Of a stretch of 64,000 nt of DNA, positions 1-64,000 are shown one piece after another. A program made the position numbers and the translations under genes. Where the stretch lies: assembly GCA_017889345.1 (NCBI GenBank), contig JAGHEJ010000003.1, positions 1 to 64,000 on the forward strand. The letters are read 5' to 3'. The notes beneath the pieces are model-generated. The model did not search any database and was not told where the DNA came from. It worked only from the letters and a program-made list of their open reading frames with translations. This stretch comes from Clostridiales bacterium. Its GTDB lineage: Bacteria; Bacillota; Clostridia; Clostridiales; Clostridiaceae. Position 1 is the first letter of the stretch. Every line of letters begins with the position of its first letter.

Positions 1-272
1 GACCTAACTCTAACGCTTCTACTTCTTCTTCTAGAGGTTCTAGATCTTCTGGTTCAAGAAAAGTTTCTGCTAAAGTTGCTAGCAATACTCAAACTGAATC
101 TACTGGAAGCAGAACTACTAATAACGACAAAAAGGAAAAGAAAGAATCTCACTCTTCTGTTCAATCTAAGAAAGACAAATCTAAAGCTTCTAAAAACAAA
201 ACTAATGCTTCAAGAACTAATGGTCAAGAAAAACAAAACAAAATCGTTGTTAGCGTTTCTACAAATAACTAA
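1..272 (+). CDS. Secreted Ser/Arg-rich basic protein, 5'-truncated
   Basis: The 3' part of a gene that begins before the window, open from base 3 to the TAA at 270-272. The visible 89 residues are almost all Ser, Thr, Asn, Lys and Arg (for example SSRGSRSSGSRK) and end in KIVVSVSTNN. The PNSNA motif, the RKxSxKV segment and the hydrophobic C-terminal strand recur in the complete gene at 822-1325, so this is a paralogue. That relative has a signal peptide, so secretion is inferred here although the N-terminus is missing. A different frame over the same bases is also open but shows no such similarity. Function unknown. A rho-independent terminator follows immediately. Confidence 0.75.
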   Translation, partial: PNSNASTSSSRGSRSSGSRKVSAKVASNTQTESTGSRTTNNDKKEKKESHSSVQSKKDKSKASKNKTNASRTNGQEKQNKIVVSVSTNN

Positions 273-279
273 TTTTTTC

Positions 280-310
280 GGCACTGACTCTCTCAGTGCC
301 TTTTATTTTT
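280..310 (+). terminator. Rho-independent terminator of the first Ser/Arg-rich gene
   Basis: An 8-bp perfect stem GGCACTGA/TCAGTGCC with a 5-nt loop is followed by TTTTATTTTT, eight bases after the stop codon. Confidence 0.85.
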
Positions 311-330
311 AGTATTTATTGAGTTAATAT

Positions 331-359
331 TTGAAATTATTCTACGAAATATCTAACAT
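331..359 (+). promoter_or_regulatory. Putative sigma-A promoter of the 405-713 gene
   Basis: TTGAAA (331-336), a 17-base spacer and TAACAT (354-359). The predicted start near 366 leaves a leader of about 39 bases before the ATG. It lies just downstream of a terminator, so this gene probably has its own transcript. Confidence 0.5.
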
Positions 360-404
360 AAGGATTTAAATTTTAAATTGGATTTATTACACGGAGGTAT
401 TCCT

Positions 405-713
405 ATGAGTGATATTAGAAATGATAATATGAAAAATCTTGCAAAAAAAGCTTTAACTCTAGGTGCTGCACTTGGTGTTGTTAGTGGTATAGCTGGTGCT
501 GCTGCTATTATTGCTGGCTCTGAAGAAGTTAATGCCAGAACAAAACCAACTCAAGGAACTAACACTGGAAAAGAAGCAAACGCTTGCACAACTAAGAGAC
601 CTAATATGAATCAAGGTTCAAGTGTTACACCAAGACAATCAAAATCTTCTAACTCAAAAAACAATGATACTAAAAGAGAAAGCAGGACAATTATAAGCGT
701 ATCTACAAAATAA
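405..713 (+). CDS. Small secreted basic protein, short paralogue of the Ser/Arg family
   Basis: A 102-residue protein. The ATG at 405 is preferred because GGAGG lies 7 bases before it; an in-frame ATG at 378 has no ribosome site. Residues 1-40 are a signal peptide: a Lys-rich start, a hydrophobic Ala/Gly/Val core and a VNA cleavage site. The mature part is basic and rich in Thr, Ser, Asn and Lys, contains TTKRPNMNQ (compare SSKRPNSNA in the next gene) and ends in TIISVSTK. Compared with the 822-1325 gene it lacks the central Arg/Ser repeat block. I recognise no domain or enzyme motif. The conserved hydrophobic tail may be a strand or anchoring signal; this is inference. Confidence 0.75.
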   Translation: MSDIRNDNMKNLAKKALTLGAALGVVSGIAGAAAIIAGSEEVNARTKPTQGTNTGKEANACTTKRPNMNQGSSVTPRQSKSSNSKNNDTKRESRTIISVSTK

Positions 714-748
714 TTTTAAACACATTAAGAAATATCTCTTTAGTACAT

Positions 749-777
749 TTGTTTTCATATTAAGAATTCTCTATAAA
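749..777 (+). promoter_or_regulatory. Putative sigma-A promoter of the 822-1325 gene
   Basis: TTGTTT (749-754), a 17-base spacer and TATAAA (772-777), followed by a leader of about 38 bases holding GGGAGG ahead of the ATG. Confidence 0.5.
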
Positions 778-821
778 TCTACGATATATAAAGATATATG
801 CTTTAACAGGGAGGTTATAAA

Positions 822-1325
822 ATGAATAATAAAAAGGATATTACGAAAAAAGCTATAGCTATCGGAACAACTCTTAGTGTTGTTGCTGGAATTGGTGTTG
901 TTGTTTGCAATGATGGACAAGAAACTCAAGCAAAAAGTGTTGCTTCTAAGTCTATAAAAAATAGTAGAACTTCAAATTCTTCAAAGCGACCTAATTCAAA
1001 CGCAAAAGAATCTTCTCCAAATATAACTGACTCTTTAGAAGAAGCGGATACAGAAACTCCAACACAGACTTCATCAGGTAGACGTAGTAGCGGAAGAGCT
1101 CCATCTTCATCATCAGGACGCAGAAAAAGTCAGGTTAAAGTTGTAGGTGGTTCAAATACAGAAACTTCTGAAGGAGAAACAGATTCAAAAAGGCCAACAG
1201 CTTCTAAATATAAAAGTGTTGAAGAGAAAAAACAACAATCTAAATCTAGAGTTCAAAGTAGTAGAGGAACTTCTACACCAAACGATGATAAAAATAAAAT
1301 TATTATAACAGTTGCTACAAAATAA
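822..1325 (+). CDS. Secreted Ser/Arg-rich basic protein
   Basis: A 167-residue protein with a strong GGGAGG site. Residues 1-37 form a signal peptide (NNKKDITKK, hydrophobic core, cleavage after TQA). The mature region is low-complexity Ser/Arg/Lys/Thr, including GRRSSGRAPSSSSGRR near residues 86-101 and an acidic Thr/Glu patch, and ends in NKIIITVATK. The KRPNSNA motif, the RKxxxKV segment and the hydrophobic tail are shared with the two upstream genes, which makes a tandem paralogous family. No LPXTG, SLH or other anchoring motif is visible. A basic secreted protein could bind cell-wall polymers, host glycans or nucleic acid, but nothing here decides between these. Confidence 0.8.
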   Translation: MNNKKDITKKAIAIGTTLSVVAGIGVVVCNDGQETQAKSVASKSIKNSRTSNSSKRPNSNAKESSPNITDSLEEADTETPTQTSSGRRSSGRAPSSSSGRRKSQVKVVGGSNTETSEGETDSKRPTASKYKSVEEKKQQSKSRVQSSRGTSTPNDDKNKIIITVATK

Positions 1326-1355
1326 AAAGCACTAAGAATATCTTAGTGCTTTTTT
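1324..1355. terminator. Bidirectional terminator
   Basis: A 10-bp perfect stem AGCACTAAGA/TCTTAGTGCT with a 3-nt loop is flanked by an A run on the left and a T run on the right. It lies between convergent genes ending at 1325 (+) and 1362 (-). Confidence 0.85.
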
Positions 1356-1361
1356 CATCTA

Positions 1362-4300
1362 TTAATATTTTAAATCCATACCTACAATTAAGTTTTCAAA
1401 CTCTTTTTCATTTATCATTCTATCTACAATATGTCTCTTTGCTTTAAAGGCATCTCCACCTGCATTTATAATTATTTCGTTATTGTAAAGATCAATCCAG
1501 AATTTTAATCCTTCACTATCTGGATCTCTATTAACAATGATCGAATATAAAACAGTTATAAGCTCATCTGTTGTATATTCCATTTCTGAAAATTCCTTCT
1601 CTGCAAATAATAAATTATCTACAAATTCTCTAGCTGAAATATCTTTTCTCTTAAGTCTATCCATCCAATATTGATATCCTCCCTCGTCAGGATCTCTTAA
1701 GAATGATCTATTATACACGTTGTATAAAAATTCTTGCGATTTTTCTTCAGGCTCTAGTTTAATATTTTCAAGAGTAAATGTAATTTCTTTTCCATCTTCT
1801 ACCTGAATTTTAATTTGAATATTTTCATAAGTTTTACATGGTACAAGACCTTTAATACTTATTTCACCATCAATAACTTCACAAGAAATATTCTCTATAT
1901 CACAAGAAACTCCCATATCATTTGTTACAGTAACATCTCCTAAATCTGGAAGACTATAAGTTAACGTATCTCCTGCACCTTTAAAATCCTCTACTTTTAT
2001 AGGAACTTCAAAAATTTCTTCACCATTACTGTCATTAGTTTTCTCAGTAACTAATTTGTCAACAATAATTTCCATTCTTCCTGGACCAACCTTAAAATTC
2101 TTAGATTCAACTTCAATTAAAATTTCATACTTCTTGTTATCACTGAGAAATGATTCTATATTAACAGGTGCATTTAGATTTGCTACTGATTCTATGGTAT
2201 AAATTTTCTTATACTCAGTTGAAGGTATTAGTACAGAATCTTCATTACCTGTGTTATTTGTGTTTCCAGAATTATCATTATTTTCAGAATTATCCTCACT
2301 AGAAGTTTTAGTTGCTTCTTCTGGTTTTTCAGATTCACTTTCTGGCTGAGTATATGGCAATTCTTTTAAATAAATATTTAATTTATCTTCATCCAATAAT
2401 GTTACTTCAGGAGGATACATCCAACTTAAAGTATAAATTTTCTTTATACTTTGTTCATCTTCCACATCAGTTATTTCAATGGTTGGTCTTATTGTTTTAT
2501 AATCTAATTCAAACTCAATAAACAATGTATCATTAAAAAATCCATGTGGATTGAAAGATAATAAGAAATCGTATTCTTTAAATTTATCCGGCAAAGTTAT
2601 TTCACAATCCAAAGTATTTTCTCTAAAAGCAGACAACAATGGTTTACTTAAATACTTTGTTTGACCTTTTTCTTTATAAAATATATCTAAATAAAAATCT
2701 ACGTAATTAAGTATTTCTAGATCATTCTCCATATCAGTCTTAATTCTAAGATTATCTCCCGTCATAGATTCTATTCTACAATTTTTTAAAGTAATAGCCT
2801 TTGTCATAAATTGAGTTATATAATCTGGTATGTCATTTGCCCTATTTTTTATTCTAATTAAAACATCATAAACCATTTTAGGATTAAGACCAAAAAAATT
2901 AAATGTAGTTAGATCTTGTAAATTATTTAAACCTTCTATATGCTCAACAAACATAACAGGAATTTCTGGATACTTACTCTCCTGATGCTCTTTAAAATAG
3001 ATTTCTAAAATATCTCCATCTATAAAAATATAATCTTTTGGATAAATAAGATGAATCTTTGCACTATGCTCTGTAATATCTGTTATATTTCCAGATGTTT
3101 CAGCAGATATAGTTTTAAAATCAACTTCCTTTTCAAATTTAACTCCACTTACTGTATACACAAGCTTTGCTGTATAATCCATTTTCATGTAACGAACAAT
3201 TGCTTCTCCTGAAAACACATTACTCATTTCAGATCCAGTTTTTATAAAAGAATTTCCTGCTGGATATCCATTAGTAACTTTCCTCTTAACATATATCTCA
3301 ACTTTATCCTTTTCATCAAATTCTGGAGAAGAATCATTAATTTCCCATTTAAATGTAGCACTATTTGGTTTAATAGTTTCTGGTTCAAATTTTGTTATCT
3401 GAAATTCTGCAGTCTTAAAATTTAAAGTCTTAGCTACAACAAATTTACCATCTACAACTCCATACTCCAAATATTCTGGCATTACACTTGTATTATATTT
3501 ATCTTCTTCTGTAGAACCTTCTCTAGTTTTTTGTAGTTGTTGAGGTTCAATCTCTTCTTGTTTATTTTGTTGTGATTGATCCTGATTATTCTGTTGACCT
3601 CCTATATCCGTTTGAGTATTATCTCCTTCAGGAGAATCTACATCTACACCACTTTCTTCTTCAGCTCCAGGCACTCCATCTTCTCCAGGTTTACCATCTT
3701 CCTGCGTTCCATCTCCTCCAAGACCTGCTTCACCATCCTCTTCTCCACCTCCAACATCTTCTCCTAGTTTAACAGGAATTGGTAAAGTTACTGCATCACC
3801 AAACATATCATTCTTTGTTCTAAGTACAACTTTAACGTCGTATTCCTTATTTGGAACTAAGTAATCTATATCAATAGAAGGAATAGTTTTTAAATCTACT
3901 TTTTTACTAACAATCTCTGGGACACTACTTCCTCCAGATGATGAACTTCCGCTACCATCTTCTTTTGGAACACTTGGCTCCGTAATTTGCTTATCAGCAT
4001 GTTCATATTGACAATACAATTTATATCCTGAGTTTTTACTTTCCTTAGGTTTTATATAAAGTTGTAATAAATCTCCATTTTCAAACTTTACGCTATCTTC
4101 AATCTTAACATCTATTACCGCTCTATTAAATTTTTGTTCCTTAACTGTTGAATTAAATTTTACAAATGGCTCTTCTTGAGATGAATCAGAGTCTTCTCTA
4201 GTTGAAAAAGTTTTAACTAAATCTTTCTTAATATAAAACTCATTAAACGTTGTATATTCTTTTCCATTTATAAGATAGACAAGTTTTACATCATATCCTC

Positions 4301-5798
4301 CCTTAACATCATTAGCTATATCAATACTTAATGATTTAACTTGATCTAAATTAGTATCCGCATAAAAATATGGCTTCTCTGAGTAATTAGAATCCTCCTT
4401 ATTTTTTATATAAATACTAACACTATCTCCTGGAAAAAATTTAAATTTATGATTCGTAAATTCCCATTTCATATTTAATTTTAAATTTTTCTGTTTATCT
4501 GAAGATGTATATACATCAAATTTCTTTAACTCAAAATTTTTAGTTATAAATTTATCTTCCTTTAATCTCAAAGTTTTTCCATCTTTGTAAAGAACCTCAT
4601 ATAAAATTTTGTAATTATTATTAAGTTTAAGATTATTGAAAACAAATTTATGATTTGGATTAAATGATATAGAATCTATTCTTTCAGAAAATATTTTCTT
4701 TGGCTCTAAAGAATCATTATCCTCATCAACCAAATATATATTTAAAATTTCCCCATCTTTAAATTTAAATTTATTATCAAAACCAAACGTCAAATTCAGA
4801 TTTCTTAAACTGGATAAATCTAAACTAGAATGTATTTTATAAAAATCATTTTTCTGCTTTATTGTTTTCTCAATTTTCTTCCCGCACAAATTATATACAA
4901 GTTTTATTTCATAAGAAGGTGAAACTTCTCCTGCATCTACTTCAGCTGAAAAAGTATTTGCATCAACTATTTTCACATTAGGTATACTTGAGTAATTTAA
5001 ATCACTGGATTTCTTAACATATATCTTAATACTATCATCTTTTAAAAATTTCAAATCCTTATTAGAAACTTCCCACTGAACTTTAATTTTTCTGTCAAAA
5101 ACCATTTTAGATTGAAGAGAAGTTATACTAAAAGGTTTAGTTTTAATATTTTTAACCGAAACTAAATTTATATCATTATCAAGTCTTGAAATTGAATAAA
5201 TATTATAACTACTTCCTGGTTTTAAACAAACATCATTAATTCGAAGTTTATTTTTGTAATTATTTTCAAGATCTATTGAATGCCTCTTATAAATAAAATC
5301 AAATTCATCTTGATTACTATTTGCTAGCTTTCCATAAATATCAATACCATACATAAAAATTAAATTTTTTCTGTCATAATCAACAGTTATATCACAAGAA
5401 TTAAGATTATCATTTTGGACATTCAAATTATTAGATACATATTTAAACTTCTGAGTGTATACATCTCTTTGATTAGTTGTTTTATTTTTAATATTAATTT
5501 CAAAGACATATTCATTTCCATCTACAAGTTCTTGTGATAAAAATTTTCGATTGTTTATATTTTTTAAACCGATCTCTTTATCATTTTTTTTATCTATTAA
5601 CTTTATTTCCCCAATTTCATATCCTTCTAAATATTCTGAAATCAAAAAAACTTCATACTTATCCTGCTCTTTAATTATGTACAAAGGTATTTTAAATTCT
5701 TTAGAGATAACTTTTTCCATTCCTAAAGCTACTAACAAAACTACCATAAAAATAGTTGTACAAAATCTTATCCCAATTCTCCTAAATAAATTTTTCAT
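1362..5798 (-). CDS. Giant secreted surface protein with repeated strand-rich modules and C-terminal DUF4214
   Basis: A 1478-residue protein. Residues 1-33 are a signal peptide or membrane anchor. The body repeats a module of about 90-110 residues marked by a signature like GDxxxIYxKxxxxxxY, seen near residues 250, 348, 460, 578, 832, 928, 1035 and 1137. The pattern suggests FnIII/Ig-like beta sandwiches, which is inferred. Two disordered linkers interrupt it: a Gly/Glu/Asp/Gln-rich stretch at about 676-760 and an Asn/Ser/Glu stretch at about 1150-1185. Residues about 1353-1459 match DUF4214 (paired NRDPDSEGLKFW and LRDPDEGGYQYW motifs), a domain found in secreted and surface proteins. There is no LPXTG motif. 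It is probably a cell-surface adhesin or structural protein. It is transcribed alone and ends at the bidirectional terminator. Confidence 0.8.
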   Translation of the reverse strand: MKNLFRRIGIRFCTTIFMVVLLVALGMEKVISKEFKIPLYIIKEQDKYEVFLISEYLEGYEIGEIKLIDKKNDKEIGLKNINNRKFLSQELVDGNEYVFEINIKNKTTNQRDVYTQKFKYVSNNLNVQNDNLNSCDITVDYDRKNLIFMYGIDIYGKLANSNQDEFDFIYKRHSIDLENNYKNKLRINDVCLKPGSSYNIYSISRLDNDINLVSVKNIKTKPFSITSLQSKMVFDRKIKVQWEVSNKDLKFLKDDSIKIYVKKSSDLNYSSIPNVKIVDANTFSAEVDAGEVSPSYEIKLVYNLCGKKIEKTIKQKNDFYKIHSSLDLSSLRNLNLTFGFDNKFKFKDGEILNIYLVDEDNDSLEPKKIFSERIDSISFNPNHKFVFNNLKLNNNYKILYEVLYKDGKTLRLKEDKFITKNFELKKFDVYTSSDKQKNLKLNMKWEFTNHKFKFFPGDSVSIYIKNKEDSNYSEKPYFYADTNLDQVKSLSIDIANDVKGGYDVKLVYLINGKEYTTFNEFYIKKDLVKTFSTREDSDSSQEEPFVKFNSTVKEQKFNRAVIDVKIEDSVKFENGDLLQLYIKPKESKNSGYKLYCQYEHADKQITEPSVPKEDGSGSSSSGGSSVPEIVSKKVDLKTIPSIDIDYLVPNKEYDVKVVLRTKNDMFGDAVTLPIPVKLGEDVGGGEEDGEAGLGGDGTQEDGKPGEDGVPGAEEESGVDVDSPEGDNTQTDIGGQQNNQDQSQQNKQEEIEPQQLQKTREGSTEEDKYNTSVMPEYLEYGVVDGKFVVAKTLNFKTAEFQITKFEPETIKPNSATFKWEINDSSPEFDEKDKVEIYVKRKVTNGYPAGNSFIKTGSEMSNVFSGEAIVRYMKMDYTAKLVYTVSGVKFEKEVDFKTISAETSGNITDITEHSAKIHLIYPKDYIFIDGDILEIYFKEHQESKYPEIPVMFVEHIEGLNNLQDLTTFNFFGLNPKMVYDVLIRIKNRANDIPDYITQFMTKAITLKNCRIESMTGDNLRIKTDMENDLEILNYVDFYLDIFYKEKGQTKYLSKPLLSAFRENTLDCEITLPDKFKEYDFLLSFNPHGFFNDTLFIEFELDYKTIRPTIEITDVEDEQSIKKIYTLSWMYPPEVTLLDEDKLNIYLKELPYTQPESESEKPEEATKTSSEDNSENNDNSGNTNNTGNEDSVLIPSTEYKKIYTIESVANLNAPVNIESFLSDNKKYEILIEVESKNFKVGPGRMEIIVDKLVTEKTNDSNGEEIFEVPIKVEDFKGAGDTLTYSLPDLGDVTVTNDMGVSCDIENISCEVIDGEISIKGLVPCKTYENIQIKIQVEDGKEITFTLENIKLEPEEKSQEFLYNVYNRSFLRDPDEGGYQYWMDRLKRKDISAREFVDNLLFAEKEFSEMEYTTDELITVLYSIIVNRDPDSEGLKFWIDLYNNEIIINAGGDAFKAKRHIVDRMINEKEFENLIVGMDLKY

Positions 5799-5883
5799 GC
5801 TAAGTATACCCCCAATAAATCACTTAATTAAAATACATAAAATTTTTATTAGTTTAAGTTTTTTTTAATAATTTATTCATATT

Positions 5884-5925
5884 TAAAAAACAAAAACAAC
5901 CTCTACCAAAAGATAGAAGTTGTTT
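5884..5925 (-). terminator. Terminator of the 5933-7354 gene
   Basis: Stem AAACAAC-C-TCTA/TAGA-A-GTTGTTT with one mismatch and an 8-nt loop. On the minus strand it is followed by a T-rich tract read from about 5893 down to 5883. Confidence 0.65.
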
Positions 5926-5932
5926 CTAAATA

Positions 5933-7354
5933 TTAATTTATATTACTAAATATAATTGTCCCATTTCCATCTAAATAATTTCTACTCAAATCAATATTAG
6001 ATAGAATAATTTGAGGTTTATCAAAATCAATCCCATTTTCTTCTACATCCAAACTCGTAATTAATATATCATACTCACTTTCTTTAAGAGTATTTTCTAT
6101 ATATTCATCATCAAAAGCAACAATATTACTTGATATTTCAAATTCATCTTTCAAAAAGTCTTTAAACTCTCTTGCAAGCTCTATATAATTATCATCAGAA
6201 TGAGTAACTATTTTAAGCATCTTTACTTCTTCAAAATTATATTTTTCAAGTTCTTTTGCTATATAATCCTTATTAAAAATATATTTTTGAAGAGTAGTGC
6301 TATCAATTCCATTTATATATCTCGCATCTCCCTTATCAAGTATGAAATCTATAAAGTTTCCCTTCGTAATCTTATTCTCTTCTTCCTCTTCTAAACTTAA
6401 AGAAACTTCTGCAATTTTTTCCTCATCTTGAAATTCATCTAAATTAAAAACCAAATTTGATGAATCATTATAGACATAATATAAATCTTTGGATTCAAAA
6501 TGATTCTTTAAACTATTATATGGAACATCTAATACAAAATTAAGTTTTCCGCTTTTATATGATTCTATTGCAAATTCTCTCGTTGGAAATACTTCCAAAA
6601 TAATTTCTTTATTATCTGCAAAAGAATAGACTCTCTCGTCAACTGTTTTATAATTATTGAGATAATAATATTGATTCGGTTTTAATATGATTTTTAAATT
6701 CTCATTATCTTTTTTTACAATATCATTTATAACATAAGCCCCTGTATAATTTATGTACTCATAAAAATCCTTGTAATTATGTAAATATTTAAAATCATTT
6801 CTTAAAGAGTATTTATCTTGAGTTAATGTTTTAAGAAAATTATCATCCTTCTCTTTAAGCTCAATTATAAGACAATTTCTTTTATCACCTTTAATTCCAA
6901 CTTCATCAAAAGTTACTACCCCTTTGTAATACTCTTCAACTCCAACTATATTTTTTAAATCCTCATAATATATTTTCTCATCATCTTTTGATAAAATCTC
7001 TTTGAAAAATTTTACAAAATCCTTTGAAGTAATAGGATCTCCATTACTAAAATACACATCATTTCTTAAAAAAAATTTATACGTAAGTCCATTATCCAAA
7101 ATCGAATATCTCTCAGCTATAGCCGAAACAATATCTCCAGAAGAAGAAAGGTTAACAAGTCCTTCAAACAAATTTCCCATAATAACATTGCTTACATAAG
7201 ATTCATCAATAGAATAGGCAAGTTCATCAGGTAAATCAACAACTCCTATGGAAATTTTATCAATAGACTTATGTGTCTCTTTTTCCTGAATAACATTAAA
7301 CATTAAATTAAAAATTAAAAACCCAATTAAAGAAATCATCTTAACTATTCTCAT
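5933..7354 (-). CDS. Extracellular solute-binding protein, family 5 (peptide/nickel type), orphan
   Basis: 473 residues. The N-terminal half shows the SBP family 5 pattern: MGNLFEGLVNLSSSGDIVSA, then AERYSILDNGLTYKFFLRND and FSNGDPITSKDFVKFF at about residues 65-130. This is the fold of OppA-type binding proteins of ABC peptide importers. An N-terminal hydrophobic segment (residues 5-22) would export it, but there is no lipobox cysteine as expected for a Gram-positive binding protein. It is somewhat shorter than typical OppA (about 540 residues) and the C-terminal half is hard to align by eye. No permease or ATPase genes are adjacent, so the transporter partner must be elsewhere, or the protein serves another role such as sensing. 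Confidence 0.75.
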   Translation of the reverse strand: MRIVKMISLIGFLIFNLMFNVIQEKETHKSIDKISIGVVDLPDELAYSIDESYVSNVIMGNLFEGLVNLSSSGDIVSAIAERYSILDNGLTYKFFLRNDVYFSNGDPITSKDFVKFFKEILSKDDEKIYYEDLKNIVGVEEYYKGVVTFDEVGIKGDKRNCLIIELKEKDDNFLKTLTQDKYSLRNDFKYLHNYKDFYEYINYTGAYVINDIVKKDNENLKIILKPNQYYYLNNYKTVDERVYSFADNKEIILEVFPTREFAIESYKSGKLNFVLDVPYNSLKNHFESKDLYYVYNDSSNLVFNLDEFQDEEKIAEVSLSLEEEEENKITKGNFIDFILDKGDARYINGIDSTTLQKYIFNKDYIAKELEKYNFEEVKMLKIVTHSDDNYIELAREFKDFLKDEFEISSNIVAFDDEYIENTLKESEYDILITSLDVEENGIDFDKPQIILSNIDLSRNYLDGNGTIIFSNIN

Positions 7355-7409
7355 AATTTTACCCTCTAAAACTTTAAAAATATATTAAGATAATTCCAAT
7401 TTTTTGGTT

Positions 7410-9401
7410 TTATATTCCTAATTTATCATAAATTTCATTAAATTCTTTTTCAGAAAAAGTTTCTACATCTAAACTTTTTGCCTTCTCAAGTTTACTTCCA
7501 GCATTTTCTCCATAAATAACATAATTTGTTTTCTTACTAACAGATTCTGAAACCTTAGCTCCAAGTTTTTCAAGAAGAGATTTTATTTCCTTACGTGAAA
7601 ATTTTTCCATCGTTCCTGTTACAACAACTGTTTTTCCCATAAATTCATTTTCAACAATTTCTTCTGATTCTTCTTCTATAAAATTTATACCGAGATTTTT
7701 AAATCTCTCAATTTCATCAATAACTTTTTCATTTGTAAAAAATTTCAATATATCTTCAATAATTATTTCTCCAATACCGTGAATCTCCATAAGCTCTTCT
7801 TTTGTTAAACTCATAATCTTATCTAAAGTCTTAAACTTTTTTACAATATCTTTTGATGTCTTAAGTCCAACATTTTTTATCCCTAATGCGTAAATAAAAT
7901 TTGGTAAATAACAATTCTTACTTTCATTAATTGAATTTAAAATATTATTTACCTTCTTCTCTTTGAATTTATCAAGAGTTAATAATTCTTCAAAAGTTAT
8001 TTCATATAAATCAGATACTCTTTTTATCCCAAGCTCTTCATAAAATTGAGTTGAAATTTTATCACTAAGACCTTCTATATTCATTGCATCTCTTGAAGCA
8101 AAATGAACAATAGACTTTACAATTTGAGGTTTACATGAAATAGAATTTGTACAATAAATATGTACACCATCTTGACTAAGCTCAGATCCACAAGACGGAC
8201 ACATTGTTGGAATTTCAATTTCTTGAAGTTCCCCTTCACAACTAACCCCTTTTAAAATTTCAGGTATAACATCATTTGAACGTCTTATTAAAACATCTCC
8301 ACCAATTTTTACATTTTTACGCTTAATATCATCAATATTATTTAAGGTGGCTCTTTTTATTGTAATTCCTCCAATATCAATGGGCTCTAAAAGAGCAGTA
8401 GGAGAAACTCGTCCACTTCTTCCCACATTCCATTCAACACCAATGAGTTTTGTAATTTCTTCAATTGCCTCAAACTTATAAGCCATTGCATACTTTGGAT
8501 GTTTCACAGTATATCCCAAAATTTCTCTTAAATTAAATTCATTTATTGATATAACAACTCCATCAATGTCATAGTTAAGGTCATCTCTAATAGATTCAAT
8601 TCTATTTATCTCATCTTCTATTTCATCTAAAGTTTTACAAACTTTAAACTCTGCACACTTAAATTTATTATTTTTTAAAAAATTCAACGCTTCAAAATAT
8701 GTATTAAACTTCTTTCTTTCAAAATATCCAATATCAAATAAAAAACTACTTAAATTTCTCTTCTTAGTTTCATATACATCTAAGTTTCTTAAAGCTCCTG
8801 CTGCTCCGTTTCTGAGATTCTTAAGAGGAGTATCAGAATTTTTATTGTACTTTTCAAATTCTTCTTTTGTCATAATGACTTCTCCTCGAATTTCAAAAAT
8901 TGAATCATCATTAATATCAAGAGGAATGCTTCTAATTGTTTTTATTTGTTCTGTTACATTTTCTCCAATTTCTCCAGTTCCTCTTGTGCTCGCCTTAACA
9001 AATTTTCCATTTTCATAAGTTAAATTTATACTAGCTCCATCAAACTTTTGAGAAACAATATATGTAGGTTCATTAAGTCCATTTTCCTTAGCTATTTCTA
9101 TATTTTTATTGTACCAACTCCTAAGATCTTCAAAAGACGTAACCTTATCAAGACTCCACATTCTCGCTCTATGAGTAGACTTTTCAAATTTATCTAAAAC
9201 CACGTCCCCAACTCTTTGAGTTGGAGAATTATATAAAATGTAGTTTGTTTCATTTTCTAAATTTTTCAACTCATCATAAAGCTTGTCATACTCCCTGTCG
9301 TCAATTGTTGGATTATCTAAAACATAATAATCATAAGAACATTTATTTAAATATTTAACTAGCTCATCTATTCGATTAATTTTTGCGTCCAAGTATTTCA
9401 C
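7410..9401 (-). CDS. ligA: NAD-dependent DNA ligase LigA
   Basis: 663 residues, the usual LigA length. It seals nicks in replication and repair using NAD+. In order: the N-terminal Ia domain with YDELKNLE; the NSPTQRVG motif at 58-65; the adenylation motif KFDG with the nucleotide-accepting Lys at about 119; STRGTGEIGENVT; the OB-fold region; a four-cysteine zinc finger (CPSCGSE ... YCTNSISC); helix-hairpin-helix repeats including IHGIGEIIIEDI; and a C-terminal BRCT domain beginning at GKTVVVTGTMEKFSR. It starts 8 bases after the stop of the helicase gene, so the two form a pcrA-ligA operon, a common Firmicutes arrangement. Confidence 0.97.
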   Translation of the reverse strand: MKYLDAKINRIDELVKYLNKCSYDYYVLDNPTIDDREYDKLYDELKNLENETNYILYNSPTQRVGDVVLDKFEKSTHRARMWSLDKVTSFEDLRSWYNKNIEIAKENGLNEPTYIVSQKFDGASINLTYENGKFVKASTRGTGEIGENVTEQIKTIRSIPLDINDDSIFEIRGEVIMTKEEFEKYNKNSDTPLKNLRNGAAGALRNLDVYETKKRNLSSFLFDIGYFERKKFNTYFEALNFLKNNKFKCAEFKVCKTLDEIEDEINRIESIRDDLNYDIDGVVISINEFNLREILGYTVKHPKYAMAYKFEAIEEITKLIGVEWNVGRSGRVSPTALLEPIDIGGITIKRATLNNIDDIKRKNVKIGGDVLIRRSNDVIPEILKGVSCEGELQEIEIPTMCPSCGSELSQDGVHIYCTNSISCKPQIVKSIVHFASRDAMNIEGLSDKISTQFYEELGIKRVSDLYEITFEELLTLDKFKEKKVNNILNSINESKNCYLPNFIYALGIKNVGLKTSKDIVKKFKTLDKIMSLTKEELMEIHGIGEIIIEDILKFFTNEKVIDEIERFKNLGINFIEEESEEIVENEFMGKTVVVTGTMEKFSRKEIKSLLEKLGAKVSESVSKKTNYVIYGENAGSKLEKAKSLDVETFSEKEFNEIYDKLGI

Positions 9402-9409
9402 TTCCTCAT

Positions 9410-11605
9410 TTAAATAAATTTAATTGGAGTTTTTCCAAGTTCTAATTTTTTTACCCCATTATTATCAAAAGCAACATAAATTCTGGTTTTTCCATCGCTA
9501 TTCTCAACCTTACAAATCATTCCTTCTCCAAAGGTTTTGTGATGAACTTTACGACCAATTTTAACCTCATCTTCTGAAATATCATTTTGAATTTCCTTAG
9601 GTTTATTAAAAGGAGTTGTAGGTGAAAATTTTCCAAAAGTTCTAACCTCTCCACTTGAGTTTGAAACTCTCTCTTCTCCACCAAAAGTAACATTCATAAT
9701 TAAATTACTTGGAATCTCCATTAAAAATTTTGATTTTGTTCTAAAATTAGTTTCACCATAAACCATTCTCACATTTGCGTGAGTTAAATATAAAAGATTT
9801 TTCGCCCTTGTAATTCCAACATAACAAAGTCTTCTTGATTCTTCCATTTCATCAGGTTCATCAAAACATTTATTACTTGGAAAAATTCCATTCTCCATTC
9901 CAACCATAAACACAACAGGAAACTCAAGTCCCTTTGAAGAATGAATTGTCATTAAAGTTACTGCTGAAGCATTTTCATCATACTTATCAACCTCAGAAAC
10001 CAAAGTAATATTCTCTAAAAATTCTTCAATTGAACATCCATAATTTAAATCCTCAAAGTTTACAGCAGCGTTAATAAACTCCTCAATATTTTCAAGTCTT
10101 GTTTGAGCTTCAGAATCCTTTGAAGTTTTAAAAAATGTCATGTATCCAACTTTCTCAAGAATAAGTTTTATAAACTCAGATGGTTTTAAATCCATCTTCT
10201 CTCTCATATCTAAAATTATTTTTGAAAACTCCTTAATAGTGTTTCCAGTTCGAGCTGATATGGTAGAAATTTCACTACAAGCAACCATAGCGTCAAATAA
10301 ACTGATAGAATTTTGATTTGCATATTCAGAAAGTTTATCAACAGTAACATCCCCAATACCACGCTTAGGTTCATTAACAATTCTTCTTAAACTAATTTCA
10401 TCACTTGGATTTATAATAGTTTTCAAATAGGCAATTACATCTTTTATCTCTTTTCTTTCATAGAAACGTACAACTCCAATAAGCTTGTATGGTATTTGAT
10501 TCTTTACAAAAATTTCCTCAAACATTCTCGACTGAGAGTTTGTTCTATATAAAATTCCAAAATCTTTATACTCATATCCATTATTTTTAATAAGTCTAAC
10601 AATTTCATTCGCTACAAACAACGCTTCTTCTTCTGCATTTGATGCTTTAAAAACCTTTATATTTTCACCTTCAGAATTTATTGGTCTTAAAACCTTATCC
10701 TTACGCCTTAAATTATTTAAAATAACTTTGTTTGCAGCATTTAAAATATTTGCCTTTGATCTATAATTTTTTTCAAGCTTAATAATTTTTGTATCTTTAT
10801 AATCCTTTTCAAAATCAAGAATGTTATTTATATCAGCACCTCGCCACTGATAAATACATTGGTCATCATCTCCAACAACACAAATATTTTTGTATTTTGA
10901 AGCAAGAAGTTTAACCAAATAATATTGAGCATAATTTGTATCTTGATACTCATCAACCATTATGTATTTAAATTTAGATTGATAAAAAGTCAAAACATCT
11001 GGACATTTTTCAAACAATTCAATAGTTTTAAAAATAAGATTATCAAAATCAAGAGAATTATTTTCAAACAACTTTTTCTCATAAAGCTCATAAATTTGAG
11101 CAAATATTTTTTCCCTATACCCACTTTCTCTTGAAAGAGCTTCAATAGGTTTTACAAATTCATTTTTGTATTTTGAAATTCTTCTAATTACTTCCGAAAC
11201 ATCAAAATTATCCGTATTAATTTTTAAAATTTCCAAACATTGTTTAACTAAAGTTTTCTGATCAAAAAAATCATAAATCGTAAAAGAATTTGTGTACCCT
11301 AACTTTTCAATTTCTCTTCTTAAAATTCTAACACACAAAGAGTGAAATGTAGAAATCCACATATTTTCAGCAACTTCTCCAATTAAAGAACGCACTCTAT
11401 CTTTCATCTCTTTCGCTGCTTTGTTTGTAAAAGTAATGGCTAGAATTTGATAACTTTTAATATCCAAATCTTTTATCATGTGAGCGATTCTATATGTAAT
11501 AGTTCTAGTTTTTCCAGAACCTGCTCCCGCCAAAATAAGAAGAGGTCCTTCAATATTTATCGCCGCTTCATATTGTTCTTCATTTAAAACATTTTTTAAA
11601 TCCAT
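9410..11605 (-). CDS. pcrA: ATP-dependent DNA helicase PcrA/UvrD
   Basis: 731 residues, the full length of superfamily 1 PcrA/UvrD. It unwinds DNA 3'-5' in repair, plasmid replication and removal of recombination intermediates. Visible motifs: the Q motif NEEQYEAA; Walker A GAGSGKTR at about 27-34; motif Ia ILAITFTNKAAKEM; Walker B VDEYQDTNYAQ; motif III GDDDQCIYQWRGA; motif IV EKNYRSK; motif V VTLMTIHSSKGLEFPVVF; motif VI RRLCYVGITRAK. The C-terminal residues (KIGRKVHHKTFGEGMI) are the Tudor-like RNA-polymerase-binding tail typical of PcrA. Co-transcribed with ligA downstream. Confidence 0.97.
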   Translation of the reverse strand: MDLKNVLNEEQYEAAINIEGPLLILAGAGSGKTRTITYRIAHMIKDLDIKSYQILAITFTNKAAKEMKDRVRSLIGEVAENMWISTFHSLCVRILRREIEKLGYTNSFTIYDFFDQKTLVKQCLEILKINTDNFDVSEVIRRISKYKNEFVKPIEALSRESGYREKIFAQIYELYEKKLFENNSLDFDNLIFKTIELFEKCPDVLTFYQSKFKYIMVDEYQDTNYAQYYLVKLLASKYKNICVVGDDDQCIYQWRGADINNILDFEKDYKDTKIIKLEKNYRSKANILNAANKVILNNLRRKDKVLRPINSEGENIKVFKASNAEEEALFVANEIVRLIKNNGYEYKDFGILYRTNSQSRMFEEIFVKNQIPYKLIGVVRFYERKEIKDVIAYLKTIINPSDEISLRRIVNEPKRGIGDVTVDKLSEYANQNSISLFDAMVACSEISTISARTGNTIKEFSKIILDMREKMDLKPSEFIKLILEKVGYMTFFKTSKDSEAQTRLENIEEFINAAVNFEDLNYGCSIEEFLENITLVSEVDKYDENASAVTLMTIHSSKGLEFPVVFMVGMENGIFPSNKCFDEPDEMEESRRLCYVGITRAKNLLYLTHANVRMVYGETNFRTKSKFLMEIPSNLIMNVTFGGEERVSNSSGEVRTFGKFSPTTPFNKPKEIQNDISEDEVKIGRKVHHKTFGEGMICKVENSDGKTRIYVAFDNNGVKKLELGKTPIKFI

Positions 11606-11616
11606 TTGCCTTCCCC

Positions 11617-12336
11617 CTAGATAGACTTTAAGATGTTTACTTCATCATCTGTTAAATGTCTATATTCACCTTCATTTAAATTTTCATCAAGAACAATTTC
11701 ACAAAATTTAGTTCTCTTAAGATAAGTTACATTTCCTCCAAAAGCTTCAAACATTCTCTTAATCTGATGAAATTTCCCTTCCGTTAAAATAATTTCACAC
11801 TCAGATTCTTCTTCACTTGAATTTAAAATATTTAAAATTGCAGGCTTGCATTTATATCCATCATCAATAGTAATCCCATCTTTAAATATTTCAATATGAG
11901 AAGAATTTAAACACATATCAACTTTTACAAAATATTTTTTCTCCACATGTCTCTTTGGAGATAAAACTCTATGACACATATTTCCATCATTTGATATTAA
12001 CAAAAGTCCAACCGTATCTTTATCAAGTCTCCCAATTGGATAAGGATCTAAAAATTTATCTTCATCATCTATAAGTTCAAGAACCGTTCTATCAAATTTA
12101 TCATGAGTTGCAGAAACAAAACCCGCTGGCTTATTCATCATTAAATAAACAAACTCCTTGTACACAACTTTCTCACCTAAAACACACACTTCATCTTTTA
12201 AAATATCAACATGAACTGCTGGCCTATTTACAACTTCTCCATTAATCGTTACCTTTTTCTGTCTTATAATTTTTTGGACTTCTCTTCGACTACCATATCC
12301 TGAATTAACAAGTAAATTATCTAATCTTTTCATCAA
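11617..12336 (-). CDS. Pseudouridine synthase, RsuA/RluB family
   Basis: 239 residues. An N-terminal S4 RNA-binding domain (LVNSGYGSRREVQKIIRQ) is followed by the RsuA/RluB catalytic domain. The motif PIGRLDKDTVGLLL carries the catalytic Asp at about 105. The family isomerises uridine to pseudouridine in rRNA: RsuA acts on 16S U516 and RluB on 23S U2605. Size and sequence fit RsuA slightly better, but the target cannot be fixed from this reading. Two adjacent ATG codons could start it. It lies 11 bases upstream of pcrA and is probably co-transcribed. Confidence 0.88.
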   Translation of the reverse strand: MMKRLDNLLVNSGYGSRREVQKIIRQKKVTINGEVVNRPAVHVDILKDEVCVLGEKVVYKEFVYLMMNKPAGFVSATHDKFDRTVLELIDDEDKFLDPYPIGRLDKDTVGLLLISNDGNMCHRVLSPKRHVEKKYFVKVDMCLNSSHIEIFKDGITIDDGYKCKPAILNILNSSEEESECEIILTEGKFHQIKRMFEAFGGNVTYLKRTKFCEIVLDENLNEGEYRHLTDDEVNILKSI

Positions 12337-12382
12337 AACTTTTCTTCCTCCTATTTATCCTGATCATAATTTTACTACACAT

Positions 12383-12423
12383 AAAAAAAATTAAAAAGTA
12401 GTTTGAATAATTCAAACTACTTT
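12383..12423 (-). terminator. Terminator overlapping the stop region of the transglycosylase gene
   Basis: A perfect 13-bp stem AAAGTAGTTTGAA/TTCAAACTACTTT (12395-12407 and 12111-12123 offset, that is 12411-12423) with a 3-nt loop. A T run on the minus strand covers the bases below 12394. The outer arm overlaps the first base or two of the TAA at 12422-12424. Confidence 0.8.
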
Positions 12424-13051
12424 AAAACCCATTCTCATAATAATGAAATACTTTCGTTACATGAATTCTTGTTTCCTTTGGAAGCATAGATACATCTTCT
12501 AAAGATTCAAATCCACTTTTATCTAAAGCATTTCCCCCACAATTATAAGCAGCGATAGCTTTAACTATATCTCCTGAATATCTTTCTATCATTCCCTTTA
12601 GATGTTTTGTTCCTGCATCTACATTTTGATAAACATCATAAGGATCTTTAACATTAAATTTTTTGATAGTATTAGGCATAATTTGCATAAGCCCTATTGC
12701 TCCTGCTGAAGACACACATTGTGGATCAAAATTTGATTCTTGTTTAATTAAAGATTTAATAAGCTTTTCGTCCACACCATACTTAACAGCAGATGTTACA
12801 ATAGCATCCTCTATCTTGTTGTTCTCATTTTTAGATTGAGTTTCTTCCTCTAAGCACCCTTCCTTACCTGTTATGTTAACTTTATAACTTTTTTTGTATG
12901 GAGATTCCTCTTGTAAGTTTACAACCTGAGATAGCGAAAATATCTTCTTATTAATATCTGAAGCTGAGGAAATAAATGGTTTACCTATAAATCCTATTTG
13001 AGATATTAATAATCCGACGGCACACGCTTCTGCAACACTTTTTATACCCAT
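12422..13051 (-). CDS. Lytic transglycosylase (SLT domain)
   Basis: 209 residues. A hydrophobic N-terminal segment (residues 8-28) would export or anchor it. A linker rich in Ser, Glu and Asn is followed by the SLT domain from about residue 84. SLIKQESNFDP carries the catalytic Glu at about 105, then SAGAIGLMQIMP and AIAAYNCGG, the standard lysozyme-like signatures. It cleaves the MurNAc-GlcNAc bond in peptidoglycan with formation of anhydroMurNAc. AGGAG lies about 13 bases before the ATG, a rather long spacing. The triple-tyrosine protein gene lies 74 bases upstream on the same strand and may share its promoter. Confidence 0.9.
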   Translation of the reverse strand: MGIKSVAEACAVGLLISQIGFIGKPFISSASDINKKIFSLSQVVNLQEESPYKKSYKVNITGKEGCLEEETQSKNENNKIEDAIVTSAVKYGVDEKLIKSLIKQESNFDPQCVSSAGAIGLMQIMPNTIKKFNVKDPYDVYQNVDAGTKHLKGMIERYSGDIVKAIAAYNCGGNALDKSGFESLEDVSMLPKETRIHVTKVFHYYENGF

Positions 13052-13125
13052 ATATTAAAAAATTCCTCCTAAAATAATTTTTATTAGGGTTAGTATTTTA
13101 AAAGGAATTTATTCATACTAAGAAG

Positions 13126-15159
13126 TTAAGTTACTTTGAACTCATACACTCCATAATCTTCATAGCTACAATTTTTATATTCACTTTTAGTTAAAACAAG
13201 AAGCTTATAGTCTCCTGCCTTAAAAGGTATAAAACTGTACGTATTTTTTCTACTATAAGTTTGAACCCTTCTCCATTGTCCCTGATCCATTAAATAAAAT
13301 TCATATCCAATATCTCTTCCACCTTGTGTATTAACAACAAAGAATATTGAGTTATTAACAAGTAAGTCTTCATCCTTTGCTTCACATATAATTTTCGTTC
13401 CCGTTACTGGCAAAGCATCTTGAACATATACTTTAACTTCTTTTTTCGTATCATATTCAAGCTTTGAATCTTTATTTCTGGCCATAACACTTAAAGTGTA
13501 TTTACCTTTAATAGTTGGTACATACTTATAAACAATATCTTTTATAAAAACAGTTTCATCTATAATTTGATCATCTATAGACAAAATATATTTTACCAAA
13601 ATATTTTTAGTATTTTGAGCAACTATATTAAATATTAATGGCTCACCAACTACATAACACTCTTGATTTTTATATAAAATATAATCAATCTTTGCCGGAT
13701 AATAATCCCAAACTTTAAAATGAAGAATTGTAGAAGCGTCATATTCCTGTACAGAAAATGTATCTTTAACTTTTATTTCAAGTTCATAATACCCAGATTC
13801 TTGTGGCATAAATGTTAAGAAATTTTTATCTCCATAATCAATAAATCCAATTTCTTTATTCTCTTTTGTTATAACAAAACTATATTGGAGTCTTAGTCCA
13901 CCTTCTGCTTTTACAATAATTCCAATTGGTTTATTTTTAACGTGCTTCTCATAGGAATCTATTTGAACATCTAAAATTTTTACAACTTGAGAAATATAAG
14001 GCAATACCTCAAATTCAAGATCTGAAAACACATCATATCCATGAGAGTTACTCTCATCTTTTACATATACAGTTGCCTTATAATTTCCTGAAACCTTTGG
14101 TGTCCATTGGTAAAAATTTTCTCTTAAATATCCACTTTCCTCAATAAAAGGTTCATCATCTGTACTGGGACCATTTATAACATATTTAAACATCAAATTT
14201 TTTCCGCCCTCAACTTGAGCATTAAAAATTACAGGATGTCCAGTATAATGAGGTGAACTTAAATCTGCTGAAAACTCCATTATATTTATTTCATTATACG
14301 GCTTTACTTGATACAAAATAACTGCTCTATCATCATAGTTATTAATCGAATACAAATCCTTAACTAAAACTAAGAGCTTAAAATCTCCCGATCTTTCTTC
14401 AATAAATGAAACCATACTTTTTGTTGAATAATCTTGTATCACATTTATGTTTCCATTATCATCAATTATCAAAAATTTATATAGTACAGTTTTTCCCTCT
14501 TCATTATTAACTTCACACTCAAAAATTAACTCTTCTCCTGATATTAATTCACTTGTTAAAGTTTTAAGAGAAGTTATTTCAATCTTGGCCGACTCATAAA
14601 CATAAAATTTTATGGTAGAAAAATCATCAAAATTATTTTCAGAATCCTGTTTCTTACACTGAACAAGAATTTCTTTCTCACCAGTTTCATTTAGAGTTAA
14701 AATAAGTTTCTCATCGGACGTATAGTCCTTTAAAAGCTCCCATCCATATTGTCCATTTATCCAAAATTTATATAAAATCGGTGAATAAATCGAATCAACT
14801 GTTAAACATAATTTATCTCCAACTGTGTAGCATTCTTTATCTAGATTTATAGACTTTATTATTTTTTCATCTTCAAAATTTTTCCCTATTGTATAATCTA
14901 CTCTCCCAATATAATCGAAGGCTTTTTTACTTGAAATTTTTTTAGCTTGAACCATAACTATGTAGTTGCCATACTCTTCTGGTGTCCACATCGTTTCCTT
15001 CTTTGTGGAAAAATCTTGTATAGTATACCATACTCCATTTGTTCCAATACAAAATCTAAATATCATATCCTCTTCATCACATACAACACTTATCTCTATC
15101 GGAACATTCTTATCCTGCGGAGATGATAAACTAAAATTTAATTCTAGCTCATTCACCAT
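13126..15159 (-). CDS. Protein of seven triple-tyrosine (Y_Y_Y) repeats
   Basis: 677 residues made almost entirely of seven modules of about 95 residues. Each has a Y/F-K-F/Y...IN core, a WTP/FxP turn, a G-x-Y-x-h-x-V strand and a closing YDDY/YDxxx element, as in TMWTPEEYGNYIVMVQAKK. This is the pattern of the Y_Y_Y (triple tyrosine) beta-sandwich family, common in clostridial proteins linked to cell-wall enzymes. There is no signal peptide: it begins MVNELELNFSLSSPQDK directly after an AAGGGGGATA ribosome site. It is therefore either cytoplasmic or exported by an unrecognised route. The transglycosylase lies downstream on the same strand, which suggests a cell-wall role; that is inference. 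Confidence 0.75.
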   Translation of the reverse strand: MVNELELNFSLSSPQDKNVPIEISVVCDEEDMIFRFCIGTNGVWYTIQDFSTKKETMWTPEEYGNYIVMVQAKKISSKKAFDYIGRVDYTIGKNFEDEKIIKSINLDKECYTVGDKLCLTVDSIYSPILYKFWINGQYGWELLKDYTSDEKLILTLNETGEKEILVQCKKQDSENNFDDFSTIKFYVYESAKIEITSLKTLTSELISGEELIFECEVNNEEGKTVLYKFLIIDDNGNINVIQDYSTKSMVSFIEERSGDFKLLVLVKDLYSINNYDDRAVILYQVKPYNEINIMEFSADLSSPHYTGHPVIFNAQVEGGKNLMFKYVINGPSTDDEPFIEESGYLRENFYQWTPKVSGNYKATVYVKDESNSHGYDVFSDLEFEVLPYISQVVKILDVQIDSYEKHVKNKPIGIIVKAEGGLRLQYSFVITKENKEIGFIDYGDKNFLTFMPQESGYYELEIKVKDTFSVQEYDASTILHFKVWDYYPAKIDYILYKNQECYVVGEPLIFNIVAQNTKNILVKYILSIDDQIIDETVFIKDIVYKYVPTIKGKYTLSVMARNKDSKLEYDTKKEVKVYVQDALPVTGTKIICEAKDEDLLVNNSIFFVVNTQGGRDIGYEFYLMDQGQWRRVQTYSRKNTYSFIPFKAGDYKLLVLTKSEYKNCSYEDYGVYEFKVT

Positions 15160-15254
15160 TTATCCCCCTTACGACTTGTCAACTTCAACTTAACTCTTTT
15201 ATTCAAAATTTCTAACTCAAAATTTAAAATAATTTTACTAAAACGCATGTACTA

Positions 15255-15284
15255 ATTATACTTTATTTAATAACCAATCTTCAA
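15255..15284 (-). promoter_or_regulatory. Putative sigma-A promoter of the triple-tyrosine/transglycosylase unit
   Basis: On the minus strand TTGAAG (15284-15279), an 18-base spacer and TATAAT (15260-15255). The predicted start near 15248 lies about 90 bases before the ATG at 15159, so this unit need not rely on read-through from pglX. Confidence 0.6.
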
Positions 15285-15326
15285 CTAAAAACGATATAAA
15301 TTTACCAAAATTTAGCATAATCTATT

Positions 15327-18300
15327 TTATTTAAATAAAGTGGCGTTTCCTGTAGTCTTAATTTTCTTAATCTTGTCAAGATTCCTTAAAATTCCATCTT
15401 CTAAATTTAATTCCAAAGAAACATTACATGCAAAAGATACAAACTCTTTATATTTTTTACATTCATCAAGCTTCAATATTAAAATCTCTTTATACTTTTT
15501 TGACTTCAAAAATTTTTCATTTTCGTAAAGATTCTCAAATCTCAAAATTTCATTTTCATATTTTTGCTCTATAACATCAAGATAATTTATTTTAAATTTA
15601 AGTACATCTTCCATAGAAAATCTGTGGATATATGTCAAAACATTTATTCCATTGTTTTTTCCTGAAGAAAATTCCAAATATATAGAATGCTTATTATAAA
15701 TTTTTAAATGATTCTTTGAAAAATCCTTCAAAAAATATTGTACAATATTTTCTCTATAATTCATTCCTTTACAATTTAAAGCTTCACAAATAAATATCAA
15801 ATTATCTTGAAGAGAAGTTTCCCCAAATATTTCTGAAATAAATTTCACAAACAAATTATAAACGTCATCTTCAAAATACTCCTCAGTCGATATTACCAAA
15901 AGATTCTCTTTCTTTGGAGGAAATCTTTTATACCCACGTGAAAATATTTTGTCAGAACTTCCAACAACTCCAAAATAATCAAGAGAATATCTTCCAAAAA
16001 CGCATCCAACAAAATAACTCATAAAAGATTCTACAAAAGATTTTTTATCCACTTTTCTAATAGAAATATTTTCATTTTCTACAAATTCAGAAACCTCATC
16101 TTTAAATCCATATATCTCTTTAAAAATTTCATTGATTCGGATTTCATTTCTCTTAACCTCATCAAACATAAAGTCAACTTCTTTCTTGAAATTCATAAAA
16201 GAACTTTCAAGTTTTGAATCAACTTTAAAATAAATTGCAGGGTGAGTTTTAAAATCCCATGAAGTCTCATAAAAATCCCACTCTTTTTTACACAGATAAA
16301 TATTTCTGTTACATAAAAAATTAATCTCATCTAAATATGAATCATCAATTATAATTGGAAGATCTCCAATATTTCCAATTTGAAAATTTACAGTAGGAGC
16401 GATGGAAGATAAAAGATAAAAACAAACATTTGAACAAAGAAATGACAAAATATATTTTTCATATTTATCGTCAGGAAAAATTGATGAGCCAGAAACATCA
16501 AATATAAATCCATAATCTTTATATCTAACGCCAAAATTTTTAAATCCAAATAAAGACCATGTAATACCTTTTTTAAAATAATACTTCCTATTTTTAATAA
16601 CAAATTCTGGATCTGTAATTTTGGGATACTTATCTCTAACAAATTTAATTAAATTTTCCCCAGCATTTTCATACTTAACTACATACTCATTGTTTCCATA
16701 CCATTTTCTATAATCTCCGCCCTTGTTATATGGAAACCATTTTTTATCAATCTTTTCAAGCTCCTCATGAGAACGGCAATCAAATTCTATATCATCCTTG
16801 TTTAACTCATACCAATATCTAATGAAATTTTTATTATCAGTTGTTGCCATCCCTTGTTTTGGTTCAAAATATTCTTTGAGAGGTTTAAACTCTCTAAACA
16901 CTTCTCTTGCTCTATCACTTATCCAATAATTTAAAGGAAATCCTGGAACATCATAAAAGGATTTTAACTTTATTTTTGAATTTCTATTTTTCCTAACAGG
17001 AAATTGTAAAAGTTCTCCATCACTATTTAAATCTTCATATTTAACATAGTTATATACACCTTCATAATCTTCCATAAACTTCTTCTTGAAAATCGTAGCA
17101 CTTGTTCCAAAAGCAATAGACATTACGTTGTTGTCCATATGTAAAAGAGAAATTATCGTATTATTTTCAAAAATACATTTTCTAAGTTTCTCAAACTTGT
17201 ATAAAAACATCCATGACTGCATTGTAAGCATTACATTAAATCCATTTTCATATGTAAGTTCAAATCCTCTTTCAATAAATACCGAAAACAAATCCATCTT
17301 ACTATTTGGATAATGTTCTTTTAAATAAAGAGTAAGTTTTTCACTCATTCCACGACTACTCATGTATGGAGGATTTGTTATTACAATGTGATACTTACTA
17401 CTTAAAAGTTTTGCTGTGTTAATAATTTTTCTTAAACAATCAATTTCGTATTCAGAAATTATCTCACTACATTTCTCTTCAAGAAAATCAAAATCAATTT
17501 CTTTTGAAGATAATAATGACCCATACTCTTTAGAGTCCATAAACAAATCTAAAAGATAAATTAAATCCTCTCTTAAACCTTCTTCAAGATTTATAGTTTT
17601 TCTTACAACACTTTCATAAATCTCATTACTTTCAGCAATTGGATAGAAATTAAATTTCAAATTCTTTTTTATGAAAAATTTTCTGTACTTACTTCTTCCT
17701 TTCATCATCAAAGCAAAGTATGCAAGTTCATACGCCCTATCATCAATATCAATTCCGAACAAATTATTTTCAAATATTAAATAAGGAATTTCACTTTCTA
17801 AATATCCATTTTGTTTATAAATTTCAAACAAAATATCAAAAGCATAAACAAGAATGTGTCCGCTTCCCATACATGGATCAATTATTTTTATCTCATCTGG
17901 AGAAATATTTTTAAACTCATTTACTCCTGTAACATTAGTTTCTACATAATAATTAAGCTCACATGGAAATTCAAAATCCTCATTGTTTTCTTTATAAAAT
18001 TTCCCCAAAGAATTTTCAACCATATACTTTACAATCCATTTAGGAGTAAAAATTTGAGTAACTGAAGGGATATTTTCCTTAGAAATTTTTATGTTCTGCT
18101 TTAACTTCTTAAAAATTTCATCCTTCTTTTCGATTATGTAATATTGATAAAGCCACCCTATAATTTCCACATTGTCATAAAAATAATTTTCATCAATGTC
18201 TTTAATAATTCTTCTTATAAAACTATTTTTGTTTGAGAGACTTACAGGAAACAAAAGATTTATATAATCATTTGTCTTCTTAAAAAGTCCTGGCAAAATA

Positions 18301-18797
18301 TCATTTAGAGCATCACACTGTTTTATGAATAAATATTTAAATAACTCATCAATTTGATTTTTTCGTCTAAGAGATGACACATACTCTTCATCAATTTCAA
18401 AATCCAAATCATTAAAATATGTAATTATATCTGGTTCACTTTTATCTTGATTTACAGAAGATAAAACCCTAATTCCTGAAGGCAAATAATCATTTATTTC
18501 CATAAATCTAATTGCAATTATTCTATTAAACCAGGTGTAGGCAACCTCTTCAACAATAAAATCAAAACCTTTTTCCTCGATTTTTTTAACAAGGATTTCT
18601 CTTTTCCTTAAATCATCACCATAAATTTTAAAAGTTTGTAGATTTCCAAGTTCATACTCTTCATAATTTTCATCTTTAGATATGCTTTTCTTTATTTCAT
18701 CTTTTGTAATTCCAATAAGTAAAAGCTTGTCTGTAATTTCTTTTATTAAACTTTTTCTAGCCCAAACTGAGAAATTTTTAATAATACTTTTGTTCAT
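15327..18797 (-). CDS. pglX: BREX adenine-specific DNA methyltransferase PglX
   Basis: 1156 residues, close to the usual size of BREX type 1 PglX. The N-terminus (IIKNFSVWARKSLIKEI) is typical of PglX. TPKWIVKYMV at 251-260, the SAM-binding motif I DPCMGSGH at 307-314 and the catalytic motif IV NPPY at 475-478 mark a gamma-class N6-adenine methyltransferase. The long C-terminal half should hold the target-recognition region. In BREX, PglX methylates the host recognition site and is needed for phage exclusion. It follows brxC by 8 bases, in the standard BREX order. The genes normally flanking this pair (brxA, brxB, pglZ, brxL) are absent: the gene downstream is a triple-tyrosine protein. Confidence 0.88.
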   Translation of the reverse strand: MNKSIIKNFSVWARKSLIKEITDKLLLIGITKDEIKKSISKDENYEEYELGNLQTFKIYGDDLRKREILVKKIEEKGFDFIVEEVAYTWFNRIIAIRFMEINDYLPSGIRVLSSVNQDKSEPDIITYFNDLDFEIDEEYVSSLRRKNQIDELFKYLFIKQCDALNDILPGLFKKTNDYINLLFPVSLSNKNSFIRRIIKDIDENYFYDNVEIIGWLYQYYIIEKKDEIFKKLKQNIKISKENIPSVTQIFTPKWIVKYMVENSLGKFYKENNEDFEFPCELNYYVETNVTGVNEFKNISPDEIKIIDPCMGSGHILVYAFDILFEIYKQNGYLESEIPYLIFENNLFGIDIDDRAYELAYFALMMKGRSKYRKFFIKKNLKFNFYPIAESNEIYESVVRKTINLEEGLREDLIYLLDLFMDSKEYGSLLSSKEIDFDFLEEKCSEIISEYEIDCLRKIINTAKLLSSKYHIVITNPPYMSSRGMSEKLTLYLKEHYPNSKMDLFSVFIERGFELTYENGFNVMLTMQSWMFLYKFEKLRKCIFENNTIISLLHMDNNVMSIAFGTSATIFKKKFMEDYEGVYNYVKYEDLNSDGELLQFPVRKNRNSKIKLKSFYDVPGFPLNYWISDRAREVFREFKPLKEYFEPKQGMATTDNKNFIRYWYELNKDDIEFDCRSHEELEKIDKKWFPYNKGGDYRKWYGNNEYVVKYENAGENLIKFVRDKYPKITDPEFVIKNRKYYFKKGITWSLFGFKNFGVRYKDYGFIFDVSGSSIFPDDKYEKYILSFLCSNVCFYLLSSIAPTVNFQIGNIGDLPIIIDDSYLDEINFLCNRNIYLCKKEWDFYETSWDFKTHPAIYFKVDSKLESSFMNFKKEVDFMFDEVKRNEIRINEIFKEIYGFKDEVSEFVENENISIRKVDKKSFVESFMSYFVGCVFGRYSLDYFGVVGSSDKIFSRGYKRFPPKKENLLVISTEEYFEDDVYNLFVKFISEIFGETSLQDNLIFICEALNCKGMNYRENIVQYFLKDFSKNHLKIYNKHSIYLEFSSGKNNGINVLTYIHRFSMEDVLKFKINYLDVIEQKYENEILRFENLYENEKFLKSKKYKEILILKLDECKKYKEFVSFACNVSLELNLEDGILRNLDKIKKIKTTGNATLFK

Positions 18798-18805
18798 ATC
18801 ATTAA

Positions 18806-21800
18806 TTAATCCTTTAATTTTAAAATTTTATCTTTTAAAAATATTGCCTCCATTTTTACGCCATAAATATCAAATAAACTATTGCACTTTTGAAGTTTTT
18901 CTTTAAGTTCACCAATTAAATCTAAACTTACAAATCCCATAATCTCTTTATCAATAAAATCAATTACGTATTTTAAATTAACTTCTATCATTTCTCTATG
19001 TAAATTTAAAAAATCATTTATATAAACTTTAAGTTTTGAAATATTTCTATATGGAGTTTCACTTTTCAAAATTTTTTCAACACTTAAATAAATCTCTAAT
19101 AATTTCTCATCTTCAATAAAGTTTTTATCTCTCTTAAAAATTTCAAAGATTTTTATCCCTTTATTGAAAATATCAAATTGAACATTCTTATAAAAATTAT
19201 AAATCACTTCAAACTTTTCAAAATCTTCTATAATATCCTCATTATTGTTTAAAATTTCCCCAAATTTATTAGAATCGCTACTTATTAAATCATCTATAAT
19301 TCTATCTAATTTTTCTACAATAACTTTTCCTGGATACAATTCATTTTTGTTAAGTATAACTTTAATATCCAAAATCTTAAGTTTTAAATTTTCCAAATCA
19401 TTTTTACATTCATTTAAAAAATCTTGAAAGTTATTAAACAAATATTTCTTGTTAAACATCTCAGAAAACATTCTTTTATAGAAATTAAAATCTTTTTGAC
19501 TTATATCATTTATCCTTTTAATTTCAATTTTGTTTTCAAAACTTTTTGTGTTTATCATAGAAATTATTTCATCAAAATTAAAATTACATAAAACTTTCCC
19601 AATCTTTAATAAATATAAAATCCCAAATACAATATCAACTTTATTAAATCCATAAGGAATATTTCTAAAGTGAAAAATTATCTCAGAAAATTTAAGAATA
19701 TTACTTTCATTTATAAAATTCATAAGCTCATTTAAAAACAAAGAGTTTAACCTAACATTTTCATTTAATTTATCTTCATCATTAAAAATATCAATTAGTT
19801 CCCCAAAAGAAGAAACACATCTATTTACATATGTAAATTTATTGAACCTACAAAATATAAGTTGATTAATAGAGTTTTTAAAAATATCCTTAGCATCAGA
19901 GAAATTTGTATTTAATTTTTCACCATTTACAAACACATAAGAATTTTTAATTGAGTCACAAATTAAAACTCTTATTCTATCTAAACGATTTTTAATTTCT
20001 ATCTCTTTGTTTTCTAAAATTTCATTAAATTTATCTTTAAAATTAGTTTTATTGTACTTTAAAAATTTCTCTAATTTCAAATACAAATTAATTTCTTCAA
20101 CTAAATTTTTATCATCATTTAAATAAACAATAACGTTATTTTCAATACTAGAAATAATTCTTACTGAATCAATATTAAAATTTTCATCATAATTAGTTGT
20201 TAAAATTTTTACCCCAATTAAATTTTTAGAGGAAGTCTTATAATTAATTTCATCTAAGATTTTGTTTATAGAAAAACTTACTTTGTTTTGATATTTAATT
20301 TTAGAGATGCTCCACAACTTATTAAATATTTCATCACACAAAAACTCTTTTATCTCATTAACTTCAACACTAGTTCTAATAATTTTATAATTTATATCTC
20401 TTTCAACTTTTGATAGAAAATAAAATTTATCCCCATCATTATTTACAAATCCTTCGTTTACTAACTTCTTTAAAGAATCATTTATATCTCTCTTGATATT
20501 ACTTTTCTCTCTAAGATCTAAAATCATCAAAGATGAAATTGTATCGATGGTTGGAACAATATTGGGAACATACTTTATTAGAAACAAAATCTTTAAAATG
20601 TTTATATCAAAAGAATTTAAAATCTTATAATCTTTAAGTATGGAAAAAATGTATTGATGATTATGATCTATATAATCAGATATTGGCTCATAAAACATAT
20701 AAAATGGCACAACATTATTTAAATCAAAATCTTTAAAATCACTCAGAATTTTTTGAAAGAAATTTATAAGACTTCTCTCTCCCTTTGAAACGTCATCACT
20801 TATAACATTGTTCTTCGTCATAAAATAAATAACATCTCTAAGAAGATTTATTTGGTAAGAAAGAAATGGATATGTAAAAACAAATTCATCTTTGTCCATA
20901 CTTGAAGCATCAAAATCCGATATTAAATCAAATTTCAAATTATTTTTTATAAAAAATTCTCTATCTTCATAAACCTTACGAAGTCTTTCTATTGAGGAAT
21001 CTTTCTTAAGAAGTAATCTTTTCCCTAAAACCTCATCAATATTTACACTTGATAAATAGAATTTATTTGAAAATCTTCCTTGAATCTTGGAGAAATCATA
21101 TTTTTTATCATTTGTCATAGATAAAATATCCACATGACTTGTAACAATTACAAAAGCCTTTCCATTACATTTGTTTGAAAGCTCCTCTACAATTGTTTGA
21201 AGATTCAAAATCTTATTTACATCTCCAGAAATAAATTGAGATACCTCATCTATCATGAAAACCACATTGTGATTTTCTCCTTTTTCATCTATGTAATCCT
21301 TAACCTTCTGAGAAAATTTCTCAATGTTCATCTTATAATTCTTTTCAACATCTGAAAAATATTTTTCGCTTCTTTCTTCATCAAAATTTTTAACAACACT
21401 TAAAGCTTTAACTACATCATCTTTATAAAAGTAAAACTCATCTCTAACATCTTCCCAAATATGATTTGATAATCTCAAAAATTGAGCTTTGAAACTATAA
21501 AACAAATCCTCTTTTACAAGTTGCTCTTCAAACTCACAAATAAATCCATATTCTTTGGAATATCCTCTCATAAAATTAAATTGATTCACAAAAATATCCA
21601 AAATAGAATCATTCTTTCTATTTTTAGAATCAATATTAAACAAAATCACATCTTTTGAAATCTTAGAAATTTCAAACAAATCATTTTCAATATTTTTAAG
21701 ACAAGGATTATTTTTAATCAAAACATTAAGATTAATATTTTTCAAAATATAATACAAAATTTTCAAAAAATGAGATTTACCACTTCCAAAAAAACCAGAA

Positions 21801-22000
21801 ATCCAAAATCCAATTCCATCATTTTTATTTAAAATGGTATTCCTATAACCATCAACAAACTTCTTAATAAAGGAAAAAATTTCTTCAGTTACAACATACT
21901 CCTCAATTTCTACAAATTCATTTTCCTTATTATCAAAAACCTTAACAACACTTTGAATATCTCTCTCAATATTTTTTACAAATATATCTTTAACAAACAT
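18806..22000 (-). CDS. brxC: BREX P-loop protein BrxC (PglY-like)
   Basis: 1064 residues, a little shorter than typical BrxC (about 1200). It begins VKDIFVKNIERDIQSVVKV, the characteristic BrxC start. Walker A GFFGSGKS lies at 69-76 and Walker B VVFMIDEVSQ at 246-255. The rest is a long, Lys/Asn-rich helical region. BrxC is the large ATPase of BREX phage-defence systems, thought to act with PglX on DNA. Here it heads a two-gene unit with pglX. Upstream lies pgi, whose terminator-like hairpin ends only about 10 bases before this ATG. The ribosome site (AAGAGGG) is squeezed 3-4 bases from the start. Confidence 0.87.
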   Translation of the reverse strand: MFVKDIFVKNIERDIQSVVKVFDNKENEFVEIEEYVVTEEIFSFIKKFVDGYRNTILNKNDGIGFWISGFFGSGKSHFLKILYYILKNINLNVLIKNNPCLKNIENDLFEISKISKDVILFNIDSKNRKNDSILDIFVNQFNFMRGYSKEYGFICEFEEQLVKEDLFYSFKAQFLRLSNHIWEDVRDEFYFYKDDVVKALSVVKNFDEERSEKYFSDVEKNYKMNIEKFSQKVKDYIDEKGENHNVVFMIDEVSQFISGDVNKILNLQTIVEELSNKCNGKAFVIVTSHVDILSMTNDKKYDFSKIQGRFSNKFYLSSVNIDEVLGKRLLLKKDSSIERLRKVYEDREFFIKNNLKFDLISDFDASSMDKDEFVFTYPFLSYQINLLRDVIYFMTKNNVISDDVSKGERSLINFFQKILSDFKDFDLNNVVPFYMFYEPISDYIDHNHQYIFSILKDYKILNSFDINILKILFLIKYVPNIVPTIDTISSLMILDLREKSNIKRDINDSLKKLVNEGFVNNDGDKFYFLSKVERDINYKIIRTSVEVNEIKEFLCDEIFNKLWSISKIKYQNKVSFSINKILDEINYKTSSKNLIGVKILTTNYDENFNIDSVRIISSIENNVIVYLNDDKNLVEEINLYLKLEKFLKYNKTNFKDKFNEILENKEIEIKNRLDRIRVLICDSIKNSYVFVNGEKLNTNFSDAKDIFKNSINQLIFCRFNKFTYVNRCVSSFGELIDIFNDEDKLNENVRLNSLFLNELMNFINESNILKFSEIIFHFRNIPYGFNKVDIVFGILYLLKIGKVLCNFNFDEIISMINTKSFENKIEIKRINDISQKDFNFYKRMFSEMFNKKYLFNNFQDFLNECKNDLENLKLKILDIKVILNKNELYPGKVIVEKLDRIIDDLISSDSNKFGEILNNNEDIIEDFEKFEVIYNFYKNVQFDIFNKGIKIFEIFKRDKNFIEDEKLLEIYLSVEKILKSETPYRNISKLKVYINDFLNLHREMIEVNLKYVIDFIDKEIMGFVSLDLIGELKEKLQKCNSLFDIYGVKMEAIFLKDKILKLKD

Positions 22001-22010
22001 ATGCCCTCTT

Positions 22011-22050
22011 AAAAAATGACAACTTATAAAAATTATAAGTTGCCATTTTT
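22011..22050 (-). terminator. Terminator-like hairpin between pgi and brxC
   Basis: On the minus strand AAAAATGGCAACTTATA pairs with TATAAGTTGTCATTTTT with one mismatch, and a T run ends at about 22011. It would end pgi transcription. The brxC ATG is at 22000, so either a promoter lies inside this structure or brxC depends on read-through. Confidence 0.75.
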
Positions 22051-22060
22051 GAAATTAAAA

Positions 22061-23413
22061 TTATAATCTTTTCTCAAGCTCGCTCTTTAAGTCTTCAAAT
22101 CCTTTTTTACCTAAAAGAGCAAACATATTTTTCTTGTAGCTTTCAACACCCTCTTGGTTAAATGGATTTATCGCTGACAAGTGACCACTAATAGCACAAG
22201 CTTTTTCAAAGAAATAAATCATATAACCAATATTGTAAGCATCTATCTTTGGAAGATTTACAACCATATTTGGAACACCACCATCAACATGGGCAAGTAA
22301 AGTTCCTTGGAAAGCTTTCTTATTTACAAAATCAACAGTTTTTCCAGTTAAATAATTTAAACCGTCAATATCTCCATCCATTTCTTTTATAGTAAGATCC
22401 TTTAATGGAGATTGAACATTTATAACTGTTTCCATTAAATTTCTCATTCCATCTTGAATATATTGTCCGAGAGAATGTAAATCTGTAGATAATGATACAG
22501 AAGATGGATAAATTCCTCTCTTATCTTTTCCTTCACTCTCTCCAAATAATTGTTTCCACCACTCATTAAAGAATACCAAAGCTGGCTCATAAGAAGCTAA
22601 AATTTCAGTTGTATATCCTTTTCTATATAAAATGTTTCTTATAGCTGCATATCTACAACAATCATTTTCTAAAACATCATCATTATCAAAATCTTTAACA
22701 GCATCTTGAGCACCTTTCATAAGGCTATCAATATCAACACCAGAAACTGCAATCGGTAAAAGTCCAACAGGAGTTAAAACAGAAAATCTTCCACCAACAT
22801 CATCAGGAATTATAAAAGTTTCATACCCTTCAGCATCAGAAAGGCTCTTAAGAGCTCCTTTTTCCTTATCCGTTGTAGCAATTATTCTTTCCTTAGCTCC
22901 TTCTTTTCCATATTTATTTTCCAATAATTCCTTGAAAAATCTAAAAGCTAAAGCCGGCTCAGTTGTAGTTCCTGACTTAGAAATTACATTAACATAAATA
23001 TTTTTATCTTTTACAAACTCTAATAGATCGCTTAAATAAGTTGAACTTATGCTATTTCCTGCAAAAAATATTTGAGGACCTTTTCTCTCATCTTTACTTA
23101 AGTAGTTAAAAAATGTGCTATTCAAAGATTCAATGCAAGCTTTAGCTCCTAAATATGATCCACCAATTCCTATTACAATTAAAACTTCTGCTTCATTTCT
23201 AATTTTTTCAGCAACTTTCTTAAGTCTAGCATACTCTTCTTTATCATAGTCATTTGGTAAATTAATCCAACCTAAGAAATCACTACCAACACCAGTCTTA
23301 GTTTTTAAAAGTTCATTAGCTAGTTTAACTTGAGGAGATATTGTTAATAGCTCTTCATAACTTATATAATTACCTAGCTTACTATCATCAAATTTTAATT
23401 TTGAAAAAGACAT
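22061..23413 (-). CDS. pgi: Glucose-6-phosphate isomerase
   Basis: 450 residues from the ATG at 23413, which is preceded by AAGGGGTG at proper distance. A longer in-frame start adds 12 residues without a ribosome site. The family length in Firmicutes is about 450. It interconverts glucose 6-phosphate and fructose 6-phosphate in glycolysis. Motifs: [13 protein letters not shown], the sugar-phosphate loop [12 protein letters not shown], the PGI signature [25 protein letters not shown] and a C-terminal [13 protein letters not shown]. It appears to be monocistronic or to share a transcript with the small upstream gene. Confidence 0.97.
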
Positions 23414-23482
23414 ATGTATAACACCCCTTAAGATTTTTATAATAAACATACTTATTATATGTTTAATTCAAATTATTATATA

Positions 23483-23668
23483 TTATTTTAAAATAACCTT
23501 CGTTAAAAACAGAGTAAACAAAAAATAGATAAAAACTATTAAAAATGCAAATGGAAGTATAACCTTATAGGCAGACTTTACCAACAACCAAAAATCTTGT
23601 TTATCCATATCAAATTTTTCTTGTTGCTCTTTAAATTTTTTATCCTCCGGATTTTTCTTTAAAAACAT
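23483..23668 (-). CDS. Small single-pass membrane protein
   Basis: 61 residues. A charged N-terminal half (KKNPEDKKFKEQQEKF) is followed by one transmembrane segment (VILPFAFLIVFIYFLFTLFL, about residues 36-55) and a short Lys tail. AAAGGG lies at about 6 bases from the ATG. No family recognised. It sits just upstream of pgi on the same strand, but there is no functional hint linking the two. Confidence 0.55.
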   Translation of the reverse strand: MFLKKNPEDKKFKEQQEKFDMDKQDFWLLVKSAYKVILPFAFLIVFIYFLFTLFLTKVILK

Positions 23669-23750
23669 ATCAACCCTTTATCCTCTTAAAAATATTTCCT
23701 TAACAATAATTATAATTTAATTTAAACAAAAAACACAACAAGAATTTAGA

Positions 23751-23787
23751 TATATAAAAAGTTGATAGAACTATTCTCCATCAACTT
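23751..23787 (-). terminator. Terminator of the ABC/LiaF-like operon
   Basis: Stem AAGTTGAT-AGA/TCT-ATCAACTT with a 2-nt bulge and a 5-nt loop, with a T-rich tract on the minus strand below 23760. It lies 7 bases past the stop of the LiaF-like gene. Confidence 0.7.
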
Positions 23788-23793
23788 ACCTTT

Positions 23794-24438
23794 TTAACCT
23801 ATATCAATTGTGCTTAAAATATTTTTAAGCTTAATATTTACAACCTTATTATTTGGCATATCTATTTTTCGTAAATACTGACCATTTACAACTATACTCC
23901 AACTAGGATTTAAATTTATTTTAATATTACTCATAAAGGATGAAATATAAAAATCAACTGAATTATTATTTACAATTTGAGAATTATCAAAATTTAAAGT
24001 AATATCCGAAAATAATCCATTTGCTTTAACGTATAAAAGATCTGTTGAAACATTATCAATTACAACTTGAGAAAATCTTTCCTTGACAAATACATTATCT
24101 CTACTATCTTTAAATACTCCCTTTTTATTAACTAATACATTTGACTTAACAAACATCATATAAAGTCCTACCAAAATAAATGCAATAGACAAAATAACTT
24201 TTATAGAAATTCCCAAATAATATGGTAGCATTAATAATATTAATAAATATCCAAGCCATTTTATCTTTGAAATTTCTGTAAATGTATTTCCTATATATAC
24301 AAGCAATATGGCTATAGTTATATTTATAATTCCAAAGAATCCAATATAAATAATATCCATACTCCAAAGTATAAATATTATCCCTAATAATATAAACAAT
24401 AAGCCCCTAGAAAAATATTTATCATTTAAATTCACCAA
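23794..24438 (-). CDS. LiaF-like membrane protein
   Basis: 214 residues. Four or five hydrophobic segments fill residues about 10-115. They are followed by a soluble C-terminal region with the repeated strand pattern of the LiaF C-terminal / cell-wall-active-antibiotics-response domain (FSDITLNFDN, FMSNIKINLNPSW). LiaF proteins repress a two-component envelope stress system in Bacillus, but no histidine kinase or regulator is adjacent. The start is a TTG at 24438, 7 bases after TTTGGAG. It is the last gene of the operon that holds an ABC-2 exporter, which favours an envelope role. Confidence 0.65.
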   Translation of the reverse strand: MVNLNDKYFSRGLLFILLGIIFILWSMDIIYIGFFGIINITIAILLVYIGNTFTEISKIKWLGYLLILLMLPYYLGISIKVILSIAFILVGLYMMFVKSNVLVNKKGVFKDSRDNVFVKERFSQVVIDNVSTDLLYVKANGLFSDITLNFDNSQIVNNNSVDFYISSFMSNIKINLNPSWSIVVNGQYLRKIDMPNNKVVNIKLKNILSTIDIG

Positions 24439-24473
24439 TAACCAACTCCAAATTTTAAAATCATTTTTATTGT

Positions 24474-25697
24474 CTACCCATTCTTGACTAATTTATTTTC
24501 TCCCTTACCTTTAAATTTAATCATAAATCTAAAGACTTTTATATTAATAACAACAAGAATTAAGATTGTTAAAATCATTATAAAACACAATACAATTTCA
24601 TTTAACAAATTATTTGATAAATTTACAATACTTAAAAATGGTGTAAATAACGGAAAATATACTAAATTTTTCAAGAAATAACTTTGTGGTAATTGTAGAG
24701 ATAAAATTGAGATAAAATATGACAATGAAATCATAAAAATAACAGGAATGGATGCAATAGATAAATTTTCAGTTTTATCAATAATAAAACCTATAAACAA
24801 GAAAATAAGACTATAAATTACAAATCCAAATACAAAATACAAAATATATCTAAAAATAAACACATAATCAAATCGTATTATACTCGTTATAAATGGAAAT
24901 TTTAATGAGTTCAACAAACTTAAAGTTAAAAATAATACCGATAAAAAATAAACAATTTGAATAAACGCAACTAACGTTACTCCAATTATCTTACCTAAGA
25001 TTATATTTGATAATCTAACTTTAGTCAAAAGAATTTCTACTATCTTTGAATTTTTTTCAATGTTTGAATTTAAACTCAAAAATTGTCCATAAATTACAAA
25101 AATCATATAAGACATCATCATTAATATAATTGGAAGAGCAAACTTTTTAAATATATTTATGATTTTATTGTTATTTAATGACATATTTTCTATTTTATAT
25201 TTAACCAAAATATTTTCTAGTTTGTCTTTGTCTATATTTAAATTTTCATCAACCCATTTGTTAAAAATAAATCTATCTAATACAAATTTAATTTCCGGAA
25301 GATCTATTGAAGTTATAATTTCTATATTTTTAGAATTATTAACAAATACATAACCATCAACAATTCCCTGTTTTAAATCCTCATTTAATTTATTTTTTGA
25401 TGTATTTTCCCCTAAAAATTCAAAATAATATTCTCCATCTATAAATCCAGAGTCCTTTAAACTTTTCATATATATATTTAAATCTAAATGATTATCAAAA
25501 ATATAATTTTTATCGTCAACTAAATAAATTAAATATTCTTTCTTATGATTAAAAACATTTAATTTGAAAATTAAATCAGGTAGTAAAACTCCAAATAAAA
25601 TTAAAATAGTCATAACAAGAGTAAATATTTTAAAAAAACCTTTAGTTACAATATCTCTAAAAGTATAGCCAGCTATTATCAAAGTTTTCTTAATCAT
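24474..25697 (-). CDS. ABC-2 type transporter permease
   Basis: About 407 residues from the ATG at 25697, placed 6 bases after GGTG. A first segment (residues about 15-38) is followed by a large extracellular domain, then five transmembrane segments from about residue 190 on, the NatB/ABC-2 layout. It should pair with the ATPase encoded 1 base upstream. The substrate is not evident; related pairs export sodium, antibiotics or peptides. The operon also encodes two secreted Ser/Arg-rich proteins, so a role in their export or in defence against envelope damage is possible but unproven. Confidence 0.85.
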   Translation of the reverse strand: MIKKTLIIAGYTFRDIVTKGFFKIFTLVMTILILFGVLLPDLIFKLNVFNHKKEYLIYLVDDKNYIFDNHLDLNIYMKSLKDSGFIDGEYYFEFLGENTSKNKLNEDLKQGIVDGYVFVNNSKNIEIITSIDLPEIKFVLDRFIFNKWVDENLNIDKDKLENILVKYKIENMSLNNNKIINIFKKFALPIILMMMSYMIFVIYGQFLSLNSNIEKNSKIVEILLTKVRLSNIILGKIIGVTLVAFIQIVYFLSVLFLTLSLLNSLKFPFITSIIRFDYVFIFRYILYFVFGFVIYSLIFLFIGFIIDKTENLSIASIPVIFMISLSYFISILSLQLPQSYFLKNLVYFPLFTPFLSIVNLSNNLLNEIVLCFIMILTILILVVINIKVFRFMIKFKGKGENKLVKNG

Positions 25698-25698
25698 A

Positions 25699-26586
25699 CT
25701 AATCACCAGCCATATCTAAAAAAATTTCATGTAATGATCTATATTTAAGAGTAAAACTTAAAATTTTCACTCTATTATTAAACAATATATTAATTATTGA
25801 GTTAGATATATTTTCACTAATCAAATCAATTTCATATAAATTGTTGTTCCTAGTAATTTTTATAACACCATATACATTTAAATCTGGTAAATTTCCTTCA
25901 ATTTCTAAAACTAATTTCTTTCGTCCATATGACTTTTTAATCTCTAAAAGATCTCCTTCTAATACTTGATTACCGTTTTTCATAATAGAAATTCTCTTAC
26001 AAAATTCTTCTGCATAAAACATTTGATGAGTTGAAAAAAGTATATACTTTCCCTTTTTCATAAATTCAACAACTATATTTCTTAAAATTTCTGAGTTTAT
26101 AGGATCAAGTCCACTAAATGGTTCATCAAAAATAATAATCTCTGGATCATGTATTATTGTTGATATTATTTGTACCTTTTGTTGATTTCCCTTCGATAAG
26201 GTATCCAATCTCTTATTTAAATAACTATCAATTTGAAATCTTTCAGCCCAATAAGAAATTCTCTTTTTACATTCACTTAGTTTAAATCCAGATAATCTTG
26301 AAAAATATATAAGTTGATCTTTAACAGTATTTTTATAATAAAGACTCTTTTCTTCAGGTAAATATCCTATTTTAGTTTTAATGGTGCTTAAAGGATTACC
26401 TTTAAACACCACTTGTCCATCATCTTTAGATATTATATTTAAAATCATTCTAATCATAGTCGTTTTACCTGCACCATTTCGTCCTAAAATTCCATAAACT
26501 TGTCCCGGCTCAACTCTAAAATTCACATTATTTACAACTCTTCTTTCACCATAAGTTTTACATAAACCATTAACAATTAAACTCAT
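25699..26586 (-). CDS. ABC transporter ATP-binding protein (ABC-2/NatA type)
   Basis: 295 residues. Walker A GRNGAGKTT at about 35-43, Q loop YLPEEKSLY, a modified ABC signature LSKGNQQKVQ and Walker B IIIFDEPFSGLDP, followed by the H loop STHQMFYAEEF. A C-terminal extension of about 80 residues is usual for NatA-like subunits. It drives the permease encoded immediately downstream. The ribosome site (GGTG) is weak, consistent with translational coupling to the gene ending 14 bases upstream. Confidence 0.93.
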   Translation of the reverse strand: MSLIVNGLCKTYGERRVVNNVNFRVEPGQVYGILGRNGAGKTTMIRMILNIISKDDGQVVFKGNPLSTIKTKIGYLPEEKSLYYKNTVKDQLIYFSRLSGFKLSECKKRISYWAERFQIDSYLNKRLDTLSKGNQQKVQIISTIIHDPEIIIFDEPFSGLDPINSEILRNIVVEFMKKGKYILFSTHQMFYAEEFCKRISIMKNGNQVLEGDLLEIKKSYGRKKLVLEIEGNLPDLNVYGVIKITRNNNLYEIDLISENISNSIINILFNNRVKILSFTLKYRSLHEIFLDMAGD

Positions 26587-26600
26587 AATACACCATAAAT

Positions 26601-27206
26601 CTATTGAGTTATATCAATTCCATAATTTTCTTTGTAATAATCAATAATTGTTTGCTCTGCTTCTGGAATTTCTTTCTCTTGGAAATAATATCTCTTATTT
26701 GTTAAATCTTCTTGTACACTTTGATCAATTTCCGCTTGCTGTTTTTGAAGGTCTCTAAATCCTGTTTGCTGAATAAGTCCTCCAACAACTCCTGCAACTA
26801 ATGCTCCACTCGATACAAGTCCAGTTACAATAAGTGTTTTATTTAATGGATGTTGTGATTTTTGTATCTCAAGTTCTCTTTGGTTCTCTAAAGTTTGTAA
26901 TCTTTGAGATAAACTAGCTAAATTTTGTGAGGTTGATGGTAATCTTGATGGAGCTGTACTTATTCTACTTCCAGTTGAAATACTTGAACTTATACTTGAA
27001 GTTCTATTTGGTAAAGTATTTCTTCCACCAATATTTCTATTTAAATTAGATCTAGTAGCTCTACTTACAACACTTCCAACTCTACCCATACTTGCACTTG
27101 CTCTATCTCCAGAATATACACAAGGCATAGTAACACATAAACTCGCAAGAGTTCCCAAAGATATCGCCTTATTACGTTCTATTTTAAATTTTAATTTATT
27201 CCCCAT
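26601..27206 (-). CDS. Secreted Ser/Arg-rich membrane protein, paralogue A
   Basis: 201 residues from the ATG at 27206, preceded by AGGAGAG; a longer reading that overlaps the upstream gene lacks a ribosome site. Residues 1-38 are a signal peptide (basic start, hydrophobic core, cleavage near RASA). Residues 39-95 are Ser/Arg/Thr/Asn-rich with SRLPSTS at 88-94. A short coiled coil (about 96-117) precedes a transmembrane segment at about 122-145. The C-terminal tail is charged, Gln/Glu-rich and ends in Tyr-rich helices. It shares layout and the SRLPSTS motif with the gene 4 bases upstream, so the two are diverged duplicates. Function unknown. Confidence 0.75.
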   Translation of the reverse strand: MGNKLKFKIERNKAISLGTLASLCVTMPCVYSGDRASASMGRVGSVVSRATRSNLNRNIGGRNTLPNRTSSISSSISTGSRISTAPSRLPSTSQNLASLSQRLQTLENQRELEIQKSQHPLNKTLIVTGLVSSGALVAGVVGGLIQQTGFRDLQKQQAEIDQSVQEDLTNKRYYFQEKEIPEAEQTIIDYYKENYGIDITQ

Positions 27207-27210
27207 AATT

Positions 27211-27777
27211 CTACTCTCCTGTACCGATATTAAATCCTGGAGTTGGTTTACTTTGCTCATTTTTTTTCATAGGATTTTTATATTTATCTGGTAGTGGAAC
27301 TCCCCATTTAGCAAATAAATCACTCATATACTTTTCTCTCTCATCATAAAAAGAATTATAAGTTCTTTCTACAACATCCTCATATGTTTTCTTAGTTTGA
27401 TTATATTGATCTTGAGTTAAACCAAGTCCAACAGCTGTACCAATAACGCTCACACCTGCAACTCCTAATGATATACCTGCTAAAACTTTCTCTCCTCTAC
27501 TTGGAGTATATCTAACTGATGATGTAGGTAAAGAAGTTGAAGGCAACCTACTTCCTGAAATTCCTCCAGCATTTAAATTTGTAGTATTTAATCGTGGTGT
27601 ATTAATTCTACTACTAGCTATACTACTAGATGCTCCAGCAACTCTAGGTAAAACTCTTGGTCCAACAGATGCTTTTACTACAACTCCACCACTTCCTATA
27701 GCATTTACTACCATAGGAGAAGCTGCCAACATAGCAATGCTTTTAGACAACTTTTTCCTAATACCCCTGTATGACAT
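27211..27777 (-). CDS. Secreted Ser/Arg-rich membrane protein, paralogue B
   Basis: 188 residues behind a strong AGGAGG site. Signal peptide in residues 1-36 (RKKLSKS start, cleavage near VVKA). A Ser/Arg/Thr/Asn-rich stretch at 37-95 contains SRLPSTS at 76-82. A Gly-rich transmembrane segment lies at about 97-120, followed by a charged Tyr/Gln/Lys tail ending in a Lys/Pro-rich segment. It is the first gene of the operon that continues with its paralogue, an ABC-2 exporter and a LiaF-like protein. With both a signal peptide and an internal membrane segment, the Ser/Arg region should face outside. No known domain recognised. Confidence 0.75.
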   Translation of the reverse strand: MSYRGIRKKLSKSIAMLAASPMVVNAIGSGGVVVKASVGPRVLPRVAGASSSIASSRINTPRLNTTNLNAGGISGSRLPSTSLPTSSVRYTPSRGEKVLAGISLGVAGVSVIGTAVGLGLTQDQYNQTKKTYEDVVERTYNSFYDEREKYMSDLFAKWGVPLPDKYKNPMKKNEQSKPTPGFNIGTGE

Positions 27778-27881
27778 ATATCCTCCTAAAACATTTAAAA
27801 CATTAATTAATATTTAAGATTTTAGTTTTTAATAGATTATCGTGTAAAAATAATAATTCTTTACATTTACCAAAATTTTTT

Positions 27882-27901
27882 TGTAACACTACGATGTTAC
27901 A
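27882..27901. promoter_or_regulatory. Candidate operator palindrome between divergent genes
   Basis: TGTAACA-N6-TGTTACA, perfect 7-bp arms, lies between the start of the secreted-protein operon (27777, minus) and the 27943 gene (plus). It overlaps a possible plus-strand -35 (TTGTAA at 27881, 17-base spacer, AATAAT at 27904). The arm spacing differs from the hcp operator at 50693, so the regulator is probably not the same. Confidence 0.4.
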
Positions 27902-27942
27902 TAAATAATATAAAATTATTAATAATTTTTTAGAGGTTTATT

Positions 27943-28746
27943 ATGCAAAACTTATCAAACACTATTCAATCGAAGATAAACAATATAAATTCAACTATGG
28001 AAGAGATTTTATTTAATGAATTATTACTAACTCTTCATGAAATCAAAAAAGATTTTACCAACAATTCTACTGAAGATTTTAAGAAACATTTAAAAAATCT
28101 TGATACTCTTCAAACTACAAAGAAAAATATAACCTCATATATAGAATCCTACAATCAAAATTTAATTCAATCAAGTAGTGAAGATGAGAATTTAGAACTA
28201 GAGCCTACAATTTCAGTTTCATCAAACGCCACCCAAGAAATGGATTTTGAACAAGATAAAGACAAAGCATCTTTCTTTTCAAATATATCAAGCAATGAGT
28301 ATTATTTCTCAAATCTTAACGATAACTACGGAGAAATTGATGGAAAACTAAATCTTGAATATTCTCTTACAAATCTTGAAGATTACAAATTTTTTTCAAT
28401 GAGAATTAGAGGAATTAAATTATTTGATAATATTTTTCTAGGTAGAACCATTAATGAATCTATGAGTAAATTATTATCTTTTTTATTTATGTTAAATGAA
28501 AAACCTTTCATAGCTTTATGTGAAAAAGATACAAAATATTTTTCAACCTCTCCTTCTAAACTTAAAAGACCTACTACTTTAAAAGAAGGTAAATATTATT
28601 TTGAATCAAATCTAGATGAACAAGAATCAGCAGAAATGCTTAAAACATTTTTAACTCATATTAATGTAAATTTAAAGGCTTGTAAAATTCTTTTAACTTG
28701 TTCTTCAACAAAAGAAAGTGAATCATATATCACCTTTGTATTTTAA
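27943..28746 (+). CDS. Hypothetical protein, helical N-terminus
   Basis: 267 residues, start supported by TAGAGG upstream. Residues 1-75 are predicted helical (NTIQSKINNINSTMEEI and on). An acidic Ser/Glu linker follows at about 76-110, then a mixed alpha/beta region of about 155 residues. No signal peptide, membrane segment or motif that I recognise. It is divergent from the secreted-protein operon, across an intergenic palindrome, and ends at a hairpin shared with the convergent 28799 gene. Confidence 0.6.
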   Translation: MQNLSNTIQSKINNINSTMEEILFNELLLTLHEIKKDFTNNSTEDFKKHLKNLDTLQTTKKNITSYIESYNQNLIQSSSEDENLELEPTISVSSNATQEMDFEQDKDKASFFSNISSNEYYFSNLNDNYGEIDGKLNLEYSLTNLEDYKFFSMRIRGIKLFDNIFLGRTINESMSKLLSFLFMLNEKPFIALCEKDTKYFSTSPSKLKRPTTLKEGKYYFESNLDEQESAEMLKTFLTHINVNLKACKILLTCSSTKESESYITFVF

Positions 28747-28761
28747 ATAATAGTAAAAATC

Positions 28762-28795
28762 AAGGGCAACATTTAAATGATGTTGCCCTTTATAT
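28762..28795. terminator. Bidirectional terminator
   Basis: A perfect 11-bp stem AAGGGCAACAT/ATGTTGCCCTT with a 7-nt loop sits between convergent genes ending at 28746 (+) and 28799 (-). The T tracts are short on both sides. Confidence 0.7.
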
Positions 28796-28798
28796 AAG

Positions 28799-29035
28799 CT
28801 AATATTCAATATCCAATATACATATACTATTATCGTCTAAGAAGTAATAAACAAATTCTACCATAAAATCATTTTCAAGTCTAATTCTTATTCTATAATA
28901 TACGTTTCCTAAAAAATCAAAAACATCCCTATATGTATACTCAACAATATCAAAGTTTAAAATATCTTGAACTTTTTCTAAAAATATTTCTTCATCTCTA
29001 AACCTCTTACTCAAAAGAGTATCTAATACCTCCAC
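28799..29035 (-). CDS. Small acidic hypothetical protein
   Basis: 78 residues, starting at GTG 29035 with AAGGGGG 7 bases upstream. Rich in Asp, Glu, Phe and Tyr with alternating hydrophobic strands (YYRIRIRLENDFMVEFVYYF). No signal peptide and no family recognised. It has its own well-formed promoter (29115-29143) and an unusual folded leader. Confidence 0.55.
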   Translation of the reverse strand: MEVLDTLLSKRFRDEEIFLEKVQDILNFDIVEYTYRDVFDFLGNVYYRIRIRLENDFMVEFVYYFLDDNSICILDIEY

Positions 29036-29114
29036 TATTTTTCCCCCTTATTGAACGTAGTAAAACAAAACTAATTGCCAAGTATAAATAAAACATCTAC
29101 TACGATTTTAATTT

Positions 29115-29143
29115 ATTATATAGATATATATAAATTTTTACAA
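29115..29143 (-). promoter_or_regulatory. Strong putative sigma-A promoter of the 28799 gene
   Basis: On the minus strand TTGTAA (29143-29138), a 17-base spacer and TATAAT (29120-29115). The start near 29108 gives a leader of about 72 bases. Its 5' end (CGTAGTA, 29104-29098) can pair with TACTACG (29062-29056). Confidence 0.65.
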
Positions 29144-29150
29144 TACCTTA

Positions 29151-29699
29151 CTATTCTAAAATCATTTGTTTTTCTACTGCGTTACTTTCTTGCTTACCTT
29201 TTAAAACAGATACTAATTTAAATCCAAATTCTAATGCCGATCCAGCACAATTAGATGTTATTATATTTTTGTCTTGAACAACTTTTTGTTTTAGATATAT
29301 ACCATTCTTTATAAACTGTTCAAATCCTTCATAGCAAGTAAAACTATTATTTTCTAAAATTCCAGCATTTCCCAATATAACTGGAGCTGCACATATAGCT
29401 GCAACATATCTATCGCTTGAATAAAAATAATTTATAATTTTATAGATTGGCTCAAACGCTTTTATGTTATCTACACCTTTAACGCCACCTGGAAAAATTA
29501 TCATTTTGTATTCTGAAAACTCTAAATTATTAAAAGTCTCATCGCATATAATTTTTACATTATGAGCACTCATAACTTCTAAAGAATCTGTTATAGACAC
29601 TGTAGTAATTTCAATACCTGCTCTCCTTAAAACATCGACAATAGCAATTGCCTCCATTTCTTCAAAACCTTCTGCTAAAAATATACAAGTCTTTATCAT
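29151..29699 (-). CDS. DJ-1/PfpI family protein
   Basis: 182 residues. LAEGFEEMEA at 8-17 holds the conserved Glu (residue 16), and VAAICAAP carries the nucleophilic Cys (about 103) in the elbow of the flavodoxin-like fold. FPGG at about 69-72 is the usual strand-turn motif. The DJ-1/YajL subgroup has been linked to glyoxal detoxification, chaperone activity and redox sensing, so the exact role is open. Good AGGAGA ribosome site. Next upstream on the same strand is dut, separated by 156 bases with an odd inverted repeat. Confidence 0.88.
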   Translation of the reverse strand: MIKTCIFLAEGFEEMEAIAIVDVLRRAGIEITTVSITDSLEVMSAHNVKIICDETFNNLEFSEYKMIIFPGGVKGVDNIKAFEPIYKIINYFYSSDRYVAAICAAPVILGNAGILENNSFTCYEGFEQFIKNGIYLKQKVVQDKNIITSNCAGSALEFGFKLVSVLKGKQESNAVEKQMILE

Positions 29700-29776
29700 A
29701 AACTCTTCTCCTATGTTAATTTAATATTAATATATAAATAATTCCTAAATTATGCTATAATATTTAACGTTACATG

Positions 29777-29812
29777 TTATGTTGCTTTGGTTTTCCATAT
29801 AAAATTAAACAT
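29777..29812 (-). CDS. Possible 11-residue leader peptide
   Basis: ATG at 29812 is preceded by GTAGGAG at a spacing of about 6 bases and reads MFNFIWKTKAT to a TAA at 29777-29779. It lies in the loop of a 15-base imperfect inverted repeat (29769-29783 with 29836-29850, one mismatch) between dut and the DJ-1 gene. The ribosome site is as good as those of real genes nearby, but 11 codons can arise by chance. Confidence 0.3.
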   Translation of the reverse strand: MFNFIWKTKAT

Positions 29813-29855
29813 ATTCTTCTCCTACTTTTACCTAGAACATATCATGTAACTCTTA

Positions 29856-30290
29856 CTAAATCCCACTGGAACCAAATCCATTATTTCCTCTCTGAGTATC
29901 TAAATTCATTTCGTTAATTTCCGTTAATTTTACTTTGTATATTGGTTTAAGAACCATTTGAGCTATTTTCATTCCCTCTTTAACTACAAAATCTTTCTTT
30001 CCATGATTTATTACGATAACTTTAATTTCTCCTCTATATCCCTCATCAATTGTTCCCGGAGAATTTAATAATGTAATTTGATGATTTAGTGCAAGACCAC
30101 TTTTAGGTCTTATTTGAATTTCTGTATCTTTAGGAAGCTTAAGACTTATTCCTGTTCTTATTAACTCACTCTCTCCACTTTTAATTATTTTCTCTTCGAT
30201 AGAGAAAATATCCATACCTGCATCTCCATTATTTGCAAATTCTGGCATTTTAGAATTTTTACATAACAATTTAATCTCCAATTCGTACAT
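29856..30290 (-). CDS. dut: dUTP diphosphatase
   Basis: 144 residues, the trimeric dUTPase length. It hydrolyses dUTP to dUMP, keeping uracil out of DNA and supplying dTMP synthesis. The five motifs are visible: NGDAGMDIFS (1), RPKSGLAL (2), NSPGTIDEGYRGE (3), KEGMKIAQMV (4) and RGNNGFGSSG (5). AGGAAG precedes the ATG. No close operon partner. Confidence 0.96.
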   Translation of the reverse strand: MYELEIKLLCKNSKMPEFANNGDAGMDIFSIEEKIIKSGESELIRTGISLKLPKDTEIQIRPKSGLALNHQITLLNSPGTIDEGYRGEIKVIVINHGKKDFVVKEGMKIAQMVLKPIYKVKLTEINEMNLDTQRGNNGFGSSGI

Positions 30291-30370
30291 AGTATACTTC
30301 CTTTTCTAGTGATTTCCTTTTTTATATTATAGACCTATTTAATATTTTTTTAAACATCTAAAAATTATAA

Positions 30371-31273
30371 CTATTTTAAAAATCCACCGGTATTTCCTGA
30401 AGATAATTGTTTAACATCTATACTAAAGTTATTTACTCGAACTTCGATACAATTATCAATAAATTTTACACTATTTACGTCAAGATCTAAATTTAAATTA
30501 TTAAATGAACGTAGCAAATCTTTTACGAAAAATTTTATAGGAATATGTTCAATATTAACTCCCGGAAAAACTGAATTTATAATCTTAACTTGTACATACA
30601 ATAGATTCTCTTTCAAATCTTTTATATTAATTGATACATCCCCAACTTCAAAAGATCCTATAAGTATGTTTTTTATATAGATAGCTTGACTAATATCAAT
30701 CCCCGAAATAGAAAAACTATCTGTCTTAATAAAATCTTTTATAAAAGACATTATGTCATCTCCTGAAAGTTTTAGTGTTGTTTGTGTAAGTTTCAAAAAT
30801 ACTCCTCCTTTATTTTTTTGTTTTACCTTATTGGTAGTGCTTTTAACAAAAATATTTTCTGCAACTATGTGTATGTATCCATCACACAGCTTAACTTTAG
30901 ATATTTTAAAATCTATATTTTGATTTTTTATATATTCATTCAAATCAACTATAAATATAAATTTTCCTCTTTCATACACACGTGTTAATTTTAGTGGAAA
31001 AAATTTCATTACTATTTCTAGAAAACTTTTTGGTATACATAGTTTCTTAAAACAAATTTTATTTATTTCAACAGTTATTTTATTATCTTTAACTTTCAAA
31101 ATATTTATAATTAAGTTTATATTTTTAAAAATTTTGTAGGATATATGTTTAAAAGCTATAGCCCTATTAATTTTAATTTCTTCAATTAAAATACCTTTGG
31201 TTATAAAAAAATATGTTAAAATCTCTAGCAAATCTATCTCATTTATAATGATAGAGATATTTGTTAATTTCAT
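30371..31273 (-). CDS. Hypothetical protein with two similar halves
   Basis: 300 residues behind AGGAGA. Strand-rich and very Ile/Lys/Asn-rich, with no signal peptide or membrane segment. The halves look duplicated: LCDGYIHIVAENIFVK (about 128-143) matches FIDNCIEVRVNNFSIDVK near the C-terminus, and EIKINRAIAFKHI (about 36-48) matches GIDISQAIYIKNI (about 192-204). Each half ends in a similar hairpin. I recognise no family. A terminator-like hairpin lies in its leader (31292-31328). Confidence 0.6.
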   Translation of the reverse strand: MKLTNISIIINEIDLLEILTYFFITKGILIEEIKINRAIAFKHISYKIFKNINLIINILKVKDNKITVEINKICFKKLCIPKSFLEIVMKFFPLKLTRVYERGKFIFIVDLNEYIKNQNIDFKISKVKLCDGYIHIVAENIFVKSTTNKVKQKNKGGVFLKLTQTTLKLSGDDIMSFIKDFIKTDSFSISGIDISQAIYIKNILIGSFEVGDVSINIKDLKENLLYVQVKIINSVFPGVNIEHIPIKFFVKDLLRSFNNLNLDLDVNSVKFIDNCIEVRVNNFSIDVKQLSSGNTGGFLK

Positions 31274-31291
31274 TGATCGTCTCCTACATAA

Positions 31292-31328
31292 AAATAAAAA
31301 GCATATATCAACTATTAAGATATATGCT
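31292..31328 (-). terminator. Hairpin with T tract in the leader of the 30371 gene
   Basis: A 10-bp perfect stem AGCATATATC/GATATATGCT with a 9-nt loop is followed on the minus strand by TTTTATTTTTA, ending about 20 bases before the ATG at 31273. It is either a second terminator for the amidase transcript or an attenuator of the downstream gene. Confidence 0.6.
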
Positions 31329-31378
31329 CGAATTTAATCAATGTATTCTATTTTAATTATTTTTCTAATTATTTAATT

Positions 31379-31419
31379 TAAAATAAAAACAGACTACTGA
31401 AAATTTATCAGTAATCTGT
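31379..31419 (-). terminator. Terminator of the amidase gene
   Basis: A 12-bp stem ACAGATTACTGA/TCAGTAGTCTGT (minus strand, one G-U pair) with a 7-nt loop, then TTTTATTT. It begins 16 bases after the amidase stop codon. Confidence 0.75.
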
Positions 31420-31434
31420 AAATTTAAATCGTTA

Positions 31435-32085
31435 TTAGTTCAAGTTATCTGTAAGGTCAGTATTATTTCCAGAATTTTCTATGATCTCTTGGTCAGAAAA
31501 ATATTCTCTCTTAAATTCTTCACAAACGTCATGAATTCCTTTCTCTATTTCAAAAGAATCTAAGTCGCTAGTTAAATGATTTACAATTGCACTTGTTAAA
31601 TCATAAAATCCATTCCATAAGTTCCAACCACGTCTACTCATAGATTCCGGACAAACTTTTCTGCTTGCGTCATAATGCCTAACCAATCTTGTCATATCTA
31701 AATCGTATTTGATTAATAGTTCAGCTGAAAGTCTTGCAAGACCTATTATATTATTTTCATAATCAGAGTCCCTATTAACGCACATTCCTATACCTATGCT
31801 ATTATCATTAGTTATTCCATACATTCCTCTTCCATCTCCACAATGCCAAGCTCTATACTCTTCATTTACAAAGTTGTAAATTCTGTAGTTAGTTCCCTCA
31901 TTTCCAACTAAATAATGATAGCTTGCATTATCAGAAACATTTTCAAAGAAATTATAATGTCTATCAAGGCTTGCTCCTTCATCATAATTTCCTGTATCAT
32001 GAACTACTATATATTCTATTGCTTTATTTTCTCTGTCTGAAAAATTATTTGATATAAGTTTTTCTTTCAATAAATATTGTTTCAT
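31435..32085 (-). CDS. N-acetylmuramoyl-L-alanine amidase (Amidase_2)
   Basis: 216 residues. It splits the bond between MurNAc and the peptide stem. Expected zinc ligands are His 29 (IVVHDTGN), His 137 (VRHYDASRKVCP) and Cys 145. RAWHCGDG at about 79-86 is the conserved substrate-groove segment. There is no signal peptide, as in phage-type endolysins and some cytoplasmic or lysis-released amidases. It could be an autolysin or a prophage remnant, but no phage genes are nearby. RBS TAGAGGTG. Confidence 0.9.
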   Translation of the reverse strand: MKQYLLKEKLISNNFSDRENKAIEYIVVHDTGNYDEGASLDRHYNFFENVSDNASYHYLVGNEGTNYRIYNFVNEEYRAWHCGDGRGMYGITNDNSIGIGMCVNRDSDYENNIIGLARLSAELLIKYDLDMTRLVRHYDASRKVCPESMSRRGWNLWNGFYDLTSAIVNHLTSDLDSFEIEKGIHDVCEEFKREYFSDQEIIENSGNNTDLTDNLN

Positions 32086-32153
32086 TAAGCACCTCTAAAA
32101 TTACAATCATGCGACTAATATTTATGAAAATTTTTCTTAAAATATTACAAATT

Positions 32154-33458
32154 TTATCCAACAAGTATTTTATGAGTAATTTGTTTAACCCTCACCATCA
32201 AATTTATAAATAAGAAGGATAGACCTTCTGATACAATAAGACTTACCCAAATTCCTATTATTCCAAACAATTTTGCTAAAACAATTAAACTTATAGGTAA
32301 AAATATAAATGATCTAAATAAACAAATTATATTTGAATACTTTGGTATTTCAATTGCTTGATAATAAACAGTTATAGTTAAATTTATTCCTAGAATAAAG
32401 AAAGCTAAATTTGTTACATTAAGTCCAAAATATGCAATATTTATGATTTCAGCATCTGTTGTAAAAACACCTATTATCTCTCTTCCCCAAACTAACGAAA
32501 GAAGAGCATATGTTAATGTGAGAACAAAACCAAATCTTTTAGAAAATCCATAAAATTTAAGCATATCTTGTTCCTTTTTCTCACCAAAACTATAGCTAAT
32601 AAGTGGTTGAACTCCAAAATTCATTCCAAGAAGTATCATGTAAATATTTGCATTAATGTAATTAATAACACTAAAAGCAGTAATTCCTTTCATTCCAACA
32701 AATACAATAAGAGCAATATTATAGAAAAATATAATTATTGAAAATGTTATTTCTCCTAAAAAAGAAGGAAATCCAATAGACACAATATTTTTTAAAGTTT
32801 TATTTTCCGTTGGAGATAATTTTAATTTTAAGTTTCCTCTTTTAAATAAAAAATGACATAACAAAATTGATATGGTGATAATTTGTCCGACTCCTGTCGC
32901 AAGAGCAGCTCCTTTTATTCCCCAATTAAAATTGAAGATAAATACATAATCAAAAATTATATTTAATATTGCACCAAAAATATTTGCAACCATACCAAGT
33001 CTTGGATTTCCATCATTTCTCACAAAACTATTCAAAACTATTCCAATTAAATTTGCACTGCAAAAAATCGAATAAAACCTCAAATACTCAGAAGAATATA
33101 AAAGCATTTCATCTCTAGCTCCAATTCCATACATTACACTTCGTGCAAAAACAAATGCAATGACACTTAAAGAAAAACTCACAATAACAGCAAATTTTAT
33201 AGTTTGTCCAAAAATATTTTGAGCTCTAACATTATCTTGTTGACCAAAACTTTTCGAAACTAAAGCTCCACCACCAACTGCCATCATCGTTGCAATTCCA
33301 AAATACATTATTGTAATTGGAAGCACCATATTAACAGCCGCAAGCCCAACATCTCCTATTCCTTTTCCAACAAAAATTCCATCAACAATTGTATATAATG
33401 ATGTTACAAACATAGCAAACATTGAAGAAATAGAATACTTAAAAAACTTTTTTACCAT
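32154..33458 (-). CDS. MATE family efflux transporter
   Basis: 434 residues with about twelve hydrophobic segments. VDGIFVGKGIGDVGLAAVN near the N-terminus and the repeat of that pattern in the second half are MATE signatures. MATE proteins expel cationic drugs or metabolites in exchange for Na+ or H+. It resembles the MepA-like branch of Firmicutes; the substrate cannot be told. Monocistronic by position, with nothing regulatory recognised upstream. Confidence 0.9.
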   Translation of the reverse strand: MVKKFFKYSISSMFAMFVTSLYTIVDGIFVGKGIGDVGLAAVNMVLPITIMYFGIATMMAVGGGALVSKSFGQQDNVRAQNIFGQTIKFAVIVSFSLSVIAFVFARSVMYGIGARDEMLLYSSEYLRFYSIFCSANLIGIVLNSFVRNDGNPRLGMVANIFGAILNIIFDYVFIFNFNWGIKGAALATGVGQIITISILLCHFLFKRGNLKLKLSPTENKTLKNIVSIGFPSFLGEITFSIIIFFYNIALIVFVGMKGITAFSVINYINANIYMILLGMNFGVQPLISYSFGEKKEQDMLKFYGFSKRFGFVLTLTYALLSLVWGREIIGVFTTDAEIINIAYFGLNVTNLAFFILGINLTITVYYQAIEIPKYSNIICLFRSFIFLPISLIVLAKLFGIIGIWVSLIVSEGLSFLFINLMVRVKQITHKILVG

Positions 33459-33514
33459 AACTGTTCATTCTCCAATACAAAAATTTAATATAAGAGATAG
33501 TTTGTACATTTTTT

Positions 33515-33553
33515 CAAAATAAAAACCACCAAACTTTTAAAATTTGGTGGTTT
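33515..33553 (-). terminator. Terminator of the tRNA-Arg transcript
   Basis: An 11-bp perfect stem AAACCACCAAA/TTTGGTGGTTT with a 9-nt loop lies just past the tRNA 3' end on the minus strand, with TTATTTT following. Confidence 0.75.
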
Positions 33554-33576
33554 AAAATTATACACATATATGGCTA

Positions 33577-33653
33577 TGGTGCACCTAGCAGGATTCGAAC
33601 CTGCGACCTTTGGATTCGAAGTCCAACACTCTATCCAACTGAGCTATAGATGC
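33577..33653 (-). tRNA. tRNA-Arg (anticodon UCG)
   Basis: 77 nt on the minus strand beginning GCATCTATAGCTCAGTTGG. The acceptor stem GCATCTA/TAGGTGC pairs fully (one T-G), the D arm is standard, and the anticodon arm TTGGA-CTTCGAA-TCCAA gives anticodon TCG. The T arm is GCAGG-TTCGAAT-CCTGC. The terminal ACCA is encoded. It reads CGA (and other CGN by wobble). Confidence 0.97.
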
Positions 33654-33735
33654 AAATACCTTTACATTATACTAAATAGTATTTAATCAATTCAACATTA
33701 AACACTATCAAAATTATAAATACGAAATTAAATTT

Positions 33736-34086
33736 CTAAACTTTATCTTCAGAAATTAAATCATCTACATCTAAAATTGGAATTACATTGATTAAAGGTT
33801 CATCATAAGGGTGAACATCTCTAATAGCTTTAATTACTTTCTTAAGATCATTTTTTATACAAATTGTTTCAATCTTATTTTCTAAAACTTCACAAAGAGC
33901 ATTTTCAAATCCAAGATATGGATTTGATCCTTTTAAAGGTCTAAACACTCCTTTAACTTCACTTACACATATACAATTGTCATAATTTCCAACTTTTCCT
34001 ATTCCAATATCGTTTAGTGCCTCTCTGACTTTATCTGTAAAATTGTAAGGAATATATACTTCGATTTTAAATTTTTCAAATACCAT
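33736..34086 (-). CDS. YqfO/NIF3-insert-like protein
   Basis: 116 residues from the ATG at 34086, which has GGAG 6 bases upstream; a longer reading adds 14 residues whose codons contain that ribosome site. FKIEVYIPYNFTDKVREAL, GKVGNYDNC, FRPLKGSNPYLG and HPYDEPLINVIPI match the small PII/CutA-like domain that is inserted in some NIF3/YqfO proteins and also occurs alone. Its biochemical function is not established. Confidence 0.8.
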   Translation of the reverse strand: MVFEKFKIEVYIPYNFTDKVREALNDIGIGKVGNYDNCICVSEVKGVFRPLKGSNPYLGFENALCEVLENKIETICIKNDLKKVIKAIRDVHPYDEPLINVIPILDVDDLISEDKV

Positions 34087-34210
34087 AAAAAACTCCATAA
34101 AAATAAATCTATGATATAAAAATATCACAAATTCTAAAAGAATAAAATATTTATATCCATTATTTGATTTAAATTTTGTTTACTTTTTTAAATATTTTTT
34201 AATAATTTTG

Positions 34211-34239
34211 TTGAATTCCATTCAAAAATTAAATACAAT
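34211..34239 (+). promoter_or_regulatory. Strong putative sigma-A promoter of the P3340-like gene
   Basis: TTGAAT (34211-34216), a 17-base spacer and TACAAT (34234-34239). The predicted start is near 34246, 32 bases before the ATG. Confidence 0.65.
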
Positions 34240-34277
34240 TTAATTTATAATTTATTTTTGAAAGGTTGAAAATAATT

Positions 34278-35861
34278 ATGAATAAGACTACAAGTTTTAC
34301 AAAATTGAGCAAAAGTTTATTATTAGGAGCATCTGCTACTTTTTTATATACTGTTATTACTGATGAAACAGCTAACGCAATGTTTAGACCTCTTTCGAAA
34401 ATTCAACCAATTTACCAAAAAATACTTGCTGCAAGTAAGACTGGTTCCCAAGATGCAACATCTACATTAAGAAATACCTTAGGTTCTTCTTCAATAGGTG
34501 GTCAAAATCAAAATTCTTTAACTACTAGACCTTTAAGTAATCCACTCACTCCAATTGAAACTCCACAATCTCAAGGTAATACTAACCCATCTAGTAATAG
34601 ATCTCGTCATTCTTACTCTGGCATAAATAATAATAGTTTAACTAATACAAATCAAGACAAAAGTTCACCGACTGGTGGACAAATTATAACTTCTAGTTCA
34701 ATTAATAAACCTGGTTTAGGGAACTTTATCTCTAATCGTCTTAAAAATTTTGAATATTCTTCTACAAATAATCAAAATGGTTCTAACAATCAACCTAATA
34801 ATATTGCTACAGGTCAAGTTGCAAATTTAAAATCAACTTTTGAAACAAATAACAAAACATCTGGAAGTAACAAAAATTCTAATAATAATCAACATACTTC
34901 ACTTAAAAATCAAAGTTTAAATTTAAGCCAAGATAAAGGTAAAACTTCTACTTTAGTTGCAAAATTTTATGATTCTACTCCTGAAACTCCACAAACACCA
35001 CCTCAAACTCCTCCAAAAGTTTCAGAGTTAAGGAAAAATTTTGAACCTGAAACTCAATCAAATAAAAATTCTAAGCAAGCTGCTTTAGCTAAATTTTTAG
35101 GAGGAAAAGTTCAACAAAACAAAACAAAACAACAATCTTCAAGTTTAAGCGGAAGTTCTGAAACTGGTAAGACTAACACATCTGCATCCCAAAGTTCAGA
35201 TAGTACACCTACTAAAGGTGGAGAAAAAGTTTTACAATTAGCTGCACAATTTAGTGGAACTGCCCCTAAAACTACTGAATCTCCAGGAACTTCAGCTCCT
35301 CCAAAAGTTTCAGATTTAAGGAAAAATTTTGAAACTTCGCAAAATCAATCGAGTACAAGTTCTACTCAACCTACTAGTGTAACTTCTTTAGCTAAACCAT
35401 TTGGAGGAACTGTTCAACAAAATAAACAAAAACAACAAGCTACTCAAAATAAAAATAGTGTTTTAAATTTACGTGGAAACTTTGAATCTAATAAACCTAA
35501 AACTCAAAGTTCAAAGAAAAACTCTCAAGGTGGAGAAAATGTTACTTATTTAGTTGCACAATTTAGTGGAACTGCTCCTAAAACTCCTAGTACTCCGGAA
35601 GAACCAACTCCAGTTCCTCCAAAAGTTTCAGAGTTAAAGAAAAATTTTGAGGCGCCAAAAAATGAACCAGTTCCAACTCCAGAACAAACTCCAATTAGTG
35701 TTCGTAACTTAGCTAAAACTTTTGAGGGTACAGATAAACAACAAACACCATCTCCATCTCAAGAAAATGTAAAAACTTTAGCTAAAACCTTTGGTGGAAT
35801 AAAAGGTGGAAACAAAAGTAATAGTCCTAAACAACTTACATATGAAGAAATGATAAAATAA
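34278..35861 (+). CDS. Secreted repeat protein with VxxLxxxF motifs; similar to SFB antigen P3340
   Basis: 527 residues. The ATG at 34278 is chosen over an in-frame TTG at 34266 that touches the AAAGG site. Signal peptide in residues 1-34 (cleavage after TANA). The remainder is disordered, rich in Asn, Gln, Ser, Thr, Pro and Lys. A motif VxxLxxxF(E/G/S)(G) occurs ten times (residues 181, 248, 318, 344, 368, 395, 422, 450, 475, 498), with weaker copies near 151, 226 and 270. From 318 on the spacing is 23-28 residues. Proline-rich linkers such as TPQTPPQTPPK separate some. QFSGTAPKT occurs at 324 and 428 and resembles the P3340 T-cell epitope QFSGAVPNKTD as I recall it. No anchoring motif. Monocistronic, with a strong promoter and terminator. 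Confidence 0.8.
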   Translation: MNKTTSFTKLSKSLLLGASATFLYTVITDETANAMFRPLSKIQPIYQKILAASKTGSQDATSTLRNTLGSSSIGGQNQNSLTTRPLSNPLTPIETPQSQGNTNPSSNRSRHSYSGINNNSLTNTNQDKSSPTGGQIITSSSINKPGLGNFISNRLKNFEYSSTNNQNGSNNQPNNIATGQVANLKSTFETNNKTSGSNKNSNNNQHTSLKNQSLNLSQDKGKTSTLVAKFYDSTPETPQTPPQTPPKVSELRKNFEPETQSNKNSKQAALAKFLGGKVQQNKTKQQSSSLSGSSETGKTNTSASQSSDSTPTKGGEKVLQLAAQFSGTAPKTTESPGTSAPPKVSDLRKNFETSQNQSSTSSTQPTSVTSLAKPFGGTVQQNKQKQQATQNKNSVLNLRGNFESNKPKTQSSKKNSQGGENVTYLVAQFSGTAPKTPSTPEEPTPVPPKVSELKKNFEAPKNEPVPTPEQTPISVRNLAKTFEGTDKQQTPSPSQENVKTLAKTFGGIKGGNKSNSPKQLTYEEMIK

Positions 35862-35895
35862 ACGATAAGAGTTAACATAGAATATAAAAACTTAA

Positions 35896-35958
35896 AAAGA
35901 GAAAACCCAATAAAACAATTTGTATCAGTTACATTTTAGTTGGGTTTTCTCTTTATAT
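35896..35958. terminator. Bidirectional terminator
   Basis: A perfect 15-bp stem AAAGAGAAAACCCAA/TTGGGTTTTCTCTTT with a 29-nt loop separates the P3340-like gene (+) from flgG (-). A T-rich tract follows on the plus strand and an A-rich tract precedes. Confidence 0.75.
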
Positions 35959-35973
35959 TTTTTACAAATAAAA

Positions 35974-36732
35974 TTATCTAACACTATTAAGCATCGACCA
36001 CATTTCATCAACAGTTGTTATACCTTTACTTGACATTTGATACGCTCTTTGAGCTAAAAGCATTTCTGTCATTTCCTGAGATACATCAACGTTTGACATT
36101 TCTAAATGATTTTGATAAAGATCTGAGTTAACTTGAAACATTATAATATCTTGGCTAACTGGCACAAATTTATTATCACCTTTAGAAATAAGTGAATCAT
36201 TTCCTGATGCGTCGTATAAATTTATTTTTCCAATAGATTGTCCATTTGATGTTGATATAAAACCACTTTTATCTATTACAAGATTTGTATTTGTAAGTCC
36301 TGTATTTAATGGATCAATTCCAGCATCATAAGTAACTTCAATTAAATTTCCATCTTTATCTGTTAATCTACCAAATGTATCTACATTTAAAGATCCATTT
36401 CTTGTATAAAATACTTGTCCATTTCCATCAGTTATTTTAAAAAATCCATTTCCATCAATAGCAACATCTGTATTCATTCCTGTGGATTGAAGAGATCCTT
36501 GGTTTTTATTTCTAGTTATTTGTGATATCTTCACTCCATTTCCAATCAGAGAAATATTTTCAGAAGTTGGAATACCTTTTCCATTTAAATCTTTATAAAA
36601 CAAATTTGCAAAGGAACTGTCAATTTTTTTGTATCCATGTGTATTTATGTTTACCATATTATTTGCTATTATATCTAATTTTTGTTGCTGAGCCATCATT
36701 CCCGTTCTACTCGTATTTAAAATGTGAAACAT
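35974..36732 (-). CDS. flgG: Flagellar distal rod protein FlgG
   Basis: 252 residues. The N-terminal rod-protein helix (GMMAQQQKLDIIANNMVNIN) and the C-terminal signature SNVDVSQEMTEMLLAQRAYQ are those of FlgG-type rod/hook proteins. GNGFFKITDGNGQVFYTRNG marks the central domain. FlgG forms the distal rod that links the basal body to the hook. It is the last gene of the flagellar operon. An assignment to the FlhP branch of the same family is also possible. Confidence 0.88.
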   Translation of the reverse strand: MFHILNTSRTGMMAQQQKLDIIANNMVNINTHGYKKIDSSFANLFYKDLNGKGIPTSENISLIGNGVKISQITRNKNQGSLQSTGMNTDVAIDGNGFFKITDGNGQVFYTRNGSLNVDTFGRLTDKDGNLIEVTYDAGIDPLNTGLTNTNLVIDKSGFISTSNGQSIGKINLYDASGNDSLISKGDNKFVPVSQDIIMFQVNSDLYQNHLEMSNVDVSQEMTEMLLAQRAYQMSSKGITTVDEMWSMLNSVR

Positions 36733-36750
36733 TTATCCTCCACTCCTAGC

Positions 36751-37512
36751 TTATACTTTTCCAATTTCATTTGCAGAAATTCTCAAACTCTCGTCTAAAT
36801 ATTTTAAAACTTTCATGCTACTCTCAAAACTTCTAAGTGTGTTTGTTAAATTTACCATTTCTTCTGCTGCATCAACTTGGGAACTTTCAAGCATTCCATT
36901 TTGCACTCTAGTATTTACAGATTCAAAAGGTTCTTGTCCCTTATATAAATTATAAGCAACCTTTTCTAATGTCGTATAATCTCTAAAACTTGAAATTCTC
37001 AATTTGTAAGTTGGATTTCCTTCAACAATTAAATTATTATTTCCATCAATCCCAATGTTTATTGCTCCTTCAATATTTATTGACTCATAATTTCCAGTAC
37101 TTAAATTCACTCCCATAACTGATGCTCCTGAAGAAGTTTTAAGATTTCCTTGAATATCAATTATAAAAGCTCCATCTCTTGTATAAAATTCTTCTTCTCC
37201 TTGACGCACTGTAAAAAATCCCGCACCATCTAATGCAAAGTCCGTCATCTTATCTGTTCTTTTAAAGGATCCTTGATTAAACTTGGTTCTTGTTGATTCT
37301 ATTTTACTTCCTATAGACATCTCACCTAAACTTCTAGATCCTCCCAAAGTTCCATCTCTATTTGACATCATAACTTTATCAAATTGAGAAATTATAAGCT
37401 CATCAGGTTTAAAACCTGGAGTATTTACATTAGCTAAATTATTTGTAATTACTCCTTGTTTTGCTTCAAGCGTTACCAAACTTGAAATTGCTGTATACAT
37501 CCCCCTAATCAT
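36751..37512 (-). CDS. flgF: Flagellar rod protein FlgF
   Basis: 253 residues. ITNNLANVNTPGFK near residue 22 is the rod-protein N-terminal signature and VDAAEEMVNLTNTLRSFESS the C-terminal one, with LDGAGFFTVRQGEEEFYTRDG between. It forms the proximal part of the rod. It lies 18 bases upstream of flgG. The FlhO name used in Bacillus would fit as well. Confidence 0.85.
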   Translation of the reverse strand: MIRGMYTAISSLVTLEAKQGVITNNLANVNTPGFKPDELIISQFDKVMMSNRDGTLGGSRSLGEMSIGSKIESTRTKFNQGSFKRTDKMTDFALDGAGFFTVRQGEEEFYTRDGAFIIDIQGNLKTSSGASVMGVNLSTGNYESINIEGAINIGIDGNNNLIVEGNPTYKLRISSFRDYTTLEKVAYNLYKGQEPFESVNTRVQNGMLESSQVDAAEEMVNLTNTLRSFESSMKVLKYLDESLRISANEIGKV

Positions 37513-37539
37513 AACTACACTCCACTAATTTTTAATTTT

Positions 37540-37812
37540 TCAACTATGTTCTTTTGAAATTTCATTCTTCAAATTATTTATTTCATCACGAAGAAAATTT
37601 ATTTCCCTTTGAAGTTCAAAAATTGTCTCTCCAAATTCGTGCCTAAATGAAAGTAAATCAGATTTATAACTTTTCTCATCAAAATCTGATTTACTCATTA
37701 TCATATTAAAATTTGTTTTCTTCCCAAAAAACTTTTTGTTTATAACTGGTGATATTTTGAAATAATACACACAAACAGTTAATGTGATAATCATTGATAA
37801 AAATATTAACAC
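37540..37812 (-). CDS. Small membrane-anchored coiled-coil protein in the flagellar operon
   Basis: 90 residues. An N-terminal transmembrane segment (residues 2-18), a basic linker and a C-terminal coiled coil (FELQREINFLRDEINNLKNE, about 63-82). It lies between fliA and flgF, a place where clostridia often have a small unnamed gene. No family recognised; an accessory role in flagellar assembly is inferred from position only. Confidence 0.6.
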   Translation of the reverse strand: MLIFLSMIITLTVCVYYFKISPVINKKFFGKKTNFNMIMSKSDFDEKSYKSDLLSFRHEFGETIFELQREINFLRDEINNLKNEISKEHS

Positions 37813-37843
37813 TAGGTATTTCCCCTTTTAATTTACTATCTCA

Positions 37844-38647
37844 TTATCCAAGATTAACGTTTGAATAATGATATTTTTCCATTAAACCTTTAAGATTTTT
37901 AAGTGCCCTATTATGGATCTGACACACTCTTGATTCTGATACCTCTAATATTTTTCCAATTTCTTTAAGAGTCATACCTTTAATGTAATAATAATAAATA
38001 ACTTTCCTATCTTTATCTTTCAAATTATTTATCGCCTTTCCTAAATAATGTGTAAGCTCTTTATCTTCTAAAGCTCCCTCTGGGCTTGGACTTGTTGTAT
38101 CTTTAATTGTGTTAATAAGAGATACATTATCATCATCAGAAAAGATTACACTTTCAAGGGAAGTTTTTGAAATATAATTTATATAATTTTCAATTGTTCC
38201 TATTTCATCCAAAGATATTCTCATATAATCTGCAATATCTTTAGCTGTTGGTTCTCTCATAAGAGAATTTCTTAGCTCTTCAATAGCTAAGTTATATTTA
38301 TTTAACTTGTCCATAATCCCTTTAGACACAGGACTATTCTTTCTAATTTCATCAATCATCGCACCTTTTATTCTTATAGATGCGTAAGTTGAAAACTTCA
38401 TACCTTTACTTTCATCAAATTTACTAAATGCATCCATAAGCCCAATCATTCCATATCCAACTAAATCTTCAAACTCTATATATTTAGATTTTCCTGTAAT
38501 GACTTTAGATGCAATATATTTAACAATAGGTATATAATTTTCAAGAATTATTTCTTCTTTATCACTTAAACCATCACTGTTTGTACTTTTTTTATGCTCG
38601 TCTAATTGATGCGTTTCTCTAGTTTTAGTGACTTGTGCTACCATCAT
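37844..38647 (-). CDS. fliA: Flagellar sigma factor FliA (sigma-28/SigD/WhiG type)
   Basis: 267 residues. Region 2 (DLVGYGMIGLMDAFSKFD, KFSTYASIRIKGAMIDEIR), region 3 (REPTAKDIADYM) and region 4 (MTLKEIGKILEVSESRVCQI) are all present. It directs RNA polymerase to late flagellar, motility and autolysin genes. The GGAGG site precedes two adjacent ATG codons. No anti-sigma factor flgM is in the window. Position after flhF/flhG is typical of clostridia. Confidence 0.95.
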   Translation of the reverse strand: MMVAQVTKTRETHQLDEHKKSTNSDGLSDKEEIILENYIPIVKYIASKVITGKSKYIEFEDLVGYGMIGLMDAFSKFDESKGMKFSTYASIRIKGAMIDEIRKNSPVSKGIMDKLNKYNLAIEELRNSLMREPTAKDIADYMRISLDEIGTIENYINYISKTSLESVIFSDDDNVSLINTIKDTTSPSPEGALEDKELTHYLGKAINNLKDKDRKVIYYYYIKGMTLKEIGKILEVSESRVCQIHNRALKNLKGLMEKYHYSNVNLG

Positions 38648-38689
38648 AATTTCCTCCTAAGTTTAAAAAACATTCCCCCAGTAAATTTT

Positions 38690-39421
38690 TTAATTTAAGA
38701 TATTAACTATGAAGTCAAAAAAGTTTTTGTTTTTACTTTCTGAATTTGTTATGTTGTGTAAATAAAGTTTTTCACCTGTCTTATATAAATCAATATTTGA
38801 ATTGTGATTCATCACAATATCAAAAATGTTAATTTCTACTTCACAAATTTGCTTAATTTTATATATAAAATTTTTGGAATACTCGTCCCAATTTAAATTT
38901 TTATTATCCCCAAGCATAATCACATTAAAAGTTTGTCCTTTTAACATATCATTTGATAATTTTGAAATAACTTTTTTCAAGCTCTCTTCACTAGTATCTG
39001 CTAAAATCAAAATATTATCACTAATTTTTAAAATTTTAGAAGTAAACTCATCAAAAATGTTTGTAGAATTAAAAATTACCATCTCTAAATTTTTAAATTC
39101 ATCTTCATTCATTAAACTAGAAATTTTTAAAATCTCTTGATTGTACTTACTCTTAAAAATGTCTTGAGTAAAAATATTTTCAGTAAGTAAATAGGTAATG
39201 TTTGCATCAATAATACTCATAGATTTTGAGTGATTCGTATTGTTTTCATTATTTTTCAATACTATTACTTCTTTGTGATTCTTTTTTATGTTGTAAACTA
39301 ACTTATGAATAAAAACATCTGGCTCTTTTATTGTGCAATCTACAAAGGAAAGAACTTTTAAAGTCTTTTGAAGAGATTTACTCTTCAAAAGATTCACTAA
39401 AGAATTTAGTTGCTCATCCAT
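38690..39421 (-). CDS. FlhG-like protein lacking the P-loop
   Basis: 243 residues, placed exactly where flhG (a MinD-like ATPase that sets flagellar number) normally lies between flhF and fliA. Its ATG shares one base with the flhF stop. The start MDEQLNSLVNLL and the next strand-helix-strand align with FlhG, but where FlhG has KGGVGKS this protein reads VDCTIKEPDV, so the Walker A motif is gone. The later strands (NLEMVIFNST, NILILADTS) keep the fold pattern. It is probably a degenerate, non-hydrolysing FlhG that may still bind FlhF or FliA. An unrelated replacement is less likely. Confidence 0.65.
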   Translation of the reverse strand: MDEQLNSLVNLLKSKSLQKTLKVLSFVDCTIKEPDVFIHKLVYNIKKNHKEVIVLKNNENNTNHSKSMSIIDANITYLLTENIFTQDIFKSKYNQEILKISSLMNEDEFKNLEMVIFNSTNIFDEFTSKILKISDNILILADTSEESLKKVISKLSNDMLKGQTFNVIMLGDNKNLNWDEYSKNFIYKIKQICEVEINIFDIVMNHNSNIDLYKTGEKLYLHNITNSESKNKNFFDFIVNILN

Positions 39422-41013
39422 TACATATCCTCCTCACCTAAAATCATATCTAAAATTTCCTTCTTATCAGCCTTCTTAATATCAAGGGGAACCTCTTGAC
39501 CAATGGTTACAAAACTTATTGGAAGAGCTGTTTTATAACAAATATTTGCAAACACTCCAAAGCTATTAGTCTCATCAAGTTTCGTAACTATTACATTTTT
39601 AAACTTAATTCCCTTAAATGAATTTATAAATAAATCTATATCTTGTTGTTTCATTCCCGCATTAACAACTAAACTTATTTGATCAGATGGAATTGATTGA
39701 ATAAACATATTTAACTCATTTAACTGAATTATATTTTTATTGCTTCTTCCAACTGTATCTATTAAAACAACATCACAAGACCTCATACTTTCAAAAACAA
39801 TTTTTATATCATTTAAAGTTGTTACAGATTTATAAGGAATATTCATAATATCTGCATACATTTTAAGTTGCTCAACAGCTCCAACTCTAAATGTATCAAT
39901 TGTTACAAGGCCAACTTTTTTGTTTAAATTAAGAGAAAACATTCCCGCAAGTTTTGCAACAGTTGTAGTTTTTCCAGATCCTGTTGGTCCAACAGCAATA
40001 AGCTTACTATAATTATCACTGTTATCAATCTTTATAATGTTTGAGAAAACCCCTCTTAAATATTTTCTTACAGCATTTTTATCCATAAGCTCTTCAGGCG
40101 TTAAAGTACAATTTGATTTTATTTGGTCATAAAGTTCTTTGCATATATCTTGCTCTGTTAAAATTTCATCTAAGCAATTAAATGAAACTCCATTACTTCC
40201 ATTAGCAATTCCCTTTACGATATTTTTTATCTCTTTAATCTCCTGTTTTAAATTTTCTGTATTTTGATTTTGCAATTCATATTGTTTAAAAATTGAATTT
40301 TCAATTTGATTTACAATGGCAAGCCCTTCTTCTTGTTTTATTGCAAGAGTATTTTCATTTGAAGGTTTAAAAGTTTGAGAATTATTTACCATCATGTCAG
40401 AAAATTTTTGTCCATCATTATTAACTTTATTTTCTCCAAAAGAATTTCTAAAAATCTGTTGATTTATCGCTGCTGAATTTAAATCCATAATTGAACTTTG
40501 TACATTGTTGTTATTTTCAATAGGAAGTCCTTCTTTAGAAATTCTATCCATATTTGGCTTATATGGATTTTGTATTTCTTCACTCATTCTGTTTGATAAA
40601 GAATTCTGTGCTTCAGGATTAAATATTTTTTGCTTCTCTTCAAAAAGTTTGTTGTAATAACTCATAGATTGAGAATTATCTTGTTTTGTATAAGCATTCT
40701 GTACATAATTTCCATTAATTTGTTTGCTAACTTCTCCAACAGACTGAATATTTTCAATCTCTTTATTTGAATAATCAGATGCAGAGTTTAAAACTTCAGC
40801 TTTAGCTTCATTTGTTATGTACTTATTCTCAAGGGCACTTTCCCTATTCATAAGCCCAACTGTAACTTCGAGCTTTTTACCTGAAAAAAAACCTTTTACC
40901 CCTGGCTGACGCACCATTCTTTGACTAATGATGTAAGCATCATCTCCCAATTCATGCTTAATTCTAAATAAAGCTTCATTGATATTGTCAACTAAATATT
41001 TCCTAATTATCAT
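39421..41013 (-). CDS. flhF: Flagellar SRP-like GTPase FlhF
   Basis: 530 residues. An N-terminal B domain (KHELGDDAYIISQRMVRQPG), a long Asn/Gln/Ser-rich linker at about 95-260, and an NG GTPase domain. The P loop is GPTGSGKTTT at about 342-351, then IDTFRVGAVEQL, VVLIDTVGRS and NVIVTKLDET. FlhF places the flagellar basal body and recruits early components. It overlaps flhA by 11 bases and touches the flhG-like gene, so all are translationally coupled. Confidence 0.95.
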   Translation of the reverse strand: MIIRKYLVDNINEALFRIKHELGDDAYIISQRMVRQPGVKGFFSGKKLEVTVGLMNRESALENKYITNEAKAEVLNSASDYSNKEIENIQSVGEVSKQINGNYVQNAYTKQDNSQSMSYYNKLFEEKQKIFNPEAQNSLSNRMSEEIQNPYKPNMDRISKEGLPIENNNNVQSSIMDLNSAAINQQIFRNSFGENKVNNDGQKFSDMMVNNSQTFKPSNENTLAIKQEEGLAIVNQIENSIFKQYELQNQNTENLKQEIKEIKNIVKGIANGSNGVSFNCLDEILTEQDICKELYDQIKSNCTLTPEELMDKNAVRKYLRGVFSNIIKIDNSDNYSKLIAVGPTGSGKTTTVAKLAGMFSLNLNKKVGLVTIDTFRVGAVEQLKMYADIMNIPYKSVTTLNDIKIVFESMRSCDVVLIDTVGRSNKNIIQLNELNMFIQSIPSDQISLVVNAGMKQQDIDLFINSFKGIKFKNVIVTKLDETNSFGVFANICYKTALPISFVTIGQEVPLDIKKADKKEILDMILGEEDM

Positions 41014-43105
41014 CTATCTCTACCATCCTATCGTTTACTATTTGAATATCAGGTGTTATTTCATTTAAAGAAATTACAAATAAATCTCCGAATACCAATT
41101 CTGTAAACCTTTTAAAGGCTGACCTTATTCGTGGAGAAACGAGAATAACTGGTTGACTATAATTAAATTGAACTCTCTTTATTGTGTAACTTATTGCCTC
41201 AAATATTTTTCTAGATAAACTTGGCTCTAAAGCTATGAAATTTCCCTGAGTTGATTTTTGAATACTCTTTGACATTAACTCCTCAAGTTTTGGACTCAAA
41301 GTAACAACGACTATTTTTTTGTTTTCATCTGCAAACATATTTGAAATTACTCTATTTAACGTAAATCTCACATGCTCACTTAAAACATCTACGTCTTTTG
41401 TAAGTCTTGCATTGTCTGCTAAACTCTCAAAGATTGTAACTAAATCTTTAATAGGAATTCTTTCCTTAAGAAGATTTTGCAAAACTTTTTGTACTTCTCC
41501 TATGCTCATAAGATCTGGTACAAGTTCTTCCACAACGGTTGGATATTTTTCTTTCAAAACATCCATTATCTCTTTTACTTCCTGTCTTCCTAAAAGTTCA
41601 TATGCCCTATTCTTTATTGTCTCAGTAACGTGAGTTACAATTATAGTAGTTGGATCAATAACGGTTAAACCTAAAAGCTCTGCTTCTTCTCTTGAAGATT
41701 TTTCAATCCACTTTGCATCAAGTCCAAAGGTTGGATCTTTTGTTGTTAATCCTTGTATGCTATCTAATCCATCACTAGATGTAGAAATAGCCATAAGCAT
41801 ATTTGGAATAACCTCCACTTTAATTGCTATTGTTCCCCAAATTTTTAACACGTATTCGTTACTCTTAAGTTGTAAATTATCCCTTATTCTTATTGGTTTT
41901 AATAAAAGTCCCATCTCAAGAGCAACTTGTCGTCTAATAGATGCGATTCTATTTAACAAATCTCCTCCATTTTTCTCATCAGCCAAAGGAATTAAACCAT
42001 ATCCAATTTCTAACTCTATTGGCTCAATTAAAACAAGCTTACTAATATTTTCTGGCTCACTGCTTTGAGCTTCTGCTTCAGCTTCTGCTTCTTTCTGTGC
42101 TTTCAATGATTCATCTAAAACTTCCTGATTTTTCTTCTTATCATCTTTCGTAAGAAGAAAACCTGCTGCCCCAGTTAATAATGCTAAAATCAAAAATGGT
42201 AAAGTTGGAAGACCTGGTATGATTGCAAGAAGAGTTAAGATTCCTGATGCTGTTAATAAAACCATAGGAAATTCTGTAAATTGAGTTGTAAGAGCACGGC
42301 TTAAGTTTGTTCCATCTCCAGCTCTTGTAACAATAATTCCTGATGCTGTAGAAATTAAAAGAGCTGGAATTTGTGATACTAATCCATCTCCAACTGTTAA
42401 ACGAACATAAGTTGAAGCTGCTTCTCCAATTTCCATGCCCATCATCATTGAACCAATTACAATACCTGCAATAACGTTTATTAAAGTTACAATAATACCA
42501 GCTATGGCATCTCCTTTAACAAACTTTGAAGCTCCATCCATTGATCCATAAAAATCAGCTTCTAATTGAAGATTCTTTCTTCTCTTTTTCGCTTCTTCTT
42601 CTGTTATAATTCCTGAATTTAAATCAGCATCAATACTCATTTGTTTTCCAGGCATAGCATCTAATGTAAATCTAGCTGAAACCTCAGATACCCTTCCAGC
42701 TCCATTTGTTATAACTAAAAATTGAATAATTACAATAATCAAAAAGATAATTATTCCAACTACATAGTTTCCTCCAATAACAAAATTTCCAAAAGCTTCA
42801 ATTATACTTCCACCACTTGCAGTGGATAAAATAGATCTTGTTGAAGAAACATTTATTGCAAGTCTAAATAAAGTCGTTACAAGCAAAACACTTGGAAAAA
42901 CTGAAAACTGTAAAACTTCTGATGAAAATATTGTTATAAGAAGAATTACTACTGACACTGTAATATTAATTGCGATTAATATATCTAAAATAAAAGATGG
43001 CATTGGAATAATTATCATAAGTACAATGCCAATTATCCCAGCTGCCACCGCAATATCTACAATATCTTCCTTTTTTAACCCGCCTATCTTTTTTGTATTT
43101 TCCAA
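41003..43105 (-). CDS. flhA: Flagellar export gate protein FlhA
   Basis: 700 residues. About eight transmembrane segments lie in residues 1-330. The FHIPEP-family signature is seen as GRVSEVSARFTLDAMPGKQM and SMDGASKFVKGDAIAG, and the cytoplasmic domain covers residues about 350-700. FlhA forms the nonameric ring of the flagellar type III export apparatus, docks substrate-chaperone complexes and takes part in proton-driven export. It lies between fliR-flhB and flhF in the motA-to-flgG operon. Confidence 0.97.
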   Translation of the reverse strand: MENTKKIGGLKKEDIVDIAVAAGIIGIVLMIIIPMPSFILDILIAINITVSVVILLITIFSSEVLQFSVFPSVLLVTTLFRLAINVSSTRSILSTASGGSIIEAFGNFVIGGNYVVGIIIFLIIVIIQFLVITNGAGRVSEVSARFTLDAMPGKQMSIDADLNSGIITEEEAKKRRKNLQLEADFYGSMDGASKFVKGDAIAGIIVTLINVIAGIVIGSMMMGMEIGEAASTYVRLTVGDGLVSQIPALLISTASGIIVTRAGDGTNLSRALTTQFTEFPMVLLTASGILTLLAIIPGLPTLPFLILALLTGAAGFLLTKDDKKKNQEVLDESLKAQKEAEAEAEAQSSEPENISKLVLIEPIELEIGYGLIPLADEKNGGDLLNRIASIRRQVALEMGLLLKPIRIRDNLQLKSNEYVLKIWGTIAIKVEVIPNMLMAISTSSDGLDSIQGLTTKDPTFGLDAKWIEKSSREEAELLGLTVIDPTTIIVTHVTETIKNRAYELLGRQEVKEIMDVLKEKYPTVVEELVPDLMSIGEVQKVLQNLLKERIPIKDLVTIFESLADNARLTKDVDVLSEHVRFTLNRVISNMFADENKKIVVVTLSPKLEELMSKSIQKSTQGNFIALEPSLSRKIFEAISYTIKRVQFNYSQPVILVSPRIRSAFKRFTELVFGDLFVISLNEITPDIQIVNDRMVEIDDN

Positions 43106-43130
43106 TTAAATAATTCCTTCCCATATGTAT

Positions 43131-44969
43131 TTATAATTTCTTACTATTAAGTTTAAATATGTAGGTTAAAATATCCGCAACCGCCTTATAAATTTCTTGA
43201 GGAATTTCTCTATCAAGCTCAACATTTTTATAAATAAATCTTGCCAAATATTTATCTTCTACTATTGGAACATTATGCTCTTGTGCAATCTCTTTTATTC
43301 TGTATGCCATGTGATTAATTCCTTTTGCAACAAGTTTCGGTGCCATATCTTCTCCTTGTTTATATCTAAGTGCAACAGATATATGAGTTGGATTTGTTAT
43401 TATAACTGACGAATCTTTTACATTTGACATCATGTTTTGCATAATAATTTGTTTTCCCATTTGTTTAATTTGAGCTTTAACTTCTGGATCTCCCTCTGTT
43501 TGTTTAAACTCATCTTTAACTTCTTGCTTTGTCATTTTCAATTTCTTTTTGTATCTAAATTTCTCAATTGCAAAATCTAAAACTCCAAGAACTCCAACTA
43601 TCATAAAAATTTTCATGAAGATTCCTTTAAAGATTGGAACTATTGAATCAAAACAATATTTTATACGAAGATTTGAAAGCCTAAAAAAATCTTCCAAATG
43701 ATCAACAATAAATTCGTAAGATATATAACACAAAATTCCAATTACAATAGAATCTCTAAATAAATCAAATAAAGATTTTAAACTAAATATATTTTTAAAA
43801 GTGCTAATAGGATTTGATTCTTTAAAGCTCGGCTTTAAAAGTTTTGGAGTTAACAAAAAACCTGTTTGAATAAGATTTCCAATCACTGCAAGAAGAACAA
43901 ACATAAGACTAGGCACAAGTATTATGATTAAAACTTTAAAAGTTAAATTCTTAAAAATATCCACCACGTCATACATTCCATAATTAAAAACAATTCCATC
44001 CCCAAGAAAATAAATCATAATTTCTTTGAGCTCTCCGATTATAAAATTCCTCATGAGTAAAACTCCCAAGATTCCCAAAAATGAAATAGCTGAAATTAAA
44101 AATGCAGATTTTGCAACATTTCCTTCTTCTCTCGTCTTCTTTAATTTTTGTGGTGTAGGCTCTTCTGTTTTATCATCGGAGAAAACAAAAAGAATTGGTG
44201 CAAAAGAGAAAAGTTTAAACATTAAATCATTAAAGTCAGTGTACATATTTAAAAATCTTGTGAAAATAAATTTTACACTTAAAATTAAAAGAGAGATTGT
44301 TACAGCAATCTTAAATGGAAAGCTAACAATTATCATATTTATTTTTGGAATTATTCTTGATATTATACCTAGAATAATATCTACAAAAATTAAAATCACA
44401 AAAATTGGAAGAATTATCATAAATGAAGATTTAAAAATTGTAAAAGTCGCCTCAACAAAACTGCTTAAAACATCTCCAGTTATATTTAAATCCCCAATTT
44501 TTATTCTGTTATAACTGTATATAAACGCTCTTATAAAATAATGGTGTCCATTTAACAAAATGAAAACCGTTAAAGATATCCAGTAAAAAAATTTCTCTAT
44601 AATACTTGAATTATTATTTGTCATTGGGTCAAACACTTGAGCTGAAGAAAATCCTCCTTGAGAATCTAAAATTGATCCAATTCCACTAAAAAGTTGAAAT
44701 AATAAATTTACAAAAATTCCAAGAAGAACTCCAATAATTCCTTCTGAAAAAATTAAAAAAATATACTGCACCTCATTTTGTACAGTAATTTTTAAGTTTG
44801 GATATATTGTTGAAAACAAAATAAATGAGAGAAAAAATGAAAAAATTATTTTGAAAATGTTATGTACTCCTTTTGGAAAAAAAACTGGTGAAACTACAAT
44901 AAATGCACTAACTCTTACCATAATTAAAAACAAAATTTTTAAATCTAATTCGTTAAACACAAAACTCAC
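43131..44969 (-). CDS. fliR-flhB: FliR-FlhB fusion protein of the flagellar export gate
   Basis: 612 residues. Residues 1-255 are FliR (six membrane segments, IFSEGIIGVLLGI, DSQGGFSSAQVFDP). Residues about 259-612 are FlhB, beginning DKTEEPTPQKLKKTREEGN, with four more membrane segments and the autocleavage motif NPTH at about 526. FliR and FlhB form the export gate, and FlhB cleavage switches export from rod/hook to filament proteins. The same fusion is known in clostridia. The ATG directly follows the fliQ stop codon. Confidence 0.96.
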   Translation of the reverse strand: MSFVFNELDLKILFLIMVRVSAFIVVSPVFFPKGVHNIFKIIFSFFLSFILFSTIYPNLKITVQNEVQYIFLIFSEGIIGVLLGIFVNLLFQLFSGIGSILDSQGGFSSAQVFDPMTNNNSSIIEKFFYWISLTVFILLNGHHYFIRAFIYSYNRIKIGDLNITGDVLSSFVEATFTIFKSSFMIILPIFVILIFVDIILGIISRIIPKINMIIVSFPFKIAVTISLLILSVKFIFTRFLNMYTDFNDLMFKLFSFAPILFVFSDDKTEEPTPQKLKKTREEGNVAKSAFLISAISFLGILGVLLMRNFIIGELKEIMIYFLGDGIVFNYGMYDVVDIFKNLTFKVLIIILVPSLMFVLLAVIGNLIQTGFLLTPKLLKPSFKESNPISTFKNIFSLKSLFDLFRDSIVIGILCYISYEFIVDHLEDFFRLSNLRIKYCFDSIVPIFKGIFMKIFMIVGVLGVLDFAIEKFRYKKKLKMTKQEVKDEFKQTEGDPEVKAQIKQMGKQIIMQNMMSNVKDSSVIITNPTHISVALRYKQGEDMAPKLVAKGINHMAYRIKEIAQEHNVPIVEDKYLARFIYKNVELDREIPQEIYKAVADILTYIFKLNSKKL

Positions 44970-45242
44970 CTAGCCAACTGTAATTTTCTTCACAATATCA
45001 AACAAAGTTTCTGTAAATATAATCATTTGTTTTATTATTGTAGGTGCCATTAAAATTCCCATAACTCCAAGAATCAAAAGTTTTGGAACAAAAGTTAAAC
45101 TTTGATCATTTAAATGTGTAACTGCCTGAATGATACTTATAAGAATTCCAATTATCATTGTAACCAACAAAAATGGAAGAGAGATTTTAAATCCAACAAT
45201 CAAAGCTCTTTTTAAAACTCCTATTGCTAAGTTTTGACTCAT
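44970..45242 (-). CDS. fliQ: Flagellar export protein FliQ
   Basis: 90 residues from the ATG at 45242 (GGAGGG upstream); it overlaps the fliP stop in an ATGA. Two hydrophobic helices with SLPFLLVTMIIGILISIIQA and QSLTFVPKLL, the FliQ signature. It is a subunit of the core export complex FliPQR. Confidence 0.95.
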   Translation of the reverse strand: MSQNLAIGVLKRALIVGFKISLPFLLVTMIIGILISIIQAVTHLNDQSLTFVPKLLILGVMGILMAPTIIKQMIIFTETLFDIVKKITVG

Positions 45243-45982
45243 TGTATCCCTCCAAAACTTAAAAATAGAGATTTGATTACAAGCTTCCATCCATCAACCA
45301 AAACAATCAAAAGAATTTTAAATGGTAAAGAAATTATAGCTGGCGACACCATCATCATTCCCATTGCCATCAAAATACTTGCGATAACCATATCGATTAC
45401 TAAAAATGGAATGAAAATTAAAAATCCAATTTGAAATGAAGTTTTTATTTCACTTAAAGCAAAAGCTGGCATAAGCGTTGTCATTGGAAGAGAAGCTGAT
45501 AAAATTTCTCCTTCATATTTTGAAAGCTCAATAAATAATTCCAAATCATCTTTTCTCGTTTGAGCAAACATAAACTCTTTAAGTGGAATTACACCTTTAG
45601 TGTAAGCCTCTTTAGTTGAAATTTCTTTGTTCATATAAGGAACAATTGCCTCTTTATTAATTCTTTGGCCAACAGGCATCATTATAAAAAATGTAAGCAT
45701 CATTGATAATCCAATTAAAACTATACTTGGAATAGAGTTTTGAAGTCCTGAAGCATTTTTCAAAAAAGCAAAAGTTACAACTATTCTCGTAAAACTCGTT
45801 GTCATTATAATAAGCATTGGCAATACCGTTAAAAGGGTTAAAAATATCATTAGCTCAACATTTTTATTTATAAATCCATCTACTCCACTATTTGAAAGCA
45901 TGTTTGAAGCATTGACTTTGTGTTTTAAAAAAATTAAACACACAAAAGTTACAAACCCTATTCTCTTTATAAATTTTTTCAT
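45239..45982 (-). CDS. fliP: Flagellar export protein FliP
   Basis: 247 residues from the ATG at 45982, 8 bases after AAGGAG; an in-frame GTG two codons earlier is too close to that site. A signal-like N-terminus, then TSFTRIVVTFAFLKNASG, SLPMTTLMPAFALSEIKTSF and GFLIFIPFLVIDMVIASILM, diagnostic for FliP. It forms the pentameric core of the export gate with FliQ and FliR. Confidence 0.96.
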   Translation of the reverse strand: MKKFIKRIGFVTFVCLIFLKHKVNASNMLSNSGVDGFINKNVELMIFLTLLTVLPMLIIMTTSFTRIVVTFAFLKNASGLQNSIPSIVLIGLSMMLTFFIMMPVGQRINKEAIVPYMNKEISTKEAYTKGVIPLKEFMFAQTRKDDLELFIELSKYEGEILSASLPMTTLMPAFALSEIKTSFQIGFLIFIPFLVIDMVIASILMAMGMMMVSPAIISLPFKILLIVLVDGWKLVIKSLFLSFGGIQ

Positions 45983-45987
45983 AACCA

Positions 45988-46263
45988 CTACTCCTTTTTA
46001 AGTAGTACGCTTCTTTTTGTTTGCAAATAATTACAAACCTCATGCTCATCTAAAGTTTCAAGTATTTTAAATTCATTGTTTGTTGAAGAGCATAAATAAT
46101 ATTTTTCCATAATTTTTATAACTAAAAGATGATTATCTTTAGATAAAGATAGTTTGCAAATAATTTTCATCAATTTGTTTTGTAATTCTATTCCCTTAAA
46201 ATTAATTTTTACGTACACAAAAATTAATACCAATAAAATTAAAATCAATGCAAATAAATTCAT
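45988..46263 (-). CDS. fliO: FliO-like flagellar biosynthesis protein
   Basis: 91 residues: one N-terminal membrane segment (about 3-20) followed by a small basic domain. The sequence is too short and variable to prove, but FliO has this layout and lies between fliL and fliP. FliO assists assembly of the FliP ring. Confidence 0.7.
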   Translation of the reverse strand: MNLFALILILLVLIFVYVKINFKGIELQNKLMKIICKLSLSKDNHLLVIKIMEKYYLCSSTNNEFKILETLDEHEVCNYLQTKRSVLLKKE

Positions 46264-46283
46264 ATCAAAAATTCCTTTATCCT

Positions 46284-46739
46284 TTAATGGATTAACAAAT
46301 TTGTGAAGTAAACAGAAATGATTGTATTATCTTCAAGTATTGAATCTATTTTCGCTTTTAAATCTTGTTTTAATTTTTCCATTCCTTCAGTACTTTCAAT
46401 TTGCTGAGCCGTCGTCTGTTTAAAAATTGAAATAATTCCATCTTTTATTTTGTATGTATTTAGCGTTAAATCTTCTAAAATATCCTTGTCTTTTCCATCG
46501 TAAGTTATTGCTAGAGCAAACTTTGCATATTTTTTCATGGATGGATCATCTATATTAACTATAATTTCATCTAACATTAAAACTTCTTCTTGAACCTTAA
46601 CTTCTCCACCATCTTTCTTTGAGATTAATAAAAATCCAACAACTCCAACAGCTAAAACGACAACTAACAATAGAATAACTACTATTATTATTAACCCTTT
46701 ATTTGATTTCTTTCCGCCTTCTTTATCTTTCTTTGCCAT
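46284..46739 (-). CDS. fliL: Flagellar basal body-associated protein FliL
   Basis: 151 residues. A Lys-rich cytoplasmic start, one membrane segment (about 17-37) and a periplasm-type domain with DEIIVNIDDPSMKKYAKFAL, the FliL pattern. FliL associates with the stator around MotB. It starts 2 bases after the motB stop codon. Confidence 0.9.
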   Translation of the reverse strand: MAKKDKEGGKKSNKGLIIIVVILLLVVVLAVGVVGFLLISKKDGGEVKVQEEVLMLDEIIVNIDDPSMKKYAKFALAITYDGKDKDILEDLTLNTYKIKDGIISIFKQTTAQQIESTEGMEKLKQDLKAKIDSILEDNTIISVYFTNLLIH

Positions 46740-46741
46740 CT

Positions 46742-47473
46742 TTAACTCCCTTCTGACTTATTCAAAATTAAAATATTAACACGTCTATTTCTTGCTTTAT
46801 TTTCTGCCGTATCATTTGAAACAATAGGTCTAAACTCTCCATATCCTTGAGCTGAAATTCTCGTAGGATTAACTCCAGCATTTTCAACTAAAAATCTCGT
46901 TACAACAACTGCTCTTGCTGTTGACAATTCCCAGTTACTTGCAAACATATAAGTGTGAATTGGAAGATTGTCCGTATGACCTTCTATAATAATTTGATTA
47001 TCTATTTCGTTTAAAACCGCTGCAATGTCTAATAAAACTTCCTTACTCTCAGCTTTTAAATCAGCACTTCCAGATTGAAATAATAGAGAGTCAACAAGAA
47101 TTACAGAAACTCCACGCTCAACTTTCTCAACTGAAACATAATCTTGAAGACCTTTTTGTTCTATAATTTGATTTAAAAGTTGAAGAAGCGATGCTTGTTG
47201 CTCTTCTTCCTGAGATTGCTGTGCACTTTGAGTATCTTCTCCGCTGTTCATTAAAACGTCATCTCCAACACCTTCACCCATTATTGGATTATTTCCTCCA
47301 CCGTTAAAAACATTATTAAACGCACTAGTTAATGCTTGCTCTTTCTTCTCATCTATTGTTGACATTGAAAAAAGCAATATAAAAAATACCATGAGTAGAG
47401 TCATAGCATCAGAGAAGGTTACCATCCACTCAGGAGCTCCTCCCCCTTGTTCTTCTTCCTTCTTCTTACCCAT
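46742..47473 (-). CDS. motB: Flagellar stator protein MotB
   Basis: 243 residues. WMVTFSDAMTLLMVFFILLF at 16-35 is the single membrane segment, and Asp 22 is the proton/sodium-binding residue. A Gln/Glu linker follows. The OmpA-like peptidoglycan-binding domain contains EGHTDNLPIHTYMF and RISAQGYGEFRPI. GAGGTG ribosome site. Forms the stator with MotA. Confidence 0.96.
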   Translation of the reverse strand: MGKKKEEEQGGGAPEWMVTFSDAMTLLMVFFILLFSMSTIDEKKEQALTSAFNNVFNGGGNNPIMGEGVGDDVLMNSGEDTQSAQQSQEEEQQASLLQLLNQIIEQKGLQDYVSVEKVERGVSVILVDSLLFQSGSADLKAESKEVLLDIAAVLNEIDNQIIIEGHTDNLPIHTYMFASNWELSTARAVVVTRFLVENAGVNPTRISAQGYGEFRPIVSNDTAENKARNRRVNILILNKSEGS

Positions 47474-47487
47474 AAAATTATTTCACC

Positions 47488-48282
47488 TCATCTCTTAGCA
47501 TTTTTCATTTTCTCTTCTAAAGATGCTTTCTCTTGTTCTGTTAAATATGTACCTAAAATTTCTTGCATCATCTTTGGAGTATATCCAGTTCGTATACATT
47601 TCATCGCTCTATATTGAAGAGTCATATACTCAATTATTTTTGATGAATTTAAAGATATTTTATCTGCAAGAGGAAGAAATATTAAGTTTGCTATAATTGC
47701 TCCATATAAAGTTGTTATAAGAGCAACGGCCATACCTGCAACAAGTTTTGTAATATCTTCCATATTTCCAAGAAGTTGAATAAGACCAACAAGTGTACCT
47801 ATCATTCCAAAAGCTGGTGCATACGCTCCCCACTGTTTAAAAAATTTTGAACCTTGCTTTATTCTCTCTTCTTCATTTTCAATTTCAGTTTCAAGAATTG
47901 CTACTAGCGCATCTTCTTCCGCTCCATCAACTATAAGTTTTATTCCATGCTTTAAAAATTCATCGTCCATATTTTCAAGTTCACTTTCAAGAGAAAGCAT
48001 TCCCTCTTTACGTGCCTTTTTCGAAAGTTCTATGATTTGTTCAATGAATTCTACCTTGTCTTTATTTGTATCTCTAGTTACGATGTTCATGTACTTTCCT
48101 ATGCTTTTAATTTCATTCATAGAAAAACTAACAAGCATTGCCGCAAAAGATCCCCCAAGAACAATTACTAATGATTTAAAATCAATAAAAGCCATAAGGG
48201 AAGTTCCAGCTCCACTCATTGCATATAAAAGCATAGCAATACCAACAACAATTCCAATAATACTTAAACTATCTTTCTTCAT
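47488..48282 (-). CDS. motA: Flagellar stator protein MotA
   Basis: 264 residues from the ATG at 48282; AAGGAA lies 9 bases upstream and touches an in-frame GTG that is therefore rejected. Four membrane segments and a large cytoplasmic loop between the second and third. GMIGTLVGLIQLL and MAVALITTLYGAIIANLIF carry the conserved channel-lining positions. It is the first gene of the flagellar operon that runs to flgG at 35974. Confidence 0.95.
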   Translation of the reverse strand: MKKDSLSIIGIVVGIAMLLYAMSGAGTSLMAFIDFKSLVIVLGGSFAAMLVSFSMNEIKSIGKYMNIVTRDTNKDKVEFIEQIIELSKKARKEGMLSLESELENMDDEFLKHGIKLIVDGAEEDALVAILETEIENEEERIKQGSKFFKQWGAYAPAFGMIGTLVGLIQLLGNMEDITKLVAGMAVALITTLYGAIIANLIFLPLADKISLNSSKIIEYMTLQYRAMKCIRTGYTPKMMQEILGTYLTEQEKASLEEKMKNAKR

Positions 48283-48360
48283 TCCGCTCACTTCCTTTAT
48301 AATGTAATTAATATGGTATTAGTATTGGTGGAAACTTTTATTATATTCAATTTGTGGATA

Positions 48361-48374
48361 TGGAATTATTTCCA
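48361..48374. promoter_or_regulatory. Palindrome upstream of the flagellar operon
   Basis: TGGAA-N4-TTCCA, about 80 bases upstream of motA. On the minus strand it lies upstream of a possible promoter TTGAAT-N18-AATACT. It could be an operator; no matching regulator was identified. Confidence 0.3.
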
Positions 48375-48381
48375 ATATTAT

Positions 48382-48416
48382 TAATAAAAAAAGTGCATAC
48401 ATCTCTGCATGCACTT
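48382..48416 (-). terminator. Terminator of the HD-domain gene
   Basis: An 8-bp stem AAGTGCAT/ATGCACTT with a 10-nt loop overlaps the stop codon at 48415-48417 and is followed by a T7 run on the minus strand. It also marks the start of the motA upstream region. Confidence 0.75.
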
Positions 48417-48954
48417 AAATATTTTTTAAGCTTTCAAATATTTCTATAAACTCTCTTTCCACTTCTTCAAAATCTCTTTTACGTAAATCAAGTTGTGAAA
48501 TATTTTTGTTGTTTTCATCACCTAAATTTATTCCCATTAACTCTTTAAATTCAACATGTAACATACAATCATCTACACTATCGATAAACTTTCTTTCATC
48601 TTCTGTTAATTCTTCTCCCAAAAATTTATCATAAATCTTATCTTGAAGTTTCTTCTCTATGATTTTATATTCAGGTAAATTTCCTTTAACTGGTCTTGTT
48701 ATATCCGAAAGATAAGCTTCACTTCCATCGTGTAAAAGACACGCTAGTTGAACCTTCTTTGAATAATTTCTAGCTTTCGCTTCTTTATAACAATTTATAG
48801 AATGTTGTGCAACTGAGAAGAAATATTTAAGATGTCCGTTTGCTCGAGAAACAAGTGAAAGAGCGTGAGCAATATCTCTTATATCTATATCTTCAGTTCT
48901 TGGATCAAGCGGATAAAATTTTAATCCCAAATATGTGTATATATAACTTGACAT
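48415..48954 (-). CDS. HD-domain phosphohydrolase (YfbR-like)
   Basis: 179 residues from the ATG at 48954, preceded by GGAGG; a TTG five codons upstream is not used. SLVSRANGHLKYFFSVAQHS, ACLLHDGSEAYLSDI and SVDDCMLHVEF carry the His, His-Asp and Asp metal ligands of the HD fold. The closest named group is 5'-deoxynucleotidase YfbR / HD hydrolases acting on nucleotides. Substrate not known. Transcribed alone. Confidence 0.8.
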   Translation of the reverse strand: MSSYIYTYLGLKFYPLDPRTEDIDIRDIAHALSLVSRANGHLKYFFSVAQHSINCYKEAKARNYSKKVQLACLLHDGSEAYLSDITRPVKGNLPEYKIIEKKLQDKIYDKFLGEELTEDERKFIDSVDDCMLHVEFKELMGINLGDENNKNISQLDLRKRDFEEVEREFIEIFESLKNI

Positions 48955-49057
48955 AATAATTTCCTCCAATCATTATAATAAGATCAATTATAACATTTTA
49001 AATTCCCATGAACAAAAAAATAGGAAGATTTTTAAATTAATCTTCCCTAAAAATTTT

Positions 49058-50629
49058 TTAAATAGTTGATATGTTAAAATTCTCTACTAAAAAGTTTTTA
49101 ATATTTGGTGATAAAAATGCTGGTAAAGTTGGACCTAATTTAATATTTTTAACTCCAAGATAAAGAAGAGATAATAAAACTATAACTGCTTTTTGCTCAT
49201 ACCATGCTATGTCGTATTTAATTGGAAGATCATTTATGTCATCAACTCCTAACTCTTCTTTAAGTCTTAAAGCAATTTTCACCAATGAATATGAATCATT
49301 ACATTGCCCTGCATCTAAAACTCTAGGAATTCCATTAACATCTCCAAGATCTAATTTGTTGTATCTATATTTAGCACATCCCGCTGTTAAAATTATAGAT
49401 TCTTTTGGAAAAGATTTTGCAAGGTTTGTGTAATACTCTCTTGATTTCATTCTTCCATCACAGCCCGCCATTACAACAAACTCTTTAATGCTTCCATTTT
49501 TTATATTTTCAACAACCTTATCAATTAAAGAAATAACTTGATGATGAGCAAATCCCCCAATTATTTTTCCATTTTCAATTTCTGTTGGAGAACTACACTT
49601 TTTAGCCATCTCTATAACTTCTGAAAAATCTATTTTCCCATCTTCATCTTTATAAAGATGTTTACATCCACTATATCCTGAAGCTCCTAATGTGAAAATT
49701 CTATTTTTAACTTCCTCATCTCTTGGTGGAACAATACAATTTGTTGTAAATACAATTGGTCCATTAAAAGTTTTAAACTCTTCTAGTTGTTTATGCCATG
49801 CGTTTCCATAATTTCCATAAAGATTATCGTACTCTTTAAACTTTGGATAAAAATGAGCTGGAAGCATTTCGCTGTGAGTATAAACATCAACTCCACTTCC
49901 TTTTGTTTGCTCAAGTAATTGCTCTAAATCATTTAAATCATGTCCAGAAATTAAAATTCCAGGTCTATTTCTCGTACCAATATTAATTTCTGTTATCTCT
50001 GGATTTCCATATGAAGTTGTATTTGCTTCGTCTAGAAGTGCCATTGCTTTAACTCCAAACTCTCCAACTTTCATAGACAATTCTATTAATTCATCAAGAG
50101 TTATCTCTTTATTTGAAATTTTACTTAATGATTCATATATAAAATCATAAATTGAATAATCTTGTTTATTTAAATTTTTAGCATGACTCGTGTATGCAGC
50201 CATTCCTTTTATTCCATACAAAATTAATTCTTTAAGTGAACGAATATCTTCATTTTTTTCACTTAAAACTCCAATCTCTTCAGCCTTCTTTAATATCTCT
50301 TCTTTTGTCATGTTTGTGCAATTACAATTACATGAACCTTGAAGCTCACCTTTTATTGAAAGATTTTTCCTAATTTGTTTAACTATCGCCTCTTCATCAA
50401 AATTTGCATTAGTTATGCTCATAAAAAGAGATCTTAAAATATTTTGATTAATATCATCTATATCTTTTGAAGAAATATTTTTCTCCACTATTAATTTTGA
50501 AATTTTCTTTGTAGTAAAAGTTAAAAAATCAAGAAGCTTTGCTACATTTTCATTTTTTCCACAAATTCCTATGATTGTACAACCAATTCCCTTTGAAGCT
50601 TCTTGACATTGATAACAAAACATTGACAT
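49058..50629 (-). CDS. hcp: Hydroxylamine reductase (hybrid cluster protein)
   Basis: 523 residues. N-terminal Cys motif at residues 5, 8, 17 and 23 ([17 protein letters not shown]), then [39 protein letters not shown] and [14 protein letters not shown], which supply ligands of the hybrid 4Fe cluster. Hcp reduces hydroxylamine and acts on nitric oxide in anaerobes. The divergent gene encodes a Crp/Fnr regulator, and a palindrome centred 41.5 bases before the predicted start (minus-strand -10 TATACT at 50671-50666) suggests activation by it. GGAGGAG ribosome site. Confidence 0.96.
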
Positions 50630-50644
50630 AAATCTCCTCCGAAA

Positions 50645-50673
50645 TTGAATTTTGAAATTATTTATAGTATACT
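50645..50673 (+). promoter_or_regulatory. Promoter of the Crp/Fnr regulator gene
   Basis: TTGAAT (50645-50650), a 17-base spacer and TATACT (50668-50673). Predicted start near 50680. The -10 overlaps the opposing -10 of hcp (AGTATA at 50666-50671 read on the minus strand). Confidence 0.65.
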
Positions 50674-50692
50674 AACTCTTAAAAAATAAAAC

Positions 50693-50708
50693 TGTAACAG
50701 GAGTTACA
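50693..50708. promoter_or_regulatory. HcpR-type Crp/Fnr operator
   Basis: TGTAAC-AGGA-GTTACA, perfect 6-bp arms with 4-base spacing, the geometry of Fnr-like sites. Its centre (50700.5) lies 41.5 bases upstream of the predicted hcp start (about 50659). It also contains the AGGAG ribosome site of the regulator gene, so binding could repress the regulator itself. Confidence 0.75.
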
Positions 50709-50713
50709 CTCAT

Positions 50714-51367
50714 ATGAATTTTGAAAAACTTCTAAATAATTCCCTATTTTTAAATTGCAATAAAGAATCAATTAAAAATATTTTATCTCTAGATAAAATT
50801 ATGGAAAAATCCTATAAAAAAGACTCAATTATCGTTCAAGAAGGAGATGAGTGTAAATTTATTAGCTTTATAATTGAAGGATGTATTTACATAAGTGAAA
50901 TTTCTAAAGATGGAGACATTCTCCACATTAAACAATACGCTCAAAACGAACCTTTTGGATGCGCTCTTTATAAAGCAAAAAGAAAAGGATATCCTTTTAC
51001 CTTAATTGCTTGTGAAGACTCAAAACTTATTCATATTCCTTTTGAACAAATAGAATTACTTATTAAACATGATGAAACTTTTAGAAATAATTTTATTTCA
51101 TGTATCTCAGATAACATTTTTGTTTTAAGAGATAAAATCAAAGTACTTTCTCAAAAAGATATAAGATCAAAACTTCTATTATATTTGTCCTCAAACGAAA
51201 AAAATGGTATGACCAAAATTAATCATACCAAAACAGAATTATCCAAAATTTTAGGAATTGCTCGTGGCTCTATCTCAAGAGAACTTAAAAAAATGGAAGA
51301 AGAGAACATAATCTCTTTCATTGACAAAAATAAAATCAAAATACTTAACTACAATTTATATCCTTAA
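50714..51367 (+). CDS. hcpR: Crp/Fnr family regulator, HcpR-like
   Basis: 217 residues. An N-terminal cyclic-nucleotide-binding-like domain (QEGDECKFISFIIEGCIYIS, QNEPFG) and a C-terminal winged helix with KTELSKILGIARGSISRELK at about 177-196. It is divergent from hcp, the classical arrangement of HcpR, which senses nitrosative stress. Several Cys residues are present but no clear Fe-S ligand set. The 3' end overlaps the convergent acetyltransferase gene by 23 bases. Confidence 0.85.
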   Translation: MNFEKLLNNSLFLNCNKESIKNILSLDKIMEKSYKKDSIIVQEGDECKFISFIIEGCIYISEISKDGDILHIKQYAQNEPFGCALYKAKRKGYPFTLIACEDSKLIHIPFEQIELLIKHDETFRNNFISCISDNIFVLRDKIKVLSQKDIRSKLLLYLSSNEKNGMTKINHTKTELSKILGIARGSISRELKKMEEENIISFIDKNKIKILNYNLYP

Positions 51368-51959
51368 AATATTCTTCTCTCATGTTCATCCAATATTCTT
51401 TATCTTTATCAGTACTCTCCCTTATAACTTTAGCAGGATTTCCTCCAACAATTGTACTAGGTGGAACATCTTTAACAACAACAGAACCTGATGCAACTAT
51501 GGAGCCTTTTCCAATTTTAACTCCAGGATTTATAACAGAATTTCCTCCAATCCAAACATCATCTTCAATAATAACAGATTTTCCATATTCAAGATAAGAA
51601 TTGCGAACAAAAGCATCAATAGGATGAGTTGCTGAATATATGCCAACTCTTGGAGCAAACATTACATTGTTTCCAATTTTGACATTACATATATCTAGAA
51701 TTATGCAATCATAATTTGCATAAAAATTTTCACCAACTTCTATGTTATATCCATAATCACATTTAAATGTTGGAGTTATATAAATATTTTCTCCACAACT
51801 TTTGAAAAGCTTTTTCAATATCTCATTTCTCTCTTCTTGAGTTTTTACTTCAAAATTATATTTATAACATAATTCACTTGCTCTTTTTCTATCTTGGACA
51901 AGTTCTTCATCTGATGAGTCATATAATTTTCCAGAAATCATTTTCTCCTTTTCACTCAT
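51345..51959 (-). CDS. Sugar O-acetyltransferase (maltose/galactoside type)
   Basis: 204 residues. The N-terminal MSEKEKMISGKLYDSSDEEL is typical of Maa/LacA/NodL proteins. Left-handed beta-helix hexapeptides follow (GNNVMFAPRVGIYSATHPID with the catalytic His, and GGNSVINPGVKIGKGSIVAS). It transfers acetyl from acetyl-CoA to a sugar hydroxyl. AAGGAG ribosome site. It ends inside the 3' end of hcpR on the other strand. Confidence 0.9.
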   Translation of the reverse strand: MSEKEKMISGKLYDSSDEELVQDRKRASELCYKYNFEVKTQEERNEILKKLFKSCGENIYITPTFKCDYGYNIEVGENFYANYDCIILDICNVKIGNNVMFAPRVGIYSATHPIDAFVRNSYLEYGKSVIIEDDVWIGGNSVINPGVKIGKGSIVASGSVVVKDVPPSTIVGGNPAKVIRESTDKDKEYWMNMREEYFKDINCS

Positions 51960-51976
51960 AATAAATCTCCTTAAAA

Positions 51977-52384
51977 CTACAAGTTTGAATAAACATCATA
52001 AAGTTTTTGAAGTTTTGAGTCCATTCTAACTGGAGAAAATTTTTCCTTATCAACACAAACAATAGTTACAAAAGCAGAAACCTTAACCTCATCTCTGTCA
52101 TTTAATATTGTTTGTTTGTAAATTGTCTTTATCTTTGTACATTTATAAACTTCCGTTTCAACTCTAATTTTTTCTCCATATCTAGCTGGACTTAAAAATT
52201 TTATGTCCATTGAGTAAACTGGAAATAAATACCCATCTTTTTCAAAGTCCATCATATCAAAGCCCACATCTTTTAAAAAATTTGTTCTTCCGATTTCCAT
52301 CCAAACAAGATAGTTAGAATGATAAACAACTCCCATTTGATCAGTTTCAGAATATCTCACTTCAATTTCTCTTATTGATTTCAA
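51977..52384 (-). CDS. Acyl-CoA thioesterase, YbgC/4HBT family
   Basis: 135 residues starting at a TTG (52384) with AGGAGG 6 bases upstream. VRYSETDQMGVVYHSNYLVW is the 4-hydroxybenzoyl-CoA thioesterase signature with the active Asp/His pair. It hydrolyses acyl-CoA or acyl-ACP thioesters. Between purB and the acetyltransferase on the same strand. Confidence 0.9.
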   Translation of the reverse strand: MKSIREIEVRYSETDQMGVVYHSNYLVWMEIGRTNFLKDVGFDMMDFEKDGYLFPVYSMDIKFLSPARYGEKIRVETEVYKCTKIKTIYKQTILNDRDEVKVSAFVTIVCVDKEKFSPVRMDSKLQKLYDVYSNL

Positions 52385-52401
52385 ATTATTCCTCCTAAAA
52401 A

Positions 52402-53697
52402 TTATAAAATTCCAACTCTTCTAAATATCACGTCAACATTTCTTAAATGATATTGAAGGGAAAATCCATCTTCAATCTCTTCATTATTTAAATACTTCGT
52501 TACCTCTTTATTTTCAAGAAGAAGAGTTTTAAAATCTTTATTTTGAGTCCAAGATTCCATAGAAAGAGGTTGAATAATATCATAAGCCTTCTCTCTTGAA
52601 AGACCTTTTTCAATTAATTTTGTCATTATGCGTTGAGAAAATATTACTCCGTTAGTTTTATAAATATTTTTAATCATATTATCTTCAAAAACCACAAGAT
52701 TCTTTAAAATCTTCATAAATCTATTTAACATGTAATCAATAAGCATTGTAGCATCTGGCAAAATTATTCTTTCAGCACTTGAATGAGAAATATCTCTCTC
52801 ATGCCAAAGAGCAATATCTTCATAAACCGTAACTATGTATCCTCTTAAAACTCTCGCACACCCTGCCATGTTCTCACTTGAAATTGGATTTCTTTTATGA
52901 GGCATTGCACTTGATCCTTTTTGTCCCTTAGAAAAATTCTCTTCAACTTCTCGAACTTCTGTTCTTTGAAGATGTCTTAGTTCTATTCCAATTTTCTCAA
53001 TAGTAGATCCAATTAATGCAATTGATGCAATATAATAAGCATGTCTATCTCTTTGAAGAGTTTGAGTTGAAATATTTGAAGAATTTATTTTCAATTTTTC
53101 ACAAACATAATCTTGAACAAAAGGTTCTGTATTTGCAAAAGTTCCAACTGCCCCACTTATTTTCCCAACTTCAACTTCACTAGAAGAAATTTTAAATCTT
53201 TCAAAATTTCTCTTCATTTCATCATACCAAAGGGCAAATTTTAATCCAAAAGAAGTAATGTCTGCATGAACTCCATGAGTTCTTCCAATACAAGGAGTAT
53301 TTTTATATAAAAGTGCCTTCTCCTTCAACACTTCTAAAAATTTTTCAATATCATCTTTAATGATATCATTTGCTTGTTTTAAAAGATAACCATAAGCTGT
53401 ATCAACAACATCTGTACTCGTGAGTCCATAATGAACCCATTTTTTCTCTTCTTCTAAAGATTCACTTACACTTCTTGTAAAAGCCACAACATCGTGTTTA
53501 GTTTCTTGTTCAAGCTCTAAAATTCTATCAATATTAAATTTTCCATTTTCCCAAAGTTTTTCCACATCTTCTTCAGGTATAATTCCATGTTTACTAAAAG
53601 CTTCACTTGCAAAAAATTCAACTTTAAGCCAAGCATTGAATTTATTTTCTTCTGACCAAATATTTCTCATTTCATCTCTTGAATATCTGTTAATCAT
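52402..53697 (-). CDS. purB: Adenylosuccinate lyase
   Basis: 431 residues. It converts adenylosuccinate to AMP (and SAICAR to AICAR). [19 protein letters not shown] near 265-283 is the fumarase/lyase signature with the mobile catalytic Ser. [14 protein letters not shown] and [15 protein letters not shown] are also conserved. It is divergent from purA, so both steps from IMP to AMP are encoded here. GAGGTAG ribosome site. Confidence 0.97.
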
Positions 53698-53801
53698 AAC
53701 TACCTCTTAATTTGAAAAATTTATTCTACCTAAAAATAATTTTATCTAAAAATAAATATAAATTCTATAAAATTTGGTATACTTTTCATGTAAAAAACCT
53801 T

Positions 53802-53834
53802 CTCCATTTAAAATTGTTAATTGGAGATATTTTT
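53802..53834 (+). promoter_or_regulatory. Weak hairpin in the purA leader
   Basis: TCTCCA/TGGAGA (53801-53806 and 53822-53827) with a 15-nt loop, then TATTTTT, about 40 bases before the purA ATG. It may be a chance element or an attenuator. TATACT at 53778-53783 is a possible -10 upstream. Confidence 0.25.
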
Positions 53835-53870
53835 CCATTTTTTAATTTTTTAAAAGTTAGGAGTAGTTAT

Positions 53871-55157
53871 ATGAATTCATTAGTTATCGTTGGAACTGGT
53901 TGGGGAGACGAAGGTAAAGGAAAAATAACAGACTATCTTTCTCAAAAATATGACGTTTGTGTAAGATTCCAAGGTGGAAATAACGCAGGACATACAATAA
54001 AGTTTAACAATAATAAATACGCTCTTAATTTAATTCCATCTGGAATTTTCAACGAAAAAATTTCAAATGTAATGTCAAATGGAATGGTAATAAATTTAAA
54101 AGCTCTTGTAAATGAAATAAACTCTTTAAAATCTAAAGGCTTTGACTGTAAAAATCTTTACATATCAAATAGAGCTCACATATTATTTCCATATCACATG
54201 GAACTTGACGAAGTTTTTGAAAATTTAAAAGAAGATGAAAAAGTTGGAACAACTAAAAAAGGAATTGGTCCTTGCTATACAGACAAATCAATGAGAACTG
54301 GAATTAGAGTTGGAGATTTATTAGACAAAGAATGTTTCCACAAAAAACTTTCAAGAAACCTTTCTTACTCAAACAAAATTCTCTCATTGTTTGGCGGTAA
54401 AACTTTTGATTTTAATGAAATTTACAATGAATATATTTCTCTAATTGAAACAATACGACCTCATGTAGTTGATACATCTTTATTTTTAAATAAAGCTTTA
54501 GAAGAGAACAAAAAAGTTTTATTTGAAGGTGCTCAAGGAATAATGCTTTGCTTAGATCATGGAACATACCCATATGTTACAAGCTCATCACCTTCTGCAT
54601 CATCTGTATCACTTAATTGTGGAATACCTCCTCAAAGCATTCAAAAAGTTTTAGGAATTACAAAATCTTATGCAACTCGTGTTGGAGAAGGAGCTTTTCC
54701 AACAGAAATTAATTCTGATCTTTCAGATAGAATTCGTGAAGTTGCTCATGAATATGGAACAACAACAGGACGCGCAAGAAGAATTGGATGGCTTGATGCT
54801 GTAATTTTAAATCATGGAAGAAGAATTTCAGGAACAACAGACCTAGCAATTACTCTTCTTGATGTATTAAGTGGAATTGAAAAATTAAAAATTTGTGTTG
54901 CTTATTCACTAGATGGACGTGAAATTGATTATATTCCTTCAACGATTGAAGAATTTAATAGATGTAAACCAATATATATTGAAGTTGATGGTTGGAAGGA
55001 AGACATTTCGAATGCAAAATCTTTTGATAAACTTCCAGAAAACACAAAAGCTTACATAAGAAAAATTGAAGAGCTTACAAAAATTAAAGTATCATTAATC
55101 TCAGTTGGACCAGATAGAGAACAAACCATTGAAATTAAAGAAAGTAATTTATTTTAA
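53871..55157 (+). CDS. purA: Adenylosuccinate synthetase
   Basis: 428 residues from the ATG at 53871 with TAGGAG 8 bases upstream; an in-frame ATG 53 codons earlier adds a segment unlike PurA and without ribosome site. GWGDEGKG at 10-17 is the GTP-binding loop, FQGGNNAGHT and GTTKKGIGPCYTDKSMRTG follow, and the C-terminal LISVGPDREQTI is standard. It makes adenylosuccinate from IMP and aspartate with GTP. The selenoprotein gene follows after 44 bases and may be co-transcribed. Confidence 0.97.
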   Translation: MNSLVIVGTGWGDEGKGKITDYLSQKYDVCVRFQGGNNAGHTIKFNNNKYALNLIPSGIFNEKISNVMSNGMVINLKALVNEINSLKSKGFDCKNLYISNRAHILFPYHMELDEVFENLKEDEKVGTTKKGIGPCYTDKSMRTGIRVGDLLDKECFHKKLSRNLSYSNKILSLFGGKTFDFNEIYNEYISLIETIRPHVVDTSLFLNKALEENKKVLFEGAQGIMLCLDHGTYPYVTSSSPSASSVSLNCGIPPQSIQKVLGITKSYATRVGEGAFPTEINSDLSDRIREVAHEYGTTTGRARRIGWLDAVILNHGRRISGTTDLAITLLDVLSGIEKLKICVAYSLDGREIDYIPSTIEEFNRCKPIYIEVDGWKEDISNAKSFDKLPENTKAYIRKIEELTKIKVSLISVGPDREQTIEIKESNLF

Positions 55158-55201
55158 TGTGTGATAAAATAAAACCATAAATAAACTAGTGAGGTGATTT
55201 T

Positions 55202-55465
55202 GTGAATATAAGAATTTATGGAAACAACAACTGACAAGCTTGCGTTATGTTGAAAGAGGATCTTTCAAAAAAGAATATAGAATTTAATTACATAGACATT
55301 CTAGAGAGCATGGGAAATCTAAAAGAATATTTAAAATATAGAGATTCAAATTCTATTTTTAATCAGTACAAAGAAATGAACAAAATTGGAATTCCTTTAA
55401 TCGTTGTTGAAAAAGACGGATACGAACAATTATTTACTGAACGTTATAAAGCAGACTTTTTGTAA
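55202..55465 (+). CDS. Glutaredoxin-like selenoprotein (in-frame TGA, U-x-x-C motif)
   Basis: Read from GTG 55202 (GAGGTG 5 bases upstream) to TAA 55463-55465 with TGA at 55232-55234 as codon 11: MNIRIYGNNN-U-QACVMLKEDL. That gives 87 residues with a U11-x-x-C14 redox motif in the first-helix position of the thioredoxin fold and a cis-Pro strand GIPLIVV at about 65-71. The reading continues in frame with good similarity on both sides of the TGA. A hairpin immediately downstream fits a bacterial SECIS. The ATG at 55247 has no ribosome site and would cut off the first strand and active site. Needs SelA/B/C/D elsewhere in the genome. Confidence 0.8.
55250..55268 (+). promoter_or_regulatory. Bacterial SECIS-like hairpin
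   Basis: TTGAAAGA (55250-55257), loop GGA, TCTTTCAA (55261-55268): a perfect 8-bp stem whose loop starts with G, 23 bases after the TGA. This fits the bacterial SECIS rules as I know them (small apical loop with a G in its first two bases, about 16-37 bases past the UGA). Confidence 0.7.
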
Positions 55466-55480
55466 AAAACATATTTATTA

Positions 55481-55509
55481 TTGAATAATTTATTTTCATA
55501 TTGGATAAT
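55481..55509 (+). promoter_or_regulatory. Promoter of the putative ncRNA
   Basis: TTGAAT (55481-55486), a 17-base spacer and GATAAT (55504-55509). The expected start at 55516-55518 coincides with the first base of the closing stem. Confidence 0.65.
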
Positions 55510-55517
55510 ATATTATT

Positions 55518-55654
55518 GAAACCATTTAAGACTTATAAGATTAGATTTTGTACTTATGTTTAATATAAACATCTATTTAAAGTATAAAGTTTAAGCACGT
55601 TGATTAGTTATGGAAACTGCACCTTATAACTCTTATTTGGTTTCTTTATTTTTT
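55518..55654 (+). ncRNA. Putative structured small RNA, 6S-like layout
   Basis: About 137 nt in a region without a coding frame. The 5' end pairs with the 3' end: GAAACCA/TGGTTTC (55518-55524 with 55638-55644), a TT/TT internal loop, TAAGA/TCTTA (55527-55531 with 55631-55635), a C/C mismatch, then TTATAAG/CTTATAA (55533-55539 with 55623-55629). Inside are a large asymmetric bubble and an apical hairpin ATGTTTA/TAAACAT (55558-55574). The tail TTTATTTTTT follows the closing stem. A promoter is placed so that transcription begins at the stem. The long rod with a central bubble recalls 6S RNA, but I cannot confirm the family. Confidence 0.55.
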
Positions 55655-55656
55655 GT

Positions 55657-55685
55657 TTGACTTTGGACAAGTTTAGTAAGATAAT
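55657..55685 (+). promoter_or_regulatory. Promoter of the 28-residue peptide gene
   Basis: TTGACT (55657-55662), a 17-base spacer and GATAAT (55680-55685). Predicted start near 55692, a 22-base leader with AAGGAG. Confidence 0.65.
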
Positions 55686-55714
55686 TGTGATATAAATATA
55701 AAGGAGAAATTACT

Positions 55715-55801
55715 ATGTCAAAGTCTACAATATTTTTAATCAGAAGAGTTTTATTTTGCATAATACTATTCTTCATTGGATGTATTATCGGATATATTTA
55801 A
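55715..55801 (+). CDS. 28-residue membrane peptide
   Basis: ATG at 55715 with AAGGAG 8 bases upstream and a TTGACT-17-GATAAT promoter just before. It reads [20 protein letters not shown] and on to IGCIIGYI, a single hydrophobic helix with basic residues near the N-terminus and two Cys. Its 3' end overlaps the 3' end of scpB (other strand) by 36 bases. No family recognised. Promoter, ribosome site and start are all in place, which favours expression. Confidence 0.6.
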
Positions 55802-56356
55802 TCTTTCTTCCTCATCTTCATCCATATCTTCAAGAGCTGGAAGTTCTTCCAATTTCCCAATACCAAATTGTTTTAAAAAATTATCTGTGGTTCCATATAA
55901 AATTGGACGACCTATCCCTTCAAGTCTTCCAGATTCTTTTATAAGCTCTTTATCTAAAAGAGTTTGTATAACCTTATCACTACGAACTCCTCTTATTTCT
56001 TCAATCTCAACTCTCGTTATCGGTTGTTTATATGAAATAATCGAAAGAGTTTCAATAGCTGCTTGAGATAATGATTGTCTTTGATTAGTTTTTAAAAGCT
56101 TTACTATGTAAGGTTCATTTTCAGGTTTAGTTCCCAATTGATATTTATCGTCAACCTTAAATAATTTTATCCCTCTATTTTTTTCATTATATAAATTTTC
56201 AAACTCATTCATAAGCCTTAAAGTTATCTCAAGACTCTCTTCTAAGATAGTGCTCAACTCTTTTATAGAAATTGGATCTCCATGTACAAACAAAACTGAT
56301 TCTATAGCAGAAAAATAATTTTCCATTAGCTTCTTATCCATATTTAATTTATCCAT
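55766..56356 (-). CDS. scpB: Segregation and condensation protein B
   Basis: 196 residues from the ATG at 56356, which has GAGG 9 bases upstream and overlaps the scpA stop. [57 protein letters not shown] and [17 protein letters not shown] are the ScpB winged-helix motifs. It joins ScpA and SMC in the condensin that compacts and segregates the chromosome. Acidic C-terminal tail. Confidence 0.95.
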
Positions 56357-57107
56357 TAACAATTTCCTCACTCGTCTCATCAATTTTTTGAATTATAATA
56401 TTTGAAAATTTATCCACTTGTACAACATTAAAATATTTTTGTTTAACAAGTTCAAGAATTGCAATAAACGTAACTATAATTTCAAGTTTCTCTTCGCATT
56501 TTAAAATAATCTCATCAAATTTTAAAATTGAATCACTACAAGTTTTTAAATAATCAATCTTATCTTCAATTTTAAATTTATCAACATAAATATTATTTTG
56601 AATTGGATTAGAAATATTTTGCTTCTCTACATAGGCATTTATTAAAGCTTTATACTTAACGTAAAAATCCAAAATATCCATATTTTTGAAAAGTTCCGTT
56701 ATATCAACTGTAGAATCTTTCTTTTGAAAAATTATCTCTGGCTTTTTAAAATACGCATTTCCCTTTGAAGTATATCTATCAAGTAAAAATTGAGATGCTC
56801 TTTTAAATTTCCTATACTCAAGTAATCTTTCAAACAATATTTTTTGTAAATCTTCTTCATCTTCCTTTTCCTCAACTTTTGGTTTCTTAGGAAGAAGTGA
56901 GCGAGATTTTATCTCTATTAAAGTCGCAGCCATTACAATAAATTCCGATGCAATATCTAAATCCATTTCTTTTAATTTGTTTATATAATCTATATATTGA
57001 ACAGTTATGCTATAGATATTTACATTATAAATATCCATTTTATTTTTCTTAATAAGATGTAATAATAAATCAAAAGGTCCTTCAAAATTTTCTATTTTTA
57101 TATTCAT
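56349..57107 (-). CDS. scpA: Segregation and condensation protein A (kleisin)
   Basis: 252 residues. [20 protein letters not shown] at the N-terminus and the segment [19 protein letters not shown] are characteristic of ScpA; the C-terminal winged helix follows a charged linker. It bridges SMC heads and ScpB. Operon with scpB (8-base overlap). Confidence 0.95.
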
Positions 57108-57179
57108 AATAAAATTAACCTTATTATTTCTAAATTTTAAAAGTAATTTTAATTTTATAATTATAACAAATTATATCAA

Positions 57180-57216
57180 ATGAAAATAGGGCAATTAAAT
57201 CTAATTGCCCTATTTT
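57180..57216. terminator. Terminator between dacF and scpA
   Basis: A perfect 15-bp stem AAAATAGGGCAATTA/TAATTGCCCTATTTT with a 4-nt loop, 17 bases past the dacF stop. The stem itself supplies the T run on either strand. Confidence 0.8.
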
Positions 57217-57232
57217 TAAAATTTTATATTAT

Positions 57233-58450
57233 TTAATTTTCTTGCTTAACTTCCTCAGGTTTTTGTTCTTCTGGTTTTGGCTCTTCTGATTTTTCATTAT
57301 CTTTATCTTTGTTAAAGATTGAAGTTATTTTATCTAATAAATTATTGTTCTTAATATCACGATCACTATAAACTTCTACTCTTCCAACTTCTTTTCCATC
57401 AACTAAAACTATTGCCTCTCCAACAACTTCGCCTTGTTTTATATGTTTCTTGCTCTTATCAACATTAACCTTAGTTGTAAGTTTTAAATCTTTTCCCTTT
57501 TCAACAACAACACTTAATGGAGTTTTAGCTTTTAAAATTGCAAAATTATCTTTATTGCTACCAAATTGGTGTTTAGAAATTTCAGCATCTTGAGATACTA
57601 TTTCTTTTCTCTCAAATAATGAGAAACCATAATTTAATAACATGCTAGCATCCCTATTTCTAATTTTATATGTAGGAGCTCCCATTATAATCGCAAGCAT
57701 TCTAATATCATTTCTTTGTGCTGTTGCAGAAATACAATACTTAGCTTCATTGGTGAAACCTGTTTTTAATCCATCACAACCATTAAAAAATCTAACAAGT
57801 TTGTTGTGATTTACAAGTTCAATTGGACTCTTTCTATTTGCAGAAATTGTCTCCATGTATGTACCACTATACTTTAATATATCTTTGTGTTTTAAAAGTT
57901 CTCTTGACATAATTGAAATATCATAAGCTGTTGTTAAGTGATTTTCAACTGGAAGCCCTGTAGGATTTTGGAAAGTTGTATCTTTCATACCAAGCTCTCT
58001 AGCTCTATTATTCATCTTCTTAACAAAATTTTCAACCGTACCACCTAAATACTCAGCAAGTGCAACTGCTGCATCATTTCCAGAAGCAATAGCAACACCT
58101 TTTATTAAATCCTCAACTGTTCTTAACTCACCAGCTTCTAAAAGCATAGTGCTTCCACCCATTTTTTGAGCGTTCTCTGTAACAGTTACAACATCATCCA
58201 TTCTAATTTTTCCACTGTCAACTGCTTCCATTGTTAAAAGCATTGTCATAATTTTAGTAACAGATGCTGGAGCAAACTTCTCCTTAGAATTTTTGTCAAA
58301 TATAATTTTTCCTGTTTCAACTTCCATCAATATAGCTGACTTCGCCTCAACATCTATACCCTGTGTAGAATCATTCATTGCCTGTACTGGAAAACAACTA
58401 ACTATAAAAGAACAAAGCACACCAAACAATACTGACTTAAATATTCTCAT
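57233..58450 (-). CDS. dacF: D-alanyl-D-alanine carboxypeptidase (class A low-mass PBP)
   Basis: 405 residues from the ATG at 58450 (GGGAGG upstream); a longer frame adds 11 residues without a ribosome site. A signal peptide ends near residue 24 (VQA). The three catalytic boxes are SVTK at 63-66, SGN at 123-125 and KTG at 229-231. It trims the terminal D-Ala from peptidoglycan stem peptides. A PBP5-like C-terminal beta domain is followed by a Glu/Pro/Lys tail (EEPKPEEQKPEE) instead of an obvious amphipathic anchor. The DacF name is a guess within the DacA/DacB/DacF group. Confidence 0.9.
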   Translation of the reverse strand: MRIFKSVLFGVLCSFIVSCFPVQAMNDSTQGIDVEAKSAILMEVETGKIIFDKNSKEKFAPASVTKIMTMLLTMEAVDSGKIRMDDVVTVTENAQKMGGSTMLLEAGELRTVEDLIKGVAIASGNDAAVALAEYLGGTVENFVKKMNNRARELGMKDTTFQNPTGLPVENHLTTAYDISIMSRELLKHKDILKYSGTYMETISANRKSPIELVNHNKLVRFFNGCDGLKTGFTNEAKYCISATAQRNDIRMLAIIMGAPTYKIRNRDASMLLNYGFSLFERKEIVSQDAEISKHQFGSNKDNFAILKAKTPLSVVVEKGKDLKLTTKVNVDKSKKHIKQGEVVGEAIVLVDGKEVGRVEVYSDRDIKNNNLLDKITSIFNKDKDNEKSEEPKPEEQKPEEVKQEN

Positions 58451-58469
58451 GAATATCCTCCCTTTGACA

Positions 58470-58528
58470 TAAAAAATAACCATATAAGTAATATCACCAA
58501 TTAATGTGATATTATTTAATATGGTTAT
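58470..58528 (-). terminator. Terminator of the deoB-pdp transcript
   Basis: ATAACCATAT/ATATGGTTAT (58476-58485 with 58519-58528) continues inward as AAGTAATATCAC/GTGATATTATTT with one G-T pair. A T6 run follows on the minus strand. Confidence 0.8.
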
Positions 58529-58539
58529 AATGTTAAAGG

Positions 58540-59844
58540 TTATTTTATAATTCTATAAATTAGTTCATCTTTTGTTTTATATTGTTTGGAAATCTTAATA
58601 CTTTCATCTAATCTATGATATATACTCTCCATATCTTTATAGTCATTGTGATGAATAGTACAAATTACATCTCCAACTTTTACATAGTCAGAAACCTTCT
58701 TTGAAAATATTATTCCTACAGATGGATCTATTTCACTCTCTTTTGTTTCTCTTCCTGCTCCAAGTGACATTGCTATTTTCCCAATTCCCTCAGCATTTAT
58801 CGAAGAAATATATCCCTCTTCTTTTGAAACATACTCACAAATATTTTTAGCAACTTTATATGTTTCAATATTATCTATAACATCAATATTTCCACCTTGA
58901 GAAACTATCCACTCACGAAACTTATTGTAAGCACTTCCATCTTTAATAGATTTAAGAGCAAGCTCTTTTCCTTCTTCTATTGAAGAAGCTTTTTTCCCTA
59001 AATATATCATAAGAGAAGATATTGTAAGAGCAACTTCAACTAAATCTTCAGGTCCATTTCCTTTTAAAACATCAATAACTTCCCTAACTTCTATAATATT
59101 CCCAATTCCATTTCCAAGAGGTTCATCCATATTAGATAGTACACAAATTGTAGTTCTACCTAATTTCTTACCTATATTAACCATAGTTGTTGCAAGTTTT
59201 TCCCCATCTTCTATGGTTTTCATAAATGCACCATTTCCAACTTTTATATCTAAAACTATAGCATCTGCTCCTGAAGCAATTTTTTTGCTCATAATGCTAG
59301 ACGCAATTAAAGAAATATCATCAACTGTTGCTGTAACATCTCTAAGTGCGTATATTTTTTTATCCGCAGGAGCTAAAGCTTCTGTTTGACCTGCAATAAC
59401 CATTCCATGTTTTTTTACCTTATCTTTAAACTCATCTATTTTCATTGAAGTTTTAAATCCTTCAATAGATTCTAGTTTATCAATAGTTCCTCCAGTAAAA
59501 CCTAAACCTCTTCCACTCATTTTTGCAACTGGAATTCCAAAAGATGCAACTATCGGAGTTATAATTAATGAAATCTTATCTCCAACTCCACCTGTTGAAT
59601 GTTTGTCAACTTTAACTCCATCAATATCACTTAAATCCAAAGTAGTTCCTGAAAACGCCATAGCTAAAGTTAAATTTGAGGTTTCTTCATCACACATTTT
59701 ATTCAAAAATATTGCCATAATTAAAGCCGCTGCTTGATAATCTGGAATATTTCCCTTTGTATATTCATTTACAAAATACTCGATTTCCTCTTTAGATAAC
59801 TTAAGCTTATTTTTCTTCTTCTCAATAATATCTATAATATTCAT
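58540..59844 (-). CDS. pdp: Pyrimidine-nucleoside phosphorylase
   Basis: 434 residues. KHSTGGVGDKISLI, SGRGLGFTGGTIDKLESI and the central Gly-rich domain are those of thymidine/pyrimidine nucleoside phosphorylase. It releases uracil or thymine and (deoxy)ribose 1-phosphate. deoB lies 14 bases upstream, so the pair channels nucleoside sugars to (deoxy)ribose 5-phosphate. Confidence 0.95.
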   Translation of the reverse strand: MNIIDIIEKKKNKLKLSKEEIEYFVNEYTKGNIPDYQAAALIMAIFLNKMCDEETSNLTLAMAFSGTTLDLSDIDGVKVDKHSTGGVGDKISLIITPIVASFGIPVAKMSGRGLGFTGGTIDKLESIEGFKTSMKIDEFKDKVKKHGMVIAGQTEALAPADKKIYALRDVTATVDDISLIASSIMSKKIASGADAIVLDIKVGNGAFMKTIEDGEKLATTMVNIGKKLGRTTICVLSNMDEPLGNGIGNIIEVREVIDVLKGNGPEDLVEVALTISSLMIYLGKKASSIEEGKELALKSIKDGSAYNKFREWIVSQGGNIDVIDNIETYKVAKNICEYVSKEEGYISSINAEGIGKIAMSLGAGRETKESEIDPSVGIIFSKKVSDYVKVGDVICTIHHNDYKDMESIYHRLDESIKISKQYKTKDELIYRIIK

Positions 59845-59858
59845 ATAAAATCCCAGCC

Positions 59859-61025
59859 TTAGCCTAATATATTATTTTTAAAACTAGTTCCATAAATATC
59901 ATTTTCAATTCCAAATAAATCTAAAACAGTTTTTCCAATATCACCAAAACTATCTCTTACTCCTAAATCACTACTCTTTAAATTTTTCCCATAAACAATT
60001 AAAGGAATTTGCTCTCTTGTGTGATCTGTTCCAGGAGTTGTTGGGTCACAACCATGGTCCGCAGTTAAAATTAAAACATCATCTTCTCTCATGTTATCTA
60101 TAATTTCTGGAATTTTAGAATCAAATTCTGAAATTGCATTTGCATAACCATTAACATCATTTCTATGACCATACATCATGTCAAAATCAACTAAATTTGT
60201 AAACACAAGTCCATTAAAATCTCTTTTCATAACTTCTATGGTTTTATCTATACCATCCAAATTGCTAACAGTTTTAATTTTTTCAGTAATACCAAAACCA
60301 TTAAATATATCATATATTTTACCAATGCTTACAACATCTTTTCCATTTTCCTTTAAATAATCAAGCATTGTTTTTCCTGGTGGATCTATTGCGTAATCTC
60401 GTCTATTTGAAGTTCTTTTAAATTCTCCAACTTTTCCAACAAAAGGTCTAGAAATTACACGCCCAACCAATCTATCACCAACAAGCATTTCTCTAGCTAT
60501 CTCACACATTTTATACAATTCATCAACTGAAACAATCTCTTCATGTGCAGCAATTTGAAAAACTGAATCAGCAGAAGTATATAAAATTACATTTCCAGTT
60601 TCCATATGCTCCTTACCTAATCTCTCAATTATTTCCGTACCAGAAGCAACACAATTTCCTATAACTTTTATTCCGATTTTACTTTCAAATTCATCAATTA
60701 TATCTTTAGGAAATCCATTTGGAAAAGTTTGAAGAGGAGTTTTAGTTATAACTCCAGCTATTTCTAAATGTCCAGTAATTGTATCTTTTCCTTGAGACAA
60801 TTCATTACAAACTCCAATTGAAGCCAAAGGATTTTCACAAGGATTTAAATTTAAAGATTTTATGTTTCCTATTCCTAATTTTTTAAAATTATCCAATACG
60901 ATCTTGTTTGAATTCTCAATTATATGACGAAAAGTATTGCATCCCTTATCTCCATAATTAGAAGAATCGTGCATTTCTCCAACACCTAGGCTATCTAAAA
61001 CTATTAAAATTACTCTTCTACTCAA
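59859..61025 (-). CDS. deoB: Phosphopentomutase
   Basis: 388 residues from TTG 61025, 6 bases after GAGGTG; a GTG three codons earlier overlaps that site. RRVILIVLDSLGVGEMHD, the metal-binding ILTADHGCDPTTPGTDHTRE and NGFGITEKI are typical. It converts (deoxy)ribose 1-phosphate to the 5-phosphate. Between spoIIM and pdp on the same strand. Confidence 0.96.
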   Translation of the reverse strand: MSRRVILIVLDSLGVGEMHDSSNYGDKGCNTFRHIIENSNKIVLDNFKKLGIGNIKSLNLNPCENPLASIGVCNELSQGKDTITGHLEIAGVITKTPLQTFPNGFPKDIIDEFESKIGIKVIGNCVASGTEIIERLGKEHMETGNVILYTSADSVFQIAAHEEIVSVDELYKMCEIAREMLVGDRLVGRVISRPFVGKVGEFKRTSNRRDYAIDPPGKTMLDYLKENGKDVVSIGKIYDIFNGFGITEKIKTVSNLDGIDKTIEVMKRDFNGLVFTNLVDFDMMYGHRNDVNGYANAISEFDSKIPEIIDNMREDDVLILTADHGCDPTTPGTDHTREQIPLIVYGKNLKSSDLGVRDSFGDIGKTVLDLFGIENDIYGTSFKNNILG

Positions 61026-61048
61026 ACATATCACCTCAAATTTTTAAT

Positions 61049-61666
61049 TTAATAGATTAATTTAATTATAAACGGTGTAATTAAACATTGAAATAACAAA
61101 GAAATTAAAATGCTTAACAACACAAACAAAATTAAAAATCTCAATGAAATGGAATTATCATTCGTTGAAAATCTTCCTTTAAATCTTGTCCTAGAAATTC
61201 CTCTAGAAATACTCTTTACACTGAGCAAAATATATAAAAATAACATCAACGCATTTGGAAGTATTATTGTAAAAAGAGTTAAGATTACTCCTTTAAAACT
61301 AAAATTCGTAAGCATAAATGTAATTGTAAAACCAAGAGTAAATCCTTTTAAAGATAAAGTTACCAAAGTTATCGGTGAAAATAAAACGCTCGTACTAAAC
61401 AAAACAAAAACTAATATTGGAATTGCAACTGTCAAAAATGTTGTTTTCAAAGTATGCATTATTGTAAAATTTCCATTTTGGATGGCATTCATATATTCTA
61501 TAAAATCATTTTTAAGATACGTAACAATTTCTGAATCTAAATATGTAAATAAATAAACCCCTATTAAGAAACCTGAAAGTAGGAACAACAAAACCATCAT
61601 ATAAATAATAAAATTTTTACTATAATTCTCTTTTAATCCCACCGATAAAGTTCTACTTTTTATCAT
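61049..61666 (-). CDS. spoIIM: Stage II sporulation protein M
   Basis: About 205 residues. AGGGGG touches an upstream ATG (61675), so the ATG at 61666 with a 9-base spacing is preferred. Five membrane segments, with SLKGFTLGFTITFMLTNFSF and IILPNALMLFLYI as in SpoIIM. With SpoIID and SpoIIP it dissolves septal peptidoglycan during engulfment of the forespore, so this organism probably sporulates. Just upstream of deoB. Confidence 0.92.
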   Translation of the reverse strand: MIKSRTLSVGLKENYSKNFIIYMMVLLFLLSGFLIGVYLFTYLDSEIVTYLKNDFIEYMNAIQNGNFTIMHTLKTTFLTVAIPILVFVLFSTSVLFSPITLVTLSLKGFTLGFTITFMLTNFSFKGVILTLFTIILPNALMLFLYILLSVKSISRGISRTRFKGRFSTNDNSISLRFLILFVLLSILISLLFQCLITPFIIKLIY

Positions 61667-61743
61667 GTTTCTCATCCCCCTATTTGTTAAATAATTATGA
61701 GAAACAGTTTCCTTATATGTTTAAAAAAATAAAATTTTTTATT

Positions 61744-62277
61744 TTACTTGATAATATTTTCAAATATTTTTATTCCACAAACGGTTTTGCTATCGTATAT
61801 TTTCCCATTATTAATCATCTCATTTATCTCTTTCAAATCAAATTCATGAATGTTTATAAACTCATCTTCATCTCCACTTTTTACACCTTCTGATAATCCA
61901 GTAGCATAATAAAAATGAATAATTTCATCTGAAAAACCTGGAGTCATTACAATCTTACCTAAAAACGTAACTGTCTTAGCTTTATATCCTGTCTCTTCTT
62001 CAAGTTCTCTTAATGCACATTCTTTAGGATTTTCATTTGGCTCAAGTTTTCCTGCTGGCAATTCAAACAAAACTTCATCAACAGTTTTTCTAAATTGTTC
62101 AACAAATAAAACTTTACCATCGTCTTTCATTGCAATGATTGCAACTGCACCATTATGACGAACAATATCTCTCTCTGAAGTTTTTCCATCAGGTAACGAA
62201 ACCTTAACTTTTTCCATTTTAAATATTTTACCTTCATAAATCGTCTCAGTAGAAAGTGTTTTCTCAAACAAATCCAT
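61744..62277 (-). CDS. nudF: ADP-ribose pyrophosphatase (Nudix)
   Basis: 177 residues. The Nudix box is complete: GKLEPNE ... RELEEETG with Gly 76, Glu 82, Arg 90 and Glu 91. The surrounding sequence (VRHNGAVAIIAMKDDGKVLF, EQFRKTVDEVLFELPAGKLE) fits NudF-type ADP-ribose hydrolases. GGAGG ribosome site. Upstream of spoIIM on the same strand. Confidence 0.9.
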   Translation of the reverse strand: MDLFEKTLSTETIYEGKIFKMEKVKVSLPDGKTSERDIVRHNGAVAIIAMKDDGKVLFVEQFRKTVDEVLFELPAGKLEPNENPKECALRELEEETGYKAKTVTFLGKIVMTPGFSDEIIHFYYATGLSEGVKSGDEDEFINIHEFDLKEINEMINNGKIYDSKTVCGIKIFENIIK

Positions 62278-62653
62278 AATAGTACCTCCATTAAATTTTA
62301 AATTTGTATACTAGTCTAACACTTTTTAATTACTTAAAAGATTCAAATTCATTATAATTTTAAAACAAACCAAGAGATTAATCTCTAAAATATTATCTTA
62401 AACTCCATAAACACAAATATATTACATTTAAATACAAAAAAAATATAATAAAATCTGATAAACAGAAATTATTATATTTTTACAAATGCTATTTTAAGTT
62501 TATTTTTAAAAATATGGTGTCCATAATTAAACAATACACCTTTAAAATTAAGAGGATAAGAAAATTAATTAATATATTTTTTAAAAGGAGTTCTATATTA
62601 TTATTACAACTTTAAAAATTTTTATACACCATATACAAAACTTTTCTTCCACA
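62278..62653. other. Gene-free intergenic region
   Basis: 376 bases of very AT-rich sequence with no credible coding frame. It holds a 14-base perfect palindrome AGAGATTAATCTCT near 62374 and an inverted pair ATATGGTGT / ACACCATAT about 110 bases apart. AAAAGGAG on the plus strand near 62584 is not followed by a start codon. I see no RNA gene or promoter that I would defend. Confidence 0.5.
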
Positions 62654-64000
62654 TTAATTGGATATTAAAATCTTACTTCCCTCTCTAGAATCTTTAACTT
62701 CTACCTTTGACTTTATAATTTCTTTAAGCTCCTGCACATGTGAAATTATTCCTATTAATTTAGATTCATCGTTAGCATCTAACAAACACTCCAAAGCATT
62801 TTGAAGAGAGTTTGAGTCAAGCGATCCAAATCCCTCATCTATAAAAAGTGTATCTATAGATATTCCCCCTGAATATCTCTGCACAACATCTGATAATCCC
62901 AATGCTAAAGATAGAGATGCCTTAAAGCTTTCTCCTCCTGATAAAGTGTTTATCTTTCTTTCACTTGAAGTGTTATTATCAAAGACACTAATATCTAATC
63001 CCTGCTGAATTCTTGAATCAAAATTTTCCTTCAAATGTCTAAATAAAAATCTTCCATTTGTTAATTTTGAAAATCTAATATTTGCTGCACTAATAATTTC
63101 TTTAAAATAAATTCCCAAAATATATCTTTCAAAACTTATTTTGTGTACATTATTTCCATTGGCAATTTTATTTAGTTCATTTAAATTTGTTATGTATTTA
63201 TCTTGATCAGAAATTTCTTTGTTTAAAGAAATTATGGTGTCTTTTGCTTTATTTAGTTGTGAAAAATTATTAGATAAATTTCTCTCACTTTTTTCAATTT
63301 CTTCAAACTCCTTATTTAATTGCAAAAGATTATTTTCAAAATTTTCCTCAGAAATAATTCCGTGGTCATTTAATTCTCTTTGTAATTTTGAAATGTTTGT
63401 ATTTAAAAATTTATATTCATCGCGTTTTTCATCTAAAAAGTTTGTTCTTCTTTCAAACTCTTCTTTTGGTAATTTGTATTTCTCATAATCTTCAACATTT
63501 GAAAAATTATTTTCATGTATACTTTTTAAAAATTCTTCTTCCTTATCTTTCATTTCCTCTTTAAAATTTAATAATTGTTTATCTTTAATCTCTAACTGAG
63601 TTGTTAGTTTTAATGTTTCATTTTCACGTTTCTTTAGATTTTGATTTAACTCTTCGTTTAATTTTATTAATTTTTCATAGTTATTTTTTGTGCTAGTTAA
63701 AATTTTGGTGTAATCTTCTTTCGATTCAATATTAAATTTAAGAAGCTTTTCACTTTTTTCATGTAAAGAAGTTTTTAATGATGCCATTTCTATTTGAGTT
63801 TTTCCAATCTTTTCTTTGATATCCTCATGATTTTTCAAAACTTCTTTAAGATTTGTTTCAATATTAATTATCTTATCTTTATTTTTAGAAATTTTCTCAC
63901 TTATAGATGAGCTTTCATTTAATGTATTTTTTAAAATTTTTATCACTTCTTCTATATTTTGTTGTGAAGGTATAGAAGACTCTAAGTAATTAAACTTTAT
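62654..64000 (-). CDS. sbcC: Exonuclease subunit SbcC, C-terminal part (5'-truncated)
   Basis: At least 448 codons, open to the right edge of the window; the N-terminal ATPase half is outside. A long coiled coil fills most of it and is followed by the ABC signature TLSGGESFKASLSLALGLSD and Walker B IDTLFIDEGFGSLDS near the C-terminus, with the D-loop and ISHVQEL. SbcC with SbcD cleaves hairpins and processes double-strand breaks. sbcD would be expected upstream, beyond the window. Confidence 0.9.
   Translation of the reverse strand: MKFNYLESSIPSQQNIEEVIKILKNTLNESSSISEKISKNKDKIINIETNLKEVLKNHEDIKEKIGKTQIEMASLKTSLHEKSEKLLKFNIESKEDYTKILTSTKNNYEKLIKLNEELNQNLKKRENETLKLTTQLEIKDKQLLNFKEEMKDKEEEFLKSIHENNFSNVEDYEKYKLPKEEFERRTNFLDEKRDEYKFLNTNISKLQRELNDHGIISEENFENNLLQLNKEFEEIEKSERNLSNNFSQLNKAKDTIISLNKEISDQDKYITNLNELNKIANGNNVHKISFERYILGIYFKEIISAANIRFSKLTNGRFLFRHLKENFDSRIQQGLDISVFDNNTSSERKINTLSGGESFKASLSLALGLSDVVQRYSGGISIDTLFIDEGFGSLDSNSLQNALECLLDANDESKLIGIISHVQELKEIIKSKVEVKDSREGSKILISN

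What the first reader, a model, noticed from the sequence alone, without database searches (positions are those of the whole stretch)
34278..35861. Secreted protein with a ~26-residue VxxLxxxF repeat and an SFB T-cell-epitope-like sequence
Seen: a signal peptide, then ten copies of VxxLxxxF. The last eight are spaced 23-28 residues apart in a disordered Pro/Gln/Asn matrix. Two copies extend to AQFSGTAPKT. From memory, the dominant Th17 epitope of mouse SFB protein P3340 is QFSGAVPNKTD, so this would be a divergent homologue whose epitope lies in a repeat unit. Short helices alternating with proline-rich linkers is also the layout of host-acting multivalent bacterial proteins such as EspFU. The repeated helix could therefore bind a host or cell-wall partner several times. 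That function is inference.
Basis: partly seen in the sequence, partly recalled or inferred. Interest (0 to 1): 0.9.

Follow-up and report, generated by a model that had tools for sequence, protein, structure and literature searches.

The report
SFB secreted multi-helix repeat protein
A gut bacterium that clings to the intestinal wall (a segmented filamentous bacterium) encodes a secreted, mostly unfolded protein that displays the same tiny helix at least ten times; it is not the famous Th17 antigen P3340, but the helix recurs in otherwise different secreted proteins of related bacteria from rat and turkey, so it is probably a docking motif for a partner still to be found.

Summary
Window 34278-35861 (+) encodes a 527-aa protein with a signal peptide, pI about 10, and exactly ten VxxLxxxF copies, the last eight 23-28 residues apart. 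Shuffles of its composition give 0.03 copies on average. A single-sequence AlphaFold2 model is mostly disordered, and most helices beyond the N-terminus fall on motif copies.

It is not a P3340 homologue. I located the rat P3340 orthologue from the published epitope peptide, and with it the window genome's own orthologue on another contig (G000:C6:31992-35162, E 4e-167). The finding's protein does not align with the rat P3340. The epitope-like AQFSGTAPKT is the end of one motif type inside a ~100-aa super-repeat that duplicated.

New: VxxLxxxF recurs in a set of secreted, Ser/Thr/Pro/Asn-rich SFB proteins: a positional counterpart beside flgF in turkey SFB, two turkey neighbours, five further frames in the own genome, and one rat protein. 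A motif profile finds nothing convincing in 35 other Clostridia.

Best reading: an SFB-specific family of secreted disordered proteins presenting short amphipathic helices, multivalently in this member, to an unknown partner, perhaps host. The spacing equals the core of the N-WASP GBD C-helix motif, but no copy meets the full motif.

The parts
34278..35861 (+). CDS of the 527-aa secreted repeat protein (P0001)
   Evidence: own-genome single copy, no match at E<=10 in rat and turkey SFB by whole-protein search
34260..34265 (+). ribosome-binding-site-like GAAAGG
   Evidence: read directly
34278..34379 (+). signal peptide (residues 1-34, ...TANA|MFRP)
   Evidence: sequence and hydropathy; the mature start AxAM(F/I) recurs in the relatives
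34818..34841 (+). motif copy 1 VANLKSTF(E)
   Evidence: AF2 helix 179-190
35019..35042 (+). motif copy 2 VSELRKNF(E), type A
   Evidence: AF2 helix 248-251
35229..35252 (+). motif copy 3 VLQLAAQF, type C, followed by SGTAPKT
35307..35330 (+). motif copy 4 VSDLRKNF(E), type A
   Evidence: AF2 helix 344-352
35379..35402 (+). motif copy 5 VTSLAKPF(GGT), type B
35460..35483 (+). motif copy 6 VLNLRGNF(E)
35541..35564 (+). motif copy 7 VTYLVAQF, type C, followed by SGTAPKT
35625..35648 (+). motif copy 8 VSELKKNF(E), type A
35700..35723 (+). motif copy 9 VRNLAKTF(E), type B
35769..35792 (+). motif copy 10 VKTLAKTF(GG), type B
   Evidence: AF2 helix 496-505
34728..34751 (+). degenerate copy ISNRLKNF(E)
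   Evidence: AF2 helix 146-158
34944..34967 (+). degenerate copy TSTLVAKF, C-unit of super-repeat 1, here followed by YDSTPETP and not SGTAPKT
35076..35099 (+). degenerate copy QAALAKFL(GG), type B
   Evidence: AF2 helix 266-274
35244..35273 (+). AQFSGTAPKT, first epitope-like copy
   Evidence: explained by the super-repeat
35556..35585 (+). AQFSGTAPKT, second epitope-like copy
   Evidence: explained by the super-repeat
34962..35798 (+). three ~100-aa super-repeats (C-A-B order) that carry the last copies
   Evidence: direct repeats D1, D3, D6 with spacing 288-318 nt; protein self-alignment scores 136.5 and 176.5

Best explanation
The gene encodes a secreted, basic, intrinsically disordered protein of a segmented filamentous bacterium (SFB). 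It works as a multivalent docking scaffold: each VxxLxxxF(E) segment is disordered when free and forms a two-turn amphipathic helix (V, L and F on one face) when it binds, and ten or more copies on flexible linkers let one molecule gather many copies of one partner. Shown: the repeat, its statistical reality, the disorder pattern, the predicted secretion, the recurrence of the motif in other secreted SFB proteins, and the positional counterpart in turkey SFB. Inferred: that the helix binds a partner, that multivalency is the point, and that the partner is more likely on the host side (about 60:40) than part of the SFB envelope.
For: Ten perfect copies against 0.03 expected. V, L and F are invariant in all ten copies while neighbouring positions vary freely. 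Of the 17 Phe in the protein, 13 lie in the motif or a degenerate copy. AF2 gives mean pLDDT 43.5, with most helices beyond residue 70 on motif or degenerate copies. Turkey SFB has at the same place, convergent with flgF, a secreted 236-aa protein with four V..[LI]...F copies in a Ser/Thr matrix, although the two proteins barely align otherwise (BLASTP E 0.02, on the motifs). A profile trained only on the window and turkey units picked out further secreted low-complexity proteins in the own genome (C5, C7) and in rat. The refined profile has 24 matches at E<=0.04, all in the three SFB genomes; the best in 35 other Clostridia is 0.10. SFB attach intimately, polymerise actin beneath the holdfast and transfer surface proteins into enterocytes (PMC6117376, PMC7474095).
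Against: No binding partner, export assay or expression is known. The single-sequence model has low confidence and cannot show that the helices form. Several relatives carry only one copy, so multivalency is not a family rule. The rat SFB genome has nothing at this locus (66 bp between the neighbours), so the gene is dispensable to at least one SFB. Most profile matches are training units. A Sec-exported protein would still need a way into host cytosol to meet a cytosolic host target.
Confidence: 0.55

Rival explanations
1. Bacterial-surface scaffold: the basic, anchorless secreted protein re-associates with the SFB cell wall, and the repeated helix binds an SFB surface protein (S-layer, hair-like layer or tip component) rather than a host protein.
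For: SFB have no sortase, and basic anchorless secreted proteins have been proposed to re-associate with the surface (PMC7474095); mature pI 10.0, net charge +28, and the relatives computed are basic too; the same motif in SFB of different hosts fits a conserved bacterial partner as well as a conserved host one.
Against: No envelope partner is known; copy number and linkers vary widely between hosts, which is more typical of host-facing proteins.
Confidence: 0.3
2. [quoted passage not shown]
For: The motif V-x2-L-x3-F has the same spacing as positions 2-9 of the published GBD C-helix expression [ILV][VA]xx[LI]xxx[LM] (PMC11253601); 9 of 10 copies also obey its no-Pro rule when F is allowed at the last place; repeats in Pro-rich linkers as in EspFU (PMC2567903); SFB induce pedestal-like actin (PMC6117376).
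Against: No copy in P0001 or seven relatives meets the full expression: the residue before V is polar (S, N, K, T...), not I/L/V, and the last is F, not L/M. No delivery route into the cytosol is known. i,i+3,i+7 hydrophobic spacing is generic for amphipathic helices.
Confidence: 0.08
3. Divergent homologue of the Th17 antigen P3340 whose epitope lies in a repeat unit.
For: QFSG, P and KT are shared with QFSGAVPNKT, with a one-residue gap.
Against: The genome has its own full-length P3340 orthologue elsewhere; no alignment between the proteins; different architecture, with no DUF4214 here; the motif context explains the similarity; super-repeat 1 has KFYDSTPETP in its place.
Confidence: 0.01
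4. Little specific function: a low-complexity surface or decoy protein growing by repeat duplication.
For: Composition, rapid divergence, intragenic super-repeats, absence at the rat locus.
Against: V, L and F are kept at every copy while linkers are not, and the same motif occurs in relatives with different linkers.
Confidence: 0.06

Closest known systems
EspFU/TccP of enterohaemorrhagic E. coli (published descriptions PMC2567903, PMC11253601)
   Same: repeated short amphipathic helix in Pro-rich disordered linkers; similar i,i+3,i+7 hydrophobic spacing; bacterium that forms actin pedestals
   Different: 47-residue near-identical repeats there against ~25-residue diverged units here; strict GBD motif not met; Sec signal peptide here, type III secretion there; no partner shown
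Brucella NpeA (PMC11253601)
   Same: secreted, signal peptide, almost wholly disordered, one amphipathic-helix short linear motif
   Different: single, strict GBD motif; type IV secretion-dependent; no sequence relation claimed
SFB Th17 antigen P3340 (SFBNYU_003340) and orthologues
   Same: secreted protein of SFB; a QFSG..P.KT string
   Different: ~1050 aa, folded domains and DUF4214 C-terminus; a separate gene in the same genome; no homology
Basic, anchorless secreted hypothetical proteins of SFB (class noted in PMC7474095)
   Same: signal peptide, high pI, no anchor, low identity between SFB
   Different: that paper names no motif or repeat; a VxxLxxxF family is not described in the papers I could search

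Membership tests
P3340 family | full-length homology to P3340 | tested here: not met
   BLASTP best E 0.43, outside the epitope; the true orthologue is at G000:C6:31992-35162
P3340 family | DUF4214-containing C-terminus | tested here: not met
   no Pfam family in P0001; DUF4214 E 1e-9 in rat P3340
P3340 family | epitope inside LVFDVQFSGAVPNKT context | tested here: not met
   context here is VLQLAAQFSGTAPKT / VTYLVAQFSGTAPKT
GBD C-helix mimics (EspFU-like) | [ILV][VA][^P][^P][LI][^P][^P][^P][LM] | tested here: not met
   zero strict matches in P0001 and seven relatives; relaxed form without the first residue and with F last matches 9 of 10 copies
GBD C-helix mimics (EspFU-like) | binding to N-WASP/WASP GBD | not testable with these tools
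   needs binding assay or complex prediction
GBD C-helix mimics (EspFU-like) | delivery into host cytosol | not testable with these tools
   only a Sec-type signal peptide is visible
SFB secreted VxxLxxxF proteins (proposed here) | signal peptide with mature start near A-x-A-M/L | tested here: met
   P0001, C5, intact C7 members, turkey T2 fit closely; T1, T3 and rat less closely; one C7 copy has a stop inside the signal-peptide codons and one a frame break after it
SFB secreted VxxLxxxF proteins (proposed here) | V..[LI]...F in a low-complexity matrix | tested here: met
   23 regex matches in eight proteins, one of them in the C5 signal peptide; SFB-only profile matches at E<0.1 among 38 genomes

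The most novel reading that the evidence does not exclude
SFB carry a lineage-specific repertoire of secreted disordered proteins that present host-mimicking docking motifs in multivalent arrays (VxxLxxxF helices here; (K/R)xTQT dynein-light-chain-like motifs in a rat member), and these proteins drive the actin pedestal and antigen uptake at the attachment site, the mechanism of which is unknown.
Probability: 0.12. Interest if true: 0.92.

Novelty: new variant of a known kind. Interest (0 to 1): 0.5.

Why it matters
The SFB components that attach to enterocytes, reshape their actin and set host specificity have not been identified (PMC7474095). A secreted protein family with one conserved short motif on diverging linkers gives a concrete, small, testable candidate: a single ~20-residue peptide with V/L/F controls can be used to fish for the partner. 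It also removes a false lead, since this protein is not the P3340 antigen.

Tried and rejected
P3340 homology: rejected. Exact and 3-mismatch DNA patterns for QFSGAVPNKTD found nothing in the three SFB genomes; the longer published peptide LVFDVQFSGAVPNKT then located the rat orthologue. Pfam: no family for P0001 or the eight relatives scanned. PDB: no match to a single motif peptide or the rat TQT array; the motif profile gave E 0.045 to a chain titled 'possible exported protein' (3may), judged chance. Mouse SFB, the source of the original P3340, was not retrieved by the flgF scan, so mouse family members were not examined. MHC-II binding prediction was not run; no such tool, and the host and its MHC alleles are unknown.

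Full report
Observation. Window 34278-35861 (+) is an open frame of 527 codons with an ATG, a GAAAGG upstream and a signal peptide ending ANA|MF. It stands alone: the upstream neighbour (NIF3-like, 33736-34128) is on the other strand, and flgF (35974-36732) converges with it. The mature protein is 493 aa, pI 10.0, net charge +28, with Ser, Thr, Asn, Lys, Gln and Pro together about 64% and no Cys or Trp. V..L...F occurs exactly ten times (residues 181, 248, 318, 344, 368, 395, 422, 450, 475, 498). Shuffling gives 0.03 on average and never more than 2 in 5000 trials. The last eight are 23-28 residues apart. Three degenerate copies bring the total to about 13; 13 of the 17 Phe sit in these units. 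Other frames of at least 200 codons in the window (all six reading frames) have 0.8 V..[LI]...F per 1000 residues, against about 19 here.

Anatomy. The last copies are organised in super-repeats of about 100 aa in the order C (..LAAQFSGTAPKT..), A (PPKVSxLRKNFE), B (..LAKxFGGTxQQNK). They are visible as DNA repeats with 288-318 nt spacing and 71-82% identity and as protein self-alignments. The two AQFSGTAPKT strings are the C units of super-repeats 2 and 3; the first super-repeat has KFYDSTPETP there. Within the ten copies V, L and F never change while positions 2, 3, 5, 6 and 7 vary. Codon usage in this AT-rich gene is too uniform for a synonymous-change test (V is GTT or GTA; the motif L is always TTA, F always TTT). 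AlphaFold2 on the single sequence gives mean pLDDT 43.5. Helices after residue 70 are 146-158, 179-190, 248-251, 266-274, 344-352, 496-505 and a C-terminal 522-526; all but the last coincide with a copy or degenerate copy. Low confidence means this shows disorder and helix propensity, no more.

The P3340 claim. Two papers give the mouse epitope as QFSGAVPNKT, within LVFDVQFSGAVPNKT, in an independently folded domain of a large protein (PMC6642154, PMC11343098). Searching that 15-mer found one place in the 1.5-Mb complete relative G001, 79% identical over 14 residues in a 1073-aa frame. G001's length of 1,515,556 bp matches rat-Yit SFB, from memory. That frame reads GKDLVFDVQFNGQVPNN at the epitope and carries DUF4214. 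With it as query, full-length orthologues appear in turkey SFB and in the window's own genome (G000:C6:31992-35162, E 4e-167), as well as many proteins sharing only the DUF4214-containing end. The three align end to end, and the own-genome protein has FRFSVEYNGNLPST at the epitope position. P0001 does not align with rat P3340. The QFSG resemblance is a short coincidence at the end of the VxxLxxxF unit.

The family. P0001 as a whole finds nothing in rat or turkey SFB even at E 10. But turkey SFB (G002; identity confirmed by record NZ_LXFF01000016.1, SFB-turkey UMNCA01) has at the same place, convergent with flgF, a secreted 236-aa protein with GTVANLADRF, GNVKTLTQRF, GNVARLSQRF and GNVARIRKMF in a Ser/Thr matrix. 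Two further secreted proteins with one and two copies follow it. A profile of window and turkey units, run on the three SFB genomes, brought up new secreted low-complexity proteins: own genome C5 (GSVQSIISRFEG) and C7 (GSKVSSLVARFESL), and rat (VKSLIAKFN, VKSLVKKFN). The C5 protein is homologous over its length to a turkey neighbour (E 5e-22), which shows real descent. C7 4271-16328 is a run of ten or more related secreted genes, four frames of which carry the motif; two of those are interrupted, one by a stop within the signal-peptide codons and one by a frame break. The refined profile over 38 genomes gives 24 matches at E<=0.04, all in SFB; the best elsewhere is 0.10. Most of the 24 are training units; the independent support is the first, narrower profile and C7:8150. 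The rat genome has no gene at the flgF locus.

Function. A short hydrophobic triad at i, i+3, i+7, with frequent N-cap residues (S, N, T) before V and Glu after F, repeated on flexible linkers, is the usual design of a multivalent docking helix. Whether the partner is host or bacterial is open. For the host: SFB attach intimately, raise actin under the holdfast and transfer proteins into enterocytes. For the bacterium: basic anchorless secreted proteins are thought to re-associate with the SFB surface. The EspFU comparison was tested against the published GBD C-helix expression. The spacing is identical, and two of the four defining positions (V and L) are met, but no copy meets the expression: the first position is polar and the last is Phe. 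So it has the layout of EspFU but does not qualify as a member.

Novelty. No Pfam family matches, and nothing like the motif is described in the SFB papers that could be read; the library lacks several key ones. Multivalent disordered secreted proteins are a known kind; this SFB-specific motif family appears to be an undescribed variant.

Noticed in passing
L064:6220-7083 (-), rat SFB G001:C1 about 242219-243082: The rat member carries 12 TQT motifs at a basic 10-residue spacing (shuffle mean 0.5, maximum 4), seven of them (K)xTQT, the published consensus for dynein light chain LC8/DYNLL1 (PMC3789673), interleaved with two VKSLxxKFN helices. All six KxTQTP-coding sites of that genome lie in this gene.
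   Followed up: partly
L063:4271-16328 (G000:C7): Tandem array of ten or more paralogous secreted Ser/Thr/Pro-rich proteins with a shared signal peptide (..LLYxLPLAGxGLIxTxQ..AMF); at least two members are interrupted by a stop or frame break, either real decay, phase variation or assembly error.
   Followed up: partly
G000:C6:31992-37909: The own genome's P3340 orthologue is followed by a second, more diverged copy (34% over 522-1065) with one in-frame TAA; turkey SFB also has two copies in tandem (C21).
   Followed up: no
window 1362-5798 (-): 1478-aa protein whose C-terminal end matches the DUF4214-containing end of rat P3340 (37% identity, E 7e-30); about 25 such places per SFB genome at E<=0.001.
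   Followed up: no
L018:4036-8719 versus window 33458-34128: The stretch between the MATE transporter and the NIF3-like gene holds an ABC transporter and two-component system in rat SFB, but only short DNA with a tRNA (33580-33653) in the window.
   Followed up: no
L062:11214-12149 (G000:C5): A secreted relative with one motif copy has a tandem array of TKPKIEQST/TRPKVEQST units and a C-terminal domain shared with turkey.
   Followed up: partly
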